In this document: piece after piece, positions 1 through 64,000 of the stretch
How the letters are laid out: the number at the start of each line of letters is the position of its first letter
How positions within the stretch are numbered: the stretch's first letter is position 1
Origin: an uncultured Flavobacteriaceae bacterium
GTDB taxonomy: Bacteria; Bacteroidota; Bacteroidia; Flavobacteriales; Flavobacteriaceae
Reading direction: 5' to 3'
Length of the DNA: 64,000 nucleotides
Assembly: GCA_947502635.1 (NCBI GenBank)
Contig: CANNAN010000002.1
Location: forward strand, 434,001 to 498,000
Notes under the pieces: model-generated
Told to the model about the DNA's origin: nothing
What the model saw: only the letters and a program-made list of their open reading frames with translations
Databases searched by the model: none
Position numbers and translations under genes: made by a program

Positions 1-2
1 CT

Positions 3-83
3 ACTACAAATGAATTCACAATTTTAGTAGAAGACGAATATGTAGACAAAGCCTTTGCTGCTATTAAAAGAGTAAAATCCTAG
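3..83 (+). CDS. C-terminal fragment of an upstream gene (ACT-domain-like tail, possibly aspartate kinase)
   Basis: The frame is open from the window edge to a TAG stop at 81-83 and gives 26 residues rich in alternating hydrophobic and charged residues, including TTNEFTILVEDEY and KAFAAIKRVK. A beta strand followed by a closing helix of this kind is typical of the end of an ACT domain, such as the C-terminus of an aspartate kinase. That assignment is inference from a very short piece. The gene begins outside the window, and the alpha/beta hydrolase follows on the same strand 46 bases later. Confidence 0.45.
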   Translation, partial: TTNEFTILVEDEYVDKAFAAIKRVKS

Positions 84-129
84 TAATTCCTTATTCGAAT
101 GATTTTACCTTTCCATGAGATGACTTAAA

Positions 130-909
130 ATGAATTTACAATACAAAGGGATTAACATTTTTTATACCGATACAGGTAAAGGTAATGCACTCGTATTACT
201 TCATGGGTTTTTAGAAAACACCTCAATGTGGGATGCTTTTATTCCGACACTATCAAAAAAAAACAGAGTTATTTGTATCGATTTATTAGGTCATGGAAAA
301 ACCGAATGCCTAGGCTATATACATACTATGGAACTTATGGCTGAAGTTGTTCAGGCCGTTTTAAAGCATTTAAAAATTCGTCGTTCTGCTTTTATTGGTC
401 ATTCCATGGGAGGTTATGTCGCTCTTGCCTTTGCAGAAAGAAACCCTGATGCGTTAAAAGGCTTATGTCTGATGAATTCTACAGCAAATGCAGATACTAT
501 TGAAAAGAAAAAAAATAGAGATCGCGCAATAATAGCTGTTAAGCAAAATCATAAAATGTTTATTAGAATGGCAATCTCTAATTTATTCAGACCAAAAAAC
601 AGAACCATTTTTTCAGAAGAGATAAAGCAGTTAAAAAAAGACGCTTTAAAAACACCCTTACAAGGTATAGTGGCAGCGCTTGAAGGTATGAAGATTAGGG
701 AAGATAGGGAAGCACTTCTCCATTTTTCACCTTTTAAAAAAATGTTGATTATTAGCAGAAAAGATCCTGTACTAGATTATAATGTATTAATTTCTCAAAC
801 AAAAAATACAGACGTTGAAGTCGTGGAATTTCCTGACGGCCATATGAGCCATATTGAAAATAAAAGCAAATTTTTAGACACAATTGTGCATTTCGTCGAA
901 AATATGTAG
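130..909 (+). CDS. Alpha/beta-fold hydrolase
   Basis: A 259-residue alpha/beta hydrolase of normal length for the family, probably cytoplasmic because no signal peptide is visible. Visible landmarks are the oxyanion strand-turn LLHGF near residues 23-27, the nucleophile elbow GHSMGG at 90-95 with Ser92, a likely acid Asp212 in SRKDP, and a catalytic His near 238 in DGHMSHIE. The complete triad supports a working hydrolase. The substrate cannot be told from sequence; the family includes esterases, MhpC/MenH-like C-C hydrolases and lactonases. The ATG at 130 sits well before the first strand and is the natural start. Confidence 0.85.
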   Translation: MNLQYKGINIFYTDTGKGNALVLLHGFLENTSMWDAFIPTLSKKNRVICIDLLGHGKTECLGYIHTMELMAEVVQAVLKHLKIRRSAFIGHSMGGYVALAFAERNPDALKGLCLMNSTANADTIEKKKNRDRAIIAVKQNHKMFIRMAISNLFRPKNRTIFSEEIKQLKKDALKTPLQGIVAALEGMKIREDREALLHFSPFKKMLIISRKDPVLDYNVLISQTKNTDVEVVEFPDGHMSHIENKSKFLDTIVHFVENM

Positions 910-967
910 CGTTTTATCGTTTTATTGAATTTTTTATTCTAGATTTATTGCTCATAAATTACAAACC

Positions 968-1234
968 ATGAGTAAACCTACTAACAAACCTACTTTTATT
1001 CCTAAAATGTATTGCAGTCTTTTTGGTCATCATTATCAGGTAACTAAAAAAGTAACATACCATGTTAAGGAATACACGTGCTCTCACTGTAAAAAACAAT
1101 TAACGACAAATAGTAATGGTCATTTAATTGAACTTACACCGAAGTTTAAAGAAATAAATGCCATCTTAGAACGCATACATGCTTCAAGAATGGAACGTTC
1201 AAAGAAGAAAACGATCGCTTCGTCGATTTACTGA
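968..1234 (+). CDS. Small zinc-ribbon-like protein, paralogue 1
   Basis: An 88-residue protein of unknown function. After a short N-terminal tail it carries a C-x-LFGHHY motif (Cys16 onward), then YHVKEYTCSHCKK with a CxxC pair, then a helical segment ending in LERIH. Two Cys/His pairs of this spacing suggest a small zinc-binding ribbon, like the short DUF1660-type proteins; that is inference. It is closely similar to the neighbour at 1306-1638, sharing VTYHVKEYTC, LTPKF and EIN..LERIH, and more distantly to the protein at 7492-7701. The pair looks like a local duplication. Confidence 0.75.
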   Translation: MSKPTNKPTFIPKMYCSLFGHHYQVTKKVTYHVKEYTCSHCKKQLTTNSNGHLIELTPKFKEINAILERIHASRMERSKKKTIASSIY

Positions 1235-1305
1235 TGAGTAGTTAAAAATATTTAATTGTTTTTTAATACTTTAATAGACTCTAACTAACTAATCTAATAT
1301 TGTAA

Positions 1306-1638
1306 ATGAAAAACATTCATTGCAAGGTGTTTGGGCATGATTACCGAGTATCGCGAAATGTCACATACCATGTAAAAGAGTATACCTGCAAAAACTGCAA
1401 AAAAGAACTCACTACCAACGGGAATGGGTACTTAACCGAGCTTACACCTAAATTCAGAGAAATAAACGACTTACTGGAGCGTATTCACGAGAAACGACAT
1501 ATGAAATCGAGTGTAAAACAACATGTTGATACAAATAACGAAATACTAGAATACATCCATATAGAACATAAAGTTAAATCGAGCGACAAATTACCAACAA
1601 CCATAGATACTGAAAATCTATTAGTGTTTAAGCATTAA
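1306..1638 (+). CDS. Small zinc-ribbon-like protein, paralogue 2
   Basis: A 110-residue paralogue of the protein at 968-1234. It repeats the C-x-VFGHDY start, the VTYHVKEYTCKNCKK block with CxxC, and the ELTPKFREIN..LERIH helix, then adds about 40 unrelated residues at the C-terminus. The conserved Cys and His residues suggest one bound zinc ion (inference). No catalytic motif and no signal peptide are visible. Its 3' end overlaps the convergent thiL gene by 11 bases. Function unknown. Confidence 0.75.
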   Translation: MKNIHCKVFGHDYRVSRNVTYHVKEYTCKNCKKELTTNGNGYLTELTPKFREINDLLERIHEKRHMKSSVKQHVDTNNEILEYIHIEHKVKSSDKLPTTIDTENLLVFKH

Positions 1639-2674
1639 AATTTTTCCAGCCTTGAGCTTTAATAGGTATTTTAGCATCTGCTCTAGTTACTAAATGGATA
1701 CCAGCTTGTTCTTCTTTCATATAACCAATTACGGTTAAATTTGGATTCGCTTTTATTTTAGGATAATCGTCCTGAGAAACTGTAAATAACAATTCGTAAT
1801 CCTCCCCGCCATTTAAAGCAACAGTAGTGCTATCAATATTAAACTCTTCGCACGTAGAAATTACTTGAGGATCTAATGGAATCTTTTCTTCATATAAATC
1901 ACATCCTAACTTACTCTGCTTGCATAAATGTATAATCTCTGAAGACAAGCCATCACTTATATCAATCATTGAAGATGGTTTTACTTTTAAATCTTTCAAT
2001 AATTTAATAATATCCTTTCGTGCTTCAGGTTTTAATTGACGTTCTATAATATAAGAATAACCTTCTAAATCTGGCTGACTATTAGGGTTTACTTTGTATA
2101 CTTCTTTTTCACGCTCAAGGACTTGCAATCCCATATAAGCGGCTCCTAAGTCTCCCGAAACAACCAATAAATCACTAGATTTAGCACCATCTCTATAAAC
2201 TTCATTATCATTATCAATTTCTCCAATAGCTGTTACAGAAATTAATAGTCCCGTAGTGGAAGATGTCGTATCTCCACCAACAACATCAATGTTATAAACT
2301 TTAGCAGCAGTCTCTATTCCTGCATATAAATCTTCAAGTGCCTCTAACGGAAACCTATTAGATACCGCTATAGAAACCGTAATTTGTGTCGCTTTAGCAT
2401 TCATAGCATACACATCAGATAAATTAACAATAACGGCCTTATATCCCAAATGCTTTAAAGGCATATAGCTTAAATCGAAATGCACACCCTCTAAAAGTAA
2501 ATCGGTTGTAACAACAATCTTCTTATCTTTGAAATCTAAAACAGCTGCGTCATCACCAATAGTTTTAACTGTCGACTTGTGGCTAACTTTAAAATTCTTA
2601 GTTAGGTGATCTATGAGTCCAAATTCTCCTAAATCACTTAATTGAGTTCTCTGTTGATTTTTATCTTCTATCAT
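1628..2674 (-). CDS. thiL: Thiamine-monophosphate kinase
   Basis: A 348-residue ThiL of the PurM/AIR-synthase fold. It phosphorylates thiamine monophosphate with ATP to give thiamine diphosphate, the last step of thiamine cofactor synthesis. Visible signatures are GDDAAVLD near residue 41, the TTDLLLEGVHFDL block, VNLSDVYAMNAKA, VGGDTT near 134, ISDGL and the late NGGEDYELLFTV motif. The acidic metal-binding motifs are all present. It is transcribed alone, convergent with the mini zinc-ribbon gene. A thiamine uptake locus with a TPP riboswitch lies 45 kb away in the same window, so this cell can both salvage and activate thiamine. Confidence 0.95.
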   Translation of the reverse strand: MIEDKNQQRTQLSDLGEFGLIDHLTKNFKVSHKSTVKTIGDDAAVLDFKDKKIVVTTDLLLEGVHFDLSYMPLKHLGYKAVIVNLSDVYAMNAKATQITVSIAVSNRFPLEALEDLYAGIETAAKVYNIDVVGGDTTSSTTGLLISVTAIGEIDNDNEVYRDGAKSSDLLVVSGDLGAAYMGLQVLEREKEVYKVNPNSQPDLEGYSYIIERQLKPEARKDIIKLLKDLKVKPSSMIDISDGLSSEIIHLCKQSKLGCDLYEEKIPLDPQVISTCEEFNIDSTTVALNGGEDYELLFTVSQDDYPKIKANPNLTVIGYMKEEQAGIHLVTRADAKIPIKAQGWKNFNA

Positions 2675-2940
2675 AGTGCAAAAATAAGAAGCTTAAATAT
2701 ATAAACGAATAAACTTTTAATATTAAATGATAGGCACCTATTCAATTTCATCATAAAATACAGAAGGCGGAACAATTTTTGATGCTTATATAAACTAATT
2801 TTATTACTTTACACTAATAACATATTTTAAAGCATAAATACAGCAAACAATATGTTTATAATAGAATTCGTTTTAACTAAACACCAGTGAGGTTCAAACA
2901 AATTTTATACTTGAAAAAGATTAATTAAAAAATTGCAAAT

Positions 2941-4194
2941 ATGAACTACTTTAAAAAGAGTCTTAGTTTTGTTTTTGGCTGTCTATTATTTTTATTTACA
3001 CAATCTTGTGAAAGAAATAATAATGAACCTATTCTTGGAAATGAAACAGATACATCTAGAACAAATATATTAGCACCTTGTGAAAATGGTTTTGCAGGTG
3101 ATTATCCCTGTGATGATTATGATTTATTGGTGCAATTGCCTCTAAGTACTTTTGGAGCTCTTGAAGGGAATGATTCCTGGGGATGGGTAGACACTACGAC
3201 TGATAAAGAATACGCATTAATGGCTACAGATACCAATGTTGCTTTTGTTGATATTACCGATACAAATAACCCAATATACTTAGGAAATGTTCCAACCGCC
3301 ACATCAAGTAGTCCGTGGAGAGATGTCAAAGTTTATAAAGACCATGCCTTTATTGTGGCAGATAATGCTGGCGCTCATGGGTTACAAGTATTTGATTTAA
3401 CACGTTTGAGAAACGTTGCTAATCCACCCGAAACATTTGCTCCAGATGCTCATTTCACAGGATTTGGAAGTGCTCATAATGTGGTAATAAATGAGGCTAG
3501 TGGGTACGCCTATATTGTTGGTACAAGCAGAAGCGGCCCTTTGGCTGGAGGTCCATTATTTATAAACATCCAAGATCCATTAATGCCAATAGATGAAGGT
3601 GGTTTTGGAGAAGGTGGTTATTCTCATGATGCTCAAGTTATAACTTATAACGGTCCAGATACAGACTACACAGGTCGTGAAATATTAATTGGAAGTAATG
3701 AAAATGAAGTAGTTATTGCAGATGTAACCGATAAATCTAATCCCGTAAAAATTTCAGATATAAGCTACGCTAATGTTGGATACACACACCAAGGTTGGTT
3801 TACAGAAGACTTAAATTACTTCATCTTAGGTGATGAAACCGATGAAAGAGATATAGGCACCAATACACGTACAATTGTTTTTGATTTCTCCGACTTGGAT
3901 GCTCCTAGTTACCATATGGATTACCTAGGTGCCTTCACAGCAATTGACCATAACGGGTATGTTAAGGACAATACCTTTTATCAAGCTAGCTATAGAGCTG
4001 GAGTTCGAATGATAGATATTTCGCAAATAGCAAGTAGTACTATGACCGAAATAGGCTTTTTTGACACCCATCCAGAGAATAATGATGTAGGTTTTGATGG
4101 TGCATGGAATGTATACCCATACTTGCCAAGTGGTAATATCATTATAAGTGACATTCAAAAAGGTTTATTTGTTATTAAAAAAAGTAGCCCTTAA
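2941..4194 (+). CDS. Choice-of-anchor B family lipoprotein (LVIVD-type beta-propeller)
   Basis: A 417-residue exported lipoprotein with a lipobox ending at Cys23 (FTQSC). The body has repeated propeller-blade motifs such as NDSWGW, FVDITDTNNPIYLGNVP, SSPWRDVKVY, HAFIVADNAGAHGLQVFDLTRLR and SHDAQVI, diagnostic of the choice-of-anchor B family. It is first in a run of four exported genes (this one, 4207, 5558, 6330) with gaps of 12, 4 and 1 bases, so one operon is very likely. The last two encode an MbnP/MbnH-like pair, so this protein probably serves the same surface or periplasmic process. Ligand unknown. Confidence 0.88.
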   Translation: MNYFKKSLSFVFGCLLFLFTQSCERNNNEPILGNETDTSRTNILAPCENGFAGDYPCDDYDLLVQLPLSTFGALEGNDSWGWVDTTTDKEYALMATDTNVAFVDITDTNNPIYLGNVPTATSSSPWRDVKVYKDHAFIVADNAGAHGLQVFDLTRLRNVANPPETFAPDAHFTGFGSAHNVVINEASGYAYIVGTSRSGPLAGGPLFINIQDPLMPIDEGGFGEGGYSHDAQVITYNGPDTDYTGREILIGSNENEVVIADVTDKSNPVKISDISYANVGYTHQGWFTEDLNYFILGDETDERDIGTNTRTIVFDFSDLDAPSYHMDYLGAFTAIDHNGYVKDNTFYQASYRAGVRMIDISQIASSTMTEIGFFDTHPENNDVGFDGAWNVYPYLPSGNIIISDIQKGLFVIKKSSP

Positions 4195-4206
4195 TAAGCG
4201 ATCGCT

Positions 4207-5553
4207 ATGCAAATCCCAAAATCAAAAATTGTTTTAGCAATTAGCATGGCTTTCTTTTGTAGTTGTTCTAATAATGATGACGCTTCTAATGAAACACCAA
4301 ATAGGGTTCAAAAAGAAATAGATTTTGTAAAAACTATTGGTGGTACAAAAAATGAAAGCGCACAATCTATTACCAAAACTTCAGATGGTGGTTATGCCAT
4401 TCTAGGACACGCACAGAGTGCCGATGGTGATGTGACAGATAAACTAAATGAATCTTTCGATTATTGGATCATAAAATATGACCAAAACAGCACATTACAA
4501 TGGCAAAAAACCTATGGAGGCAGCGATGATGACCGCGGTCGGGATATCATTCAAACATCAGATAATGGGTATGCCATTTTAGGCTATAGCAAAAGTGATG
4601 ACGGTGATGTTGCTCAAAATAATGGATTTAATGATTTTTGGATTTCTAAATTAGATGCTTCTGGAATTATTATCTGGGAAAAGTCTTTTGGCTTTTCAGG
4701 AGCAGATAGTGGGATTTCAATAATTCAAACCAACGACAGCGGTTATCTTTTAACTGGTGTATTAGATGTAACAGCTTCAAATGGCCAAGGAAACAGCAAA
4801 TTATTTTCATCCAAAAGACATGCTGGCGGTGATTATTGGGCTATCAAACTAAATGCTTCTGGCGAAAAACAATGGAGTAAATTCTATGGTGGTGCTTTTA
4901 CAGACACTCCTTACGACGTTATTCAAACAGAAGATAGTGGCTATATCATTGTAGGATCTTCAGACAGTGATGATGTTGATATAAAAGGAAATAAAGGCTC
5001 TTATGATTTTTGGGTTATTAAAATATCTGAAACAGGTGATTTGGTTTGGGAAAAATCTTTTGGAGGTTCAGAAACCGATGAAGCCAGAGCCATTGTAAAA
5101 TCATCCGATGGCAATTATATTATTGTTGGTGATACAAGAAGTAATGATTTAGACGTTTCAAATAATCATGGTGCAGCAGATTTATGGATTATTAAAATAT
5201 CTCCAACAGGAAATTTAATCTGGGAGAAAACAATTGGAGGTGGTAGTTTTGATGTAGGTCGCTCTGTTTATAAAACTCAAGATAACGGATTTATTATTTC
5301 GGGTAGTTCTAGAAGTTTAGATGGAGATATCTCAAACAACAACGGGCAGAATGATGCTTGGGTTGTAAAAATTGATGCTAGCGCCAACCTAAAATGGCAA
5401 AAAACCATTGGAGGTTCCGATATCGATTTTGCCTATGACGCTATTGAGCTTGATGACGAAAGTGTTATTGTTGTTGGGGAATCCAACAGTTCAAATATTG
5501 ATATTCCAGAGAATAAAGGATTTACAGATTTATTAATTTTTAAAATAAAATAA
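4207..5553 (+). CDS. Lipoprotein with about seven propeller-like repeats
   Basis: A 448-residue lipoprotein (signal peptide with Cys near 18-20, FFCSCSNN). The mature part is almost wholly repeats of roughly 50-60 residues with the pattern GG...D....I..T.DGGY.I.G.S.S.DGD......DFW..K.D..G...W.K..GG, about seven copies. This predicts a closed beta-propeller. There is no C-terminal type IX sorting domain. It is the second gene of the exported cassette, 12 bases after the choice-of-anchor B gene and 4 bases before the MbnP-like gene. Molecular function is unknown; an interaction or scaffold role is plausible. Confidence 0.8.
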   Translation: MQIPKSKIVLAISMAFFCSCSNNDDASNETPNRVQKEIDFVKTIGGTKNESAQSITKTSDGGYAILGHAQSADGDVTDKLNESFDYWIIKYDQNSTLQWQKTYGGSDDDRGRDIIQTSDNGYAILGYSKSDDGDVAQNNGFNDFWISKLDASGIIIWEKSFGFSGADSGISIIQTNDSGYLLTGVLDVTASNGQGNSKLFSSKRHAGGDYWAIKLNASGEKQWSKFYGGAFTDTPYDVIQTEDSGYIIVGSSDSDDVDIKGNKGSYDFWVIKISETGDLVWEKSFGGSETDEARAIVKSSDGNYIIVGDTRSNDLDVSNNHGAADLWIIKISPTGNLIWEKTIGGGSFDVGRSVYKTQDNGFIISGSSRSLDGDISNNNGQNDAWVVKIDASANLKWQKTIGGSDIDFAYDAIELDDESVIVVGESNSSNIDIPENKGFTDLLIFKIK

Positions 5554-5557
5554 AACG

Positions 5558-6328
5558 ATGCAAAAAATATTCCCCATACTTTTTTTCAGTTTAATCACCT
5601 TAGTTTCTTGTGGTACAGATAATGATGATAAGGTTTCTGAGTCCATAGTTACATTTAATTTCAATCATAATTGGGACGGATCAACGGTTACAAATACCAA
5701 CTTTAGCACCATTCAATATACCAATGCGAATGGTGAAGAATTAAGTATTACAAAATTAAGATACCTCATTTCAAACATCACATTTCAAAAATCAGATGGA
5801 GAAACATTTGTCCTCAATGGTTATAATTTAGTTGATGTTACCAACAACACGAACCTTTCTTTTTCACCAACCACAACCATTCCAAAAGGTTCTTATAGTA
5901 AAGTATCTTTTACTTTTGGTTTTAACAATGAGGACAATTACAACAACAATTATCCCGATTTAAACGCTGCTTCCTGGAGTGTTCCGGCTTTGTTGGGAGG
6001 CGGTTATCATTATATGCAGTTAGAAGGTAGGTTTATTAATAATATAACGACCCAAACAGGTTATGTTTATCACACCATAAGAGCTGTAGATAATTCTGGA
6101 GCAACACCAACTTTTCAAGATACTTTTTTTGAGGTTGATTTAGGGGAAGTCACCATCACCAATAATGCCACTTTTGAAATTAACATGAACATAGCCGAAT
6201 GGTTTAAAAATCCAAATACCTGGGATTTAAATACTTTAAATAATATGCTTATGCCAAATTTTAATGCCCAGATGATGATGTTTCAAAACGGACAAGATGT
6301 ATTTAGTTTAAGCGCAGTAAATCAATAA
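5558..6328 (+). CDS. MbnP-like copper-binding family lipoprotein
   Basis: A 256-residue lipoprotein (lipobox ending at Cys18, LVSCG). It matches the MbnP family pattern: an N-terminal strand FNFNHNWDG, LRYLISNITF, the central GGYHYMQLEGRF block, and a late FEINMNIAEWF segment. In characterised systems MbnP is a periplasmic copper-binding partner of the di-heme enzyme MbnH, which oxidises a tryptophan in it to kynurenine to build the copper site. Here a MbnH-like gene follows after one base, strongly suggesting the same partnership. No methanobactin genes are visible, so a general copper-handling role is inferred. Confidence 0.85.
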   Translation: MQKIFPILFFSLITLVSCGTDNDDKVSESIVTFNFNHNWDGSTVTNTNFSTIQYTNANGEELSITKLRYLISNITFQKSDGETFVLNGYNLVDVTNNTNLSFSPTTTIPKGSYSKVSFTFGFNNEDNYNNNYPDLNAASWSVPALLGGGYHYMQLEGRFINNITTQTGYVYHTIRAVDNSGATPTFQDTFFEVDLGEVTITNNATFEINMNIAEWFKNPNTWDLNTLNNMLMPNFNAQMMMFQNGQDVFSLSAVNQ

Positions 6329-6329
6329 A

Positions 6330-7379
6330 ATGCTTAAATGGACACCATATTATATACTGCTTTTTTTCGTTTGCCTATCGTGTTCGAATGAAAGTGTAGA
6401 TGAATATGTTCCGACACCAAGTCCATTGCAAATTCCACAACTTTTTCAGGACAACATATTGGCACCTGTTATTCCCACCAACAATCCACAAACGGTTGAA
6501 GGTATTGCTTTAGGTAAAAAATTATTTTCCGATCCTATATTATCTGCAGACAATTCACAGGCATGTGTAAACTGTCATGCTCCAGAAAACGCATTTACAG
6601 ACCCAGACCGATTTAGTGACGGTATAGATGGCTTATTAGGGAACCGTAATTCTATGCCTCTATTTAATTTAGCTTGGAATTATGATGAGAAATTCTTTTG
6701 GGATGGTCGCGTGTTTAGTTTAGAGCACCAAGCATTCCAACCAGTAACAGACCCTTTAGAAATGCATAATACCTGGGCGCAAGTAGAACAAAGATTACAA
6801 CAACATATAGAATACCCAAATTTATTTGAACGAGCATTCGGGACGTCAACAATAGATTCCACCTTGGTTACCAAAGCCATTGCTCAATTTGAACGCACTT
6901 TAATCTCTTCTAATTCAAAATTTGACAAATATCTTTTAGGAGAAGTCACTTTAACACCCCAAGAGCTCAATGGTTTTAATGTCTTTATGGATGAAACAAA
7001 AGGGGATTGCTTTCATTGTCATGGCAGTGATAAAAACCCTTTGTGGACAGATAATATTTTTCATAACAATGGGCTGGATGCTACAATTACCGATCTGGGG
7101 TTAGGCAAAGTAACAGGAGATCCTGCCGATAATGGAAAATTCAAATCACCTTCATTACGAAATTTAGCATTCACAGCTCCCTACATGCATGATGGCAGAT
7201 TTGCAACGCTCGATGAGGTCATTAATCATTATAGCGAAGGATTGCAAAATTCCCCAACTATTGATCCTTTAATGAAAAAAGTAGACCAAGGTGGCGTACA
7301 ACTTTCTACTCAAGATAAAGCAGACCTGAAAGCCTTTCTGCTTACACTTTCAGACTATCATTTTATCGATAATAACTGA
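6330..7379 (+). CDS. Di-heme cytochrome c peroxidase family protein (MbnH/MauG-like)
   Basis: A 349-residue exported lipoprotein (Cys18 in LSCSN) of the bacterial di-heme peroxidase/MauG family. Two c-heme motifs are visible, CVNCH at 79-83 and CFHCH at 227-231. Family landmarks include GKKLFSDPILS, NRNSMPLFNLAWN, FFWDGR, PLEMHNTW, FERTLIS and APYMHDGRFATLDEV. It lies one base after the MbnP-like gene, so it probably oxidises a residue of that protein rather than acting as a simple peroxidase. Last gene of the four-gene exported cassette. Confidence 0.9.
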   Translation: MLKWTPYYILLFFVCLSCSNESVDEYVPTPSPLQIPQLFQDNILAPVIPTNNPQTVEGIALGKKLFSDPILSADNSQACVNCHAPENAFTDPDRFSDGIDGLLGNRNSMPLFNLAWNYDEKFFWDGRVFSLEHQAFQPVTDPLEMHNTWAQVEQRLQQHIEYPNLFERAFGTSTIDSTLVTKAIAQFERTLISSNSKFDKYLLGEVTLTPQELNGFNVFMDETKGDCFHCHGSDKNPLWTDNIFHNNGLDATITDLGLGKVTGDPADNGKFKSPSLRNLAFTAPYMHDGRFATLDEVINHYSEGLQNSPTIDPLMKKVDQGGVQLSTQDKADLKAFLLTLSDYHFIDNN

Positions 7380-7491
7380 TTTTAATACGACGAATACCAT
7401 AAAATAGCAGATTTTTCGTCAAAAAAATAGAATTTTTCTTTCATTTCTGTATGATTTTACCTAACTTATAGTTCTGAAAATTATTAGGCTT

Positions 7492-7701
7492 ATGAAAACT
7501 AATGCAACTTTATCCCTTTTTTGCACTACTTTTGGACATAATTATTTTCGTCTAAATAAAGCAACTTTAAACACTCCAGAATTGATTTGTAAGTGCTGTA
7601 AAAACTATTTCAGATTTGATCTAAATGGAAATATTGTAAAGGTAAACCAAGACCAAAAACAAAACATTTTCTTTATCTCAAAAACGAAAAAAATCGTTTA
7701 A
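7492..7701 (+). CDS. Small zinc-ribbon-like protein, paralogue 3
   Basis: A 69-residue protein sharing the layout of the two proteins near the window start: a Cys before TFGHNYFRL, a strand, then ICKCCKNYF with a CxxC pair and a LNGNIV turn. Sequence identity is low outside these positions. The paired Cys and His residues suggest zinc binding (inference). It is followed by an intrinsic terminator, so it is either a monocistronic gene or the tail of the preceding operon. Function unknown. Confidence 0.65.
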   Translation: MKTNATLSLFCTTFGHNYFRLNKATLNTPELICKCCKNYFRFDLNGNIVKVNQDQKQNIFFISKTKKIV

Positions 7702-7728
7702 CCTATTAACTTTTTAAAACTTTAAACA

Positions 7729-7767
7729 AAAATAAAGAGCTTATAATTAGGCTCTTTATTTTTTTAT
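7729..7767 (+). terminator. Intrinsic terminator after the third mini zinc-ribbon gene
   Basis: An inverted repeat AATAAAGAGC / GCTCTTTATT (7731-7740 and 7751-7760) with a 10-base loop is followed by a T run. It ends the preceding transcript before the suf locus. Confidence 0.8.
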
Positions 7768-7834
7768 AAGAAAAACCTATAAAACTATATACTAATATAA
7801 TGTTAGGTTATATGGTAATCCATGACTTATATTG

Positions 7835-7842
7835 TATATTTG
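7835..7842 (+). promoter_or_regulatory. Probable -7 element of the suf operon promoter
   Basis: TATATTTG matches the Bacteroidota TAnnTTTG -7 consensus exactly and lies 69 bases before the SufA-like start codon, downstream of a terminator. The -33 box is not clear at the expected distance, so only the -7 element is claimed. Confidence 0.55.
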
Positions 7843-7910
7843 TACCCTATTTAGAAACTGTCTTAATAAATTGATTGTTAACACATTTCTAGATTTAACT
7901 AAAAGATAAT

Positions 7911-8240
7911 ATGATAAAAGTTTCTGAAACTGCTAAAAAGAAAGTTATTGAATTAATGACTGATGACGGCTTTGATCCTACAATAGACTTCGTGCGTGTA
8001 GGTGTTAAAAGTGGCGGATGTTCTGGGTTGTCTTACGATTTAAAGTTTGACAAAGAAAATAAAGAAGACGATAAGGTATTTGAAGATAACGATGTAAAGA
8101 TTATCGTTGACAAAAAAAGTTTTTTATACCTTATTGGAACGACGCTTGAATATTCTGGAGGATTAAACGGAACAGGTTTCGTATTTAACAATCCTAACGC
8201 TAACCGCACCTGTGGTTGTGGTGAATCATTTTCATTATAA
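7911..8240 (+). CDS. Iron-sulfur assembly A-type carrier (SufA/IscA/HesB family)
   Basis: A 109-residue A-type Fe-S carrier of standard length. The three conserved cysteines are present: Cys37 in SGGCSGLSYD and Cys101 and Cys103 in CGCGESF. The family accepts Fe-S clusters from the SufBCD scaffold and hands them to client proteins in the cytoplasm. It heads the suf locus, 50 bases before sufB, behind a good -7 promoter element. The exact sub-name (SufA, IscA or ErpA) cannot be fixed from sequence; context favours SufA. Confidence 0.92.
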   Translation: MIKVSETAKKKVIELMTDDGFDPTIDFVRVGVKSGGCSGLSYDLKFDKENKEDDKVFEDNDVKIIVDKKSFLYLIGTTLEYSGGLNGTGFVFNNPNANRTCGCGESFSL

Positions 8241-8290
8241 AAGCCCATTTAAATCTTCTTAAAGGAAGACTTATATAACTAAAAAGAACA

Positions 8291-9742
8291 ATGAGTAATA
8301 AATATACAGAGGACGATTTAAGAGAAGAACTTAAGACCAAAGAATATGAATATGGTTTTTATACAGATATTGAATCAGACACCTTTCCTAATGGCTTAAA
8401 TGAAGATATTGTACGCGCTATTTCTAAAAAGAAAGAAGAGCCACAATGGATGACCGATTGGAGATTAGAGGCATTTCGTGTCTGGAAAGAAATGACCGAG
8501 CCAGAATGGGCAAATGTACATTATCAAAAACCAGATTTTCAAGGTATTTCATATTATTCTGCGCCTAATAGCAAACCTAAATATGATAGTTTAGATGAAG
8601 TAGACCCTGAGTTATTGGCAACTTTCGAAAAACTGGGCATCTCTTTAGATGAGCAAAAGAAACTTTCTGGTGTTGCTATGGATGTTGTTGTCGACTCCGT
8701 TTCAGTAGCAACAACTTTTAAGAAAACCTTAGGTGAAAAAGGCATTATATTCATGAGTATTTCTGAAGCTATAAAAGAGCATCCAGAATTAGTCAAAAAA
8801 TATTTAGGAACTGTCGTACCTCAAAAAGATAATTTTTACGCTGCTTTAAATAGCGCCGTGTTTAGTGATGGGTCTTTCTGTTACATTCCAAAAGGGGTGA
8901 GATGCCCTATGGAATTATCGACTTACTTTAGAATTAATCAAGCAGGTACAGGCCAATTTGAAAGAACATTGGTTATTGCAGACGAAGGTAGTTATGTAAG
9001 TTACCTTGAAGGCTGTACAGCGCCTAGTAGAGACGAAAACCAATTACATGCGGCTGTCGTAGAGCTCATAGCTTTAGATGATGCTGAGATTAAATACTCA
9101 ACCGTACAAAACTGGTATCCTGGAAATGCCGAAGGTAAAGGGGGCGTTTATAACTTTGTAACCAAGCGTGGTTTATGTGAGAAAAATGCAAAAATCTCTT
9201 GGACTCAAGTTGAAACAGGTTCTGCAGTTACCTGGAAATATCCATCATGTATATTAAAAGGGGATAATTCTGTGGGAGAGTTTTACTCCATAGCAGTAAC
9301 AAATAACTACCAACAAGCAGATACAGGAACCAAAATGATTCATTTGGGAAAAAACACCAAGTCGACAATCATTTCAAAAGGAATTTCTGCTGGTAAATCA
9401 CAAAATAGTTACCGTGGTTTAGTTCAAATAAATTCTAGAGCAGAAAATGCGCGTAACTTTTCTCAATGTGATAGTTTATTAATGGGAAATGAATGTGGTG
9501 CACACACCTTTCCTTATATAGAAGCAAAAAATAAATCGGCTAAAATAGAACACGAAGCAACCACCAGTAAAATTGGTGAAGATCAAATTTTCTATTGCAA
9601 TCAACGTGGTATAGATACCGAAAAAGCCATTGCTTTAATTGTAAACGGTTTTAGCAAAGAAGTTTTAAATAAACTCCCTATGGAGTTTGCTGTAGAAGCT
9701 CAAAAATTATTAGAAATAAGTTTAGAAGGAAGTGTAGGCTAG
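8291..9742 (+). CDS. sufB: Fe-S cluster assembly protein SufB
   Basis: A 483-residue SufB, the scaffold subunit of the SufBC2D complex. Family landmarks include [22 protein letters not shown], the [21 protein letters not shown] block, [15 protein letters not shown], the SRGL-type turn YRGLVQI and the C-terminal cysteine and glutamate region FYCNQRGI. Length and motifs are full. It follows the SufA-like gene and precedes a small lipoprotein gene and sufC on the same strand. Confidence 0.97.
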
Positions 9743-9812
9743 ATAAATTTTAACAAAATGTAACACCGAGTACCATCGAAGTGTCTCATCAAATTAAAAC
9801 TAAATTTTAAAA

Positions 9813-10232
9813 ATGAAAAAAGCATTTTTTACTGCAATGATTCTAACAGCATTTTTAAGCTGTAAAAATGAAACAAAATCGCAAGTTACCGAAGAAACTA
9901 CAACTCTAGATAACCTTGAAAAAACAGCCAAACAAAGTGATGGTTTAACACTTTTAAAAGGAGATTTTGTTTTTCATGAAGGTGCTGCAGTTTTACAAAC
10001 GCATGCAAATATTTATGGTGTTTTAATTACCGATAAAATGCATGAGCTAAATAAAAAAGCTGAAGCTTTCAAAACAGCACCTACAGATATGGTTTCTGTA
10101 GAAATTAGAGGAAGAATTACGAATCAAAAAGACGAAAAAATACTTTGGGAAAATAAAGTTGAAATTGTTGAAATTTTAAACGTAACAGCACCAAAGGAAG
10201 AAGATAATAAGGTTGTAAAATTAGGAAACTAA
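9813..10232 (+). CDS. Small lipoprotein inside the suf locus
   Basis: A 139-residue predicted lipoprotein: the signal sequence ends in FLSCKNE with Cys17, followed by a Thr/Glu-rich linker and a small domain. No family is recognised with confidence. It lies between sufB and sufC, 8 bases before sufC, so it is probably co-transcribed with Fe-S assembly genes although it would act in the periplasm. No Cys or His cluster suggests metal binding. Function unknown. Confidence 0.75.
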   Translation: MKKAFFTAMILTAFLSCKNETKSQVTEETTTLDNLEKTAKQSDGLTLLKGDFVFHEGAAVLQTHANIYGVLITDKMHELNKKAEAFKTAPTDMVSVEIRGRITNQKDEKILWENKVEIVEILNVTAPKEEDNKVVKLGN

Positions 10233-10240
10233 ATAAAAGT

Positions 10241-10993
10241 ATGTTAAAAATTGACAATTTACACGCAAGTGTTGAAGATAAAAGCATTTTAAAAGGGATA
10301 AACCTTGAAGTAAAAGCGGGTGAAGTACATGCTATCATGGGACCAAATGGTTCTGGAAAAAGCACATTAGCTTCTGTTATCGCAGGAAAAGAAGAGTATG
10401 AAGTAACGAAGGGTAATATTGAATTCAACGGTGAAGATATTGATGAATTAGCAGCTGAAGAACGTGCTCACAAAGGTGTGTTTTTATCGTTTCAATATCC
10501 AGTAGAAATTCCTGGTGTTTCTGTAACCAATTTTATGAAAACAGCTATCAACGAAACTAGAAAAGCACAGGGATTAGAAGATATGCCTGCTAAAGACATG
10601 CTTAAACTAATTCGTGAAAAATCTGAGCTTTTAGAAATTGATAGAAAGTTTTTATCACGTTCTTTAAACGAAGGCTTTTCTGGAGGAGAAAAAAAACGTA
10701 ACGAGATTTTTCAAATGGCTATGTTGGAACCAAAACTGGCCATACTAGATGAAACCGATTCTGGACTTGATATAGATGCTTTACGTATTGTTGCCAATGG
10801 TGTAAACAAACTTAAAAGTAACGATAATGCTGTTGTTGTTATTACACATTACCAACGTTTATTAGACTATATCGTTCCCGATTTTGTACACGTATTATAC
10901 AATGGAAAAATTGTAAAATCTGGAACAAAAGAACTTGCTCACGAACTTGAGGAAAAAGGTTACGATTGGATTAAAGAAGAAGTAAACGCTTAA
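10241..10993 (+). CDS. sufC: Fe-S cluster assembly ATPase SufC
   Basis: A 250-residue ABC-type ATPase. Walker A is GPNGSGKST at 34-42, the signature motif is FSGGEKKR, and Walker B is LAILDETDSGLD, the characteristic SufC form. It supplies the ATP-driven motion of the SufBCD scaffold in the cytoplasm. It is 8 bases downstream of the small lipoprotein gene. A 138-base spacer with degenerate CAGT-rich repeats separates it from sufD. Confidence 0.97.
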   Translation: MLKIDNLHASVEDKSILKGINLEVKAGEVHAIMGPNGSGKSTLASVIAGKEEYEVTKGNIEFNGEDIDELAAEERAHKGVFLSFQYPVEIPGVSVTNFMKTAINETRKAQGLEDMPAKDMLKLIREKSELLEIDRKFLSRSLNEGFSGGEKKRNEIFQMAMLEPKLAILDETDSGLDIDALRIVANGVNKLKSNDNAVVVITHYQRLLDYIVPDFVHVLYNGKIVKSGTKELAHELEEKGYDWIKEEVNA

Positions 10994-11131
10994 AATTAGT
11001 TGGAAGTATTCAGTCGTAGTTTGCAGTTCGCTCACTTTTAACTGAATATTCAAACCCTAAAAATAGTAAGCAGTTTCTTGTTTAGTAATCATTATCTGAA
11101 TACTGAGCACTGCGACTGAAAACTGAATAAG

Positions 11132-12445
11132 ATGGATTTAAAAGAAAAATTATTATCATCCTTTCTAGTATTTGAAAATCAAATAGATATAGACACTTAT
11201 GTACATGATGTAAGAAATGATGCTATTAAAATATTTGAAGAAAAAGGCTTTCCAACGAAAAAAGAAGAAGCTTGGAAATACACCTCCTTAAATAAAGTAC
11301 TAAAAGAAGATTATAGTGTATTCCCACAACAGGAAAACGCTATAGAATATAAAGACATTAAAAAATATTTTATCCACGATATAGATACCTATAAAATTGT
11401 ATTTATTGATGGTAAATATTCATCTCACTTATCACAAACCACTCACGACGGGATAGATGTTTGCCTAATGTCATCGGCACTTACAAAACCGAAATATCGT
11501 ATTTTAATTGAAAATTATTTCAATAAAGCAGCAACAAAAGACAGTTTGTCTTCGCTAAATACAGCATTTTCGAATGAAGGCGCCTACATTCATATTCCTA
11601 AAAATAAAATGGTTGAAAAGCCAATTCAAATCGTACACTTTTCAACAGGAAATGAATCTGCAACCATGTTGCAACCACGAAATTTAATTGTGGCAGACGA
11701 AAATTCATATGTACAAATCATAGAGCGCCATCAAAGTTTAAGTGACAATCCTGTGCTTACAAACAGTGTTACCGAAATTTTCGCAAATAAGCGTGCTATT
11801 GTAGATTATTATAAAATTCAAAACGATAATTCAAACGCATCGTTAATAGACAATACCTTTATAAAACAAAAGAAAGAAAGCGTAGTATCTGTGCATACTT
11901 TTGCATTTGGAGGTAAACTAACACGCAACAATTTAAACTTCTTTCAAGAAGGAGAACGCATTGATTCCATCTTAAAGGGGGTTACGATTATTGGCGAAAA
12001 ACAACATGTAGATCACAACACATTAGTACATCATATAGAACCAAATTGTGAAAGCCATCAAGACTACAAAGGCATTTTTGGAGAGAATTCAACAGGTGTT
12101 TTCAATGGGAAAATTATTGTAGAAAAAGAAGCTCAAAAAACCAATGCATTTCAAGCAAATAACAACATTTTAGTAAGCGATAAAGCAACAATAAACACGA
12201 AACCACAACTCGAAATTTTTGCTGATGACGTTAAATGTTCACATGGGTGTACCATTGGTCAACTAGACGAAAGTGCTATGTTTTATATGCGTTCACGTGG
12301 TATTCCAGAAAAAGAAGCCAAAGCACTTTTAATGTACGCTTTTAGTAATAATGTATTAAGCTCGGTTAAAATCCCAGAAATGAAACAACGTATTACTAAA
12401 ATTATTGCTAATAAATTAGGTGTTGATATTGGATTTGATCTATAG
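11132..12445 (+). CDS. sufD: Fe-S cluster assembly protein SufD
   Basis: A 437-residue SufD, the SufB paralogue of the SufBC2D scaffold. Visible landmarks are the N-terminal PTKKEEAWKYTSL motif, RNLIVADENS, a beta-helix core with HTFAFGGKLTRNNLNF, the HHIEPNCESHQDYKGIF block, VFNGKI, and the C-terminal KCSHGCTIGQLDE with the conserved Cys-His pair. Standard length. sufS follows 58 bases later. Confidence 0.96.
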   Translation: MDLKEKLLSSFLVFENQIDIDTYVHDVRNDAIKIFEEKGFPTKKEEAWKYTSLNKVLKEDYSVFPQQENAIEYKDIKKYFIHDIDTYKIVFIDGKYSSHLSQTTHDGIDVCLMSSALTKPKYRILIENYFNKAATKDSLSSLNTAFSNEGAYIHIPKNKMVEKPIQIVHFSTGNESATMLQPRNLIVADENSYVQIIERHQSLSDNPVLTNSVTEIFANKRAIVDYYKIQNDNSNASLIDNTFIKQKKESVVSVHTFAFGGKLTRNNLNFFQEGERIDSILKGVTIIGEKQHVDHNTLVHHIEPNCESHQDYKGIFGENSTGVFNGKIIVEKEAQKTNAFQANNNILVSDKATINTKPQLEIFADDVKCSHGCTIGQLDESAMFYMRSRGIPEKEAKALLMYAFSNNVLSSVKIPEMKQRITKIIANKLGVDIGFDL

Positions 12446-12503
12446 TATTTTGTCATGCCTCAAAGGAGGGAATCTCTAACTACAACATTAATTATTTCAA
12501 GCC

Positions 12504-13718
12504 ATGTTCAACGTACAAGACATAAGAAAAGACTTCCCCATTCTTTCTCGTAAAGTAAACGGCAAACCGTTGGCGTATTTTGACAATGCAGCCACATCGC
12601 AAACGCCACAACAAGTTATTGATGCCATTGTAGATTATTATTCTAACTACAATGCTAATATACATCGTGGTGTGCATACTTTAAGTCAAGAAGCAACCGA
12701 TTTATACGAACAAGCACGTCAAAAAATACAAGCACACTTCAATGCTAAATTTTCACATGAAATTATATTAACTTCGGGAGCAACACATAGCATTAATTTA
12801 GTGGCAAATGGCTTTTCTTCCCTCCTAAAAAAAGGGGATGAAGTTATCGTTTCAGCCTTAGAACACCATAGTAATATTGTACCGTGGCAAATGCTTTGCG
12901 AACGTACTGGGGCAATTCTCAAAGTCATTCCAATGAATGAAGAAGGTGAATTGGTGATGAGTTCTTTTGATAATTTACTGTCTGAAAATACAAAACTCGT
13001 TTTTTTAAATCACATATCAAATGCCTTAGGAACTATTAATCCTATTGAATATATTATAGAAAAAGCACACGAGGTTGGTGCAGCCGTTTTAATTGACGGT
13101 GCTCAAGCTTGCCCGCATGTAAAACCAGATGTTCAAGCATTAGATGTAGATTTTTATGTAGCATCGGCTCATAAAATGTGTGGCCCCACAGGTGTTGGTA
13201 TGCTTTATGGAAAAGAAGCATGGCTTAATAAATTACCGCCTTATCAAGGTGGTGGTGAAATGATTGCCGAAGTCACATTTGAAAAAACAACCTATGCCGA
13301 TTTACCACACAAGTTTGAAGCTGGCACACCTAATATCGCAGGAGGTATTGTTTTTGGAGCAGCGATCGACTATATGAATACTATAGGTTTTGATGCTATT
13401 TCTACTTACGAAAATGACTTATTAAATTATGCTACACAAAAGTTACTAGAAATAGAAGGTTTAAAAATATACGGAACCGCTAAAAACAAAACATCAGTAA
13501 TTTCTTTTAATTTAGAGAATATACATCCTTACGATGTTGGTACTATTTTAGACAAACTAGGAATCGCTGTTCGTACAGGCCACCATTGCGCACAACCAAT
13601 TATGGATTTTTATAATATTCCAGGAACGGTTCGCGCCTCTTTTTCATTTTATAATACTAAGGAAGAGATTGACACGTTAGTTGAAGGTGTTAAGAAAGCA
13701 AAAATGATGCTATCTTAA
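12504..13718 (+). CDS. sufS: Cysteine desulfurase SufS
   Basis: A 404-residue group II cysteine desulfurase, a PLP enzyme that takes sulfur from cysteine to form a persulfide for cluster assembly. It shows the N-terminal YFDNAATSQ, NIHRGVH, the PLP lysine Lys224 in SAHKMCGPTG and the persulfide cysteine Cys362 in RTGHHCAQP. It works with SufE, encoded 0.6 kb downstream. The GHHCAQP form is the SufS type rather than IscS. Confidence 0.96.
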   Translation: MFNVQDIRKDFPILSRKVNGKPLAYFDNAATSQTPQQVIDAIVDYYSNYNANIHRGVHTLSQEATDLYEQARQKIQAHFNAKFSHEIILTSGATHSINLVANGFSSLLKKGDEVIVSALEHHSNIVPWQMLCERTGAILKVIPMNEEGELVMSSFDNLLSENTKLVFLNHISNALGTINPIEYIIEKAHEVGAAVLIDGAQACPHVKPDVQALDVDFYVASAHKMCGPTGVGMLYGKEAWLNKLPPYQGGGEMIAEVTFEKTTYADLPHKFEAGTPNIAGGIVFGAAIDYMNTIGFDAISTYENDLLNYATQKLLEIEGLKIYGTAKNKTSVISFNLENIHPYDVGTILDKLGIAVRTGHHCAQPIMDFYNIPGTVRASFSFYNTKEEIDTLVEGVKKAKMMLS

Positions 13719-13763
13719 ATCTTGACTCACTCTTTGTAATGTCCCTATAAAAAATTAAATCCT

Positions 13764-14192
13764 ATGAAATTCCTTTTTATATTACTAATCCTAGTATTTG
13801 TATATAATCGCTGTTCAGAATCTAACATAAAAGAAGAAGCGCTTTCAATTGAATATCTAGCACAATCGAGAGGTGTTTATAAAAACATTAAAATCAATAA
13901 AAAGAATATCTCCCTTAAAGACAAAAGAGACTCTCCTGCACTTAGTAAAACATGCAGTGAAGCACATTGGAATAATCTTTTAGAGGCCATTAAACCTGTT
14001 AATGTTGAAAACATACCCAATTTAAAAGCCCCTTCAGAAAATCGTTTTTTTGATGGAGCCGCTATAGCAAGACTAAAAGTTATTTACAATGGTAATACCT
14101 ACGAAACACAAGCTTTCGATCACGGAAATCCGCCAAAAGAAATAGCCTCTCTTGTTAAACAAATACTATCTATTTCAGAAAACATTGAATAG
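13764..14192 (+). CDS. Small predicted lipoprotein inside the suf locus
   Basis: A 142-residue exported protein with a short hydrophobic N-terminus ending in NRCSES (Cys17), a non-standard but plausible lipobox. The rest contains a Cys at SKTCSEAHW and a small alpha/beta domain with no recognised motif. It sits between sufS and sufE on the same strand. It is the second lipoprotein gene embedded in this locus but does not resemble the first. Function unknown. Confidence 0.7.
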   Translation: MKFLFILLILVFVYNRCSESNIKEEALSIEYLAQSRGVYKNIKINKKNISLKDKRDSPALSKTCSEAHWNNLLEAIKPVNVENIPNLKAPSENRFFDGAAIARLKVIYNGNTYETQAFDHGNPPKEIASLVKQILSISENIE

Positions 14193-14233
14193 GAAATTTT
14201 CTTGTTGTATTTTTGTAATGTAAAAGAGATTTG

Positions 14234-14259
14234 TTAGGTCGAGCACAGTCGAGACCTAA
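14234..14259. repeat. REP-like palindrome upstream of sufE
   Basis: TTAGGTC and GACCTAA (14234-14240 and 14253-14259) flank the phrase GAGCACAGTCGA. Words of this CGAGCACAGTCGAG type recur as dispersed intergenic repeats in flavobacterial genomes. It lies between the small lipoprotein gene and sufE and makes an upstream start for sufE at 14231 unlikely. Confidence 0.5.
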
Positions 14260-14293
14260 ATTAGAAAACAAATTTAGTTACAACCTCTTGACA

Positions 14294-14749
14294 ATGTTGG
14301 AGGAAACAAAATTAAAATTTGTAATTGTGAGTATTGAAGACATCCAAAATGAAATTATAGACGAATTCTCAATGTTTGATGATTGGGAAGAACGTTACCA
14401 GTATATGATTGATTTAGGTAAAGATTTGCCTTTAATTAACGACCAATACAAAACGGAAAGCAACATTATTAAAGGTTGCCAAAGTAAAGTTTGGGTACAC
14501 GCCGAAATGACAGACGATAAAATAGCTTTTACAGCAGACAGCGATGCCATTATTACTAAAGGGATCATTGCTATTTTAATTCGGGTTTTTTCGAACCAGC
14601 ACCCAAAAAATATTATTGACGCAGATACCGATTTTATAGATAAAATTGGTTTAAAAGAACATTTGTCTCCAACGCGAGCCAATGGTTTAGTGAGTATGGT
14701 AAAACAACTTAAAATGTACGCCATAGCATACCAAACACAGTTAAATTAG
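14294..14749 (+). CDS. sufE: Cysteine desulfuration protein SufE
   Basis: SufE accepts persulfide sulfur from SufS and passes it to the scaffold. The active cysteine lies in IIKGCQSKVW (Cys62 from this start), and the family blocks MFDDWEERYQYMIDLGKDLPLI, TADSDAIITKGI and LSPTRANGL are intact. The frame is open further upstream from a TTG at 14231, but that stretch encodes a REP-like palindrome and unrelated residues. An ATG at 14294 is used here; a GTG at 14327, which would begin the protein at SIEDIQ as in most homologues, is an equally good alternative. Confidence 0.93.
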   Translation: MLEETKLKFVIVSIEDIQNEIIDEFSMFDDWEERYQYMIDLGKDLPLINDQYKTESNIIKGCQSKVWVHAEMTDDKIAFTADSDAIITKGIIAILIRVFSNQHPKNIIDADTDFIDKIGLKEHLSPTRANGLVSMVKQLKMYAIAYQTQLN

Positions 14750-14821
14750 TTGATTTGTTGAATCGTGTAATCGTAAAATCGATTAAACAATTAAACAGGT
14801 AAACGATTAAACATTAGAAAT

Positions 14822-15148
14822 ATGAGTGAAACAACGATAGATACAAGCGCATTAGGCGAAAAAATAGTAAACGTTCTAAAAACTATTTACGATCCTGAAA
14901 TCCCTGTAGACATTTACGAATTAGGATTAATTTATGACGTGTTTGTTAATGAAGATTACGATGTAAAAATCTTAATGACTCTAACGACACCAAATTGTCC
15001 CGTGGCAGAGACATTACCTTTAGAAGTTGAAGAAAAGGTGAAATCTTTAAACGATGTGAAAAGTGCTGAAGTGGAAATTACATTCGACCCACCTTGGACA
15101 CAGGAACTTATGAGTGAAGAAGCCAAGTTAGAATTGGGGATGCTTTAA
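14822..15148 (+). CDS. DUF59/MIP18-like Fe-S assembly factor (SufT-like)
   Basis: A 108-residue DUF59-domain protein of typical length. Signature blocks are TIYDPEIPVDIYELGLIYDV, TLTTPNCPVAETLP with the conserved Cys59, and the terminal DPPWTQELMSEEAKLELGM. The family acts in Fe-S cluster maturation or delivery in the cytoplasm. Its position as last of the suf set supports that role here. The gene ends just before an array of eight 7-base repeats. Confidence 0.92.
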   Translation: MSETTIDTSALGEKIVNVLKTIYDPEIPVDIYELGLIYDVFVNEDYDVKILMTLTTPNCPVAETLPLEVEEKVKSLNDVKSAEVEITFDPPWTQELMSEEAKLELGML

Positions 15149-15153
15149 TTTAG

Positions 15154-15209
15154 TGTTCAGTGTTCAGTGTTCAGTGTTCAGTGTTCAGTGTTCAGTGTTC
15201 AGTGTTCAG
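15154..15209. repeat. Tandem array of eight TGTTCAG units
   Basis: Eight perfect head-to-tail copies of TGTTCAG occupy 15154-15209, in the short gap between the DUF59 gene and a hypothetical gene. A 7-base unit outside coding sequence is expected to vary in copy number by slippage. Related CAGT-rich words occur between sufC and sufD (about 11000-11125). Confidence 0.95.
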
Positions 15210-15231
15210 TCTCAGTTTGTAGTAGTGAGTA

Positions 15232-15573
15232 ATGACAAGCGAAAAATTAATATTTGTAAAAAAAGGGTTTCCTTCAATTAAAATTTTTGAAAGTCATTTT
15301 GAAATTAAAGCAATTGACTATTGGGAATATCGAAAATTTAATTATTCAGAAGTCAAGAACATAAAACATTATAATCCAAATAATATTTGGTATATGAAAC
15401 TTTACATTTTGTCTTCTTTAGCTGCTCAAATATTTTCTGATACAGATTCTTGGATATTAAAAATTTCAAAGATAAATGGAGGGAATTGGAAATATAGGAC
15501 ATCTTACAGCAATAGTTTTGATTTCAACGAAATAATAAATTTGATAAGTAAAAAATGCCAGACGACATCATAA
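15232..15573 (+). CDS. Hypothetical protein, possible PH-like small protein
   Basis: A 113-residue protein with no recognised family. It starts with alternating strands (SEKLIFVKKGFPSIKIFESHFEIK), has a WYMKLYILSSLAAQIF hydrophobic stretch that could be a buried helix or weak membrane segment, then SWILKISK strands and a C-terminal helix. This order loosely resembles small bacterial PH-like domains; that is a guess. Its 3' end overlaps the DUF2480 start by 19 bases. Confidence 0.6.
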   Translation: MTSEKLIFVKKGFPSIKIFESHFEIKAIDYWEYRKFNYSEVKNIKHYNPNNIWYMKLYILSSLAAQIFSDTDSWILKISKINGGNWKYRTSYSNSFDFNEIINLISKKCQTTS

Positions 15574-16061
15574 ATCGCGTAGCAAATAGTCATTTAATAA
15601 CTATAGATCTTGAGGATTTTTATCCTGAAGGCAAACGTGTTATATTTGATATTAAAGATTGGTTGTTTGAAGGCTTTGTGTTACGTGAAAAGGATTTTAG
15701 ACGCCAAGTTTTAGAATTTGATTGGGCGCAGTATCAAGATAATTATATAGCATTAACATGCAGTAGTGATGCTATTATACCAGGATGGGCCTATATGCTT
15801 CTTAGCATTCATTTAGAACCTTTTGCAAAAAAAATTGTTATAGGTGATTTAGAAACACTGGAAACCTCTATATATCAGGACATCCTAAATCAACTGGATG
15901 TTACCGAATTTAAAGACAAGCCAATTATTGTGAAAGGATGTTCTAAAAAACCCGTACCACAAAATGCCTATATTATGCTTACCAATAAATTAAAACCTAT
16001 TGCTAAGTCTATTATGTATGGAGAAGCGTGCTCTTCTGTGCCTCTATATAAAAACAAATAA
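15555..16061 (+). CDS. DUF2480 family protein
   Basis: A 168-residue Bacteroidota-specific DUF2480 protein. The family pattern is clear: IINRVANSHLITIDLEDFYP at the N-terminus, FDIKDWLFEGFVLREKDFR, the CSSDAIIPGWAYMLL block, and the C-terminal VKGCSKKPVPQNAYIML. The two conserved cysteines are present. Function is unknown, but genes of this family commonly sit beside suf genes, as here. The start is supported by the conserved N-terminal motif and overlaps the previous gene. Confidence 0.9.
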   Translation: MPDDIINRVANSHLITIDLEDFYPEGKRVIFDIKDWLFEGFVLREKDFRRQVLEFDWAQYQDNYIALTCSSDAIIPGWAYMLLSIHLEPFAKKIVIGDLETLETSIYQDILNQLDVTEFKDKPIIVKGCSKKPVPQNAYIMLTNKLKPIAKSIMYGEACSSVPLYKNK

Positions 16062-16132
16062 TCTTTATTTGTGACCTATATCGTATATATAGGGTCTAAC
16101 CAACTATTAACTCAAATTTTAATAAACTTAAA

Positions 16133-17062
16133 ATGAAAAAACTATCATTATTACTTACCTTTTTAATTGGAATTACTTCAATAAATGCACAAGAAACTTT
16201 AGAAGAACTAAAGGCGGCTCAAGGTCCTAAAAAGGATTCTATTGCAGCTATTCAAGGACGTGTTGATGCTATTCAAGCAAAAATTGATGCGCTACCAGGA
16301 TGGAAAAAAGGAGCTTTTGGTACTATTGGAGGTAGTGTTTCTAGTTTTAAAAACTGGTATGCACAGGGGACACCTAATAACAATTCAGGAAATATTGGTT
16401 TTACTGTTAATGCCTTTGCAAATTTGAATAAAGAAAAATTCTTTTGGAGGAATAGTGCTAATGTAAACTTATCTTGGGTAAAACTAGATGATAAAGACGA
16501 TCCAACAGATAGTGATTCTTTTAAAGAAGCGACAGATGTTTTTAACATCACCTCTTTGTATGGACATAAACTAAGTGAAAAATTTGCTCTATCTGGCTTA
16601 GGGGAATACAGAACGACTATATTAAGTAACTTCAACGATCCTGGTTATTTAGATTTAGGTGTCGGGGTTACCTGGACACCAATAAAAGATCTTGTTGTTG
16701 TTGTACACCCTGGAAACTACAACTTTGTGTTTAGTAAAGAAGATACCGTTTTTGAATCTTCATTAGGTGCAAAAATCCTTATTGACTATACCAGACAAAT
16801 TAACGCTATTAGCTTTAAAACAAACCTTTCGATGTTTCAAAGTTATGAGAGTTCAAATTTATCAAACTGGACATGGACCAATTCTTTCGGCTATACATTA
16901 TGGAAAATGATTGGTGTAGGCTTTGATTTTGGACTTAGAAACAACAAGCAAGAAGCTCTTAATTATGCTTTAGCTCAAACACCTCCTACTGCAACTTCTT
17001 TTGAAGATGTTGATAATGATCTGCAAAGTTATTGGATGTTTGGATTAAACTACAAATTCTAA
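16133..17062 (+). CDS. DUF3078 family outer-membrane protein
   Basis: A 309-residue exported protein with a cleavable signal peptide ending near INAQE, a short coiled region (LEELKAAQGPKKDSIAAIQG), and then a beta-rich domain with GGSVSSFKNWYAQGTPNN, FFWRNSANVNLSW and a terminal aromatic strand YWMFGLNYKF. These are features of DUF3078 proteins, predicted outer-membrane beta-barrels of Bacteroidota. Function unknown. A terminator follows directly. Confidence 0.85.
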   Translation: MKKLSLLLTFLIGITSINAQETLEELKAAQGPKKDSIAAIQGRVDAIQAKIDALPGWKKGAFGTIGGSVSSFKNWYAQGTPNNNSGNIGFTVNAFANLNKEKFFWRNSANVNLSWVKLDDKDDPTDSDSFKEATDVFNITSLYGHKLSEKFALSGLGEYRTTILSNFNDPGYLDLGVGVTWTPIKDLVVVVHPGNYNFVFSKEDTVFESSLGAKILIDYTRQINAISFKTNLSMFQSYESSNLSNWTWTNSFGYTLWKMIGVGFDFGLRNNKQEALNYALAQTPPTATSFEDVDNDLQSYWMFGLNYKF

Positions 17063-17094
17063 AACATATAAGTAACAGCATATAAATAATAAAA

Positions 17095-17124
17095 ATGCAC
17101 TTCAAAAAAGAAGTGCATTTTTTG
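17095..17124 (+). terminator. Intrinsic terminator after the DUF3078 gene
   Basis: TGCACTTC / GAAGTGCA with an A-rich loop, followed by a T run. It lies between the convergent DUF3078 gene and hflX and can serve both strands. Confidence 0.88.
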
Positions 17125-17167
17125 TATTTAAGAATTAAAAAAATACGAATCGAACTAAATCAATATT

Positions 17168-18385
17168 TTATTCTAAATCTTCGTCATTATAATCTGGATA
17201 TAAGAAATGGTTATAAGGAAAACGTGTAACATGAATTTCGCGAACCTCATCGTAAACACGCTTTTTAAAGTCTTCCAAATTACTTTTATTGATTGCAGAA
17301 ATAAATAACGCATTATTACCTACTTTACTCATCCAGGTACTTTTCCATTCATCTAAAGAAAAGTGTTTTCCTGTACGTTCCGTTTCCAGATCATCTTCCT
17401 CTAAAGGTTCTGCTTCGTAGGCATCTATTTTATTAAATACCATGATGGTAGGCTTATCGCCACTTTTTATTTCACCTAATATTTTATTAACAGACTCGAT
17501 ATGTTCCTCAAAATTAGCATGCGAAATATCAACCACATGCAGTAACAAATCTGCTTCTCTTACCTCATCGAGTGTACTCTTAAAACTATCTACCAATTGG
17601 GTAGGCAACTTTCTTATAAACCCAACCGTATCGCTTAATAAAAAAGGTAGGTTTTGAATCACTACTTTTCTAACCGTAGTATCTAAAGTAGCAAACAGTT
17701 TATTCTCGGCAAAAACATCACTCTTACTAACCACGTTCATTAAAGTCGATTTACCAACATTAGTATAACCAACCAATGCCACGCGTACCATTTTACCACG
17801 GTTACCACGTTGCACTGCCATTTGTTTGTCAATAGTTTTTATACGCGCTTTTAGTAAAGCAATTTTATCACGTACAATACGTCTATCTGTTTCTATTTCA
17901 GTTTCTCCAGGACCACGCATACCAATACCCCCTTTTTGGCGCTCAAGGTGTGTCCACATCCCTCTTAATCGTGGTAATAAATATTCACACTGTGCTAGTT
18001 CCACTTGGGTTCTGGCATAACTGGTTTGTGCCCGTTGTGCAAAAATATCGAGGATTAAATTGGTTCTATCTAATACCTTAACATTAAGAATTTTACTAAT
18101 ATTCCGTTCCTGAGCAGCAGACAATTCATCATCAAAAATAGCGGTACCAACATCGTTATCTTCTATAAACTGACGTACATCTTCTATCTTACCTGTCCCT
18201 ATAAATGTTTTAGAGTTTGGCATTTCCATTTTTTGAGTAAAACGCTTTACAGCATACCCGCCTGCGGTAAAGGTTAAAAACTCCAGTTCATCTAAATATT
18301 CTTTAGATTTTACCTCATTTTGATCTTTAGTAATAATGCCTATTAAAACAGCTTTTTCTAAAGTAATTTCTTTCTTTTCTATCAT
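17168..18385 (-). CDS. hflX: Ribosome-associated GTPase HflX
   Basis: A 405-residue HflX. The N-terminal HflX domain contains FIGTGKIEDV and FDDELSAAQERN. The coiled region has the conserved QRGGIGMRGPGE-like element (QKGGIGMRGPGETEIETDRR near 150-169). The GTPase domain has G1 GYTNVGKST at 206-214, G3 DTVGF and G4 NKID. HflX splits stalled or hibernating ribosomes in the cytoplasm. It is divergent from the EEP hydrolase gene, with 62 bases between the starts. Confidence 0.96.
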   Translation of the reverse strand: MIEKKEITLEKAVLIGIITKDQNEVKSKEYLDELEFLTFTAGGYAVKRFTQKMEMPNSKTFIGTGKIEDVRQFIEDNDVGTAIFDDELSAAQERNISKILNVKVLDRTNLILDIFAQRAQTSYARTQVELAQCEYLLPRLRGMWTHLERQKGGIGMRGPGETEIETDRRIVRDKIALLKARIKTIDKQMAVQRGNRGKMVRVALVGYTNVGKSTLMNVVSKSDVFAENKLFATLDTTVRKVVIQNLPFLLSDTVGFIRKLPTQLVDSFKSTLDEVREADLLLHVVDISHANFEEHIESVNKILGEIKSGDKPTIMVFNKIDAYEAEPLEEDDLETERTGKHFSLDEWKSTWMSKVGNNALFISAINKSNLEDFKKRVYDEVREIHVTRFPYNHFLYPDYNDEDLE

Positions 18386-18447
18386 ATTGCAAAGTTAAAC
18401 ATTTACAGGTATTATTATTTTTATATTTTTAAGCCTATTTTTGATTC

Positions 18448-19416
18448 ATGACAGACTCTTACGATGATATTCCCGTGCGCCACGATTTACAAACTGTAGC
18501 GTTTTATAACCTTGAAAATTTATTCGATATTATTGATGACAAACACACGAACGATAATGATTTTCTACCTAATTCTGCTAAAAAATGGACTCCTAAACGT
18601 TATGGAGATAAACTTAGAAAATTAAGTTTTGCCATTTCTAATATTGGAAGAAAGGAAACTGGAAAACACCCTGCTCTTGTTGGTTTAGCCGAAGTTGAAA
18701 ACGCTTCTGCTATCGAAGATTTAATTACATCGAAACATTTAAAAGCATGTCATTACGATTATATACACTACGATTCTTTAGATGAACGCGGTATAGATGT
18801 TGCTTTATTGTATGATACCACTGCTTTTGAAGTAATCACTTCCGAAACGTTTACCATTCAACTATTTGATGATGACGGATCACCAGATTATACACGAGAC
18901 ATCTTATTGGTTTCTGGTTTGCTTGATGGCGAAAAAGTTCATGTTATTGTAAACCACTGGTCATCTAGGCGAGAAGGTGAAAAAGAAACAGAACACAAAC
19001 GTATAGCTTCGTCTGATAAAGTTGGTGAGGTTATTTCAACCTTACGTAACGATAATCCAGATGCAAAAATTATTATTATTGGAGATTTTAATGATGATCC
19101 TTCCAGCAATAGCATAAAACGACTTGTAGAAGGTTTCAATTTACACAATCCCATGGAAACCTTACGATCTTATAATAGGGGTACAACAAACTACAACAGG
19201 CAATGGAATTTATTCGATCAAATTATATTCTCAACAAACTTTTTTAAAAGTACGACTAACGAATTTGAGTTTAGTACTGCCAATATTTTTGATGAAGATT
19301 TTTTAAAACTCTTTAGTGGGAAATACAAAGGCACACCTTTTAGAACTTATGTTGGTAAAAAATACAAAGGGGGTTATAGTGACCATTTTCCTGTGTATGC
19401 TATTTTTAAGAAGTGA
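18448..19416 (+). CDS. Endonuclease/exonuclease/phosphatase family protein
   Basis: A 322-residue EEP-superfamily hydrolase with no signal peptide. Motifs are AFYNLENLFD at the N-terminus (metal-binding Asn/Glu), VGLAEVEN with the catalytic Glu, VNHWSSRR, IIIGDFNDDPSS with the Asp-x-Asn pair, and the final SDHFPVYA. All metal-binding and catalytic positions of the fold are present, so it should be an active metal-dependent phosphodiesterase or nuclease. The substrate cannot be told. Confidence 0.9.
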   Translation: MTDSYDDIPVRHDLQTVAFYNLENLFDIIDDKHTNDNDFLPNSAKKWTPKRYGDKLRKLSFAISNIGRKETGKHPALVGLAEVENASAIEDLITSKHLKACHYDYIHYDSLDERGIDVALLYDTTAFEVITSETFTIQLFDDDGSPDYTRDILLVSGLLDGEKVHVIVNHWSSRREGEKETEHKRIASSDKVGEVISTLRNDNPDAKIIIIGDFNDDPSSNSIKRLVEGFNLHNPMETLRSYNRGTTNYNRQWNLFDQIIFSTNFFKSTTNEFEFSTANIFDEDFLKLFSGKYKGTPFRTYVGKKYKGGYSDHFPVYAIFKK

Positions 19417-19563
19417 TTTTTATCTTATTGTTTTAAAAGAATTAAGACCGCTTTGCTGTTAGAACAAAGAATATAGATTTTAACGTGATTTCGATATAAA
19501 CAATCACTCAAAAGATTATATTCTTTCACTTAACGCTTATTAAGCCCCCCCTAAATCAATAAA

Positions 19564-19986
19564 TTACGGCATTTTTGTATACACACTTTTAGATAAAGGC
19601 GTTTTTATTTCAAACAAGACCTTTTTTAATGACTGCTCTTCTCCAATCATACTCAAGTAAAATTGATTCTTAGAAATCCATTCAAGTTTAAAATTTGTGT
19701 CACAATATAAATTCGCACCATCATTTTTAATCTCAAATTTATCGGAAATAAAATGCTCCTCCTCTTTAGAAGATGCTATTTTAATCTGGATATATTGAGG
19801 GCCAAAAGCTGCAGCAGAAGTTATAAATGCTTGCTCTATAGAAATAGTATATGCATCGTTTTTAAAACTGCACAAATGTTCATTTTTCTCGTTAGAACAA
19901 CTAAGAGTCAAAAAGGATAACAAAAATAAACTTATAAAGAAATTAATAAGTCTTAGGTGTATTTTGACTAAATAATCAGATATCAT
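19564..19986 (-). CDS. Hypothetical lipoprotein
   Basis: About 140 residues from the ATG at 19986. The N-terminus is basic then hydrophobic and ends in a lipobox LTLSCSNE. The mature part has strands and a Cys near CSFKND and YCDTNF. No family recognised. The frame extends upstream to 20022, but the shorter start places the signal peptide in a normal position. Monocistronic on the minus strand. Function unknown. Confidence 0.6.
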   Translation of the reverse strand: MISDYLVKIHLRLINFFISLFLLSFLTLSCSNEKNEHLCSFKNDAYTISIEQAFITSAAAFGPQYIQIKIASSKEEEHFISDKFEIKNDGANLYCDTNFKLEWISKNQFYLSMIGEEQSLKKVLFEIKTPLSKSVYTKMP

Positions 19987-20140
19987 TTTACTATTTTGTT
20001 TCGTTTTTTTTAGATTTAACATGCCATCCTGTGCTTCGCAGCTTGCAATTTAGGGCGTAAACTTCACATAACGAAGAGAGATTTTCATGCCATAACAAAG
20101 GAGGTACAACCACATACATAAGCTTTCAATAAATTCATAA

Positions 20141-20518
20141 TTAAACCGCCTGATATATAACATAAGCCATCCCCAAAGTCGCAATAGGCAAGGCCCACAG
20201 CAGCCAAATGCTATAAGGCTGTACTTTCTTTTTATTCATTTTAGCATTAATCATCATCCGCTTTTTACCAGTGTACTGCATCCAGTTTTTAAAATAAATA
20301 AAAATCGATACCAACACAAATAAGGTCCATGCCTTGGCAGACGACATAGTAACCATATTCATTTGTTTAAAAAAGCCAGCAAAGAAAATCCCTAAAAGCA
20401 ATAACAGAGCAACTTGTAAAAATGTAACATAAGTAATGGCAATGCTATTAGCCTTTTGCTTGTATTTGGGCTTATAACGAGAGAATATGTGGTAGAATAA
20501 AATATCGAATAGATTCAT
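20141..20518 (-). CDS. Small membrane protein, hypothetical
   Basis: A 125-residue integral membrane protein with three probable membrane helices: ITYVTFLQVALLLLLGIFF, AWTLFVLVSIFIYF and IWLLWALPIATLGMAYVIY. Basic loops lie between helices two and three. No conserved catalytic residues or recognised family. It stands alone on the minus strand. Confidence 0.65.
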   Translation of the reverse strand: MNLFDILFYHIFSRYKPKYKQKANSIAITYVTFLQVALLLLLGIFFAGFFKQMNMVTMSSAKAWTLFVLVSIFIYFKNWMQYTGKKRMMINAKMNKKKVQPYSIWLLWALPIATLGMAYVIYQAV

Positions 20519-20872
20519 TTTTGGCTTTTCTATTTAAAAAACCAAAACTACGGTAAATAATCAATATTAGTGGTGTCTTGCTTGTAGCTGCATTAATACG
20601 AATACCAGCGCTTCGAAGATTCTAATTTCGAAGGAATAAGTGTAGTTTTTTTTCTTTCAAAGATTGTTTGTGACCAGACTATATCCAGTTCCTTTTTTAT
20701 AAACTTAATGGGTTTCCCTATTTAATTATTATCATTTATGGGTTACCATATTCTACAGATAACCAAAATTTTTATATTTAAATGCCTTCTTGCAAACACA
20801 GGGTGACATAGCGACGCTTAGAAGAACTTGGCGAGTGCTTTTCCTAGAATAAAGTGTTAACAAACGGTTCTC
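20519..20872. other. Gene-free stretch with a small palindrome
   Basis: No credible gene is seen. The only structure noticed is a perfect inverted repeat CTTCGAA / TTCGAAG at 20611-20617 and 20627-20633, without a T run. Scattered low-complexity sequence otherwise. Confidence 0.5.
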
Positions 20873-21268
20873 TTATTGACCAGACAGTTTTAGCAAAATT
20901 TTGATTGCCTTATCCTCGTCTTTTTTATTAACGAAAATATGATCATGATAATAGCCAGCAATTACATTGCAGCTAATGTTGTTTTTTGCTAATTCTGTTG
21001 AAAATATGGCTGTTAAACCAACAGCATCAAGAGATGAATGAACCATAAGGGTTATCCAAGAGGCAATATATTCATAACTCAAACTGCGCTCGTCTGCTTT
21101 TTCTTTCTCAATAACAACTGTTGTTCCTTCCTTTTCTTTGAATTCACAAATGGTGTCATTTCGATCAATTTTGCTAACATCTTTTATGGTTAGGAAGACA
21201 TAATTTCCATTGTGTAGCTTTGGAGTCATTCCCTTTACTAATTCAGATAAATTTGTTTCTCCAGCCAT
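20873..21268 (-). CDS. ACT domain-containing protein
   Basis: A 131-residue protein made of two ACT-like units. The first half has the [16 protein letters not shown] pattern of the ACT_3 family; the second half has [35 protein letters not shown], a classic ACT regulatory fold. Such proteins usually bind amino acids or other small ligands in the cytoplasm. No catalytic domain is attached and no enzyme gene is adjacent, so its target is unknown. Confidence 0.85.
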
Positions 21269-21482
21269 TTTATATTTTCCTTTTAATTTTATAAGTGTAA
21301 TTAGCGATACTATTGTATGTACTCTTTCAAGTATATAAATGGTATGTATTTAATAAATATCGATGTTAAACAGACCAAAACAGAAACAAACAGATTTAGC
21401 AAAATAAAAGTCCTTTTTGCTACTCCTAGCTTCCAAAAATAGTAGCGATAGGAGTGATTAAATATTAATAAAGATGAAGCTT

Positions 21483-22100
21483 TTATTTCTTTAATCGATT
21501 AAATAACATTACAAATTCTGTATTTAAATCTTCTTGTATTTTCTTTCGGTAATCTTCCGCAAATGGAGCACCACAATCCATATTACTTTTTATTTTTATT
21601 AATTCATCATTTTTGAAAAACAAACTGTCTTCATATGGCTCATAATTTTCTGGGTCGTTTTTTAGTTCGAGTTTGTCGGTTTGCTTTTCGAACACGAAAA
21701 ATAGACTGCCATTCTCTAAGTAATACTCTATGAGCCTGTCTGTGTTTTCTGTGTTTTGAAGAAATCGGACTTTCTTTAATTCATCTTGAAGAAAATAATA
21801 AACAGCAACTCCATTTGCACTTTTAGTTTCTATTTTTCTTTTGTCTATAGCCGTCCATTCTTGTCTATTTGAAAGCGGTCTAAGTTTTTTTCTTATTGGC
21901 TTTAGTTCTTCTCCCATAAATTCCTGATAAGAGGAGTTCGTTGTCAAACTATTTTTTTGTTGTTGCTCATACTTCTCTCTTAAGTCTTTGTCTGGCTCTG
22001 GAATAAATTCTAATCGGTCGTTTTTAGAAACTGTTTTTTCTTCGTTGTCTTTGCAACCAATTAAAGTCAAAATTGCTAATATGATTATTGTTGTTCTCAT
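21483..22100 (-). CDS. Hypothetical lipoprotein
   Basis: About 205 residues from the ATG at 22100. The signal peptide TTIIILAILTLIGCKDNE is a normal lipoprotein signal with Cys16 as the acceptor. The rest is highly charged, with a proline-rich stretch and a C-terminal Cys in MDCGAPFAEDYRKK. The frame continues 12 codons upstream but those residues would mask the signal. No family recognised and no operon partner. Confidence 0.65.
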   Translation of the reverse strand: MRTTIIILAILTLIGCKDNEEKTVSKNDRLEFIPEPDKDLREKYEQQQKNSLTTNSSYQEFMGEELKPIRKKLRPLSNRQEWTAIDKRKIETKSANGVAVYYFLQDELKKVRFLQNTENTDRLIEYYLENGSLFFVFEKQTDKLELKNDPENYEPYEDSLFFKNDELIKIKSNMDCGAPFAEDYRKKIQEDLNTEFVMLFNRLKK

Positions 22101-22310
22101 TTTTTTAGTGTTCGTAAAAGGGCGTAATTTACACAAATTTAAGGTTAGAGTTTATACTAAATTAGTTTCTAGCAAAATATTCAAATTCTTCTTTTTTTGT
22201 TTCCAATGGTATGTGATTTTTAATTGAAATTTCGAGTTGTCTCAAATTTGGGGTAACAGGGGAGGCAGTTTTTAGAATCTTATGCAATGATTATCTTGTT
22301 GCTCCAGTTT

Positions 22311-23129
22311 TTAATCACAACCACCGCATCCTCCACAACTACTACATCCATTATCGCAAGAAGAACAACCTGATGCGTCAAATTCGGAATCAAAAGAATC
22401 TAGAGTATCATTAAAACTATCAAAGTATGACTCAAATGTATAATCATCTTCAAAAAAGTCTATATACAACCACCAATCACTATCGGGATCATAGGTTTTG
22501 TTATGTAAAACTTTCTGTTGATTTAGTAATTCCTTATCAATTTTTTTTAGAAGTTGAAAATCTAAATTTTTAAGTAAAAAGATGTTTCCTCCAATACTCA
22601 ATAATAGTTCTAATCCTTTTTTCTTATCATTATGTAGAAGATTATCAATGCTTTTGTCAATATCATATAAATAATTTGATATTTCTTTTTTTAAATTAAT
22701 TCCTTTATCTGTTAATTTATTTAGCCGAAATAGATTTAAAAAAAATGTTTGTTTAAAGTATTGGTTTATTTCTCGATTGCTTCTTGTTAATTTTTTGTAA
22801 CCCCAAGCTTTGTTCGAAGTGTCATAAGCTATTTTTATAAAATGCTTAAATAATATTTGGATTGATTGATTTTTTATAAATGGACTTAAATAAATTAACT
22901 CGTGATTTTTTGGTTTGTATCTACTGAAATTTTTACCTGCAACTACGTAAGTATAGGTTCTAATGTATTTATCTCTAGGATGAGATTTTTTACTGATTTC
23001 TTTAATTTCAATTACTTTTTTTAGAAGCAAATCCATAAAAGTATATTTCATTAAATCTTTTAATTGTACAGAAGTACAATCCTTAATAAGCATTGTTTCT
23101 GCTGGCGTTATTCTAGAGAGTATTTTCAT
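22311..23129 (-). CDS. Protein with Cys/Gly-rich C-terminal tail, TIGR04222-like layout
   Basis: A 272-residue protein. The N-terminal part (ITPAETMLIKDCTSVQLKDLMKYTFMDLL and on) looks like tandem helical units with no membrane helix that I can see. An acidic aromatic linker with repeated DSF/ESYFDSF words leads to a tail with eight cysteines among Gly and Ser (GCSSCDNGCSSCGGCGGCD, last 19 residues). This layout resembles TIGR04222 proteins, which end in low-complexity Gly/Cys tails; the match is by eye. It shares one base with the upstream GRDP-like gene, so the two are co-transcribed and probably act together. Confidence 0.65.
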   Translation of the reverse strand: MKILSRITPAETMLIKDCTSVQLKDLMKYTFMDLLLKKVIEIKEISKKSHPRDKYIRTYTYVVAGKNFSRYKPKNHELIYLSPFIKNQSIQILFKHFIKIAYDTSNKAWGYKKLTRSNREINQYFKQTFFLNLFRLNKLTDKGINLKKEISNYLYDIDKSIDNLLHNDKKKGLELLLSIGGNIFLLKNLDFQLLKKIDKELLNQQKVLHNKTYDPDSDWWLYIDFFEDDYTFESYFDSFNDTLDSFDSEFDASGCSSCDNGCSSCGGCGGCD

Positions 23130-23620
23130 TAATTTTTAAATCGTAGTTTAGGAATCACCCAATTTTTCTTTCTATTTACTCTAGTAAAGTGAATCTCTCT
23201 AAATCTTGTTTCAACATCAAACCAAATGTCTTTTGGAGGTTTTTCATTAAAAATTGATTCATAGAACTGAAGTGTTTTCAAATATTGTTCTTTAAATAGA
23301 GTTTTTTCTTCTAATCCTTTTGTGGGACCGTGGTGAATGTTTTTATTTATTGTGTATTTACAAAATTCAATCCAATATGATTCTGTATAAAGCAAATGCA
23401 GGTGCCAAACTTGGTCAATTTGGTCTGATGGTGTCAGAGGAAAATCGGAAATAGTTATTAGAAACATGAATTTTTTATATTCAAATATTGTCCTTAACGA
23501 ATACTCTATAGTCCAATCATTTTCTCTTGCCAATCTATCTGTAAATGTAAAAGAAGAATCTATGTCATCAATTTCAAAACCTTGAATTTTATTCCATTTT
23601 TTATTTTGTTCTTCGGTCAT
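23129..23620 (-). CDS. GRDP-like (glycine-rich domain protein-like, DUF1399) protein
   Basis: About 163 residues from the ATG at 23620; a longer frame to 23656 adds 12 less likely residues. The key motif is PSDQIDQVWHLHLLYTESYW, the conserved D-x-x-W-H-x-H-L...Y block of GRDP-like proteins, followed by HHGP. Function of the family is unknown; the two His residues and Asp could bind metal. The protein here is short, with only the core domain. It directly precedes the gene for a Cys/Gly-rich tailed protein, overlapping by one base. Confidence 0.7.
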   Translation of the reverse strand: MTEEQNKKWNKIQGFEIDDIDSSFTFTDRLARENDWTIEYSLRTIFEYKKFMFLITISDFPLTPSDQIDQVWHLHLLYTESYWIEFCKYTINKNIHHGPTKGLEEKTLFKEQYLKTLQFYESIFNEKPPKDIWFDVETRFREIHFTRVNRKKNWVIPKLRFKN

Positions 23621-23725
23621 TTTTGTAATTGATGATGACTTATGTATATTTCCCAAATAACTATAGCCTACCCAAGACTACAAAACTAGTTTGAATAGTT
23701 GATCTTAGAACAAGTACTCATATTC

Positions 23726-23974
23726 TTATAAAAAAGCATCAGAATCAAAGAATTCCTTTAAGGATATATTAATCATTTTGCAGAAGCGATTTATTGTATG
23801 AATAGAAACTCCTCTTTGGTCATTTATATTTTCCCAGCGACTAATCATTTGTCTATCGATAAAATGAGTTTCTGCAAATTTTGATTGACTAAGATTGGCT
23901 CTTAATCTTAATTCCTTTATTCTTAGAGCAGTTTTTTTATTAAATGCAATATCTTCTGGTTTCAACTTAGCCAT
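23726..23974 (-). CDS. XRE-family helix-turn-helix regulator
   Basis: An 82-residue single-domain DNA-binding protein. The HTH reads IKELRLRANLSQSKFAETHF, then DRQMISRWEN as recognition helix, then an IHTINRFCKMINISLKEFF closing helix, typical of Cro/C1-type domains. No effector domain. It lies upstream of the GRDP-like and Cys-rich genes on the same strand with a 105-base gap, and divergent from the candidate structured RNA at 24.1 kb, so it may control either; this is inference. Confidence 0.85.
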   Translation of the reverse strand: MAKLKPEDIAFNKKTALRIKELRLRANLSQSKFAETHFIDRQMISRWENINDQRGVSIHTINRFCKMINISLKEFFDSDAFL

Positions 23975-24014
23975 ACTGCAATTTTCACTTTAAATAAATA
24001 AATATTGTAAGCCA

Positions 24015-24047
24015 TTTGGTTGATATGTGATAATTTTACTATATTTG
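24015..24047 (+). promoter_or_regulatory. Flavobacterial promoter for the structured RNA
   Basis: TTTG at 24015-24018 (or TTG at 24020-24022) is followed after 21 (or 17) bases by TATATTTG at 24040-24047, an exact TAnnTTTG -7 element. A second TATATTTG lies at 24060-24067 with no clear partner. Both face the candidate RNA at 24.1-24.25 kb. Confidence 0.7.
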
Positions 24048-24072
24048 TAGCTTAATACATATATTTGCAATT

Positions 24073-24262
24073 CTTCAAATAGAAAATATTGAAGCAATTG
24101 CTTTGAATCTCGAACAGAAAACTGGTAATTTTTAACACACGAGATGATAAGTAGATTGGCTCACGACCTAGGCGTGAGCTCTCTTATTGTTGTGTGGGTA
24201 TACCAGTACCTCTGTTCGATAAGTTGAGTTTCACGCCTTTTTTGTTTCCACACGCAAAAGGC
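24073..24262 (+). ncRNA. Candidate 6S-like regulatory RNA (6S-Flavo type)
   Basis: A long rod can be drawn from complementary segments in order: CGAACAGA 24111-24118 with TCTGTTCG 24211-24218; ACTGGTA 24121-24127 with TACCAGT 24201-24207; CACAC 24136-24140 with GTGTG 24192-24196; GATAAG 24146-24151 with CTTATT 24183-24188 (one G-U); and GCTCACG 24159-24165 with CGTGAGC 24173-24179. Small internal loops separate the helices. An upstream hairpin (CTTCAA/TTGAAG) and a downstream GCCTTTT/AAAAGGC hairpin, possibly a terminator, flank it. A promoter lies just upstream and no protein is encoded. The rod with internal bubbles resembles 6S RNA; naming it so is inference, and the ends are approximate. 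Confidence 0.55.
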
Positions 24263-24370
24263 TTTATTGGGTAATTATCTTGTTTTAGTCAGCTAGTATA
24301 AAAATACCCAGACTTTGTTAGATCCTGAGATACTGAAACAAGTTTAGTACAGGTGCGGTTCAACTTAGAG

Positions 24371-24408
24371 TTTTGAGTGCTCCCGATATGAAATCGGGAT
24401 CCTCAAAA
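24371..24408. repeat. REP-like palindrome
   Basis: TTTTGAG, TCCCGAT, ATCGGGA and CTCAAAA pair in nested order (24371-24377 with 24402-24408; 24381-24387 with 24393-24399). TCCCGAT...ATCGGGA palindromes are common dispersed intergenic elements in flavobacteria. It ends 30 bases before the next gene and lacks a T run, so it is not a standard terminator. Confidence 0.65.
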
Positions 24409-24438
24409 TTGCGTTTTATTAACCTTAAAATTTAAATT

Positions 24439-24774
24439 ATGCCAGAAACCGAAACCGAGAAATCCCCCCACCGTTTTTTACTATCGTATTATATTACCAT
24501 AGCCTCTTTAATTGTATTGCTTGATAAATCGAGTTTAACCAATACAGTTAAGAAACATTGTAAAACAGCATTAAAGGTTATTGGAATTATTTATGAAGAC
24601 CAAGGCTATAACACAGGGTTAGGGACTTTATCGAGAAAAGAGTTCGATGTGTTTTTTAAATTATTTCCCGCTGTATATTTTGATAATAGGGAACTAATCT
24701 CTGTCGATCTTATTGTTAAAAATATAAAATTGAGTATTACAACAAATGATGTTGTACATATGGTGCGTGAGTAG
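24439..24774 (+). CDS. Hypothetical protein
   Basis: A 111-residue protein starting MPETETEKSPHRF with a predicted helical N-terminal half (LLSYYITIASLIVLLDKSSL, partly hydrophobic) and basic middle segment. No conserved motif or family recognised. It follows the structured RNA and a REP-like palindrome. A moderate hydrophobic stretch could be one membrane helix or a buried core helix. Codon use looks like its neighbours, so it is probably real. Confidence 0.55.
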   Translation: MPETETEKSPHRFLLSYYITIASLIVLLDKSSLTNTVKKHCKTALKVIGIIYEDQGYNTGLGTLSRKEFDVFFKLFPAVYFDNRELISVDLIVKNIKLSITTNDVVHMVRE

Positions 24775-25054
24775 TACGAATTTAATATAATAATTATACT
24801 TTTGCGCCCAGATAAGAAAATGAAAATTTATAATACTTATAATTTTTTGTATCAATTATGGTACAAATAAAATTAGTAAGTATTCAATTCCCTTTTGTCT
24901 TTAATATAGAGGCTTTATAGTCTCTCAGTATATTGTTTTTCTATATTATGGAAAAATTTGATCTCTCTATTGTTCTGCAAATGTATTTGCTTATAAGTAG
25001 CGATAATAATTAACTAACAATTTTTCTGGCAAAAGGGATACTTTTACAATCTAA
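24775..25054. other. Gene-free stretch with one -7-like element
   Basis: No credible protein gene. A TACTTTTG sequence near 24799-24806 matches TAnnTTTG but has no convincing upstream box, and the following sequence has only a 16-codon open frame from an ATG. Nothing else recognised. Confidence 0.4.
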
Positions 25055-25102
25055 AAAAGGCATTGAGAACATGTTTTGGTAACAGTGTTCTCAATGCCTT
25101 TT
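25055..25102. terminator. Strong bidirectional terminator
   Basis: A 17-base perfect inverted repeat, AAAAGGCATTGAGAACA at 25055-25071 and its complement at 25086-25102, with a 14-base loop. T-rich on both sides. It terminates the minus-strand HMA lipoprotein gene and can stop transcription from the other side. Confidence 0.9.
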
Positions 25103-25131
25103 ATAAAAATGAGGTATTAGTTGTTTCTAAA

Positions 25132-25632
25132 TTAAGCCTGAACCTTTTTAGTACAACATGTTTTTTTACAATCTGCGGCACATGCTTTTTTCTCTGCATC
25201 TGTTTTATTGGCACAACATGCTTTCGTACAATCTGCAGCACATGCTTTTTTAGTTGAAAAACCTTCAACCGTTTTCATGTTACTAACTTTGTATATGTCG
25301 GCAACTTTAGTAACAGTTTCTTCAAGGGAAGTTGGTGTTACTTTAGCTTCATTATATTCTACCATAGCAAGTTTTCTGTCATAATCTACAGTAGCCGATT
25401 TTACACCTTCCATTTTCGCTATTTTCTTCTCAATAGTTTTTGCACATCCAATAGCGCAGGTCATACCATCTATAGTAAATTCTGCTTTGGCATAGGTAGC
25501 ATTTGGGTCTAATTCTTTAGTAGACTCAGTCGCAACCTCTATAGTTTTAACTTCTGGTTTCGTTTCATTTTTGCAACCCATAGTAATTAATACTACCATT
25601 GCAATTGCTATAATATTTTTTAATGCGTTCAT
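25132..25632 (-). CDS. HMA-domain lipoprotein with Cys-rich tail
   Basis: A 166-residue exported protein. The signal peptide ends in a lipobox ITMGC (Cys20). Residues about 48-115 form a heavy-metal-associated ferredoxin-like domain with metal motif GMTCAIGC (Cys59, Cys63), which has the CxxxC spacing instead of the usual CxxC. The tail holds two repeats of the form KACAADCxKxCC, four cysteines each, likely a second metal site. A role in binding a soft metal such as copper in the envelope is inferred. No metal ATPase gene is adjacent. Confidence 0.88.
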   Translation of the reverse strand: MNALKNIIAIAMVVLITMGCKNETKPEVKTIEVATESTKELDPNATYAKAEFTIDGMTCAIGCAKTIEKKIAKMEGVKSATVDYDRKLAMVEYNEAKVTPTSLEETVTKVADIYKVSNMKTVEGFSTKKACAADCTKACCANKTDAEKKACAADCKKTCCTKKVQA

Positions 25633-25908
25633 TATTTATAAGTATTAATTTAATTACAAAACTACTAAATAAAGCTGTTTATTGCGTTCGAAAATAGAAT
25701 TTTGTGACTTACAAAACTAAAAATTCTCTAACCCTTGGGTTGGAGTTTTTTATTAACCTTTCCTTCGGGGAGGTAAGAACTACCTTTTTTACAGTTTTGG
25801 GAGCGGTAAAATATAAAATTTCATTTTTACCAGAGACGAAAAACCTGTACCAACTTTCTGCCAGCAGACAAGGACAGTAGGTTTTAACAAATTTTTTATT
25901 CGGTTTAT

Positions 25909-26796
25909 ATGAATAGTATTAAATTAAAATGGCTGTATCTTTTTGTACTCTCTATAATTTGGGGGAGTTCATTTATTTTAATTAAAAAAGCATTACTGGG
26001 CATAACGCCTTATCAATTAGGTGCATTAAGGACAATTATTACAGGTTTGTTTCTTTTTGCAATAGGTTTTAAAACCATTAAAACGATTAAAAAACCTGAC
26101 TGGAAATGGCTTGTTATCTCTGGTATTTTAGGGTCTTTTATTCCTTCTTTTTTCTTTGCCATTGCAGAAACAGAAATAGATAGTGCTGTGGTTTCTATTT
26201 TAAACTCATTAGTGCCTTTAAATACAATTCTGTTGGGGTTTGCTGTTTTTAAAATAGCATCAACAAAACGCCAAATATTAGGTATTATTGTAGGTTTTAT
26301 AGGCACAACTATATTAATATTGAAAGGCGCACATTTAAATCCAGATCAAAATTACCTCTATGCTATTTTTGTGATTTTATCTACCTTAATGTATGCAGCG
26401 AATGTAAATATTATTAAAAAATATTTACAACATGTAAAACCATTAACAATAGCTACAGGTAATTTTGTTGCTATTGTTATCCCAGCATTCATTATTTTAT
26501 TATTTACAGATTTCTTTTCGGCAGTAACCTTCGAAAACCCAGAGTTTAAAATGGCGATGATTTATGTTGTTATCCTGTCGTTTTTTGGTACGGCTATGGC
26601 AAAAATATTGTTTAATAAGCTTGTGCATATGTCAACACCTGTATTCGCGTCTTCGGTTACTTTTGTTATGCCAATTGTAGCATTAATGTGGGGTTTTTTA
26701 GATGGCGAAGCATTTAGTCTTCTTCAGGGCATAGCAAGTATAATTATCTTATTGGGTGTGTATTTATCCCACAAAAAGCCGCCGAAGCATAGTTAA
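25909..26796 (+). CDS. EamA/DMT-family transporter
   Basis: A 295-residue inner-membrane protein with about ten hydrophobic helices arranged as two EamA repeats (first with IWGSSFILIKKAL, second beginning near LYAIFVILSTLMYAANVNIIKKYL). Length and the duplicated layout are typical of drug/metabolite exporters. Substrate cannot be predicted. Stands between the HMA lipoprotein gene (divergent) and the DUF4199 gene. Confidence 0.92.
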   Translation: MNSIKLKWLYLFVLSIIWGSSFILIKKALLGITPYQLGALRTIITGLFLFAIGFKTIKTIKKPDWKWLVISGILGSFIPSFFFAIAETEIDSAVVSILNSLVPLNTILLGFAVFKIASTKRQILGIIVGFIGTTILILKGAHLNPDQNYLYAIFVILSTLMYAANVNIIKKYLQHVKPLTIATGNFVAIVIPAFIILLFTDFFSAVTFENPEFKMAMIYVVILSFFGTAMAKILFNKLVHMSTPVFASSVTFVMPIVALMWGFLDGEAFSLLQGIASIIILLGVYLSHKKPPKHS

Positions 26797-26895
26797 TTCG
26801 CTTAAAAACAGTCGATTTTGATAAAATAACAGCGTCAAAATTATTATAATACACAAATTTTCACGAAATTGAAGTACACATAAACTTGCAAAAAG

Positions 26896-27351
26896 ATGAA
26901 AAATATACCGCTTTCTGTCCGATTTGGACTCCTTACAAGTGCTATGCTAATAGTATATTTTTTAATTTTAGCATTGTTTAATAAACATACTAATCCAACA
27001 TTTAGTTTTTTCAATGCTATAATTACAGCTTTTGGTATTTGTGAAGCCGTGCGTTTAAAAAAACTTGAAAACCCAGAAGCCTTTGCTTATGGAGAAGGAT
27101 TTAAAACAGGAATTGTTACTGGCTTTACAGCGACATTGGTATTTACTGCCTTTTTCTTGTTTTATGCTACAGAAATTAATCCTGCTTTTTTACCAGAATT
27201 ACTTAAAACAATTAGAGGTGATTTCAACGTAGATATTGGTTTAGTGACTTTTGTTGTTGCTGTTATGGGCTTAGCAACAACAGTAGTAGCCGTATTGACT
27301 GTTATGCAGTTTTTTAAAAAAACCAGAAATATCACTCAAAACCACCTTTAA
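26896..27351 (+). CDS. DUF4199-like membrane protein
   Basis: A 151-residue membrane protein with four likely helices: LTSAMLIVYFLILALF, TFSFFNAIITAFGI, GIVTGFTATLVFTAFFLFYA and VTFVVAVMGLATTVVAVLTV. The FAYGEGFKTGIVTGF stretch between helices two and three is typical of DUF4199 proteins in Bacteroidota. Function unknown. Confidence 0.75.
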   Translation: MKNIPLSVRFGLLTSAMLIVYFLILALFNKHTNPTFSFFNAIITAFGICEAVRLKKLENPEAFAYGEGFKTGIVTGFTATLVFTAFFLFYATEINPAFLPELLKTIRGDFNVDIGLVTFVVAVMGLATTVVAVLTVMQFFKKTRNITQNHL

Positions 27352-27362
27352 TTGTTTGTAGT

Positions 27363-27461
27363 TTAATGATTCAAAGTATGTGAAGCAGCTGCTGGCAATT
27401 CTTTAATAAATTCGCTTATCTTTTTTGTGCTTACTTTGAAATGTTTTTTAATTTTTTTCAT
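27363..27461 (-). CDS. Micro-gene A: 32-residue conserved peptide
   Basis: ATG at 27461 to TAA at 27363. The peptide has a Lys-rich N-terminus (MKKIKKHFKV), a TKKISEFIKEL amphipathic middle, then AAASHTLNH at the end. Its tandem partner at 27604-27693 encodes a clear homologue. Shared residues are KKH.KV.TKKI.EF.KEL..AAS..LNH, and most differences are conservative (Phe/Leu, Ile/Leu, Ser/Asn, His/Tyr), the pattern expected when the peptide is under selection. The upstream segments also match: ATCGTTCTA, then AAAAATGCTATTAT directly before the ATG. No Cys, no signal peptide. Function unknown. Confidence 0.65.
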   Translation of the reverse strand: MKKIKKHFKVSTKKISEFIKELPAAASHTLNH

Positions 27462-27603
27462 GATAATAGCATTTTTGTTTTTTGAGTGTAGAACGATTGA
27501 TAACATAAAATTTCTTTAATTTTTTAGCTGATAGAATAGTCTTTATCAAGTTTTTTAAAACCAATAACAAAAACTATCCAAAAATCAGGAAAACGTTTAT
27601 AGT

Positions 27604-27693
27604 TTAATGATTTAAGGCGTATGAAGCAGCTGTGGTTAATTCTTTAAGAAATTCGTTAATCTTTTTCGTTTTTACTTTGAGATGTTTTTTCAT
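27604..27693 (-). CDS. Micro-gene B: 29-residue conserved peptide, tandem copy
   Basis: ATG at 27693 to TAA at 27604. Homologue of micro-gene A, lacking three N-terminal residues (MKKHLKVKTKKINEF at the start, AASYALNH at the end). Spacing between the two frames is 142 bases, and similarity extends through the 5' flank (ATCGTTCTA and AAAAATGCTATTAT) and into the stop region (AATCATTAA). The repeat unit is about 240 bases. Both lie between the DUF4199 gene and the rplU promoter. The short length means protein evidence is needed; the conserved frame argues for translation. Confidence 0.65.
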   Translation of the reverse strand: MKKHLKVKTKKINEFLKELTTAASYALNH

Positions 27694-27855
27694 AATAATA
27701 GCATTTTTACATTTTTGTTATAGAACGATCTAAACCAAAAAATCCCTCCAAAGTTTTTAAGAAATTTTATTTTATGTTTTTGAATAATTACTATATTAGA
27801 AGACTTTTTAATAGAAAAACGAATAATAAATAATCATTCAAAATCAACAAAAACG

Positions 27856-27886
27856 TTTGCAGTTTAATTAATTAGCAGTATATTTG
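27856..27886 (+). promoter_or_regulatory. Promoter of rplU-rpmA
   Basis: TTTG at 27856-27859, 19 bases, then TATATTTG at 27879-27886: an excellent match to the Bacteroidota TTTG / TAnnTTTG promoter. Transcription should start near 27893, giving a leader of about 35 bases before the rplU start. Confidence 0.82.
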
Positions 27887-27928
27887 CACTCATTTTTTGA
27901 ACAAATTAATTAATAAAAACGTTACGCT

Positions 27929-28498
27929 ATGTACGCAATTGTAGAGATAGCAGGGCATCAATTTAAAGTTGAAAAAGACCAAAAAGTTTTTGTTAACCGT
28001 TTACAAACAGAAGAAGGTAAGAAAGTTTCTTTCGATAACGTACTTCTAGTAGCAGATGGTGACAAAGTAACTGTAGGCGCCCCCGCTATAGACGGAGCTC
28101 AAGTAGGAGCAAAAGTCTTAAAACACCTTAAAGGTGATAAAGTTATAGTTTTTAAGAAGAAAAGACGTAAAGGTTACCGTGTTAAAAATGGTCACCGTCA
28201 ATCTTTAACAGAAATTGTAATTGAAAGTATTGCTGCTTCGGGAGCTAAAAAAGCTGCCCCGGCAAAAGCAACTAAAAAAGCAGAGCCAAAAGCAGAAGTT
28301 GAGGCACCAAAAGCAAAACCAGCTGCTAAAAAGGCAGAAGCTGCTGCACCAAAAGAAAAGCCAGCTGCTAAAAAGGCAGAAGCTACTCAAGATTTAAGCA
28401 AACTTACTGTTGCTGAATTAAAAGAAATGGCAAAAGCTAAAGGAGTTGAAGGAATTTCTTCTATGAAGAAAGCCGATTTAATTGCTGCTTTAAGTTAA
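27929..28498 (+). CDS. rplU: 50S ribosomal protein L21 with long C-terminal extension
   Basis: Residues 1 to about 103 are a normal L21 (YAIVEIAGHQFKVEKDQKVFV, KVLKHLKGDKVIVFKKKRRKGYRVKNGHRQ). The protein is 189 residues where the usual length is about 103. The extra 85 residues are an Ala/Lys/Pro/Glu-rich linker with two near-identical KPAAKKAEA repeats, then a small helical domain (LSKLTVAELKEMAKAKG...MKKADLIAAL) of the Rho-N/SAP-like kind that often binds nucleic acid. rpmA follows 26 bases later as usual. Confidence 0.96.
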   Translation: MYAIVEIAGHQFKVEKDQKVFVNRLQTEEGKKVSFDNVLLVADGDKVTVGAPAIDGAQVGAKVLKHLKGDKVIVFKKKRRKGYRVKNGHRQSLTEIVIESIAASGAKKAAPAKATKKAEPKAEVEAPKAKPAAKKAEAAAPKEKPAAKKAEATQDLSKLTVAELKEMAKAKGVEGISSMKKADLIAALS

Positions 28499-28524
28499 TT
28501 TTAAAAAACTAAAATCGAAATAAA

Positions 28525-28785
28525 ATGGCACATAAAAAAGGAGTCGGAAGTTCGAAAAACGGTAGAGAATCAGAATCGAAACGCTTAGGTGTAAAGATAT
28601 TTGGTGGTCAAGCTGCAATAGCTGGAAACATTATCGTTAGACAAAGAGGTAATACGCATCACCCAGGTGAGAATGTTTACTCTTCAAAAGATCATACTTT
28701 ACACGCATATGTTGATGGCGTTGTAAAATTTACAAAGAAAAAAGATAACAAATCTTATGTTTCTATAGAGCCTTTTGAGGTTTAA
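28525..28785 (+). CDS. rpmA: 50S ribosomal protein L27
   Basis: An 86-residue L27 of normal length: [20 protein letters not shown] at the N-terminus, GNIIVRQRG and GKDHTLHA-like [13 protein letters not shown]. The N-terminal tail begins directly AHKKG, with no cleavable pre-sequence of the Firmicutes type. Part of the large subunit near the peptidyl-transferase centre. Paired with rplU. Confidence 0.98.
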
Positions 28786-28812
28786 GAAATAATTTTCTTT
28801 TTAAAGTATTTA

Positions 28813-28841
28813 AGCCCTTTCTGGAAACAGGAAGGGTTTTT
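28813..28841 (+). terminator. Intrinsic terminator of rplU-rpmA
   Basis: CCCTTTCTG and CAGGAAGGG form a stem with a GAAA loop, one mismatch in the arm, followed by six T residues. Confidence 0.85.
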
Positions 28842-29001
28842 TATTGCCTTTTAATCTCATATTTATAAAAGTTATCCTTAATGTTAGGTAATGGTAAAAC
28901 AAAGATTTTTTCTATGTATAGATAACAATTATATAAAAAACACTTAAAATTCTTGACTCTTCATTTTTGTTATTTCGCCTGGTATTTAACTAACAAAAAT
29001 C

Positions 29002-31809
29002 ATGAGAAAAAATTGCGTATTATTATTTATTGCATGGGCATTTTCTTTTTTTGGGTTTTCTCAAAACGGAAATATTCAAGGAAAAATTATTGACGAAAAT
29101 GGCTTGTCAATTCCCTTTGGAAATGTATTAATAGAATCATTAAATAAAGGAACTATATCAGATTTTGATGGTAGTTTTTTACTGGTAAACGTTCCTTCTG
29201 GCACCCAAACAGTAAAAGTGACCTATTTAGGGTATGCAGATATAGAAAAAGAAGTTACTGTTAAAGCAGAAGTAACAGCAGAAGTTGTTATAACAATAAC
29301 ACCAGAAAACTTAGAGTTAGAAGGTGTTTTAATAACAGGCTATAATAGTGGTCAAGCAAAAGCACTTAACTCCCAAAAAAATAAACAGAATATTACAAAT
29401 GTGGTTTCTACAGACCAGATAGGAAAATTTCCAGATGCTAATATAGGAGATGCAGTAAAACGTATTCCAGGAATTACAATGCAGGTCGATCAAGGAGAAG
29501 CTCGTAATATTATTATTAGAGGATTAGCTCCTCAATTAAATTCGGTGACGTTAAACGGAAGTAGAATCCCTTCTGCCGAAGGAGATAATAGAAACGTACA
29601 AATGGATTTAATTCCATCAGACATGATTCAACTTATAGAAGTTAACAAAGCGGTAACTCCAGATATGGATGCAGATGCTTTAGGTGGTTCGGTTAATTTA
29701 GTAACCAGAACTTCTCCAAACGGATTTAGAGTTGCAACAACTTTAGGGTCGGGAATTAATTTTATTACTAATAAAAGAATTATTAACGGATCTTTTTTAA
29801 TAGGAGATAGAACAAAAGATAACAAGTTTGGATGGATGCTTTCTACATCTATTAATGATAGCGATTTTGGATCGGATAATGTAGAAGCTGAATGGGTAAA
29901 TGAAGCAGAAAGTGAAATTACTGGAGATGATATTGAAGTGAATCCTTTTATTGAAGAGTATGATATTAGAACCTATTTAGTACAGCGTATTAGACGTAGT
30001 TTTTCTGCTAATTTAGATTATGCAATTAATGCTAATAATAAAATCTATTTAAAATCAATGTATAACTGGAGAGACGATCGAGAAAACCGCTTTAGATTAC
30101 GTTATCGTAAAATAGCTCCAGTATTTACTTCTGGTACAGAGCGTATAATTGGTTATGAAGGTAAGGTAAGACGTCAAACAAAAGGTGGTATTGATAATGA
30201 CAGAAATAAAAATGCACGTTTAGAAGACCAACGTATGCAAAACTATAGTTTGGGAGGAGAGCATTTATTTGGTAAATTAAAGTTTGATTGGTTAGGGGCT
30301 TATGCTTCGGCTTCAGAAGAACGTTTAAACGAACGTTATGTAGAATATGAAATTGATGATGCATTTGCTATAAATCAAAATCTATCAGACCCGGAGTCTC
30401 CATTTATTACTGCTATAAACCCGAGTGATGTGGCGTTAAGTAATTTTGAGTTGAAAGAAATTACGGAAGAGAATAAGTTTACAGAAGAAAAAGACCTTAA
30501 CTTTTTTACAAATTTTAAATACCCATTAGATCTTTTTAATAAAGGAAACGGTTTTGTGAAATTTGGTGGACGTATAAAAATAAAAGAAAAAGAACGAACT
30601 AATAATTTCTTTGAGTTTGAACCAACAAATAACAGTTTTGACGATTTAAGTGCTTTACCATTAATAGATCAAACAGATACCGATTTTTTAGCAGGCAGTA
30701 AATATGCCGCAGGACAGTTTATAGATCCTGTCTTTTTAGGACAATTAGATTTAAATAATGCATCGTTATTCGATATTTCTGATGTGCCAAGTGAATATGT
30801 TCGGGCGAATTATAAAGTAAAAGAGGATGTTTATGCTGGGTATGTCATGGCAAACCAAAAATTATCAGAGAAATTGAATGTATTAGTTGGTGTAAGAGTA
30901 GAAAGTACAAAAACAGAAGCTACTGGTAATCAAATTGAAGATGAAGAGAACATTTTAGGGACTATAACAGCAGATAAGAATTATGTAAATGTCTTGCCTG
31001 GCGTTCACTTTAAGTATAAAGTAAACGATAATATGATATTACGTTTTGCTTGGACAAATACCTTGGCAAGACCAAATTATGCCGATGTGGTGCCTAGTAT
31101 AGATGTTGTTGCAGATGATGAGGAAGTGTTTTTGGGAAATCCAGAATTAAGTGCGACCACCTCAATGAATTTTGATGTCATTGCAGAGCATTATTTTAAA
31201 AGTGTTGGTATTATTTCTGGAGGTGTTTTTCAAAAAAGTATAAAGGGTTTTATTTATACTTTTCAATTTGAAGATGCTGCTACTGGTTTTGATGCATTTC
31301 AACCTCAAAATGGTGACGACGCTAATATTTTTGGAGCAGAAATAGGGTTTCAACGTCAATTAGATTTCTTACCAGGGTTTGCAAGAAATTTTAATTTAAT
31401 GCTAAACTATACCTATTTAAAGTCTAGTGCCGACGGGATTAGGAATTCTGATGGTGATGAAAGAACAGATTTAGATTTACCAGGTACAGCACCTAATATG
31501 TTTAATGGTTCTTTAGGGTATGCTGGCAAGAATATAAACATACGCTTATCGGTTAACTATTCTGATGCCTATATAGATGAAATTGGAGGAAGTGCTTTTG
31601 AAGATAGATATTACGATGAGCAATTCTTATTAGATTTTAATGCGTCTTATGTTTTTAATAATGGGTTTAGTATTTATTTCGATTTAAATAATATTACAGA
31701 TCAGCCATTACGTTATTTTCAGGGTGTTAAAAATAGAACCATGCAAGTGGAGCACTACGGAAGACGTATTACATTTGGTTTAAAATATGATCTGTTTAAA
31801 GCAAAATAA
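29002..31809 (+). CDS. TonB-dependent receptor, phytase-linked
   Basis: A 935-residue outer-membrane receptor. After a signal peptide ending near FGFSQ comes a CarboxypepD_reg-like domain (IQGKIIDENGLSIPFGNVLIE...), then the plug (IGKFPDANIGDAVKRIPGI, IIIRGLAPQLNSVTLNG), then the beta-barrel ending in a terminal aromatic strand (FGLKYDLF). The plug pattern is that of the TIGR01782-like receptor group. A phytase gene follows after 2 bases, so the receptor probably imports an inositol-phosphate, phosphate or metal-phytate product; this is inference. Confidence 0.93.
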   Translation: MRKNCVLLFIAWAFSFFGFSQNGNIQGKIIDENGLSIPFGNVLIESLNKGTISDFDGSFLLVNVPSGTQTVKVTYLGYADIEKEVTVKAEVTAEVVITITPENLELEGVLITGYNSGQAKALNSQKNKQNITNVVSTDQIGKFPDANIGDAVKRIPGITMQVDQGEARNIIIRGLAPQLNSVTLNGSRIPSAEGDNRNVQMDLIPSDMIQLIEVNKAVTPDMDADALGGSVNLVTRTSPNGFRVATTLGSGINFITNKRIINGSFLIGDRTKDNKFGWMLSTSINDSDFGSDNVEAEWVNEAESEITGDDIEVNPFIEEYDIRTYLVQRIRRSFSANLDYAINANNKIYLKSMYNWRDDRENRFRLRYRKIAPVFTSGTERIIGYEGKVRRQTKGGIDNDRNKNARLEDQRMQNYSLGGEHLFGKLKFDWLGAYASASEERLNERYVEYEIDDAFAINQNLSDPESPFITAINPSDVALSNFELKEITEENKFTEEKDLNFFTNFKYPLDLFNKGNGFVKFGGRIKIKEKERTNNFFEFEPTNNSFDDLSALPLIDQTDTDFLAGSKYAAGQFIDPVFLGQLDLNNASLFDISDVPSEYVRANYKVKEDVYAGYVMANQKLSEKLNVLVGVRVESTKTEATGNQIEDEENILGTITADKNYVNVLPGVHFKYKVNDNMILRFAWTNTLARPNYADVVPSIDVVADDEEVFLGNPELSATTSMNFDVIAEHYFKSVGIISGGVFQKSIKGFIYTFQFEDAATGFDAFQPQNGDDANIFGAEIGFQRQLDFLPGFARNFNLMLNYTYLKSSADGIRNSDGDERTDLDLPGTAPNMFNGSLGYAGKNINIRLSVNYSDAYIDEIGGSAFEDRYYDEQFLLDFNASYVFNNGFSIYFDLNNITDQPLRYFQGVKNRTMQVEHYGRRITFGLKYDLFKAK

Positions 31810-31811
31810 CT

Positions 31812-32828
31812 ATGCAAAAATTTAAAGTAAATATCATTTTTATTTGTTTTGTTTTTTTAATGGCATGTGCTACAAAATTGCCAGAAATTGTAGCCGATGT
31901 TGTTACCGAAACAACCCTACACGATACAGACGATCCTGCAATTTGGGTTAACCCGAAAGATGCTTCGAAAAGCATTGTTTTTGGTACCGATAAAAATACA
32001 GAAGGCGCTATTTATGCGTTTAATTTGGATGGTAAAATTATTGAAGACAAAACTATAAGGAATTTAAAACGACCAAATAATATTGATTTAGAATATGGTT
32101 TCCAAATTAACGATTCTACAAAGGTTGATGTCATAATATTTACCGAAAGAGAACGCCAAAAAATACGTTTGTTTTCTGTTCCAGATATGAAACCATTAGA
32201 TAGCGGAGGGTTTTCTGTTTTTACAGATGCAAAAAAAGCCGAAGCGAATTTACCAATGGGCATAGCACTATACAAATCTCCAGAAACACAAAAACTATAT
32301 GCTATTGTAGGTCGAAAAACAGGACCAGTAAAAGATTATTTGTATCAATATCATTTAACTTCAGATAGTTTAGGCGTGCACTCTAAGTTGGTTAGGAAGT
32401 TTGGGGCGTTTAGTGGTAAAAAAGAAATAGAAGCTATAGCGGTTGATGATGAAACAGGTATTGTATATTATTCTGATGAGATGCATTGTATTCGTAAATA
32501 CTACGCAGAGCCCTCAAAAGGAAATGAAGAAATTTACTGTTTTGGTAAAGAGTATTTCAAAAAAGATATTGAAGGTATTGCCATAGCGAAGTATCAAGAT
32601 AAAGGGTTTTTAATCGTATCGAACCAGCAGGCACATACGTTTAATGTTTTCGATTTAAAAACGAATGCATTTATTAAAGAAATTAATTTAGGAACTATCA
32701 AAACAGATGGTTGTGAAGTTACAACCGCAGCGTTGGGTGATAAGTTTCCTAATGGATTATTTGTTTCTATGAACGATAAAAAGAATTTCTTTTTTCACGA
32801 TTTAAAGAAGCTGAAGTTATTGGAATAA
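31812..32828 (+). CDS. Beta-propeller phytase, lipoprotein
   Basis: A 338-residue 3-phytase of the BPP family with a lipobox LMACATK (Cys19). Typical motifs: HDTDDPAIWVNP near residue 37, VFGTDKNTEGAIYAFNLDGK, RPNNIDLEYGF, TERERQKIRLF, KEIEAIAVDDETGIVYYSDE and DIEGIAIA. The acidic residues that bind calcium and phosphate are present. It would release phosphate from phytate at the cell surface or in the periplasm. Forms a two-gene unit with the upstream TonB receptor. Confidence 0.93.
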   Translation: MQKFKVNIIFICFVFLMACATKLPEIVADVVTETTLHDTDDPAIWVNPKDASKSIVFGTDKNTEGAIYAFNLDGKIIEDKTIRNLKRPNNIDLEYGFQINDSTKVDVIIFTERERQKIRLFSVPDMKPLDSGGFSVFTDAKKAEANLPMGIALYKSPETQKLYAIVGRKTGPVKDYLYQYHLTSDSLGVHSKLVRKFGAFSGKKEIEAIAVDDETGIVYYSDEMHCIRKYYAEPSKGNEEIYCFGKEYFKKDIEGIAIAKYQDKGFLIVSNQQAHTFNVFDLKTNAFIKEINLGTIKTDGCEVTTAALGDKFPNGLFVSMNDKKNFFFHDLKKLKLLE

Positions 32829-32960
32829 AGCAAATTTAGTAAGGATGAAGGTCTAAAAAATAATTTGTCACATCCCGCGCAGTCAAGATACCCTGTAGGT
32901 AACAGTTTTAAAAATTCTCTACTGCGCTCTTGACTCTTATGTACTTTTTATAAACTTCAT

Positions 32961-33434
32961 TTACTTACCCAAAATATCCTTAACTATTTTTAAATGATGC
33001 TTGGTATGCATTTCTAAGAAACGAAGTGTTCTTGCTTTAGATAAGGTGCCAAAGATAAAATGTTTAAAATAAGCGTTTTTGCTAAGAAGGTGTAAATTAT
33101 TTATGTGTTTTTTAGCATCATTGAGTTGTGCTAGTAAATCTGCCGCTGAAATTAAGTCTGGTGGCTTCACCATTTTTGGTGCTTTTACCCGACCTCTTGG
33201 GATGTAGCATAATGTAAATAGAATACTTCTTTTAGCATTAAAGTCTCGCTTATAATTGTCTGGATTAGAAATATTTAAAGACTCAAAAACTTTATTTATA
33301 ACTTTTAGAGTATGGTCTAATTGCCAACCCACACTAGCTTTAGAAATAGTTGGATTACTTTTGTCTTTAAAGAGCATATTTTGCTCTATTTGAGATAAAA
33401 GATTGTTGAGAACTGTTATTTTTTTATCGTGCAT
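32961..33434 (-). CDS. DUF1569 (DinB-like) family protein
   Basis: A 157-residue four-helix protein of the DUF1569/DinB-like group. Features include the first-helix VGWQLDHTLKVINKV with a His in the usual metal position, a RGRVKAPKMVKPP turn, and RFLEMHTKHHLKIVKDIL with further His residues at the end. The His pattern suggests a metal site as in DinB-type thiol transferases (inference). It is divergent from the short gene at 33527. Confidence 0.82.
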   Translation of the reverse strand: MHDKKITVLNNLLSQIEQNMLFKDKSNPTISKASVGWQLDHTLKVINKVFESLNISNPDNYKRDFNAKRSILFTLCYIPRGRVKAPKMVKPPDLISAADLLAQLNDAKKHINNLHLLSKNAYFKHFIFGTLSKARTLRFLEMHTKHHLKIVKDILGK

Positions 33435-33526
33435 TGTTAAATATAATTATAAAAAATAAGAATAAATCCTTAACTTGTAGTGTTGCATCTGCAATCTGTA
33501 AATTGTCTTACTTAAAATTATATGCT

Positions 33527-33799
33527 ATGCTACCTTTTAGATCCGAAATAAGAAACTCCCCAAGTCAACAAACTATCAAAATCTTTTTGACAGATGAATC
33601 ATTAGATAAGAAGATTAAAATACATTTAGAGCACTTTAACGAGATAGAGTTAATAGAAATTAGGGAAAGTATCGGGCAAAATCGAGCAGACGAAAATATT
33701 ACTGTTTTTTTAAAAGAAAATGTAGATATTAATAAAATGAAAACGTCTATCGATTCTAGTCTGTGGTGGTATTTTGAGAAGGATATGGTTGATGAATGA
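33527..33799 (+). CDS. Hypothetical protein
   Basis: About 90 residues from the ATG at 33527 (MLPFRSEIRN). The frame stays open upstream to 33434, but that would overlap the divergent start of the DUF1569 gene. Charged alpha/beta sequence with TIKIFLTDESLDKKIKIHLE and a C-terminal SSLWWYFEKDM. No family recognised, no signal peptide, no operon partner. Confidence 0.5.
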   Translation: MLPFRSEIRNSPSQQTIKIFLTDESLDKKIKIHLEHFNEIELIEIRESIGQNRADENITVFLKENVDINKMKTSIDSSLWWYFEKDMVDE

Positions 33800-33873
33800 T
33801 TACCAATTTTATCAAATAAGTATGCCTGTCTCATGTATTTGCAAGATTTTTTAATTTTTTTCGTTTTAATAAA

Positions 33874-34638
33874 ATGAAAAAAATCATTTTTCTTCTTACT
33901 TGGTCATGCCTTAGTTTTTCTCAGAATAATTCCGAATTAAAAACAATTCATGTTTATGTAGCTTTGTGTGATAACATAAATCAAGGCATCGTTCCTGTTT
34001 CTAAAACATTAGGTAATGGTCAAGACCCTAAAAACAATTTATATTGGGGTGCCATGTATGGTGTTAAAAGTTATTTTAAAAGGAGTAAAGATTGGACGCT
34101 TATTTCTACAAAAGTAAATCTTGATACCTTTGTTTTAGAACGGTTACTATTTAAACATAATACATCTAATACGTTTTTACTTGCAGATGCTTATGATGGG
34201 AAGTATATAAAAAATACGACAATAGATTTTTTAGAAGCTACAGCTGGTAGAAAAGATATTGTAATTTTAAATGGTACTCAAAAGTTAAAATTTGGAGGGC
34301 ACTCAAACTTGTTAGCGTATATAGGACATGATGGATTGATGGAGTTTGATGTAAAAGGAAATTTTACTGCCCTAAATGAAGATAAGCGAGATGCTATTAT
34401 TTTAGCTTGTATAAGTAAAGATTATTTTAAACCCTATTTACAACAAACGAAAGCGAATCCTTTGGTGTGGTCTACAGGATTAATGTCTCCAGAGGCTTAT
34501 TCTTTAAAATGGGCTTTAGATGGATGGATTTTAAATGAAAATGATATACAAATTAGAGCGCGCGCATCACAGGCGTACCATTATTATCAAAAATGTGGTA
34601 TTCGAGGTGCTAGAAATTTACTAGTTACAGGTTATTGA
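33874..34638 (+). CDS. Exported protein with caspase-fold-like His/Cys motifs
   Basis: A 254-residue protein with a cleavable signal peptide ending near LSFSQ. No family is named with confidence. Two motifs resemble clan CD cysteine peptidases: a hydrophobic strand followed by GHDG (LLAYIGHDG, His152) and a second strand ending in Ala-Cys (DAIILACIS, Cys179). That order, spacing and strand context match the His-Gly...Ala-Cys pattern of caspase-like folds, although here Asp separates His and Gly. The next gene, 33 bases away, encodes another candidate cysteine peptidase. Function otherwise unknown. Confidence 0.6.
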   Translation: MKKIIFLLTWSCLSFSQNNSELKTIHVYVALCDNINQGIVPVSKTLGNGQDPKNNLYWGAMYGVKSYFKRSKDWTLISTKVNLDTFVLERLLFKHNTSNTFLLADAYDGKYIKNTTIDFLEATAGRKDIVILNGTQKLKFGGHSNLLAYIGHDGLMEFDVKGNFTALNEDKRDAIILACISKDYFKPYLQQTKANPLVWSTGLMSPEAYSLKWALDGWILNENDIQIRARASQAYHYYQKCGIRGARNLLVTGY

Positions 34639-34671
34639 TTATATAGTGAACTATTTTAAAGTTATTATTAC

Positions 34672-35481
34672 ATGACTCATTGTAAGTACATATTAATTTG
34701 TGGGCATTTTATTTTATTTATTCTAATATTTAGTTGTAAGGATTCTAAAAGCAGCGTGCTTTTTGTTGAGGATATCTCAGAAAAGAAGCCCTATGAAAGT
34801 GTAGTTGAAGCTGAAACTAAAGATGATTTTTTAGATAGTTTAAAACTCAATATTAACTTTAAACCATCAGGAAATTACTCTAATATTAAAAAAGGTATTG
34901 TTGGTGATAGGGGCTATTTTAAGAATCTATATGAATCGAATTCTTCAAAAGCAATAGATAGTGCCTCAAACTATTTGTATTCTAAATTAATTAATGATAT
35001 TGTTCCTTTTTGGTATGGCACACCTTGGGATTTTAATGGGTATACTAACATCCCAAATCAAGGAGAGATAGCCTGTGGTTATTTTGTTTCAACAACTTTA
35101 AAACACCTTGGTTTTAATTTGAATAGGTATAGAATGGCTCAAAAAGCAGGGTTGACCGAAGCCAAAGTGTTACAAGCTAAAACAGCGCTTAAAATATTTT
35201 CGAATGTGTCTTTTAGTGTATTGAAAACCAAATTGAATTTAGTTTATAAGGATGGGATTTATTTTGTTGGACTGGATAATCATGTGGGCTATGTATTAAT
35301 TAAAGATAAAGAACTTTATTTTTTACATGCTAGTTATTATGATGATAAAGTTTTAATTGAGTTAGCAGAAACGTCTCCTTGTTTTGCGTCTAACCTTTAT
35401 GTGTTTGCAGAAATAACAACTAATAAAGAACTAATGAAACGTTGGATTTTCAATGATATATTAGTGGTACCTAAGAGCTAA
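34672..35481 (+). CDS. Lipoprotein with NlpC/P60-like cysteine peptidase motifs
   Basis: A 269-residue lipoprotein (lipobox ending at Cys22, IFSCKD). The second half shows WYGTPWDFNGYT, then GEIACGYFVSTTLKHLGF with likely nucleophile Cys135, then NHVGYVL with His204, and a third polar position in FLHASYYD. This order is that of NlpC/P60-type papain-fold hydrolases, which cut peptidoglycan stem peptides or related amides. The domain is divergent, so the substrate is open. Probably co-transcribed with the preceding caspase-like gene. Confidence 0.65.
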   Translation: MTHCKYILICGHFILFILIFSCKDSKSSVLFVEDISEKKPYESVVEAETKDDFLDSLKLNINFKPSGNYSNIKKGIVGDRGYFKNLYESNSSKAIDSASNYLYSKLINDIVPFWYGTPWDFNGYTNIPNQGEIACGYFVSTTLKHLGFNLNRYRMAQKAGLTEAKVLQAKTALKIFSNVSFSVLKTKLNLVYKDGIYFVGLDNHVGYVLIKDKELYFLHASYYDDKVLIELAETSPCFASNLYVFAEITTNKELMKRWIFNDILVVPKS

Positions 35482-35878
35482 TTTAGATAGTGTATTTGAC
35501 ACAGGTAATTAATCAGTTTTTTTATTCTTCCTTTTACTTTTTAGCTGTGATTAATTTTTTATGAATTAAGTTAATAAGTACCGTTTAAACCCTAATTAGG
35601 TGTAAATACTTAGTTTAATGTAAAAAAAATATAGATTTAAGTAACTTTTATGTATATGAAAGTTTTAGTAATTTTAAATCAACTTCTTGATAATTTGGCC
35701 ATGTTAAAATACGTTGGAATTAGCAATATCTCATAATTGCTACCAGATAATGAGAACTTAACTAGTGACTTTTGTGTGTTTTTAGTAGTATGAAAAGTAG
35801 GTATTTTGCTTCTTTGTAAGAAAATAAGTAGGTTTACTTAGTTGTAACCTATAATATTTAACTCTAAATCTTTGAAGC
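35482..35878. other. Gene-free stretch upstream of the PilJ-N-like gene
   Basis: AT-rich sequence with no credible protein gene; the best short frame (28 codons from 35650) has no support. No rod-like RNA or strong palindrome was seen. It probably contains the promoter of the following gene. Confidence 0.4.
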
Positions 35879-36706
35879 ATGAAAACTAAAACCACAATTA
35901 TTCTTATTATGTTATTAACAATTTATAATGTAATGGGCCAAACTCAAACTTTCGGCTCCATTAATTATAATAAGGCCATTAATATTTCGGGAAAACAAAG
36001 GATGTTATCCCAAAAGATGTCGAAGGCATATTTATTAATATCTAAAGGTGTTAATAATGAGAAAATTAAAAAAGAACTGAACTCCAGTAAATTTATTTTT
36101 GAAAAGCAATTAGATATTCTGAATCAGAATGTTAAAAATTCATCTACAAAATTATATATAAAAAAAGTATATCGTCTTTGGAGTGAATTTAAAATCATAA
36201 TAAACCAAAAAGCAAGCCTTAAGAATTCCTTACAGATCATGGAATTAAATACAGAACTCTTAAATACTTGTCATCAGGTAGTACAGGGCATAGAAATGAA
36301 TTCTAATTACAATAATAAATTTTTTGAAAATAATGATCAAGAACTTATTAAAACAATTAATATATCAGGAAAGCAGAGAATGTTGTCTCAGAGGTTATGC
36401 TTATACTTTACCGCTATAAAAATGTTTCCTAAAAAGAAAGAAGAATATCAAGCTGTACTTGATAAGGTTTTTGATGAGTTTTCTGATGTAATAAGTTATT
36501 TATTAATAAACACGTATAATACAACAGAGACAGAGGAAGAAATTGGTACTGTTATGGCAACATGGGAGGAATTTCAAGCTAATAAAAGAAAGTTTTTAGA
36601 AGGAGATTTTAATCTAATAGATGTTTATAGAGTCACAAACGAACTAACAAAAAGTTTTAATAAGATAACAAGCTTGTATGAATTAGTATCGGAAAATCAG
36701 AAATAA
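35879..36706 (+). CDS. Exported protein with two PilJ-type N-terminal sensory domains
   Basis: A 275-residue protein with a signal peptide ending near NVMGQ. The motif INISGKQRMLSQ appears twice, at about 34-45 and 159-170, marking two copies of the type IV pili methyl-accepting chemotaxis transducer N-terminal domain. In other proteins this domain is the extracytoplasmic sensor (NarX/PilJ-like four-helix bundle). Here it is not attached to a kinase, HAMP or methyl-accepting domain, so it would be a free periplasmic protein. Role unknown. Confidence 0.85.
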   Translation: MKTKTTIILIMLLTIYNVMGQTQTFGSINYNKAINISGKQRMLSQKMSKAYLLISKGVNNEKIKKELNSSKFIFEKQLDILNQNVKNSSTKLYIKKVYRLWSEFKIIINQKASLKNSLQIMELNTELLNTCHQVVQGIEMNSNYNNKFFENNDQELIKTINISGKQRMLSQRLCLYFTAIKMFPKKKEEYQAVLDKVFDEFSDVISYLLINTYNTTETEEEIGTVMATWEEFQANKRKFLEGDFNLIDVYRVTNELTKSFNKITSLYELVSENQK

Positions 36707-36767
36707 TTTAGCATTTTCCTGACACAAATTTATTATAAGGATTTGTCTCTTTTACCATAATAAAAAG

Positions 36768-36794
36768 AAACCCTCGTGAAATATGCGAGGGTTT
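36768..36794. terminator. Intrinsic terminator between convergent genes
   Basis: AAACCCTCG / CGAGGGTTT perfect arms with a 9-base loop; a T-rich tract lies on the minus-strand side. Confidence 0.75.
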
Positions 36795-36871
36795 AAACTT
36801 AGAATATTTTAATTAAAGGTATAAAGCTTTGTTCTTTACGTATCATTTTTTCTTTCAAAATTATCTGAATA

Positions 36872-36909
36872 ATAAAAAAAAACCAGACAAGAAACAAGTC
36901 CTTGCCTGG
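36872..36909 (-). terminator. Intrinsic terminator of the minus-strand TonB receptor
   Basis: Read on the minus strand, CCAGGCAAG and CTTGTCTGG pair (one G-U) and are followed by a run of nine T residues. It lies 38 bases past the receptor stop codon. Confidence 0.88.
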
Positions 36910-36946
36910 AACTAAAAAACCAAACTATTAATCAATCACTCAAAAA

Positions 36947-39325
36947 TTAAAATTGAAAACGATAACCTACATCTGGGAAGAGCCCCATTTGGTCTACCCG
37001 ATCTATGTTATTTGTTAAACGGTTATAACGACGTTCTAAAATATTTTTCCTATTAGTTAAGTTTTGTACATCAACATAGAATTGATGCGACTGTTTTTTC
37101 TTTTTGCTATTTATTTTAAAACCAACTTTAAAATCCCAACGCATATAATTCTCATATTGCTTAGAGAAGGCCTGGTCTTCTAATAGAACTTCAAACCCCT
37201 CTTGACGAGAAGCTTCTAAGTCTGCTGGTGTATAATAACGCCCTCCCGAAATTGTAAATCGTGTGTCGAAAAACAAAACATTTTTTTGTGCTTTACCAAC
37301 AGTAATTTCTTTACCTGCTAGCATATTTGTAACAAGACCATTATTGAATGGCGTGTTTCTTTCTATACCATCGCTGCCTTTGTATTTACTTTCAAAGAAA
37401 GAAGAGGTTAATAATCCATAAAATCCGTTGCTAAAAAATTTCTCGACGGTTAGTTCTATTCCTTGATTGTAACCTTTACCTTCATTTTTAAGAGAAACAA
37501 CATTGTTATTGAAACCAAAATCGGCACCTTCTGTTAATGATGAATAGCTCGATGGAAACGCTTCTACTGCTGCTTTGGTAATGTTTTGGTAATAAATCTC
37601 TGCCTTAGCTCTCCAGCTTTTAGCCAGTTTTACATCATAGCCAAGAACATAATGTTCACTTCTAGCAAAGTCTAAATTCCTATTGGTTTGTACTGATTCA
37701 CCATTAACCTCTTCATTTAGAAATAGTATTGGTAACGGTACATTTTGATGATGTATACCATAACCTAAACTTAGGCTGTGTTTAGGGGCTACTTTGTAGT
37801 TTATTGCGGCTCTGGGCTCTAATACAAATTGGCTGTTTAAAGAGCTGTATTGAGAATGAAGTCCAGCATTTAAAGTCAACTTTTCAGAAAGTCTAAAACG
37901 TCCTTGAATATAAGGTTGATATAAATTTAAACTTTCATTTGTATTTCTAAATGTGAAAAAATCTGGATCACCATCGTTGTTTAAATCTGGTTGCTCATCT
38001 CGGTCTCTTAGGTAGGATTTCAATTTAAGGTTTTCGAAAAGAATCCCTGTTCTTAATGTTATCTTATTATTTATTTTAGAATTGAATAAGGATGAAACTG
38101 TAATACGGTTTTGTTTGTTGTCTGATTCTGTATAATTAATAACACGTTCATCTGGTGTATTCTTATCTATATAGCGATCTTCCAAAAAATTGTTACCAGA
38201 CCCCGATATAGATGCCACTGTTTTTATATAACTTTTTTTACCAATCGTAATACGATGATTAAGCCCCAAAACATGGAAATTAGATTTAACAAATGTGTCC
38301 TCGTCTTCTGCGGCAAACAGGTCGTCCTTTTCCACTTTATCACCATAAAGGTCAATATTTGAATTTCCAATAATTCCAAATAGTGAAAAGTTACCAAGCT
38401 TACCAGTTCCTAAGTCAATATTATAGGAGATATCGCTATAGTTAGGAGTTGCAGATGTACCAGCGCCTCCTACCAGACCAATTAAGGAATACCTTCCTGC
38501 AACTAAAAAAGAACCTTGTTTGTTGCCTAAAGGTCCTTCAGCCATGGCTTCAACTCCTGTGAAAGCACCTACTTGAGTTGTAAATTCATAGTCGTCTGTA
38601 TTTCCTTTTCTAAACCCTAAATCGAAAACACCTCCTAAGGCATTTCCATATTCTGCTGGAAAAGCAGAAGTTATAAAATCGGAATTTTTAATCATGTTAG
38701 GATTTAAGGCAGACACTGGACTCCCCGTTGTTCCTAATGTGGCAAAATGATTAGGGCTAGGTATAGGAACTCCTTCCAGTCTCCACAATAATCCTGTTGG
38801 TGAATTACCACGAACTACAATGTCATTTCTACTATCGTCTGGTGCAGAAACACCAGCAAAGTTTGCTGCGAGTCTACCAACATCACTACGGCCTCCAGAA
38901 AAACGACCAACTTCTTCCATACTAAATTGGCGGGCAGAAATTGCTGCGAGTTTATTTACTGCCCTGTCTTTATTCGTTCCAGAGGTTAAAATGACAGTGT
39001 CTAAAGCCCCAAAGGCTTCCGATAAACTTGCGTTTATAGCAACATCTTTACCAGAAGTTACATCTAAATTAGGGAGTGTTATAGCTTCGTAACCCACATA
39101 ACTTATACGAATAGCTTGTCTACCCAAAGGAACATCATTTAATGTAAAGTATCCATTTTCGTCAGTAATTGTTCCTATAGCCTTATCTTGATTTAATAAT
39201 TCTATGGTAGCTCCTGGAAGTGGAATTTCCGATTGCTTGTCAATTATTTGTCCTTTAATAGTTCCTGTTTGTGCTTGCAGTGTAAATGTTGCACATAGAA
39301 TAAATAACTTTAATATAATTTTCAT
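36947..39325 (-). CDS. TonB-dependent receptor
   Basis: A 792-residue outer-membrane receptor with signal peptide (to about TLQAQ), CarboxypepD_reg-like domain (GTIKGQIIDKQSEIPLPGATIEL), plug domain (SGGRSDVGRLAANFAGVSAPDD, DIVVRGNSPTGLLWRLEGVPIPSPNHF) and barrel ending in DVGYRFQF. The plug lacks a long TonB-box region and has the form seen in short Bacteroidota receptors. Substrate unknown. A LytS/LytTR two-component pair starts divergently 260 bases away and may control it. Confidence 0.92.
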   Translation of the reverse strand: MKIILKLFILCATFTLQAQTGTIKGQIIDKQSEIPLPGATIELLNQDKAIGTITDENGYFTLNDVPLGRQAIRISYVGYEAITLPNLDVTSGKDVAINASLSEAFGALDTVILTSGTNKDRAVNKLAAISARQFSMEEVGRFSGGRSDVGRLAANFAGVSAPDDSRNDIVVRGNSPTGLLWRLEGVPIPSPNHFATLGTTGSPVSALNPNMIKNSDFITSAFPAEYGNALGGVFDLGFRKGNTDDYEFTTQVGAFTGVEAMAEGPLGNKQGSFLVAGRYSLIGLVGGAGTSATPNYSDISYNIDLGTGKLGNFSLFGIIGNSNIDLYGDKVEKDDLFAAEDEDTFVKSNFHVLGLNHRITIGKKSYIKTVASISGSGNNFLEDRYIDKNTPDERVINYTESDNKQNRITVSSLFNSKINNKITLRTGILFENLKLKSYLRDRDEQPDLNNDGDPDFFTFRNTNESLNLYQPYIQGRFRLSEKLTLNAGLHSQYSSLNSQFVLEPRAAINYKVAPKHSLSLGYGIHHQNVPLPILFLNEEVNGESVQTNRNLDFARSEHYVLGYDVKLAKSWRAKAEIYYQNITKAAVEAFPSSYSSLTEGADFGFNNNVVSLKNEGKGYNQGIELTVEKFFSNGFYGLLTSSFFESKYKGSDGIERNTPFNNGLVTNMLAGKEITVGKAQKNVLFFDTRFTISGGRYYTPADLEASRQEGFEVLLEDQAFSKQYENYMRWDFKVGFKINSKKKKQSHQFYVDVQNLTNRKNILERRYNRLTNNIDRVDQMGLFPDVGYRFQF

Positions 39326-39548
39326 TTTGTTCTTTAATTGATTTAGGTCAAATTTGAAGGTTAAAACGTAAAAAATAAAACCACTTTTTTTGAACTGTTT
39401 AATTACAACTTGAATTGTTTAAATTAATCTTTGAATTATCGTACAGCTATTTTTTGCTTGTTTTTCAGCTTAAACAAAAACACTAACAGTTTAAGTTGTT
39501 ATATGACAATTGAAATGAGAAAGTCGTTTTTTTTAACTTGGTACTCAG

Positions 39549-39556
39549 TATATTTG
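39549..39556 (+). promoter_or_regulatory. Probable -7 element of the LytS/LytTR operon
   Basis: TATATTTG, an exact TAnnTTTG match, 29 bases before the kinase start. The -33 box is not clear; T-rich sequence lies at the expected distance. Confidence 0.45.
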
Positions 39557-39585
39557 AATATGATGATTGTTAGAACAGCGTTTAT

Positions 39586-40668
39586 ATGATTAAAAAAACT
39601 ACTCGGATAAAAAAAATAGGTTATAGAATTCTGGTTATCAATATTGTTTTTTTATTGATAAAACTTACTGTTAACGATAAAGAGAATGGGCTTAGTGAAG
39701 ATCCTATTAACGAGCCTATTTTTTATTATGTATCGGCTATTATATTTTTTCTATTCACATGGGAAATAAATGATTGGTTAATAAAAAAGAATAACCAAAA
39801 TGTATTAAAATCTAACATGGATTTTTCTAATAGCCTAAAGATTTTGATTAAAACATTGGGGATTGCATTACCAGTTGTTGCTTTAACGTATTATTTAGCC
39901 ATTTTTGAATTTAACTATATCTGTAAAATAGATGCAGAAGATCCTTGGTTACAATTTCGTATAGATTTTTTAAGAGCTTTATTGTTGCTTTTTTCTCTTG
40001 TTGTTTTTAACCTATTTTATTATGCGACAATGAGAACTAAAGAAATTGAAAATTCGATGTATCAACTCAAACAAGAAGTAATGACATCGAAATATAATTC
40101 GTTAAAAAGCCAAATAAGTCCACATTTTTTATTCAATAGTTTGAATATCTTAACTTCTCTGATGTATGCAGATCGTGATTTAGCATCAGATTTTGTAACG
40201 CGATTGGCATCATGTTATCGATATATTTTAGATAATAAAGAAAAAGACTTGGTGACATTAGAAAAAGAAATGAATTTTTTAGATTCGTTTATTTTTATGA
40301 TGAATGTGAGGCACAAAGAATCATTATCTATAACAACCGATATTTCAGTTCAATATAGGGACTGTTTAATACCAACGTTATCTTTACAAATGTTGGTGGA
40401 GAATGCTTTAAAACACAACTATTTTTCAAAGGAAAAACCATTAGAAGTCAATATATTTTCTAAAAATAAGAGGTTAATTGTACAAAATACATTGCGTAAA
40501 AGAAAAGAAGAACCATCTACTAAATTAGGCATTAGCAATATTAAAAAGCGTTATGCTTTTTATACCAATGAGCCAGTAACTATTCAAGAAGAAAATGATG
40601 TTTATAGGATTGAAATTCCTTTATTGCAAAAAACTATAAAACAATATAACACCTCCATAGATTCTTAA
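39586..40668 (+). CDS. LytS-type sensor histidine kinase
   Basis: A 360-residue membrane kinase of the His_kinase (PF06580) group. Four probable membrane helices lie at about 14-29, 46-60, 88-107 and 127-147, then a short coiled link, then the phosphoacceptor motif QISPHFLFNSLNIL with His180, and an ATPase N-box LVENALKHN at 270-278, followed by a short G-box (LGISNIKKRY). It is followed after one base by its response regulator. The signal sensed is unknown. Confidence 0.93.
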   Translation: MIKKTTRIKKIGYRILVINIVFLLIKLTVNDKENGLSEDPINEPIFYYVSAIIFFLFTWEINDWLIKKNNQNVLKSNMDFSNSLKILIKTLGIALPVVALTYYLAIFEFNYICKIDAEDPWLQFRIDFLRALLLLFSLVVFNLFYYATMRTKEIENSMYQLKQEVMTSKYNSLKSQISPHFLFNSLNILTSLMYADRDLASDFVTRLASCYRYILDNKEKDLVTLEKEMNFLDSFIFMMNVRHKESLSITTDISVQYRDCLIPTLSLQMLVENALKHNYFSKEKPLEVNIFSKNKRLIVQNTLRKRKEEPSTKLGISNIKKRYAFYTNEPVTIQEENDVYRIEIPLLQKTIKQYNTSIDS

Positions 40669-40669
40669 T

Positions 40670-41425
40670 ATGAAAGCTTTAATTATAGAAGATGAAAATA
40701 TAGCATCAAAGCGATTGGCTAATCTAGTGAGAGAACTAGCTCCAGATATTGAGATTTTAGAACGCATAGGCTCTGTTGAAGAAGGTGTTTCTTGGTTTAA
40801 AAATAATGCTTTGCCAGATTTAATTTTTTTAGATATACAACTAAATGATGGTTATGGTTTTGATATTATTGATGAACTAAAAGAGCACCCTCCTATAATT
40901 TTCACCACAGCTTACAACGAGTATGCTATAAGGGGATTTAAGTACAATGGATTGGATTATTTACTTAAACCAATTGATAAAAGGGACTTGGAAAATGCCT
41001 TAAATAAATTTAGAAAAGCAAAGGTGTTACCTGAAAAAGAGAACGAGCAGAAATATGAGCAGTTAAAAAATCTTTTTTCTAAAGAATACAAGCGACGTTT
41101 TATGGTGAAAATTGGAAACCAGTTTAATAGTTTTAAGGTAGAGGATATTGCTTATTTTAAGTCGCATGAAGGCTTGATTTACTTACGAAATACTAATGGG
41201 AAGAAATACCCTATTGAGTATTCTTTGGATCAATTAGAAGATATTTTAGATCCTATTCAATTTTTTAGAATAAACCGAAAGTATATGGTGTCTGTTAATG
41301 CTGTAAATGAAATTCATAGTTATTTTAATAGCAGATTATTATTAAAATTAGAACCCAGCGAAGAAGAGCAAATTATCGTATCAAGAGAAAGAACCACTAA
41401 TTTTAAAAAGTGGTTAGATTGTTAG
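40670..41425 (+). CDS. LytTR-family response regulator
   Basis: A 251-residue regulator: receiver domain with acidic pair near residue 7-9 (IIEDEN), phosphoacceptor Asp55 in LIFLDIQL, FTTAY and the Lys in LLKP, then a LytTR DNA-binding domain from about 140 (FMVKIGNQFNSFKVEDIAYFKSHEGL, FFRINRKYMVSVNAV). Partner of the LytS-type kinase. LytTR regulators bind direct repeats upstream of targets; the adjacent divergent TonB receptor is one candidate target. Confidence 0.95.
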   Translation: MKALIIEDENIASKRLANLVRELAPDIEILERIGSVEEGVSWFKNNALPDLIFLDIQLNDGYGFDIIDELKEHPPIIFTTAYNEYAIRGFKYNGLDYLLKPIDKRDLENALNKFRKAKVLPEKENEQKYEQLKNLFSKEYKRRFMVKIGNQFNSFKVEDIAYFKSHEGLIYLRNTNGKKYPIEYSLDQLEDILDPIQFFRINRKYMVSVNAVNEIHSYFNSRLLLKLEPSEEEQIIVSRERTTNFKKWLDC

Positions 41426-41436
41426 TTTTATAAAAG

Positions 41437-41463
41437 AAAAACCCTCACTTGTGAGGGTTTTTA
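41437..41463. terminator. Bidirectional terminator between the regulator gene and ahcY
   Basis: AAAACCCTCAC / GTGAGGGTTTT with a two-base centre, T-rich on both sides. It serves the two convergent genes. Confidence 0.85.
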
Positions 41464-41495
41464 AATATTAAAAGCTTAGAGCTTATATTTTAAAT

Positions 41496-42812
41496 TTAGT
41501 AACGATAGTGTTCAGGCTTATAAGGGCCATCTACCGTTACACCAATATAACTTGCTTGATCTTCACGAAGTTCGGTAAGCTCTACACCTATTTTAGCTAA
41601 GTGTAATTTTGCTACTTTTTCGTCCAATGCTTTTGGTAACATATAAACGTCATTTTTGTAAGCATCAGCATTAGTCCAAAGTTCTATTTGTGCTAAAGTT
41701 TGGTTAGTAAATGAGTTACTCATTACAAAACTTGGATGCCCAGTAGCACAACCTAAATTTACTAAACGACCTTCTGCAAGAATGATCACATCATTCCCAT
41801 TTATAGTATATTTATCTACTTGAGGTTTAATAGTGTTTTTAGTATGCCCGTGGTTTTTGTTTAACCAAGCCATATCAATTTCATTATCAAAATGCCCAAT
41901 GTTACAAACAATAGCTTTGTCTTTTAAAGCTTCAAAGTGACGTCCTTGAATAATATCTTTATTTCCTGTTGTTGTTATTACAATATCGGTATTACTAATA
42001 ACAGTTTCTAACTTTTTAACTTCAAAACCATCCATAGCGGCTTGTAAAGCACAAATAGGATCTATTTCTGTAACAGTTACAATACTTCCAGCGCCTTTAA
42101 AAGAAGCTGCTGTACCTTTACCAACATCACCATAACCACAAACAGTTACACGTTTTCCAGCTAACATAATATCTGTTGCACGGCGAATAGCATCTACAGC
42201 ACTTTCCTTACAACCATATTTGTTATCGAATTTTGATTTTGTAACCGAGTCGTTAACATTAATGGCAGGCATTGGTAATGTACCATTCTTTACACGCTCG
42301 TAAAGTCTGTGAACGCCTGTTGTTGTTTCTTCAGATAAACCATTAATTCCTGCTGCTAATTCTGGATATTTGTCTAAAACCATATTCGTTAAATCACCAC
42401 CATCATCAAGTATCATGTTAAGTGGTTGTCTGTCTTCACCAAAGAAAAGTGTTTGTTCTATACACCAGTCAAATTCTTCTTCCGTCATGTCTTTCCAAGC
42501 GTACACAGCAGTTCCGGCATCGGCAATTGCAGCGGCAGCTTGATCTTGTGTAGAGAATATGTTACAAGAACTCCAAGTCACTTCTGCTCCTAAAGCTTGT
42601 AAAGTTTCGATTAAAACCGCTGTTTGTATAGTCATATGCAAACAACCAGCAATTCTAGCACCTTTAAGAGGTTGCGAGTTTTTGTACTCATCACGTAAAC
42701 TCATTAGTCCAGGCATTTCTGCTTCGGCTAATTCTATTTCTTTTCGTCCCCAAGCAGCAAGTGAAATGTCTTTTACTTTGCTGGCTACATAAGGAATTGT
42801 TTTTGTACTCAT
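41496..42812 (-). CDS. ahcY: Adenosylhomocysteinase
   Basis: A 438-residue S-adenosylhomocysteine hydrolase. It cleaves SAH to adenosine and homocysteine and keeps methylation reactions running. Visible features: [32 protein letters not shown], the [15 protein letters not shown] active-site segment, the NAD-binding [27 protein letters not shown] and the C-terminal KPEHYRY. Full length, all landmarks present. No SAM or SAH riboswitch was seen in its leader. Confidence 0.98.
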
Positions 42813-42913
42813 ATCAATATTTTCTTTTTGTTTTTAAACGTAAACAAGATTGTGATTTGCACTTAAATAGTTAAATTCGCTTGTTAAAAAATGACAATCC
42901 TAAATAGGAAGTG

Positions 42914-42921
42914 CAAAGATA
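42914..42921 (-). promoter_or_regulatory. Probable -7 element of ahcY
   Basis: On the minus strand this reads TATCTTTG, a TAnnTTTG match, about 100 bases upstream of the ahcY start codon and just before the divergent phosphopantetheinyl transferase gene. No clear -33 box. Confidence 0.45.
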
Positions 42922-42944
42922 ACTAATAACTTTTAGAAAAATAA

Positions 42945-43571
42945 ATGCCTCTTTATAAAACCATAAACCCGAATTCACAAACTACTGTTAAAATATGGAA
43001 GATTGATGAGTCTTATGATGAATTAATGCAATCCATGCGCTTAAAACCCAAAAGTTTAGAGCGTGTTTTAGATATGAAAAGTGAGTTGCATCAAAGGGGT
43101 TTTTTGAGTGTTCGCTGTCTATTAGCTGAATTTGGGTATCAAGATGAAGATTTGTTTTATGATGAAAATGGGAAACCACATTTAAAAGACGGAAAGCAAA
43201 TTTCCATTACACATTCGTTTCATTTTTCGGCAGTGATTATTAGTACATTTATTGTTGGAATAGATGTTGAAAAACAGCGTGATAAAATTAGTATTATAGC
43301 TCATAAATTTATTGGCTATGAAAAGGAATATTTAAATGAAGAGGCTGCTGGTTATATAGAGAAATTAACTGCTATTTGGTGTGTAAAAGAATCATTATAT
43401 AAACTATTTGCGACGCCAGGGCTAAGTTTTAAAAAGCATTGTTTGGTAATCCCGTTTTCTTATAACGCTAATGAAACGGTTGCCTGGATTGATTATAAAA
43501 CAAAAAAACTACGTTACAATATTCACTTCTTAACGTTTGAAGGGTTTACTTGTGCCTATGCTATTTCTTAA
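42945..43571 (+). CDS. 4'-phosphopantetheinyl transferase superfamily protein
   Basis: A 208-residue Sfp-like transferase that moves phosphopantetheine from CoA to carrier proteins. The signature is intact: ISITHSFHFSAVIIS, then VGIDVEKQRDKI with the metal-binding Asp-x-Glu, then WCVKESLYKLF. Length is typical for the group. It abuts the next gene with no gap (stop then ATG). Which carrier protein it acts on is not shown. Confidence 0.92.
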   Translation: MPLYKTINPNSQTTVKIWKIDESYDELMQSMRLKPKSLERVLDMKSELHQRGFLSVRCLLAEFGYQDEDLFYDENGKPHLKDGKQISITHSFHFSAVIISTFIVGIDVEKQRDKISIIAHKFIGYEKEYLNEEAAGYIEKLTAIWCVKESLYKLFATPGLSFKKHCLVIPFSYNANETVAWIDYKTKKLRYNIHFLTFEGFTCAYAIS

Positions 43572-44300
43572 ATGAGCCATGTTTATAAAGACATATTAGG
43601 GGCCGTTTCTCAAGGAGAAAAACTACTTGTAGTTTTAATAGACCCAGATAAAATAAAGTTTGATAATGTGTCAAGTTTTATTGAAAAAGTGAACAAATCT
43701 ATAGCAACTCATATTTTTGTTGGAGGGAGTACTGTTGAAGACTATATTACCGATGCATTAGTTGAAGAAATAAAACGATACACAAAAATACCTGTGGTTT
43801 TATTTCCTGGAGATGTCACTCAGATTACAAACAAGGCAGATGCAATTTTATTTCTCTCTTTAATTTCAGGGAGAAACCCAGAATATTTAATTGGCAAGCA
43901 TATAACGTCTATATCGAAATTAAAAGAAACGACTCTGGATATCATTTCAACAGGATATATTCTAATTGAAAGTGGGACAAGAACAGCCGTTGAAAGAGTA
44001 ACAGAAACAGAGCCATTATTAAGAACTAATGTTCAATATATTGTTGACACGGCCAAGGCTGGAGAATTGCTTGGAATGAAACTCATTTATCTTGAAGCGG
44101 GAAGCGGAGCAAAGCGTCCAGTTTCAAAAGAAATTATATCAAAAGTGAAAAAAGGATTAAATATACCGTTGATTGTTGGTGGAGGGATTAAAAGTAAAAA
44201 AGAGTTAGAAAATGCGTACCATTCTGGAGCCGATATAGTGGTTATTGGTACGGCTTTTGAAGAAGATGAATCTTTTTTTAATGAATTAAAAAAAGAATAA
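43572..44300 (+). CDS. Geranylgeranylglyceryl-phosphate synthase family protein
   Basis: A 242-residue TIM-barrel protein of the GGGPS/PcrB family, which joins an isoprenyl diphosphate to glycerol-1-phosphate. Visible motifs: VVLIDPDKIKFDN at the N-terminus, FVGGSTVEDYI, VVLFPGDVTQIT, YLEAGSGAKRPVS and the phosphate-binding PLIVGGGIKSKKELENA and GADIVVIGTAFE. The length suits the larger archaeal-like bacterial group rather than the PcrB group. The lipid it makes in this organism is unknown. Confidence 0.92.
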   Translation: MSHVYKDILGAVSQGEKLLVVLIDPDKIKFDNVSSFIEKVNKSIATHIFVGGSTVEDYITDALVEEIKRYTKIPVVLFPGDVTQITNKADAILFLSLISGRNPEYLIGKHITSISKLKETTLDIISTGYILIESGTRTAVERVTETEPLLRTNVQYIVDTAKAGELLGMKLIYLEAGSGAKRPVSKEIISKVKKGLNIPLIVGGGIKSKKELENAYHSGADIVVIGTAFEEDESFFNELKKE

Positions 44301-44382
44301 GGAACAAAGAAAATAGATGTAAGAGTTGAGAACAGAAAAAGTGTCCAGACTCTTTTTTCTATATTCTATTATCTAAAAAAAC

Positions 44383-44643
44383 ATGAAAATATCAGTAGAA
44401 TTAACTATGACACCTTTGCAGAACGATTTCGAACCTGCAATTATTCATTTTATAAAAAAATTAAGAGCTTCAAACCTTAAGATTTTAGAGAATCCACTAA
44501 GTACACAAGTTTATGGTGATTACGATGAGGTAATGCAAATACTTACTAATGAGATTAAAGAAGTATTCGAGCTTATAGAAAGCGGTTTATTATATATGAA
44601 GATTGTAAAATCGGATAGACACGATTATGAACCCCATTTTTGA
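44383..44643 (+). CDS. Thiamine-binding-like protein (YkoF/MTH1187 type)
   Basis: An 86-residue single-domain ferredoxin-like protein with KISVELTMTPLQNDFEPAIIHFIKKLRASNLKILENPLSTQVYGDYDEVMQIL, the pattern of the thiamine-binding (PF01910-like) family. These small proteins bind thiamine or hydroxymethylpyrimidine. The last 17 bases overlap the PnuC-like transporter gene, arguing for one operon and for a vitamin-uptake role. Confidence 0.8.
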   Translation: MKISVELTMTPLQNDFEPAIIHFIKKLRASNLKILENPLSTQVYGDYDEVMQILTNEIKEVFELIESGLLYMKIVKSDRHDYEPHF

Positions 44644-45259
44644 TTTTTTTTTCGGACAGTATTCGGAATATGAAACGATTGATATACTATTAGAAATAAT
44701 AGCCATTATTTTTGGGTTTCTTTCTGTTTTTTACTCTAAACAAAACAAGGTCTTGGTTTTTCCAACAGGCATGATAAGTACCATAATATTTGTGTATTTA
44801 TTATTCAAATGGGAGCTTTTAGGAGATATGATGATAAACGGGTATTATTTTATAATGAGCGTTTATGGGTGGTATATTTGGACAAGAAAAATAGATGAGA
44901 CACATGTCACACAAATTTCAACAACAACGAGTAAAGAGAAACGGATTAGCGCATTTATATTTCTAGGTACTTTATTATTTGTGTTTTTGGTTTATAAAGC
45001 ATTCGATAAATGGACAAGTTGGGTTGCTTATATAGACACGCTAACAACAGCTATATTTTTTGTAGGGATGTGGTTAATGGCGAGAAGAAAATTAGAAAAT
45101 TGGATTTTTTGGATTATAGGTGATTTAATATCAATACCACTCTATTTTTACAAAGGGTTTACATTTACTAGTATTCAATATTTAGGGTTTACAGTTATAG
45201 CAATATTTGGTTATTTAACATGGAAGAAAAGTATAAACAAGAGCCTTCAAACTGTATAA
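44627..45259 (+). CDS. PnuC-type vitamin transporter (thiamine or nicotinamide riboside)
   Basis: A 210-residue inner-membrane protein with about seven helices. It has the PnuC family aromatic motifs NGYYFIMSVYGWYIW and the late IGDLISIPLYFYKGF. In Bacteroidota this family includes PnuT thiamine importers. Here the upstream partner is a thiamine-binding-like protein, which favours thiamine, but the downstream partner is a NadR-like kinase, which favours nicotinamide riboside. The substrate stays open. Confidence 0.9.
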   Translation: MNPIFDFFFGQYSEYETIDILLEIIAIIFGFLSVFYSKQNKVLVFPTGMISTIIFVYLLFKWELLGDMMINGYYFIMSVYGWYIWTRKIDETHVTQISTTTSKEKRISAFIFLGTLLFVFLVYKAFDKWTSWVAYIDTLTTAIFFVGMWLMARRKLENWIFWIIGDLISIPLYFYKGFTFTSIQYLGFTVIAIFGYLTWKKSINKSLQTV

Positions 45260-45783
45260 AAGTGGTATTGTTTGGACCAGAATCTACTGGTAAAACAACA
45301 CTGTCACGGCAGTTAGCAAGACATTACAATTCAGTTTGGGTGCCAGAATATGCACGAGAATATCTCCAAAACAAATGGAATAATGAGCGTAAAACTTGTG
45401 AGCCAGAAGATTTATTACCAATCGCAGAAGGACAGATGGCGCTTGAGAATAACTTGGCAAAAAAAACAGATTCTGTTTTAATTTGTGATACCGATTTGTT
45501 AGAAACTAAAGTGTATTCTGAAGCTTATTACTCAGGAAGTTGTGATCCTTTACTTGAAAAATATGCATTGGAGAATACATACGATTTATATTTTTTAACT
45601 TATATTGACACGCCTTGGGAGGCAGATGATTTAAGAGATAAACCAGAGCATAGAGAAGACATGTTTGAAGCCTTTCAAAATGAATTAATAAAAAACAAAA
45701 AATCTTATGTATTGCTTAAAGGCAATAAAAGGCAACGTCTGGAAACAGCAGTTAAGTATATAGATAAGCTATTAAAAAAATAA
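45220..45783 (+). CDS. NadR-like P-loop kinase
   Basis: A 187-residue ATPase of the AAA_28/NadR kinase group. The P-loop is GPESTGKTT near 19-27, followed by WVPEYAREYL and ICDTDLLETKVYSE with the catalytic Asp. It lacks the adenylyltransferase and HTH domains of full NadR, so it would act only as a ribosylnicotinamide (or related vitamin) kinase, trapping the imported compound. It overlaps the transporter gene by 40 bases. Confidence 0.88.
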   Translation: MEEKYKQEPSNCIKVVLFGPESTGKTTLSRQLARHYNSVWVPEYAREYLQNKWNNERKTCEPEDLLPIAEGQMALENNLAKKTDSVLICDTDLLETKVYSEAYYSGSCDPLLEKYALENTYDLYFLTYIDTPWEADDLRDKPEHREDMFEAFQNELIKNKKSYVLLKGNKRQRLETAVKYIDKLLKK

Positions 45784-45786
45784 TTA

Positions 45787-47340
45787 ATGTTTACCGAAAG
45801 AGATATAAAACAAATACAAGATAAAGGTATTACTGCAGAGCAAGTTAATGCTCAGGTGGCGCGTATAAAAAATGGGATGTCCTATTCTAGTTTGGTAGCA
45901 GCTGGAACTACAGGAAAAGGGATCGAGGATTATAACGATGATGAGATAAAAGATTTTATTGAATTGTATGAATCAAAACAAAATCATTTATCTATTTTAA
46001 AATTTGTTCCTGCTTCTGGAGCCGCTACAAGAATGTTTAAGTTTTTATTTCAGTTTTTGAAAAGCTTCAACCCCTCGAAAGAAAGTATTGAAGAATATGC
46101 TGAAAAACATAATGATATTTTGATTAATACATTTATTTCTAATTTAGAGAAGTTTCCGTTTTATAACCAAGTCGTATCGAAAGCAAAAGAAGCAAATCCA
46201 AATTTTAATACGCTTCCTGAAGGAGAAAAATATTGGCAATTTGTAAAAACTATGTTGGATAAAAATGGTCTTAATTATAGTTTTTTTCCTAAAGGATTGC
46301 TCCCTTTTCATAAATATGACGATGTTACAATAACAGCTTTTCAAGAACATTTATTAGAGTCAACGCTATACGCATCATCGAATAATAAGTCAAATCTTCA
46401 TTTTACAGTTTCAGAAAAGCACCATTCTTATTTTAATGAGGAATTAAATCGATTAAAACAAGATTTAGAACAAAAAACAAACACAGTATTTAATGTGTCA
46501 TTTTCATATCAAAAAGAAGAAACAGAAACGATCGCATTAACAAAAGAAGGTGCTGTTTTTAGAAATGAAGATGACTCTATTTTATTCAGACCAGCAGGAC
46601 ATGGTGCGTTATTAGAAAATTTAAACGATTTGGATAACGATCTTATTTTTATTAAAAATGTTGACAATATGGTTGTCTCTGATAAAAATATTAAGGTTTC
46701 AGAGTATAAAAAACTGCTCGCAGGGATACTTATTAAAGCACAGGAACAGATTTATACCTTTTTAAATAAACTTGATGAAGACGTTGTTTTAGAAAAAGAA
46801 CTTCTTGAAATAGCTCTATTTTTATCTAATAAAATAAATGTGTCTATTGAGGAAGATTTTGAAGATTTTACTTTAGAAGAAAAAAGAGCATACCTAAGAG
46901 GAAAACTAAACCGTCCAATTCGTGTATGTGGCATGGTTAAAAATGAAGGAGAACCTGGAGGAGGGCCATTTTGGGTAAAAGATAAAAACGGAGAAACATC
47001 ATTACAAATAGTAGAATTTGCTCAAATCGATATTAAAGATAAAGCACAGCAAGAAATTGTGAAAAATGCGACTCATTTTAATCCTACAGATTTAGTTTGT
47101 GGTGTTAAAAATTATAAAGGAGATAAGTTCAATCTTAAAGAATTTATAGATCCTGAAGCTGCTTTTATAACCGTAAAAACCCAAAATGGCATCGATATAA
47201 AAGCATTAGAACTTCCTGGGTTATGGAATGGTAGTATGGCACATTGGAATTCTATTTTTGTTGAGGTCCCTTTAAGTACTTTCAACCCTGTTAAAACGGT
47301 TAACGATTTACTTAAACCAGAGCATCAAGTATTGTCATGA
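45787..47340 (+). CDS. DUF4301 family protein
   Basis: A 517-residue cytoplasmic protein matching DUF4301 of Bacteroidota, with the landmark FVPASGAATRMFKFLFQFL near residues 78-96, FHKYDDVTITAFQEHLLE, FRPAGHGALLENLNDL and the NRPIRVCGMVKNEGEPGGGPFWV block. The VPASGAATRM and GHGALLENL pieces recall nucleotidyltransferase-like enzymes (UDP-sugar pyrophosphorylase fold); that is inference. It starts 3 bases after the kinase gene and overlaps arfB by 4 bases. Confidence 0.88.
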   Translation: MFTERDIKQIQDKGITAEQVNAQVARIKNGMSYSSLVAAGTTGKGIEDYNDDEIKDFIELYESKQNHLSILKFVPASGAATRMFKFLFQFLKSFNPSKESIEEYAEKHNDILINTFISNLEKFPFYNQVVSKAKEANPNFNTLPEGEKYWQFVKTMLDKNGLNYSFFPKGLLPFHKYDDVTITAFQEHLLESTLYASSNNKSNLHFTVSEKHHSYFNEELNRLKQDLEQKTNTVFNVSFSYQKEETETIALTKEGAVFRNEDDSILFRPAGHGALLENLNDLDNDLIFIKNVDNMVVSDKNIKVSEYKKLLAGILIKAQEQIYTFLNKLDEDVVLEKELLEIALFLSNKINVSIEEDFEDFTLEEKRAYLRGKLNRPIRVCGMVKNEGEPGGGPFWVKDKNGETSLQIVEFAQIDIKDKAQQEIVKNATHFNPTDLVCGVKNYKGDKFNLKEFIDPEAAFITVKTQNGIDIKALELPGLWNGSMAHWNSIFVEVPLSTFNPVKTVNDLLKPEHQVLS

Positions 47341-47744
47341 TCCATAAAGATGTCTTATTGCAAGAGTTAAACTTTAAAGCAGTTAGAAGTTCAGGTAGTG
47401 GAGGGCAACATGTAAATAAGGTGTCGTCAAAAATTGAATTGACTTTTAATTTAGTTGAATCATTTGCATTTAGTGAAGCACAAAAAGAACGTCTTCTAAA
47501 AAAACTTCATCATAGATTAACAAAAGATGGGGTTTTAATTTTGCAATGTGGTGAAAGCCGAAGTCAACATAAAAATAAAGAGCTTGTAATAAAGCGCTTT
47601 TTAGAATTAATCCGTTTAGGTTTAGTGGTTCCAAAAAAGCGAATTCCAACTAAAATTCCTAGAGCAGTTATTAGAAAACGATTAAAAAATAAGCGTAATC
47701 TTTCTGATAAAAAAGCAAATAGAAAGAAGCCAAATATTGACTAA
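47337..47744 (+). CDS. arfB: Peptidyl-tRNA hydrolase ArfB
   Basis: A 135-residue ribosome-rescue factor. The catalytic GGQ motif sits in SSGSGGQHVNKVSSKIEL near residue 21-23, in the release-factor domain, and the tail is rich in Lys and Arg (KKRIPTKIPRAVIRKRLKNK, KKANRKK), as needed to enter the empty mRNA channel of stalled ribosomes. Start overlaps the DUF4301 stop in an ATGA arrangement. Confidence 0.93.
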   Translation: MIHKDVLLQELNFKAVRSSGSGGQHVNKVSSKIELTFNLVESFAFSEAQKERLLKKLHHRLTKDGVLILQCGESRSQHKNKELVIKRFLELIRLGLVVPKKRIPTKIPRAVIRKRLKNKRNLSDKKANRKKPNID

Positions 47745-47786
47745 AAATAATTGTCAATTGTTATATAGGCAATTATGAATTGTTAT

Positions 47787-47794
47787 TATCTTTG
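47787..47794 (+). promoter_or_regulatory. Probable -7 element for the TPP-riboswitch transcript
   Basis: TATCTTTG matches TAnnTTTG and lies just upstream of the riboswitch. Nearest TTG boxes are 26 bases or more upstream, further than usual. Confidence 0.5.
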
Positions 47795-47801
47795 CAGCGT
47801 T

Positions 47802-47925
47802 CTCAAAAAAGGGGTGCTTTTCTGGTTAATAGATATAAGTCTGAAATTTATAAATTTTTAACTACCGAGAGCTGAGATCATACCCAATGAACCTGGAACA
47901 GGTAATGCTGTTTAGGGATTTGAAT
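47802..47925 (+). promoter_or_regulatory. TPP (THI-box) riboswitch
   Basis: All core THI-box elements occur in order: GGGGTGC at 47811-47817, GCTGAGATCATACCC at 47871-47885, GAACCTG at 47889-47895, GGTAATGCTG at 47901-47910 and AGGGA near 47914. The flanks TCAAA and TTTGA close the P1 stem. A variable stem-loop arm of about 50 bases separates the first two blocks. It lies 125 bases before a TonB receptor gene, with an inverted repeat (CGTTT/AAACG) between them that may serve as expression platform. Confidence 0.93.
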
Positions 47926-48049
47926 TTTTATTGTCATTGCGAGCGTTTAATAAACGATGCGGCAAATTTTCAATATGAATTCTGAAAAATTAATTAATAA
48001 CCATAAAGAATAATTACCTCTTTTTATTCGATTATAAAATATAATCGTA

Positions 48050-50305
48050 ATGAAAAACATATTTCTTTTTTTAACACTATTAGTGTTGTCAGTCAGTGCC
48101 AATGCACAAGACAACCAAAAGCAACAAGATTCTACTAAAACAGAAAAACTAAATGAAGTACTTCTCTCTGCAACCAGAGCAAAGGACAAAACACCAGTAG
48201 CTTTTACAAATATTAAAAAAGAACAATTAGAATCTATAAATTTAGGTCAGGATTTGCCTATTTTACTAGATCAGCTACCATCTGTGGTTACTACCAGTGA
48301 TGCAGGAGCAGGAGTTGGATATACGGGAATTCGAGTGAGAGGTAGTGATGCCACGAGGGTAAATGTAACCATTAATGGAATTCCTTATAATGATGCTGAA
48401 AGTCAGGGAACATTTTGGGTAAATATGCCAGACTTTGTTTCTTCTGTAGAAGATATACAATTACAACGAGGTGTAGGGACATCAACAAATGGTTCGGGTG
48501 CTTTTGGAGCAAGCCTGAATATAAAAACTTTAAACCCTTCAGCGCAGGGTTATGCCACAACGACTAATGCTGTTGGGAGTTTTGGAACTAGAAAACATAA
48601 TATTAGTATTGGTTCGGGGCTTAAAAATAATTTTTATGCTGAGGGAAGATTGTCTAATATTCAAAGTGATGGTTATATAGATAGAGCAAGAGCAGATTTA
48701 AATTCTTATTATTTAGAAGCTGGTTTTTTAAACGAAAAAACAGCAATTAAAGCCATTGTTTTTGGAGGAAAAGAAGAAACTTATCAGTCTTGGTATGGTA
48801 CACCAGAAGCTGTTGTAAATAATGATAGAGATGGGATACAAGCATTTATTGATAGAAACTTCCCTTCAGAAGAAGAAACTCAGAATTTATTAAATTCTGG
48901 AAGAACGTATAATTTTTATACGTACGATAATGAGGTAGATAATTATCAGCAAACACATTATCAGTTGCATATGTCTCATCAGTTTAATACTCATTTTTCT
49001 GCAAATATTTCAGGAAACTTCACTAGAGGAAAAGGGTATTTTGAACAGTATAAAAATGACGAAGAATTAGTAGATTATTTTCCTAACAATCTAAATATTT
49101 CAGATAGAGGAGATGTTATTAGAAGACGTTGGTTGGATAATGATTTTTATGCGCTTGTGTACTCTCTTAATTATACAAAAAATGACCTGAACTTATATTT
49201 AGGAGGCGGTTACAATACTTATAAAGGGGATCATTTTGGCGAAGTTATTTGGGATTCGTTCGCTTCTTCAATACCCGTTAGAAGTAATTATTATTTTAGT
49301 TATGGCGATAAGGAAGATTTTAATACCTATGCAAAAGCTGAATATAGTATTAATAGTAATTTGTTTGCCTTGTTAGATTTGCAATATAGAAGAGTAAATT
49401 ACAAATCTGTTGGGACAAGTTCAGACCTATTAGATATTAATGTAAAGGAATCGTACAATTTTTTCAATCCTAAATTTGGATTAACCTATACCATAAATAA
49501 TTACAATAGTGTTTATGGTTCTTATGCCATTGCGAATAGAGAACCTAACAGGGATGATTTAACTAAAAATCCAGCGCGTCCAAAATCGGAACAATTACAT
49601 GATTTTGAGTTTGGTTATAAATTGAGAAAAGCGAATTATTATGTGACAACCAATCTATATTATATGAATTATAAAGATCAGTTGATTTTAACAGGAGATT
49701 TAGATGATGTAGGCGGTCCTATTAGACAAAATGTAGCAAAGAGTTATAGAGCAGGAATAGAATTGCAAGCAGGTTACAAAGTGTCGGATCAGTTTAGAGT
49801 TGATGCGAATGCCACGTTTAGTCAAAATAAGATAAAAGCGTTCGATTATGTTATTTATGATACTCAATATGATCCAAATACATTTGACAGTGTTTCTTAT
49901 GCCCCTGTCGTTACACAATTTGAAGACACAGATATTTCCTTTTCTCCGAATGCTATTTTTGGTAGTACTTTAACCTATTCTCCAATAAAAAATGGAAGTA
50001 TTGCATTATTGTCTAAATATGTTGGTAAGCAATATTTAGATAATACGTCTAGTAATGATAAAAGCATTGATGCTTATTTTGTGAATAATTTAAGTGTATC
50101 TTATAAAATTCAGCCAAAATGGATTAAAGAAATAGGCCTTAATTTATTGGTGAATAACTTATTTAATTCGGAGTATGTTTCTAATGGTTATACTTATAGT
50201 TACTTTTATAGACCTGTGGGTTCGTCTGATGCGCCAATAACCGAGAATTTTTATTACCCACAAGCAACGACTAACTTTTTGTTAGGGGCGGCATTAAAAT
50301 TCTAA
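48050..50305 (+). CDS. TonB-dependent receptor under TPP-riboswitch control (probable thiamine receptor)
   Basis: A 751-residue outer-membrane receptor: signal peptide to about VSANAQ, short linker, plug (LPILLDQLPSVVTTSDAGAGVG, GIRVRGSDATRVNVTINGIPYND, SVEDIQLQRGVGTSTNG) and barrel ending in LLGAALKF. It lacks the CarboxypepD_reg domain of the other receptors here. Control by a TPP riboswitch makes it very likely that it imports thiamine or a thiamine precursor. The thiamine-binding/PnuC genes lie 3 kb upstream. Confidence 0.93.
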   Translation: MKNIFLFLTLLVLSVSANAQDNQKQQDSTKTEKLNEVLLSATRAKDKTPVAFTNIKKEQLESINLGQDLPILLDQLPSVVTTSDAGAGVGYTGIRVRGSDATRVNVTINGIPYNDAESQGTFWVNMPDFVSSVEDIQLQRGVGTSTNGSGAFGASLNIKTLNPSAQGYATTTNAVGSFGTRKHNISIGSGLKNNFYAEGRLSNIQSDGYIDRARADLNSYYLEAGFLNEKTAIKAIVFGGKEETYQSWYGTPEAVVNNDRDGIQAFIDRNFPSEEETQNLLNSGRTYNFYTYDNEVDNYQQTHYQLHMSHQFNTHFSANISGNFTRGKGYFEQYKNDEELVDYFPNNLNISDRGDVIRRRWLDNDFYALVYSLNYTKNDLNLYLGGGYNTYKGDHFGEVIWDSFASSIPVRSNYYFSYGDKEDFNTYAKAEYSINSNLFALLDLQYRRVNYKSVGTSSDLLDINVKESYNFFNPKFGLTYTINNYNSVYGSYAIANREPNRDDLTKNPARPKSEQLHDFEFGYKLRKANYYVTTNLYYMNYKDQLILTGDLDDVGGPIRQNVAKSYRAGIELQAGYKVSDQFRVDANATFSQNKIKAFDYVIYDTQYDPNTFDSVSYAPVVTQFEDTDISFSPNAIFGSTLTYSPIKNGSIALLSKYVGKQYLDNTSSNDKSIDAYFVNNLSVSYKIQPKWIKEIGLNLLVNNLFNSEYVSNGYTYSYFYRPVGSSDAPITENFYYPQATTNFLLGAALKF

Positions 50306-50492
50306 TAAAAAATAAATCCTTTTCAATTCCCCTCTAAAGGAGGGGGGTGGGTAAGGTTATTAGGTTAAGAGGTGAAGTCAGTCTAAGCACAGCCGAAGAC
50401 CATAGAAAACCTTTGATTTTAAAACTGCGTTCAATGTGATAAAAAACAGAGCAAATTTTCTTAACTTAATGACATTGGGGTTCAGTGAGGAA

Positions 50493-50924
50493 TTAATTAA
50501 ATATTAAGAGATTATTTCCGTTTTTTTCAACTCTATAATTTTTTAAACTACATGGAAGGCTATTACTCTCTAATGGTTGACCAGTAATTAAACTGTATTT
50601 GTTTTTATCTTCACAGCCACAAGTACCTTCTAGACCAGTAGGGATAAGTGCAGAACAAGCATTAGGAGAATGATTTGGATCACTGGCATCCCATGCAAAA
50701 AAATCGGCGCCCGTACTGGCAACAATAATACCAGCATTTCCTGCGTTTGCAATATATACAGAATTTCCTGCGAAAGGTAATTGACTATATTGAGGTAAAC
50801 TAAGGTTGATATTGACATTAACACCTAAGTCTAATAAAAATTTACAATTTTTATTATCGACAGAATTTTTACTGCAAGAAGACAAAATAATAAAGCTAAT
50901 AATGAGGCAGAAAATAGATTTCAT
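50493..50924 (-). CDS. Rieske-like lipoprotein with incomplete Fe-S ligands
   Basis: About 143 residues from the ATG at 50924, with a clean lipobox ILSSCSKN (Cys17). The C-terminal half follows a Rieske fold: DFFAWDASDPNHSPNAC, then GTCGCEDKNKYSLITGQPL, then LKNYRVEKNGNNLLI. The canonical Cys-x-His...Cys-x-x-His ligand set is not present: His85, Cys90, Cys102 and Cys104 remain, but the second His is replaced. It may hold a disulfide instead of a cluster. The longer frame to 50966 is unlikely because it buries the signal. Confidence 0.65.
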   Translation of the reverse strand: MKSIFCLIISFIILSSCSKNSVDNKNCKFLLDLGVNVNINLSLPQYSQLPFAGNSVYIANAGNAGIIVASTGADFFAWDASDPNHSPNACSALIPTGLEGTCGCEDKNKYSLITGQPLESNSLPCSLKNYRVEKNGNNLLIFN

Positions 50925-50984
50925 AGTAATTCTAAAATTAAAAATGCAATTTACAACAAAAAGCAAATTGAGTTAAATATTTTG

Positions 50985-50992
50985 TATATTTG
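50985..50992 (+). promoter_or_regulatory. Probable -7 element of greA
   Basis: TATATTTG, exact TAnnTTTG. A TTG at 50968-50970 lies 14 bases upstream, slightly closer than usual. Transcription would begin near 50998. Confidence 0.55.
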
Positions 50993-51000
50993 TTATACAA

Positions 51001-51050
51001 TCTCGTGTAAGCGGGATTTTTTTATGCTGAACTTGTGTTCGGCATCTTTT
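51001..51050 (+). promoter_or_regulatory. Hairpin pair in the greA leader (attenuator-like)
   Basis: Two hairpins stand in series: TCTCG/CGGGA with a six-base loop followed by seven T residues (51001-51022), then ATGCTGAAC/GTTCGGCAT with a TTGT loop followed by CTTTTATT (51024-51050). Both have the form of intrinsic terminators but lie between the -7 element and the greA start. They may be an attenuator or REP-like repeats. Confidence 0.5.
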
Positions 51051-51071
51051 ATTAAGTAAAACGATGAAGTT

Positions 51072-51545
51072 ATGAGTAAAGTATCATACTATACACCTGA
51101 AGGGTTAAAAAAATTAAGAGAAGAGCTAAAGCACTTAAAAGATGTAGAACGAGTAAAGGCTTCTAGAGCGATTGCTGAAGCTAGGGATAAAGGGGATTTA
51201 AGTGAAAATGCGGAATATGATGCAGCTAAAGAAGCTCAAGGAATGTTAGAAATGCGTATTTCTAAGTTAGAAGATGCTTTAGCAGGAGCACGTGTTATTG
51301 ATGAGTCACAGTTGGATAACTCTAAGGTATTAGTGTTATCTAAAGTTAAAATAAAGAATCAAACCAATGGTATGGAAATGAATTATACCTTGGTAGCAGA
51401 TGGAGAGGCCGATTTAGCTTCAGGCAAAATTTCGGTAAACTCCCCTATAGGTAAAGGGTTACTTGGTAAATCTGTGGGTGATGTTGCAGAAATACAAGTG
51501 CCTAATGGCGTTATGAAATTTGATATTATAGAAATTTCCAGATAA
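51072..51545 (+). CDS. greA: Transcription elongation factor GreA
   Basis: A 157-residue GreA of standard length: N-terminal coiled coil with YTPEGLKKLREELKHL, the acidic tip DLSENAEYDAAKEAQ that enters the polymerase channel, and the C-terminal FKBP-like domain with SPIGKGLLGKSVGDVAEIQVPNG. It rescues backtracked RNA polymerase. Note that the gene's own leader carries two terminator-like hairpins. Confidence 0.97.
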   Translation: MSKVSYYTPEGLKKLREELKHLKDVERVKASRAIAEARDKGDLSENAEYDAAKEAQGMLEMRISKLEDALAGARVIDESQLDNSKVLVLSKVKIKNQTNGMEMNYTLVADGEADLASGKISVNSPIGKGLLGKSVGDVAEIQVPNGVMKFDIIEISR

Positions 51546-51645
51546 TTGTATTCCTGTGTTTTATACAAAGCTTACATGTAATAAGAGTGATCGAAATATA
51601 GAAATGAAAACAAGAATTCTCATATAAAACATTCTCTAAAATAAT

Positions 51646-52035
51646 ATGGCTTCAATTTTTACAAAAATAGTTAATGGCGAAATTCCTTGTTATAAAGTTG
51701 CAGAAACAAACGATTTTTTAGCATTTTTAGACGTAAATCCAAATAGTAAAGGACATACACTTTGTATCCCTAAACAAGAAGTTGACAAAATATTTGATTT
51801 GGATGAAGCCACTTATAATGGATTAATGAGTTTTTCAAGGCGTGTTGCTTTAGCAATAGAGAAAGCAATACCTTGCGAACGTGTTGGAGTTTCTGTTATA
51901 GGTTTAGAAGTACCACACGCTCATGTACACCTCATTCCATTGCATACTATGGAAGATGCTCGTTTTATTAAAAAGGAAAAACTATCAACAGAAGAGTTTC
52001 AAAATTTAGCAGACGCTATTAAAACCCGATTATAA
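51646..52035 (+). CDS. HIT family nucleotide-binding protein
   Basis: A 129-residue HIT protein: SIFTKIVNGEIPCYKVAET at the N-terminus, LDVNPNSKGHTLCIPK, and the catalytic triad HAHVHLIPL near residue 91. Normal length for Hint-type nucleotide hydrolases. The 3' end overlaps the convergent gene by 6 bases. Confidence 0.95.
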   Translation: MASIFTKIVNGEIPCYKVAETNDFLAFLDVNPNSKGHTLCIPKQEVDKIFDLDEATYNGLMSFSRRVALAIEKAIPCERVGVSVIGLEVPHAHVHLIPLHTMEDARFIKKEKLSTEEFQNLADAIKTRL

Positions 52036-52380
52036 ATTAGGGTATAAAGCCAGAAGTATTATACTAATAGCTATAACAATGGTTAAAATAATAGCAAGCC
52101 ATGATGCTTTCTTTAAATAAGTTGATGACTTTTTGGGAACAAATGCCTTATTCTGATATTCAAAAACACGTTCAATATCGTCAGTCCATTTTACTGGATA
52201 AATAATGGTATTGCATATTTTACAATCAATTTCATAACTAACTTGAGAAGTTATAGATTTATAAAACTTGGTATCAATTATTTTTTGTTTAAAAGTTAAG
52301 CGTAAACCTTCATTGTTATAACACTCAGGACAGTTATTTTTTAATACAACTTCTTTTATGGTAGCTAGTTTTTCAGACAT
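52030..52380 (-). CDS. Small zinc-ribbon plus membrane-anchor protein
   Basis: About 116 residues from the ATG at 52380 (MSEKL); the frame continues to 52392. Two CxxC pairs, CPECYNNEG and CKICNTIIY, predict a zinc ribbon in the cytoplasm, and the C-terminus is one membrane helix (WLAIILTIVIAISIILLALY). It overlaps the upstream sensor kinase gene by 8 bases, so they are co-transcribed; a link in function is only inferred. Confidence 0.7.
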   Translation of the reverse strand: MSEKLATIKEVVLKNNCPECYNNEGLRLTFKQKIIDTKFYKSITSQVSYEIDCKICNTIIYPVKWTDDIERVFEYQNKAFVPKKSSTYLKKASWLAIILTIVIAISIILLALYPNL

Positions 52381-53542
52381 AATTAGTGGCACGTTTTAAA
52401 CTAATTTGTATCGTGGTTCCTTTTTCTTTTTGAGATTGTAAAACCTTTATTTTACCATCGTGAAAATCTTCAATAATACGCCTAGTGAGCGATAAACCTA
52501 ATCCCCAACCACGCTTTTTAGTAGTATATCCAGGAGTGAAAATTTTATTAAAATCTTTTTTAGAGATTCCTTTTCCTGTATCTGTAATACTAATTTTTAC
52601 GTTGTTTTCTAGTTGAGAAATTTCGACTATAAGTTTGCCTCTGCCTTTCATGGCATCAATAGCATTTTTTACCAGATTTTCAATGCACCAACTGTATAAT
52701 TGCTTATTAAGATTTACAGGGATATCACCATCTGGAGTTATAATTTCAAAATCGATAAGGTTAGACGTTCGCGTTTTTAAATAATCGTATGAGTCGATAG
52801 TTTCTTTAATAATATCATTTATTTCTAAGGTTGGTAAGGATCCAATCTTGCTAAAGCGTTCGGTAATTGTTTTTAATCGGTCGACATCTTTTTCAATTTC
52901 AGCAATATAATCTGGATTTACGTGTTCGCTTTTTAAAATTTCGGTCCAACCTATTAAAGAAGATAAAGGGGTGCCTATTTGGTGTGCTGTTTCTTTTGCC
53001 ATGCCAGACCACAATTTATTTTGGGTAGCATTCTTATTACTACTATAAAAAAAGAAAATAACGGCACCGAATAAAAAAACAATAAGTAATAGTGCTAATG
53101 GATAATATTTTAATTTGTTTAATAGAGGAGAGTTTCCATAGTAAATGACACTAGCAATACTATCTCCTATTTTTACAGGAATAGGATTGTTCTCTTTTTC
53201 AAATTTTGATATTAACTTTTTAACATATAAAGAATCGGTAATTCTGGTATCATCAATATTATTATGAGTTCCTAGACTGCCATCTTCATTAATAACAAGC
53301 ATTGGAGTTGTTTTGTTGCTATTAAGAATCTGTAACGTAAGATCCATATTTGATGTCTTGGAATTAACATCAGAATTGATCAATTCATTTTGGGCCAACG
53401 ACCAATTTTCCATTTTGGTACGTTCCTCTTCTTTAAAATGCTGAAAAAATTCATAAGTTTTCCACAAAATGAGAGAAACAATAATGAAAGATGCTATTAT
53501 AATAATCCAACGAAAGGCATTACCGTATTTTGTAAAAATCAT
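52373..53542 (-). CDS. Sensor histidine kinase
   Basis: A 389-residue kinase. Two membrane helices (about 11-27 and 147-166) flank an extracytoplasmic sensor segment of about 120 residues with no recognised domain. The H-box is ETAHQIGTPLSSLIGWTEIL with His187, followed by N-box NLVKNAIDAM, G1 DTGKGI and G2 GWGLGLSLTRRI. No HAMP domain is evident. No response regulator is adjacent, so it is an orphan in this window. Confidence 0.92.
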   Translation of the reverse strand: MIFTKYGNAFRWIIIIASFIIVSLILWKTYEFFQHFKEEERTKMENWSLAQNELINSDVNSKTSNMDLTLQILNSNKTTPMLVINEDGSLGTHNNIDDTRITDSLYVKKLISKFEKENNPIPVKIGDSIASVIYYGNSPLLNKLKYYPLALLLIVFLFGAVIFFFYSSNKNATQNKLWSGMAKETAHQIGTPLSSLIGWTEILKSEHVNPDYIAEIEKDVDRLKTITERFSKIGSLPTLEINDIIKETIDSYDYLKTRTSNLIDFEIITPDGDIPVNLNKQLYSWCIENLVKNAIDAMKGRGKLIVEISQLENNVKISITDTGKGISKKDFNKIFTPGYTTKKRGWGLGLSLTRRIIEDFHDGKIKVLQSQKEKGTTIQISLKRATNYV

Positions 53543-53662
53543 TGATTAATTAAATTAAACTTGTAATATAATGCAAATCTGTTAATATTATTGTCCAAGA
53601 TGTTAGTAAATTGGTTTTTAGTTGAACAACATAATAGTTACATTTGTTAAAACTAAAAGGTA

Positions 53663-54532
53663 ATGACATCGTTTGAGCCAAAAAGCTTATCTACCAGCAA
53701 ATTGCATGGTTATTTGTTAAGCGCCGTTGCGCCAAGGCCAATTGCTTTTGCAAGTACCGTGGATGCAGAAGGGAATCCAAATTTGTCGCCATTTAGCTTT
53801 TTTAATGTGTTTAGTGCAAATCCGCCTATCATGATATTTTCACCTGCGCGGCGTGTTAGAGATAATACAACTAAGCATACATTACAAAATGTTGAAGCGA
53901 CAAAAGAGGTGGTTATTAATGTGGTGAATTATGATATGGTTCATCAAATGTCATTAAGTAGTACAGAATATCCTGAAGGTGTTAATGAGTTTGATAAAGC
54001 GGGATTAACTATGTTGGAGTCTGATATTGTTAAGCCATTTCGTGTAGCAGAAGCACCAGTGCAGTTTGAATGTAAGGTAAACGATATTGTTAAGTTGGGA
54101 ACAGAAGGCGGCGCAGGAAATTTAATTGTTTGTGAAGTTGTTAAGCTTCATATAGATAATGATGTGCTTGATAAAAATGGTGTTATAAACCAACAGAAAT
54201 TAGATTTGGTTGCTAGAGCAGGAGGTAGTTATTACACACGTGCGAAAAAAGGTTTTTTTGAAATACCTAAGCCATTATCAACATTAGGAATAGGTGTTGA
54301 TAATTTTCCAGATCATGTTAGAAATAGTATGGTCTTAACAGGGAATGATTTAGGGATGCTCGCTAATATAGAGGTGTTGCCAACAGAAGAAAGTGTGAAG
54401 CGTTTTGTTGAAGATTTAGGAGCACGATATTCAAATATTAAAACGGCTACGCATAGGCAAAAACATAAGTTAGCACGTAATTACCTAAGTTTTGGTGATG
54501 TTGAGAGTGCTTGGAAAATATTGTTAAGTTAA
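53663..54532 (+). CDS. Flavin reductase-like FMN-binding protein
   Basis: A 289-residue protein with an N-terminal flavin-reductase domain (LLSAVAPRPIAFASTVDAEGNPNLSPFSFFNVFSANPPIMIF, then TKEVVINVVNYDM). The first 200 residues match the FMN-binding split barrel; the C-terminal 80 residues are an extra helical segment common in the Bacteroidota group. Probably a soluble flavin-dependent oxidoreductase; its partner is unknown. Confidence 0.9.
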   Translation: MTSFEPKSLSTSKLHGYLLSAVAPRPIAFASTVDAEGNPNLSPFSFFNVFSANPPIMIFSPARRVRDNTTKHTLQNVEATKEVVINVVNYDMVHQMSLSSTEYPEGVNEFDKAGLTMLESDIVKPFRVAEAPVQFECKVNDIVKLGTEGGAGNLIVCEVVKLHIDNDVLDKNGVINQQKLDLVARAGGSYYTRAKKGFFEIPKPLSTLGIGVDNFPDHVRNSMVLTGNDLGMLANIEVLPTEESVKRFVEDLGARYSNIKTATHRQKHKLARNYLSFGDVESAWKILLS

Positions 54533-54553
54533 ATAAGTAATAAATAATAATTA

Positions 54554-54931
54554 ATGGAAGTTCAAGGTAGAATAAAAATGGTAGGAGAAACTCAAACTTT
54601 TGGGAGTAATGGGTTTAGAAAAAGAGAGATTGTAATAACAACAGAAGAGCAGTATCCACAACACATTATGGTGGAATTTGTTCAAGATAAAACAGATTTG
54701 TTAAACAGTTATCAAGTAGGACAACAAGTTAAGGTTAGTATTAACTTAAGAGGAAGAGAGTGGGTAAACCCTCAAGGAGAAACTAAGTATTTTAACTCTA
54801 TTCAAGGTTGGAGAATTGAGGCATTACAAGCTGAAGCTTCAGGTGAGAACTTACCACCAGTACCACCTGCAGATGCTTTTGAACCTGCTGGAGATTTAAA
54901 AGAAGAAGATCATGACGACCTTCCTTTTTAA
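54554..54931 (+). CDS. DUF3127 family protein
   Basis: A 125-residue protein with an N-terminal OB-fold-like domain (GRIKMVGETQTFGSNGFRKREIVITTEE, VKVSINLRGREWVNPQGETKYFNSIQGWRI) and an acidic, proline-rich tail ending DDLPF. The tail resembles the acidic tip of single-stranded-DNA-binding proteins, which suggests a nucleic-acid-related role (inference). Lies 21 bases after the flavin reductase gene. Confidence 0.88.
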   Translation: MEVQGRIKMVGETQTFGSNGFRKREIVITTEEQYPQHIMVEFVQDKTDLLNSYQVGQQVKVSINLRGREWVNPQGETKYFNSIQGWRIEALQAEASGENLPPVPPADAFEPAGDLKEEDHDDLPF

Positions 54932-54976
54932 TTAAAAAAAAAACATTTTTCCGAGGATACGGAAATTTTATAAAAA

Positions 54977-55018
54977 GCAACCTCAATGTTTAATTTAACG
55001 TTGAGGTTGCTTATTTTT
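54977..55018 (+). terminator. Intrinsic terminator after the DUF3127 gene
   Basis: AAGCAACCTCAA and TTGAGGTTGCTT form a long stem around a 12-base AT-rich loop, followed by a T-rich tract. Confidence 0.9.
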
Positions 55019-55032
55019 ATATAAATAATTAT

Positions 55033-55656
55033 ATGCAATATTTAACAGAAAGTATATGGTTTCCAGATGTAAGTGAAGCTACCGAAGACGGTTTATTGGC
55101 TATTGGAGGTGATTTATCTGTAGAACGATTATTACTTGCTTATAAAAAGGGTGTTTTTCCGTGGTTTGAAGTTGAAGAGCCTATTTTGTGGTGGTCTCCA
55201 GATCCTCGTTTTGTACTATTTCCAGAAAAATTAAAAGTATCAAAAAGTATGAAACAGGTATTACGTAATAAAAATTACATAATTACTGTCAATAAAGCTT
55301 TTAAGGCAGTCATTACAGCATGTTCCGAAATAAAGCGCAACGGACAAGCAGGTACCTGGATTACCAATAATATGATAGATGCTTACGTAAAGCTCCACGA
55401 ATTAGGCTTAGCAAAATCTGTTGAAGTTTGGAAAGGTGATACTCTAGTTGGCGGACTTTATGGTGTCGATTTAGGGAATGAGGTATTTTGTGGAGAAAGT
55501 ATGTTCGCCAAAGAAAGTAACGCTAGCAAAATTGCCTTTATAACATTTATTCAAAATACTAATTACAAACTTATAGATTGTCAAGTGTATACAAATCACT
55601 TGGAAAGCCTGGGAGCTGAAGAGATTTCTAGAGACGACTTTTTAAAATATTTATAA
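55033..55656 (+). CDS. aat: Leucyl/phenylalanyl-tRNA-protein transferase
   Basis: A 207-residue Aat that adds Leu or Phe to N-terminal Lys or Arg of proteins, marking them for Clp degradation. Landmarks: FPDVSEATEDGLLAIGGDLS, LLLAYKKGVFPWF, ILWWSPDPRFVLFP, TWITNNMIDAYVKLHELG, SVEVWKGDTLVGGLYGV and the FCGESMF block. Full length. Confidence 0.96.
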   Translation: MQYLTESIWFPDVSEATEDGLLAIGGDLSVERLLLAYKKGVFPWFEVEEPILWWSPDPRFVLFPEKLKVSKSMKQVLRNKNYIITVNKAFKAVITACSEIKRNGQAGTWITNNMIDAYVKLHELGLAKSVEVWKGDTLVGGLYGVDLGNEVFCGESMFAKESNASKIAFITFIQNTNYKLIDCQVYTNHLESLGAEEISRDDFLKYL

Positions 55657-56139
55657 AGTTGTGACGACTTTTAACAATAAGTAGAAGCCATGCTAGTAAT
55701 TTGATGGCTACTATTATGAAGGGAAAGAATACCTAAAAGCTGTGTTATTTTATCCATAAACGTCGTTTTTATGTCAACTTATTTCTAGACCAGATACATA
55801 AAATAAAAAAGGTATGATAAAATATAAACGGAGTTGAGGAAGCACTCACATTTCAGCTAGAATTTTATACTTTACTTGCTATAAAAGCTCTACACATTGG
55901 CATCAAGCTTAAGTTTATAAGGTTTAATATCTCTATTTTGATAGTAAAGAAGGTTTATTCCAAGAATAAATAACCTATCAGTTTTTTAAAGCCTGTCCTA
56001 AGTTTGAAGATTGTTTTAAAATAGTAACATGAACGTATTAGAAAATAAGTTGGCGACTATTTGGTAGGTTTTATAATTTTTTTTTCGAGAATGTGTAATA
56101 ATATTTAATTTCTAACACTAATTATTTAAAAGATAATAG
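55657..56139. other. Gene-free stretch of about 480 bases
   Basis: No credible protein gene or RNA gene was recognised between aat and the sigma factor gene. It is ordinary AT-rich sequence with scattered short frames. Decayed coding sequence is possible but cannot be shown from sequence alone. The sigma-gene promoter should lie at its 3' end, but no clear -7 element is seen. Confidence 0.4.
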
Positions 56140-56634
56140 TTGAGTAACGATTTTTATACATCATCAATTTTACCCTATTCAGGAATAATTATAAAGATAT
56201 GTAGGGCTTATACTGATTCGCAAGAGGATTTTGAAGATTATTATCAGGAAGTCTGTTTGCAAATTTGGAAGAGTAAAGATAAATTCCGTGGAGATTCTCA
56301 ATGGTCAACTTGGATATACAGGCTATCATTGAATATATGTTTGACGTTAATTAGAAAAAAGAAAAAGAATCGGCAACATTATACTTCAGATTATACACTT
56401 CAAAATCAGGCAGTAGAAGATAATTTTGCATTTTCAGATGAATCTCTTAATCTGTTATACGCAGCTATTAAAAAATTGTCTGAATTAGATAGAGCGATTA
56501 TTTTATTGTACCTGGAGGAAAAGCCAAATAAAGAAATTGCAGATATAATTGGAACGACTCCTAATAACATTGGTGTTAGAATTAATAGAATTAAAGAACG
56601 ATTAAAAAAAATATTAGATGGGAAAATCAATTGA
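56140..56634 (+). CDS. RNA polymerase sigma factor, ECF-type
   Basis: A 164-residue sigma-70 family factor: region 2 with DSQEDFEDYYQEVCLQIWKSKDKFRGDSQWSTWIYRL and region 4 with LSELDRAIILLYLEEKPNKEIADIIGTTPNNIGVRINRIKERLK. The start is a TTG at 56140 (residues SNDFYTSS), since the first internal ATG would cut into region 2. The next gene overlaps by 17 bases and encodes a membrane protein in the place of an anti-sigma factor. Confidence 0.9.
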   Translation: MSNDFYTSSILPYSGIIIKICRAYTDSQEDFEDYYQEVCLQIWKSKDKFRGDSQWSTWIYRLSLNICLTLIRKKKKNRQHYTSDYTLQNQAVEDNFAFSDESLNLLYAAIKKLSELDRAIILLYLEEKPNKEIADIIGTTPNNIGVRINRIKERLKKILDGKIN

Positions 56635-57256
56635 ATCAATATGGAAACAGGGTTTTTTGGAGGATAGTGTCATGGTAGTACCAAAATTAAATAACCTTTA
56701 CGATCAGAAGTCTATACATATTATTGATAAATTCAAAAGAATGTTTAAAATAAATTTAAATGCTCTTGTTATATTTTCTTTTGTTGTCTTACCTATTTCT
56801 TTTTTTATGAAAATTCCAGTCATGGGTATACTAATGTTTATACTATTAAATGTCATAGTTCTTATTAATAGAAGGTTATTAAAGAGTTTAAACAATATTG
56901 ATAAAAATGTGAATTGTTATGAGTATCTTAAATCTTTTGATAACTGGATGAAAGAGCAAATTTCTATTAACAAGAAAATGTACCAATATATCTATCCATA
57001 TATTTTCCTCACGATGGTCTTTGGGTTTTGGTTTTCTGAACCTTTTCGAGAAGCTTTAAATAAAATATTAGGGGATCACCAAGTTTTTCTAGTATATGGA
57101 ATACCTGTATTTTGGGTGTTAGGAATACTCCTAATTGTAATATTGTTAGCCGTTTTTGGAGGGCGGCTTTATAAATTAGATTTGTATTTGGTTTACGGCC
57201 GAGTATTAAGAAAACTGGAAGAATTAGTTATAGATATGGAAGACTTAAGAACATAA
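56618..57256 (+). CDS. Membrane protein coupled to the sigma factor, possible anti-sigma
   Basis: A 212-residue membrane protein. After a short cytoplasmic N-terminus (IESIWKQGFLEDS...) come about four membrane helices (NALVIFSFVVLPISFF, IPVMGILMFILLNVIVLI, IYPYIFLTMVFGFWF, VFWVLGILLIVILLAVFGG) and a short charged tail. It overlaps the ECF sigma gene by 17 bases. That placement suggests a sigma-control partner, but it has no recognised zinc-finger or RsgI anti-sigma domain, so the role is inferred. Confidence 0.7.
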   Translation: MGKSIESIWKQGFLEDSVMVVPKLNNLYDQKSIHIIDKFKRMFKINLNALVIFSFVVLPISFFMKIPVMGILMFILLNVIVLINRRLLKSLNNIDKNVNCYEYLKSFDNWMKEQISINKKMYQYIYPYIFLTMVFGFWFSEPFREALNKILGDHQVFLVYGIPVFWVLGILLIVILLAVFGGRLYKLDLYLVYGRVLRKLEELVIDMEDLRT

Positions 57257-57295
57257 TCTATAAAGCTTCAAGTTTATAGAAGAAGCTTATTAGAA

Positions 57296-57862
57296 TCACA
57301 CCTCATGATATCTAAAACAACTCATCTCATGGTCATTTACCATGCCAGTAGCCTGCATATGGGCATAAACAACTGTGGTGCCCACAAATTTAAATCCGCG
57401 TTTTTTTAGATCTTTACTAATAGTATCACTTAGAGGTGTATTGGCAGGTATATCTTTTAGCGTTTTAAAGGCATTTTTTATAGGTTTACCATCTACAAAA
57501 CCCCAAATATATTTACTAAAACTCCCAAATTCTTCCTGAATTTTTATAAAAGCTTGCGCATTAGTAACTGTGGCATTTACTTTTAGTTTATTTCTAATAA
57601 TACCAGCATCTTGAAGTAGCGAATCAATTTTATTTTGTTCGTAATTTGCAATCTTTTTATAATCAAAATTATCAAATGCCTTTCTGAAATTTTCACGTTT
57701 TCGCAAAACAGTAATCCAACTTAAACCAGCTTGAAAGGTTTCTAAAATTAAAAATTCGAAAAGAGTGTCATCATCGTAAACAGGATTACCCCATTCTTCG
57801 TCATGATAAGCTTCATACAGTTCATCACCAACACACCAATGGCATCTATATTTTTGTTTCAT
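57296..57862 (-). CDS. tag: DNA-3-methyladenine glycosylase I
   Basis: About 188 residues from the ATG at 57862, where homologues start (MKQKYRCHWCVGDELY). Tag removes 3-methyladenine from alkylated DNA. Landmarks: CHWCVGDELYEAYHDEEWG with the zinc ligands, LFEFLILETFQAGLSWITVL, the FRKAFDNFD segment and the C-terminal GFKFVGTTVVYAHMQATGMVNDHE. The 12 extra upstream codons to 57898 are unlikely to be used. Confidence 0.95.
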   Translation of the reverse strand: MKQKYRCHWCVGDELYEAYHDEEWGNPVYDDDTLFEFLILETFQAGLSWITVLRKRENFRKAFDNFDYKKIANYEQNKIDSLLQDAGIIRNKLKVNATVTNAQAFIKIQEEFGSFSKYIWGFVDGKPIKNAFKTLKDIPANTPLSDTISKDLKKRGFKFVGTTVVYAHMQATGMVNDHEMSCFRYHEV

Positions 57863-57957
57863 AAAAATTCTGTAAGGTTTAGCGTAAAAGTATGACAAAT
57901 ATCATCTTAAATAAAAAATCAAGATACTAATTTTGTATCATTCGTTAAAAGAAGATT

Positions 57958-58575
57958 ATGGATATCATTATAAAAAATAGTTTAAATAAAAGTATATCAT
58001 ACCAGGCTTATAGAGATTTAGTAAAGCAATTAGCTGAAGAAGGCTCTACTACAGGGAATGAAAAAACAGAAGCTTTAGTTAATTATACAAAGCTTAATGA
58101 TAGACGTATGAAACGTTGGGACAAAACTATAAAGGTAAAGGAAGAGGCCTTAAACAAAATTAAAACTTTTGAAGAACCAGTTACTTGGCTGGTGATCACT
58201 GAAAGCTGGTGTGGAGATGCAGCACATATATTACCTGTGCTAAATAAAGTTTCAGAATTAAATAATAATATTGATTTTAAAGTGGTACTTCGTGATGAAA
58301 ACCCTGAGTTAATGGATGCCTTTCTAACTAATGGAGGTAAAGCGATTCCTAAAGTAGTCATGCTAGATAATAATACAGGTGATGTTTTAAATACATATGG
58401 TCCAAGACCTAGTGAAGCCACTAACTACGTTAATAGATTCAAGGCAAAACATGGAAAATTAACTCCAGAATTTAAAGAAGATTTGCAGCATTGGTATAAT
58501 ACTGATAAAGGTCAAAATATTATAAATGATTTAACAGATATGCTTTGCGAGTTAGAACCTAATGCTTGCCTATAA
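57958..58575 (+). CDS. Thioredoxin family protein with single active-site Cys
   Basis: A 205-residue protein with a thioredoxin fold in the middle: WLVITESWCGDAAHILPVLNKV, where the usual CxxC is WCGDA with one cysteine (Cys85). This pattern is common in a Bacteroidota group of thioredoxin-like proteins whose redox partner is not known. Convergent with the TonB-like gene, overlapping by 17 bases. Confidence 0.88.
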   Translation: MDIIIKNSLNKSISYQAYRDLVKQLAEEGSTTGNEKTEALVNYTKLNDRRMKRWDKTIKVKEEALNKIKTFEEPVTWLVITESWCGDAAHILPVLNKVSELNNNIDFKVVLRDENPELMDAFLTNGGKAIPKVVMLDNNTGDVLNTYGPRPSEATNYVNRFKAKHGKLTPEFKEDLQHWYNTDKGQNIINDLTDMLCELEPNACL

Positions 58576-59275
58576 AGTAAAATGTAATAGACCCTAATTG
58601 TGTTTTCTTAGTAGGGTCTGCACTAAAATGAGAGTCTTTAGCATACTCTAAGGCGTGTTCTATAAGGCATTCGTTATTTGAAGTTGAAGAAGTATTTATG
58701 TAGGTATCTATAACTTGACCGTTTTCATTAACGGTAATATTTACAACTATTTTACCATCAACTTCGCAAAGATAAACAGGAATTGGTATATAAACTCTTT
58801 TCCTATCAACTAAAGAAAAACTAATCGTACTTTTTGTATTAGCACCGTCTTCTTGTTGTTTTTTCAATAAATCGTTTACTTTACTAAATGATGATAATTC
58901 GTCTTTATTTACTTTAGAATCATTGGATGCATCATATTCTTTACTATAAGCCTCCATGTTTTCTGAATCGTTGCTAGATCTTGGTACGTAATCTTTAGGA
59001 GGTGCAATAGGTTTAAAGGCTTCCGCAAAATGTTTATTTTTACTGGTTTCGTTAAAAGCTTTATTCGTTTCTGCTTTACTTGCATTAAGCTTCTCTAAAG
59101 CCTCTAATATTTTAACTTCTTCTTCTGTTAATTCTTCTTCAGGCTCTAATTCATAATAACTTTCTGAAGCAAATTTATCTTGTTTTTTTAGGCTTAAATT
59201 GAATACAGAAAGTATCACTGTCCCTGTAATAAGGAGAGTAATTAGTAGGGCTTTATGTTGATTTGTTAGGTGCAA
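58559..59275 (-). CDS. TonB-like energy transducer or TonB C-terminal-domain protein
   Basis: A 238-residue protein with one N-terminal membrane helix (ALLITLLITGTVILSVF), a charged and acidic linker rich in Glu and Lys, and a C-terminal domain with VNITVNENGQVIDTYINTSSTSNNECLIEHALEYAKDSHFSADPTKKTQLGSITFYF. The tail matches the TonB C-terminal fold. The linker lacks the usual Pro-rich spacer, so it may be a variant. No exbB/exbD genes are adjacent. Confidence 0.75.
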   Translation of the reverse strand: MHLTNQHKALLITLLITGTVILSVFNLSLKKQDKFASESYYELEPEEELTEEEVKILEALEKLNASKAETNKAFNETSKNKHFAEAFKPIAPPKDYVPRSSNDSENMEAYSKEYDASNDSKVNKDELSSFSKVNDLLKKQQEDGANTKSTISFSLVDRKRVYIPIPVYLCEVDGKIVVNITVNENGQVIDTYINTSSTSNNECLIEHALEYAKDSHFSADPTKKTQLGSITFYFIGKH

Positions 59276-59333
59276 ATCCCGCTTAATTCTTGAGAGTTAT
59301 TTACGTAATATACGGTAAAATACGTTAAAAAGT

Positions 59334-59897
59334 TTAAAATAGCATAAATTCTAAAAAAATTGAAACACTTGATAAGCCTTCCAAATTATTATATCCAAAC
59401 CGTTTTCTTGTAAAATCTATTCCTATTAGAGAAGAATTTCTATAGTCATCATCAAAAATTTGAACACCAAAACCAACTTTATATAGATTGCCTTTTTCAA
59501 AATCCTTACTTAGGCCTATGAGTGTCCCGTAACCTGCTCTTAAAAAGATATTATCATCATCTGCGATAATATTATGTTGCAGATTTAAATATGCTGGAAA
59601 AAAATGAAGTCCTTGTTGTGAATGGTAATCATACTCGAAATTTAATCCCAGTAAGGTGCGTTTGTTGAATTGATAACCAACAGTATTATTTATAAAAAAT
59701 GCACTAGGATTTAAAAGTGTCTCATCATCATCGTTATTAATAGTATAGTCTTCATTAATTGTTAATGTGGCAGCCAAAGAAATTTTATAAAAGAATCCAT
59801 TTGTTTTTTCTTCATGTATTTGTGAATGACCTAGATGAAATAAAAAGAATATTAGAGAAATTAAAAGATAAAATTGCTTCATGAATATAGATTTCAT
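59334..59897 (-). CDS. Predicted outer-membrane beta-barrel protein
   Basis: A 187-residue exported protein. The frame starts at 59897; an internal ATG at 59882 is an equally good start. The signal peptide ends near LGHSQ. The mature part alternates short aromatic strands (TVGYQFNKRTLLGLNFEYDYHSQQGLHFFPAYLNLQHNI and on), ending in FLEFMLF, typical of small outer-membrane barrels. Function unknown. It lies immediately downstream of truB on the same strand. Confidence 0.75.
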   Translation of the reverse strand: MKSIFMKQFYLLISLIFFLFHLGHSQIHEEKTNGFFYKISLAATLTINEDYTINNDDDETLLNPSAFFINNTVGYQFNKRTLLGLNFEYDYHSQQGLHFFPAYLNLQHNIIADDDNIFLRAGYGTLIGLSKDFEKGNLYKVGFGVQIFDDDYRNSSLIGIDFTRKRFGYNNLEGLSSVSIFLEFMLF

Positions 59898-59916
59898 AAA
59901 GCAACTTTATCAATAA

Positions 59917-60612
59917 CTATTCCGTACGAATATTTTTGATAAAATTTTCAATAGTAACCGAATTATCAACATGAAATTCACCAATTTTAGTGCGTCTTAG
60001 TTTAGATAAGTGTGCTCCGGAATTCAATGCTTTGCCAAAATCGTTTGCCAAAGACCGAATGTAAGTACCTTTACTACAAACGACTCTAAAATCAATATTT
60101 GAACCATTAATTTTTACGATTTCGAATTCTGAAATATTTACAGTTCTTGGTTTTATGTCGACAGTTTCACCAGCTCTGGCAAACTCATATAATCGTTTAC
60201 CATCTTTTTTTAATGCTGAAAAAATGGGTGGATATTGTTGAATATCTCCAATAAATTGTTTCGTGGTATCAAGAATTAATGTTTCTGTAATATGACTGGT
60301 AGAAAATGTTTCATTAATTTCAGTTTCTAAATCATAGGATGGTGTTGTGCTTCCTAAAGCAATAGTTCCTGTATACTCTTTAACCTGCCCTTGAAACGTA
60401 TCAATTTGCTTGGTCATTTTACCTGTGCAAATAACGAGTAACCCCGTTGCTAACGGATCAAGCGTGCCAGCATGTCCTACTTTTATTTTTTTAATATTGA
60501 AAGCTTGTCGTATTTCCCAACGCAGTTTATTAACCGCTTGAAAAGAAGTCCAATTTAAAGGTTTGTCTATTAATAAGACTTGTCCAGAAAGATAGTCTTC
60601 TTTTAATATCAT
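59917..60612 (-). CDS. truB: tRNA pseudouridine synthase B
   Basis: A 231-residue TruB that makes pseudouridine 55 in tRNAs. Landmarks: LLIDKPLNWTSFQAVNKL, the catalytic GHAGTLDPLATGLLVI (Asp), KEYTGTIALGSTTPSYDLE, PPIFSALKKDGKRLYEFAR, CSKGTYIRSLANDFG and LRRTKIGEF. Follows uppP by one base. Confidence 0.96.
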   Translation of the reverse strand: MILKEDYLSGQVLLIDKPLNWTSFQAVNKLRWEIRQAFNIKKIKVGHAGTLDPLATGLLVICTGKMTKQIDTFQGQVKEYTGTIALGSTTPSYDLETEINETFSTSHITETLILDTTKQFIGDIQQYPPIFSALKKDGKRLYEFARAGETVDIKPRTVNISEFEIVKINGSNIDFRVVCSKGTYIRSLANDFGKALNSGAHLSKLRRTKIGEFHVDNSVTIENFIKNIRTE

Positions 60613-60613
60613 T

Positions 60614-61411
60614 TTAAGCGTTTAATGATGAAAATATAATAGCAGTAATACCCACAATAATGCAATAAATTGCAAAATAGCTTAGTTTACTCTTCTTAAC
60701 TAAAGTTATCATCCAGGTACAAGCAAATAATCCAGCAATAAAGGCAGCTATAAAACCAATGGATAATGACGTGAAATTTTGACTGTTATAAGTCAAATCA
60801 CCACTCATAATATCCTTTGCTATTTTTCCAAAAATTAAAGGAACCACCATTAAGAATGAAAATCGAGCTGCTTTCGTTTTATCGTTTCCCAATAAAACAG
60901 AGGTTGAAATGGTTGCCCCAGAGCGGGAAATACCAGGTAACATAGCAATAGCTTGAGAGATTCCAATAATAAAGGCGTTTTTAAAAGATACTTTTTTGTT
61001 GGTATTTTTAGCTTTATCTGCTAAAAAAAGTAAAATAGCCGTAATAATTAGCATACACCCTACCAGTAAAATATTGCCTCCAAAAAGCTGTTCTAATTGT
61101 TCTTCAAAAAATACACCTATAATAACAGCAGGAATCATAGATACTATAATTTTAGAAATGAATTGTAAATCTTCATTCCATTTAAACTTAAGGATACCCT
61201 TAATAATATCTAAAATGTCTTTTCTAAAAATAACAATAGTACTTAAAGCCGTTGCAAAGTGCAGTACCACAGTAAACAATAAGCTTTCTTCAGGAATTGA
61301 GTTGTCTCCAAGAATAGCTTTCCCAAGTTCTAAATGACCGCTTGATGATACGGGTAAAAATTCAGTAAGGCCTTGAATTATACCTAAAATGATTGCATCG
61401 ATTATATCCAT
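60614..61411 (-). CDS. uppP: Undecaprenyl-diphosphatase UppP
   Basis: A 265-residue membrane phosphatase that recycles undecaprenyl pyrophosphate for cell-wall synthesis. It has the BacA-family motifs GLTEFLPVSSSGHLEL and LPGISRSGATISTSVLLGN with the catalytic His, Ser and Arg, and about eight membrane helices. The start at 61411 gives the usual N-terminus. It precedes truB by one base. Confidence 0.96.
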   Translation of the reverse strand: MDIIDAIILGIIQGLTEFLPVSSSGHLELGKAILGDNSIPEESLLFTVVLHFATALSTIVIFRKDILDIIKGILKFKWNEDLQFISKIIVSMIPAVIIGVFFEEQLEQLFGGNILLVGCMLIITAILLFLADKAKNTNKKVSFKNAFIIGISQAIAMLPGISRSGATISTSVLLGNDKTKAARFSFLMVVPLIFGKIAKDIMSGDLTYNSQNFTSLSIGFIAAFIAGLFACTWMITLVKKSKLSYFAIYCIIVGITAIIFSSLNA

Positions 61412-61462
61412 GTCGCAAAAATATTAAAATTGAAATAGCAATACTTATTTATAAGAAATATT

Positions 61463-62485
61463 TTAAACTTTAAATGTTGAATCTCGAATAATAAGGTTTG
61501 TTTTTATTTCAATAGTTTTGTTGCCTATAGATTCATTAGCGGCTTCTATTTCTTCAATTAAATAGTTGGCAGCGGTTTTGCCAATTCTATTTCCTGGTTG
61601 ATCTATAGTTGTTAATTGAGGTTCAATAATAGTTGAATGCGATGAGTTGCTAAAGCCTATAACTGCAATTTCTTCAGGAATTTTAATATTAAATTTCTTC
61701 AATACTTTAATAACTCCTATGGCTGCACTATCTGTTATTGCAAAAATAGCATCAGGCCTATTTTTTAGACTTAATAAGATGTTTGTTAAAATTTTGCCTT
61801 GTTCAATGTTGATATCCTCACAGCTTAAAATTATTTTATCATCTATAGGGATATTATGTTCTTTAAGAGCTCTTAAATAACCTGCAAACCGTTTTTCTGA
61901 ATTATATGAAAATTCCGATTCTTTAATAATGGCAATTCTTTTTTTTCCAATATTAATTAAATGCTCAATAGCATTATACGCAGCATCTTCATCATTTATC
62001 CTAACTTGAGTACAGGGTATTTTATTAGAGACTTTGTCAAATAAAATTAAAGGTAAGCTGTTTAATATTTGAAGTACATTTTCTACATTACGTGTCATTT
62101 TTGAAAGTGACATTAAAATACCGTCCACACCAAATTGCATCATTGTTTTAAGCATTTCAGTTTGTTTTATTACATCATCATTAGATTCAGAAACAATAAC
62201 TCTATAACCTTTTGATGCAGATTCTTCCAGTATCCCTCTAATAATTGTTGTTGTAAAATAATGGGTTATGTTTGGTACAATAACTCCTATGATATTTGTT
62301 TTATGTTGTCTAAACCCTTTTGCAAAAAGATTAGGGACATAATTTAATTCCTGAGCTATTTTCTTTACTTTCTTTTTAGTGGTTTCGCTTATGTCTGGAT
62401 GATCGTTTAGTGCACGAGAAATTGTTGAAGTTGACAAATCAAGCTTTTTGGCTATTTGTTTTAATGTAGTTAGTTCCTTTTTCAT
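61463..62485 (-). CDS. LacI-family transcriptional regulator
   Basis: A 340-residue LacI-type repressor: HTH LKQIAKKLDLSTSTISRALN near residues 7-26 with the hinge helix that follows, then a periplasmic-binding-like effector domain (IIGVIVPNITHYFTTTIIRGILEE, SNDDVIKQTEMLKTM, AAIGVIKVLKKFNIKIPEEIAVIGFSNS). It is divergent from a TonB receptor gene 127 bases away, its most likely target. The effector is probably a sugar, as for most of the family. Confidence 0.92.
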   Translation of the reverse strand: MKKELTTLKQIAKKLDLSTSTISRALNDHPDISETTKKKVKKIAQELNYVPNLFAKGFRQHKTNIIGVIVPNITHYFTTTIIRGILEESASKGYRVIVSESNDDVIKQTEMLKTMMQFGVDGILMSLSKMTRNVENVLQILNSLPLILFDKVSNKIPCTQVRINDEDAAYNAIEHLINIGKKRIAIIKESEFSYNSEKRFAGYLRALKEHNIPIDDKIILSCEDINIEQGKILTNILLSLKNRPDAIFAITDSAAIGVIKVLKKFNIKIPEEIAVIGFSNSSHSTIIEPQLTTIDQPGNRIGKTAANYLIEEIEAANESIGNKTIEIKTNLIIRDSTFKV

Positions 62486-62508
62486 TTAATCAGATTTTAA
62501 TTTTATTG

Positions 62509-62530
62509 CAAACGTTCCCGCAAACGATTG
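62509..62530. promoter_or_regulatory. Candidate LacI-type operator
   Basis: Two adjacent half-site-like words, CAAACGTTCCCG at 62509-62520 and CAAACGATTG at 62521-62530, lie 24 bases upstream of the regulator start and between the divergent genes. CAAACGATTG is close to the palindromic CAAACGTTTG core of LacI-family operators. Binding is not shown. Confidence 0.5.
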
Positions 62531-62612
62531 TGTGCAAATATCTTGATTTTTATGATATTATTATGTGTGATTCTTAATTATATTAGCTAAAAACTAACTA
62601 ATTCTCAAAAAA

Positions 62613-64000
62613 ATGAAAAAAATTATTCTTACGTTATTAAGTGTTTTTAGCATTTCTGTGATGTTTTCGCAAACGGAAATATCGGGATCTATTAAAGATA
62701 AATCAGGTATGCCTATTACAGGAGCTAATATTCTTATTTTGGGTAGTGCTTCAGGAACGACATCGGATTTTGATGGAAATTTTAGTTTCTCTACGAATGT
62801 TTCAGGAGAACATACGATACAAGTATCTTTTGTAGGATATAGTAAAATTGAGCAGCCAATAAATCTTAGTGGAAGTCCAATTGTTTTAAATTTTGTATTA
62901 CAAGAAGGAGGTAATGCCTTAGATGAGGTTGTATTAACAGCATCTGCTACTTTTAGATCGCAAAAAGACACACCAATGTCTATTAGTTCACTAAAACAAA
63001 AGACGATAACTAAGTTGTCTGCAAATAGTCAGGCAGATATTATTAGAAGCATCCCAGGTATTACAGCAGAAGGTGGCGGTGGAGAAACAGCTACAAACGT
63101 TTTTGTAAGAGGATTGCCTTCTGGAGGGCAATATGTATTTAACCCTTTACAATATGATGGCATGCCATTAATGAGTACGTTTGGATTGAATTCATCTGCA
63201 CATGATGTCTATGCAAGACCAGATATAGGATTTAAAGGTGTTGAATTCGTGCGTGGTGGTGCAGCTGTGTTATATGGAGCAGGATCGGTTGCAGGTATTA
63301 TTAATTATACGAGTAAAACAGGGGACTCAAATGCAGAAAATATTATTAATGTAGAATGGGCAGATAAAGGCCGTTTGAAAACAGATTTTTATACAGGAGG
63401 AAAACTGGGAGGAGAAGATTCTAATACATATTATGCTTTTACGGGTTTTATTAGAAAAGATGATGGACCAATTGAAACAGGATTGCCTACAAAAGGGGTG
63501 CAATTTAGAGCAAATATTAAAAAGAAATTTGAAAATGGATCTTTTACAGTCCATGGACAGTTTATAAATGATAAAGCACAGTTCTTCTTACCATTACCTT
63601 TAGATGGAGGAAACAGGACTAGATTAGCAGGTAATGATGGAAAAGAAGTATCTCAATTATTATCTGGAGAACTGGCGCATACATCATTTTTAACCCCAGG
63701 TGGCGTTTACGAAAGCCCAATTGAAGACGGTGTGTTTACTCAAGGAGGTTATATAATGGGAGATTTTAATTATAATTTCTCAGATGACTTAAAATTTAAG
63801 TCAAAAGTAAAATATGCAAATTATAAGCACAATTTTGCTTTGTATATTGGAGGCAATGGTGATAACAATAATCCAATAACTTTAAATGAATATGTAAATA
63901 ATGTTGCGCCAGGGAATTTAGGTTTTACTGCTCAATATCAGGGAGGCCCAAGCGGTAGTAGTGTTAATGGTTCAGATTTAGTTCTGGATAATTTACATAT
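62613..64000 (+). CDS. TonB-dependent receptor, 5' part (runs off window)
   Basis: ATG at 62613, frame open to the window end (over 460 codons). Signal peptide (to about VMFSQ), CarboxypepD_reg-like domain (ISGSIKDKSGMPITGANILILG), then plug (DIIRSIPGITAEGGGGETATNVFVRGLPSGGQYVFNPLQYDGMPLM, VEFVRGGAAVLYGAGSVAGIINY) and the start of the barrel. The plug is FecA-like rather than the SusC type. The divergent LacI-type regulator and a putative operator suggest sugar-linked control. The gene is incomplete, so its 3' neighbours and any SusD partner are not visible. Confidence 0.9.
   Translation, partial: MKKIILTLLSVFSISVMFSQTEISGSIKDKSGMPITGANILILGSASGTTSDFDGNFSFSTNVSGEHTIQVSFVGYSKIEQPINLSGSPIVLNFVLQEGGNALDEVVLTASATFRSQKDTPMSISSLKQKTITKLSANSQADIIRSIPGITAEGGGGETATNVFVRGLPSGGQYVFNPLQYDGMPLMSTFGLNSSAHDVYARPDIGFKGVEFVRGGAAVLYGAGSVAGIINYTSKTGDSNAENIINVEWADKGRLKTDFYTGGKLGGEDSNTYYAFTGFIRKDDGPIETGLPTKGVQFRANIKKKFENGSFTVHGQFINDKAQFFLPLPLDGGNRTRLAGNDGKEVSQLLSGELAHTSFLTPGGVYESPIEDGVFTQGGYIMGDFNYNFSDDLKFKSKVKYANYKHNFALYIGGNGDNNNPITLNEYVNNVAPGNLGFTAQYQGGPSGSSVNGSDLVLDNLH

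Follow-up and report, generated by a model that had tools for sequence, protein, structure and literature searches.

A lineage-restricted family of predicted helical micro-proteins, often present in several copies per genome, in Flavobacteriaceae

SpoVM-type micro-proteins of Bacillus are amphipathic and bind the membrane surface; they have ~26-32 residues, are basic, form a single amphipathic helix and are encoded by a stand-alone gene. Phenol-soluble modulins and leaderless bacteriocins, aureocin A70 among them, are short leaderless amphipathic helices encoded by tandem genes. Small proteins overlooked by annotation are further known from ribosomes, where bS22 and bL38 are unannotated components in Flavobacterium and Borrelia (PMC10618245).

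The micro-proteins described here resemble the SpoVM type in length, charge, predicted helix and stand-alone genes but have another sequence and belong to another phylum, and the SpoVM type is a single-copy sporulation gene product not known to have such a conserved C-terminal tail. With phenol-soluble modulins and leaderless bacteriocins they share the short leaderless helix and the tandem genes; however, their conserved part is the C-terminal tail, and their neighbours vary. Like bS22 and bL38 they come from the same phylum and escape annotation, whereas their distribution is patchy and multi-copy, and their profile has no significant match among PDB chain sequences (best E 0.15 among 13 chains up to E 10). 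Ribosomal protein bL38, the first candidate considered, was dropped after this PDB sequence search and in view of PMC10618245. The comparisons below establish, at the level of sequence, a real, lineage-restricted, multi-copy micro-protein family under codon-level constraint.

The starting point was a 64,000-nucleotide stretch of the genome of an uncultured Flavobacteriaceae bacterium, hereafter the window. An earlier note on this DNA had reported two short minus-strand frames 142 bases apart, with the common flanks ATCGTTCTA and AAAAATGCTATTAT before the start codon; both frames and both flanks were found. The genome has two micro-gene copies, both in the window, with a DUF4199 gene on one side and the divergent rplU-rpmA pair (PF00829, PF01016) on the other:

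26896-27351, plus strand: DUF4199 gene (PF13858), convergent neighbour
27363-27461, minus strand: micro-gene copy 2, 32 aa when read from the inner ATG, MKKIKKHFKVSTKKISEFIKELPAAASHTLNH
27543-27603, no strand assigned: spacer separating the two micro-genes, apparently a decayed copy of the DUF4199 3'-end region 27302-27362
27604-27693, minus strand: micro-gene copy 1, 29 aa, MKKHLKVKTKKINEFLKELTTAASYALNH
27829-27874, no strand assigned: possible third, partial repeat copy, 46 nt, 72% to the reference copy; AT-rich, may be chance
27929-28498, plus strand: rplU, ribosomal protein L21, divergent neighbour

The longest ORF of copy 2 starts at 27506 and encodes 47 aa; the family alignment and an A-rich stretch both speak for position 27461, an inner ATG, as its probable start. 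The possible partial copy 27829-27874 lies directly before rplU, in the apparent rplU promoter region. The rplU product L21 has a long Lys/Ala-rich C-terminal extension with a Rho_N domain at its end (PF07498, residues 155-188, E 1.3e-9).

The repeat extends beyond the frames: its unit of ~241 bp takes in the final bases of the DUF4199 gene as well as the micro-gene and the region upstream of it. As breakpoint evidence, the match of the spacer 27543-27603 to the DUF4199 3' end points to a segmental tandem duplication. The two units are identical in 74 of 99 columns in the ORF, 42 of 65 columns on the 3' side and 51 of 81 columns in the 75 bases upstream, compared with averages of 47-50% and maxima of 56, 57 and 59% in 200 shuffles per region; the upstream similarity exceeds the shuffle control by a narrow margin only. 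By these alignments the two micro-genes are a diverged tandem duplication in which the frame is better kept than the flanks.

Copy 1 alone, searched against 299 Flavobacteriaceae genomes, identified homologues in G019 (same genus as the window organism), G072 and G051 with E 4e-6 to 1e-4, all situated at the same rplU site. A first profile, A1, was built from ten seeds, namely the two window copies, these three orthologues and five weaker matches picked by eye; the second, A2, has 34 rows, the window copies included. At E ≤0.01, A2 matches 24 of the 299 sampled Flavobacteriaceae genomes (own genome counted), in 22 of 236 genera, and 23 of the 24 have the tail, the exception being G275. Both window peptides match the whole-length family profile (copy 1, E 4.6e-12; copy 2, E 8.8e-13; these values are not independent, as both copies are among the A1 seeds and in A2).

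Across the phylum, sampled with 395 genomes, there were six matches, of which four are Flavobacteriaceae (own genome counted). The remaining pair belongs to a different family of the class, is without the tail and so was not taken as homologous. A scan of ~85,000 species, one genome each, for the tail pattern [AG][KRN]ASSYAIH returned 46 stretches, 41 of them relatives, labelled as Flavobacteriaceae genera or bins, Bacteroidetes or Bacteroidia bins, and one Cytophagaceae MAG. With the exception of this MAG, no member outside Flavobacteriaceae was confirmed in these searches. Named carriers include Aureisphaera galaxeae, Gilvibacter sediminis, Altibacter lentus and Aureitalea sp. From 82 candidates (E ≤0.5), 76 distinct members were kept after six rows had been dropped at a cut-off of 1e-6: L147 (a true member by its tail), L086 (the G248 remnant described below), L119 (a doubtful frame), L117 (a match from another family) and two unrelated ones. 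Membership was defined by an ORF of 28-40 codons with a tail like A-[SAC]-S-Y-A-[IL]-[HNQR]-[RH]. Both window copies fall within this definition; the tail AASYALNH fits in full, and AASHTLNH has H and T in place of Y and A.

Individual genomes often have two to five stand-alone copies. Tandem arrays comprise three copies in G383, which has one more distant copy, and four in G597, at a spacing of ~320 and 230 bp, respectively; G177 has five copies, and pairs 4.0-8.4 kb apart were found in G156, G198, G205 and G118. Two broken copies were observed: in G248, from the same genus as the window organism, only the last part of the frame remains beside rplU and the start codon is missing, and in G001 the frame has an internal stop. 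By the genome comparison, the family has repeatedly been duplicated and lost, and some lineages no longer have it. The earlier note had named a lack of homologous frames in related genomes, or broken frames in other copies, as what would speak against a gene; intact homologues are numerous, and there are the two broken copies too, of which the one in G248 belongs to a second species within the genus.

Conservation at the codon level agrees with the earlier claim that the amino acids are kept better than the DNA. The window pair differs by 7 changes in 16.5 synonymous sites and 9 in 67.5 non-synonymous sites (Fisher p ~0.01). Pooled over 224 pairs of equal length, with proteins at least 60% identical and DNA less than 97% identical, pS is 0.67, pN 0.15 and pN/pS 0.22, a description and not a test, as the pairs overlap and picking by protein identity lowers pN; this dN/dS-type comparison, which the note had proposed, indicates codon-level constraint. 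Single close pairs agree, for example L130/L126 with 8 synonymous changes and 1 non-synonymous change; an opposite trend is seen in two of the G597 tandem copies (1 versus 3) and in L071/L122 (0 versus 2).

All 76 members start with ATG and end with TAA (45), TAG (30) or TGA (1). At least three A in positions -13 to -10 were found in 65 of 76 members, compared with 146 of 439 control starts, which are those of ORFs of at least 150 codons in the same fetched loci. In F. johnsoniae, Baez et al. 2019 (PMC6847099) report A to be overrepresented at -14 to -11 and identify A at -12, -13, -6 and -3 as a positive determinant. The upstream sequences of the members thus bear what is, by its base composition, an A-rich initiation signature of the Flavobacterium type. 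The phylum of the window organism uses no Shine-Dalgarno pairing. A Shine-Dalgarno-like GGAGGG (27744-27749, minus strand) precedes the start of copy 1 by 50 nt; it is kept in G072, and G019 has GAGGG.

That there is no gene at all, and that a repeat merely carries frames open by chance, would agree with the repetition of the flanks and with the two broken copies; codon-level constraint, intact homologues in many genera and the initiation signature make this reading scarcely tenable. The same three observations, and the lack of a database family detailed below, uphold the earlier interpretation as a duplicated, translated micro-protein family without a name.

Neighbouring genes, taken as mechanical ORFs of at least 80 aa, were compared for 33 copies, the G248 remnant counted (35 copies had been listed, and two at contig ends without a downstream gene were excluded). 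Of the 33 copies, 22, among them both in the window, have a downstream gene on the opposite strand, and 23 have an upstream gene on the opposite strand; no neighbour family recurs in more than 5 of the 29 stretches compared. Opposite-strand neighbours and the scarcity of recurring ones favour an independent transcription unit over a cis-acting leader. A leader or arrest peptide for the downstream gene would suit a conservation that peaks directly before the stop codon, and it is nevertheless highly improbable given these orientations and downstream genes that are not common to the loci.

The members are 28-40 aa long, 51 of 76 having 32 aa. Counted from the C-terminus of the 76 members, positions -25, -21, -18, -14 and -11 are hydrophobic in 89, 74, 99, 100 and 92%, respectively. 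The spacing of this stripe is 4-3-4-3 (heptad), the positions between are mostly polar, -15 is mixed, and the helical moment peaks at 100 degrees. Trp occupies two stripe positions, -25 in 31 and -18 in 35 of 76 members. The net charge averages +4.9 (range 1 to 11). Mean Eisenberg hydrophobicity is -0.11 and the moment 0.41, which falls short of the surface-seeking zone of the plot; the lipid-binding factor D is ≥1.34 in the best 18-residue window of 59 of 76 members. An AlphaFold2 model of copy 2 consists of one helix, residues 3-30, of moderate confidence (mean pLDDT 75, pTM 0.30). From the stripe, the charge and this model we infer that each member would form one basic amphipathic alpha-helix.

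The helix is followed by a tail with the consensus ASSYAIHR. Because 33 of the 76 members came from the tail scan, the tail was recounted on the other 43, which had been found by whole-length profiles that contain the tail: S(-6) occurs in 40 of 43, Y(-5) in 38, A(-4) in 40, and the last residue is R, H or K in all 43. The exact octapeptide ASSYAIHR is present in only 16 of these 43. A tail so conserved predicts a conserved partner, and a family as simple as this one lends itself to synthetic-peptide work and gene removal.

Among the regulatory, membrane-active and chaperone-like functions that the earlier note had left side by side, the data favour a putative surface-acting or partner-docking helix. 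Our preferred reading, with a probability of roughly 0.35, is a regulated surface-acting helix whose tail would dock on a conserved partner. The stripe (-25, -21, -18, -14, -11) would rest on a surface, for which the cytoplasmic membrane's inner face is the likeliest candidate, and the conserved free C-terminal tail (A-S-S-Y-A-I-H-R or a near variant) would dock on a conserved partner protein; the peptide would tune this partner, with the dose set by copy number. No candidate partner protein for the tail was found. A more specific version, in which ~32-residue helices, tandem and scattered, many with alternative-sigma-type promoters, act as dose-controlled micro-regulators whose tail switches one conserved envelope or membrane protein of Flavobacteriaceae, seems doubtful to us.

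Against a membrane location stand the low mean hydrophobicity and the 4-3-4-3 stripe, which suits a coiled coil equally well. Both would speak for a cytosolic coiled-coil adaptor, in which the stripe self-associates or packs against a helix from a soluble partner, the binding site being completed by the tail, and no membrane is involved; weak profile matches to designed coiled coils in PDB (E 0.6-2.9) point the same way, but they are not significant, and the strongly basic character and Trp at two stripe positions in ~40-45% of members look interfacial. We regard the adaptor as a tentative second choice, on the unlikely side.

Cationic, Trp/Lys-rich amphipathic helices, tandem arrays of two to four genes and a patchy distribution are also what could be expected from a leaderless secreted membrane-active peptide, similar to a leaderless bacteriocin or phenol-soluble modulin, that is exported unprocessed and hits other cells. 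A single match to the NCBIfam PSM epsilon model among 34 members (E 0.059) is a point in favour, though it falls short of a model assignment. For membrane lysis, however, a C-terminal tail as the most conserved part would be unexpected, and no recurring neighbour fit as an exporter or immunity gene was seen among the neighbours, which were compared by similarity and are mostly without annotation. Secretion is thus rather unlikely.

Most type I toxins are hydrophobic peptides that span the membrane. A toxin of this type with an antisense RNA antitoxin would account for tiny, tandem, patchily distributed genes with a birth-and-death pattern; yet the members are charged amphipathic helices (mean +4.9) rather than hydrophobic transmembrane ones, and synonymous sites diverge freely (pS 0.67), with no sign of antisense-RNA constraint inside the ORF. 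This possibility is very unlikely. A ribosome- or RNA-binding micro-protein, for instance a ribosome factor for times of stress, is a little less so, though still quite improbable: the peptides are Lys-rich, the window clade adjoins rplU, and other copies adjoin what are, by their sequences, presumably cold-shock and RNase R-like genes; on the other side stand the patchy, multi-copy occurrence, the clear hydrophobic stripe and the absence of a PDB sequence match, although Bacteroidota ribosomes have been solved. The probability left over by all these readings belongs to options outside this list.

The word regulated in the preferred reading derives from two upstream elements, which were spotted by eye in the same sequences before they were counted. 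In the interval -110 to -22, the ECF-like element [ACG]AAC[CT]-N15-17-[GA]TCNA occurs in 16 of 75 members and 3 of 439 controls (0.67 expected by first-order resampling), and the -24/-12-like element TGGCAY-N5-TTG in 13 of 75 members and none of 439 controls (0.03 expected); as the elements were picked out in this way and the members are related, significance is overstated and the controls are the better guide. In wider windows the numbers are 17 and 18 of 76, respectively. Six members (L126, L127, L128, L130, L134 and L135) have both, with the ECF-like one nearer to the start. The first element resembles the ECF-type promoter consensus of AAC at -35 and a GTC-like -10 at 15-17 bp.

The second is labelled only as -24/-12-like because, in the 18 of 76 upstream regions with TGGCAY-N5-TTG, the -12 part is never TTGC as in TGGCAC-N5-TTGC, our criterion for sigma-54, and because the canonical site is nearly absent: all 10 genomes tested have rpoN, and in four carriers of it TTGGCACR-N4-TTGC has one place in G156 and none in G198, G206 and G000. 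Sigma-54 targets in these four genomes are few, or depart from the textbook site. Across 7 genomes the form TGGCAYRNTTRTTG was counted at 7 sites and the reversed control pattern at 4; 3 of those 7 sites precede a micro-gene (G156, G198, G206).

The ECF-like and -24/-12-like elements before many copies outside the window clade make cue-dependent production probable, and the peptide would there be made on an envelope or environmental cue; their enrichment in other genera offers a handle on the switching cue. Against a cue-driven model, the window clade has neither element upstream, and its own element shows no regulon. This element is found before both copies:

27489-27515, minus strand: diverged copy of the AGGG..TTT-N10-TCGTTCTA element (2 mismatches), upstream of copy 2
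27721-27747, minus strand: candidate promoter element AGGG..TTT-N10-TCGTTCTA, upstream of copy 1

Similar sequences of the window-clade form AGGG-N15-TCGTT[CA]TA precede the orthologues in G019 and G072 and, more weakly, in G051. In its own genome the element shows no enrichment (42 sites versus 45 for the control, ≤2 mismatches).

Genes this short are mostly missed by annotation. Comparison with Pfam and NCBIfam gave nothing above the curated cut-offs; the best match was that of TIGR01889 to the 47-aa long form of copy 2 (E 0.0053; 17 bits, where the cut-off is 62.6). None of 41 members matches PADLOC defence families, and the two Rfam matches are both far under the gathering scores. In PHROGs, one of 34 members, the divergent one in L085, matches phrog_37960 (E 2.9e-5; 20 members were scanned singly); because none of the other members matches, this is taken as a probable likeness of helix composition. 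A phage or plasmid origin was considered and rejected: viral contigs, scanned with a single pattern, gave 8 matches and no relatives, the 29-aa window copy as a single query had no phage match, and another member as a single query matched only a Streptomyces plasmid at E 4. Four tail strings are absent from the full text of 5.39 million open papers, and among the titles and abstracts listed for small proteins of these bacteria none is concerned with this family. It is apparently undescribed, with a clear signature of tail, helix and upstream elements and with members in named strains. Elsewhere in the window, at 22311-23129 on the minus strand, a 272-aa ORF has the Cys/Gly-rich tail GCSSCDNGCSSCGGCGGCD.
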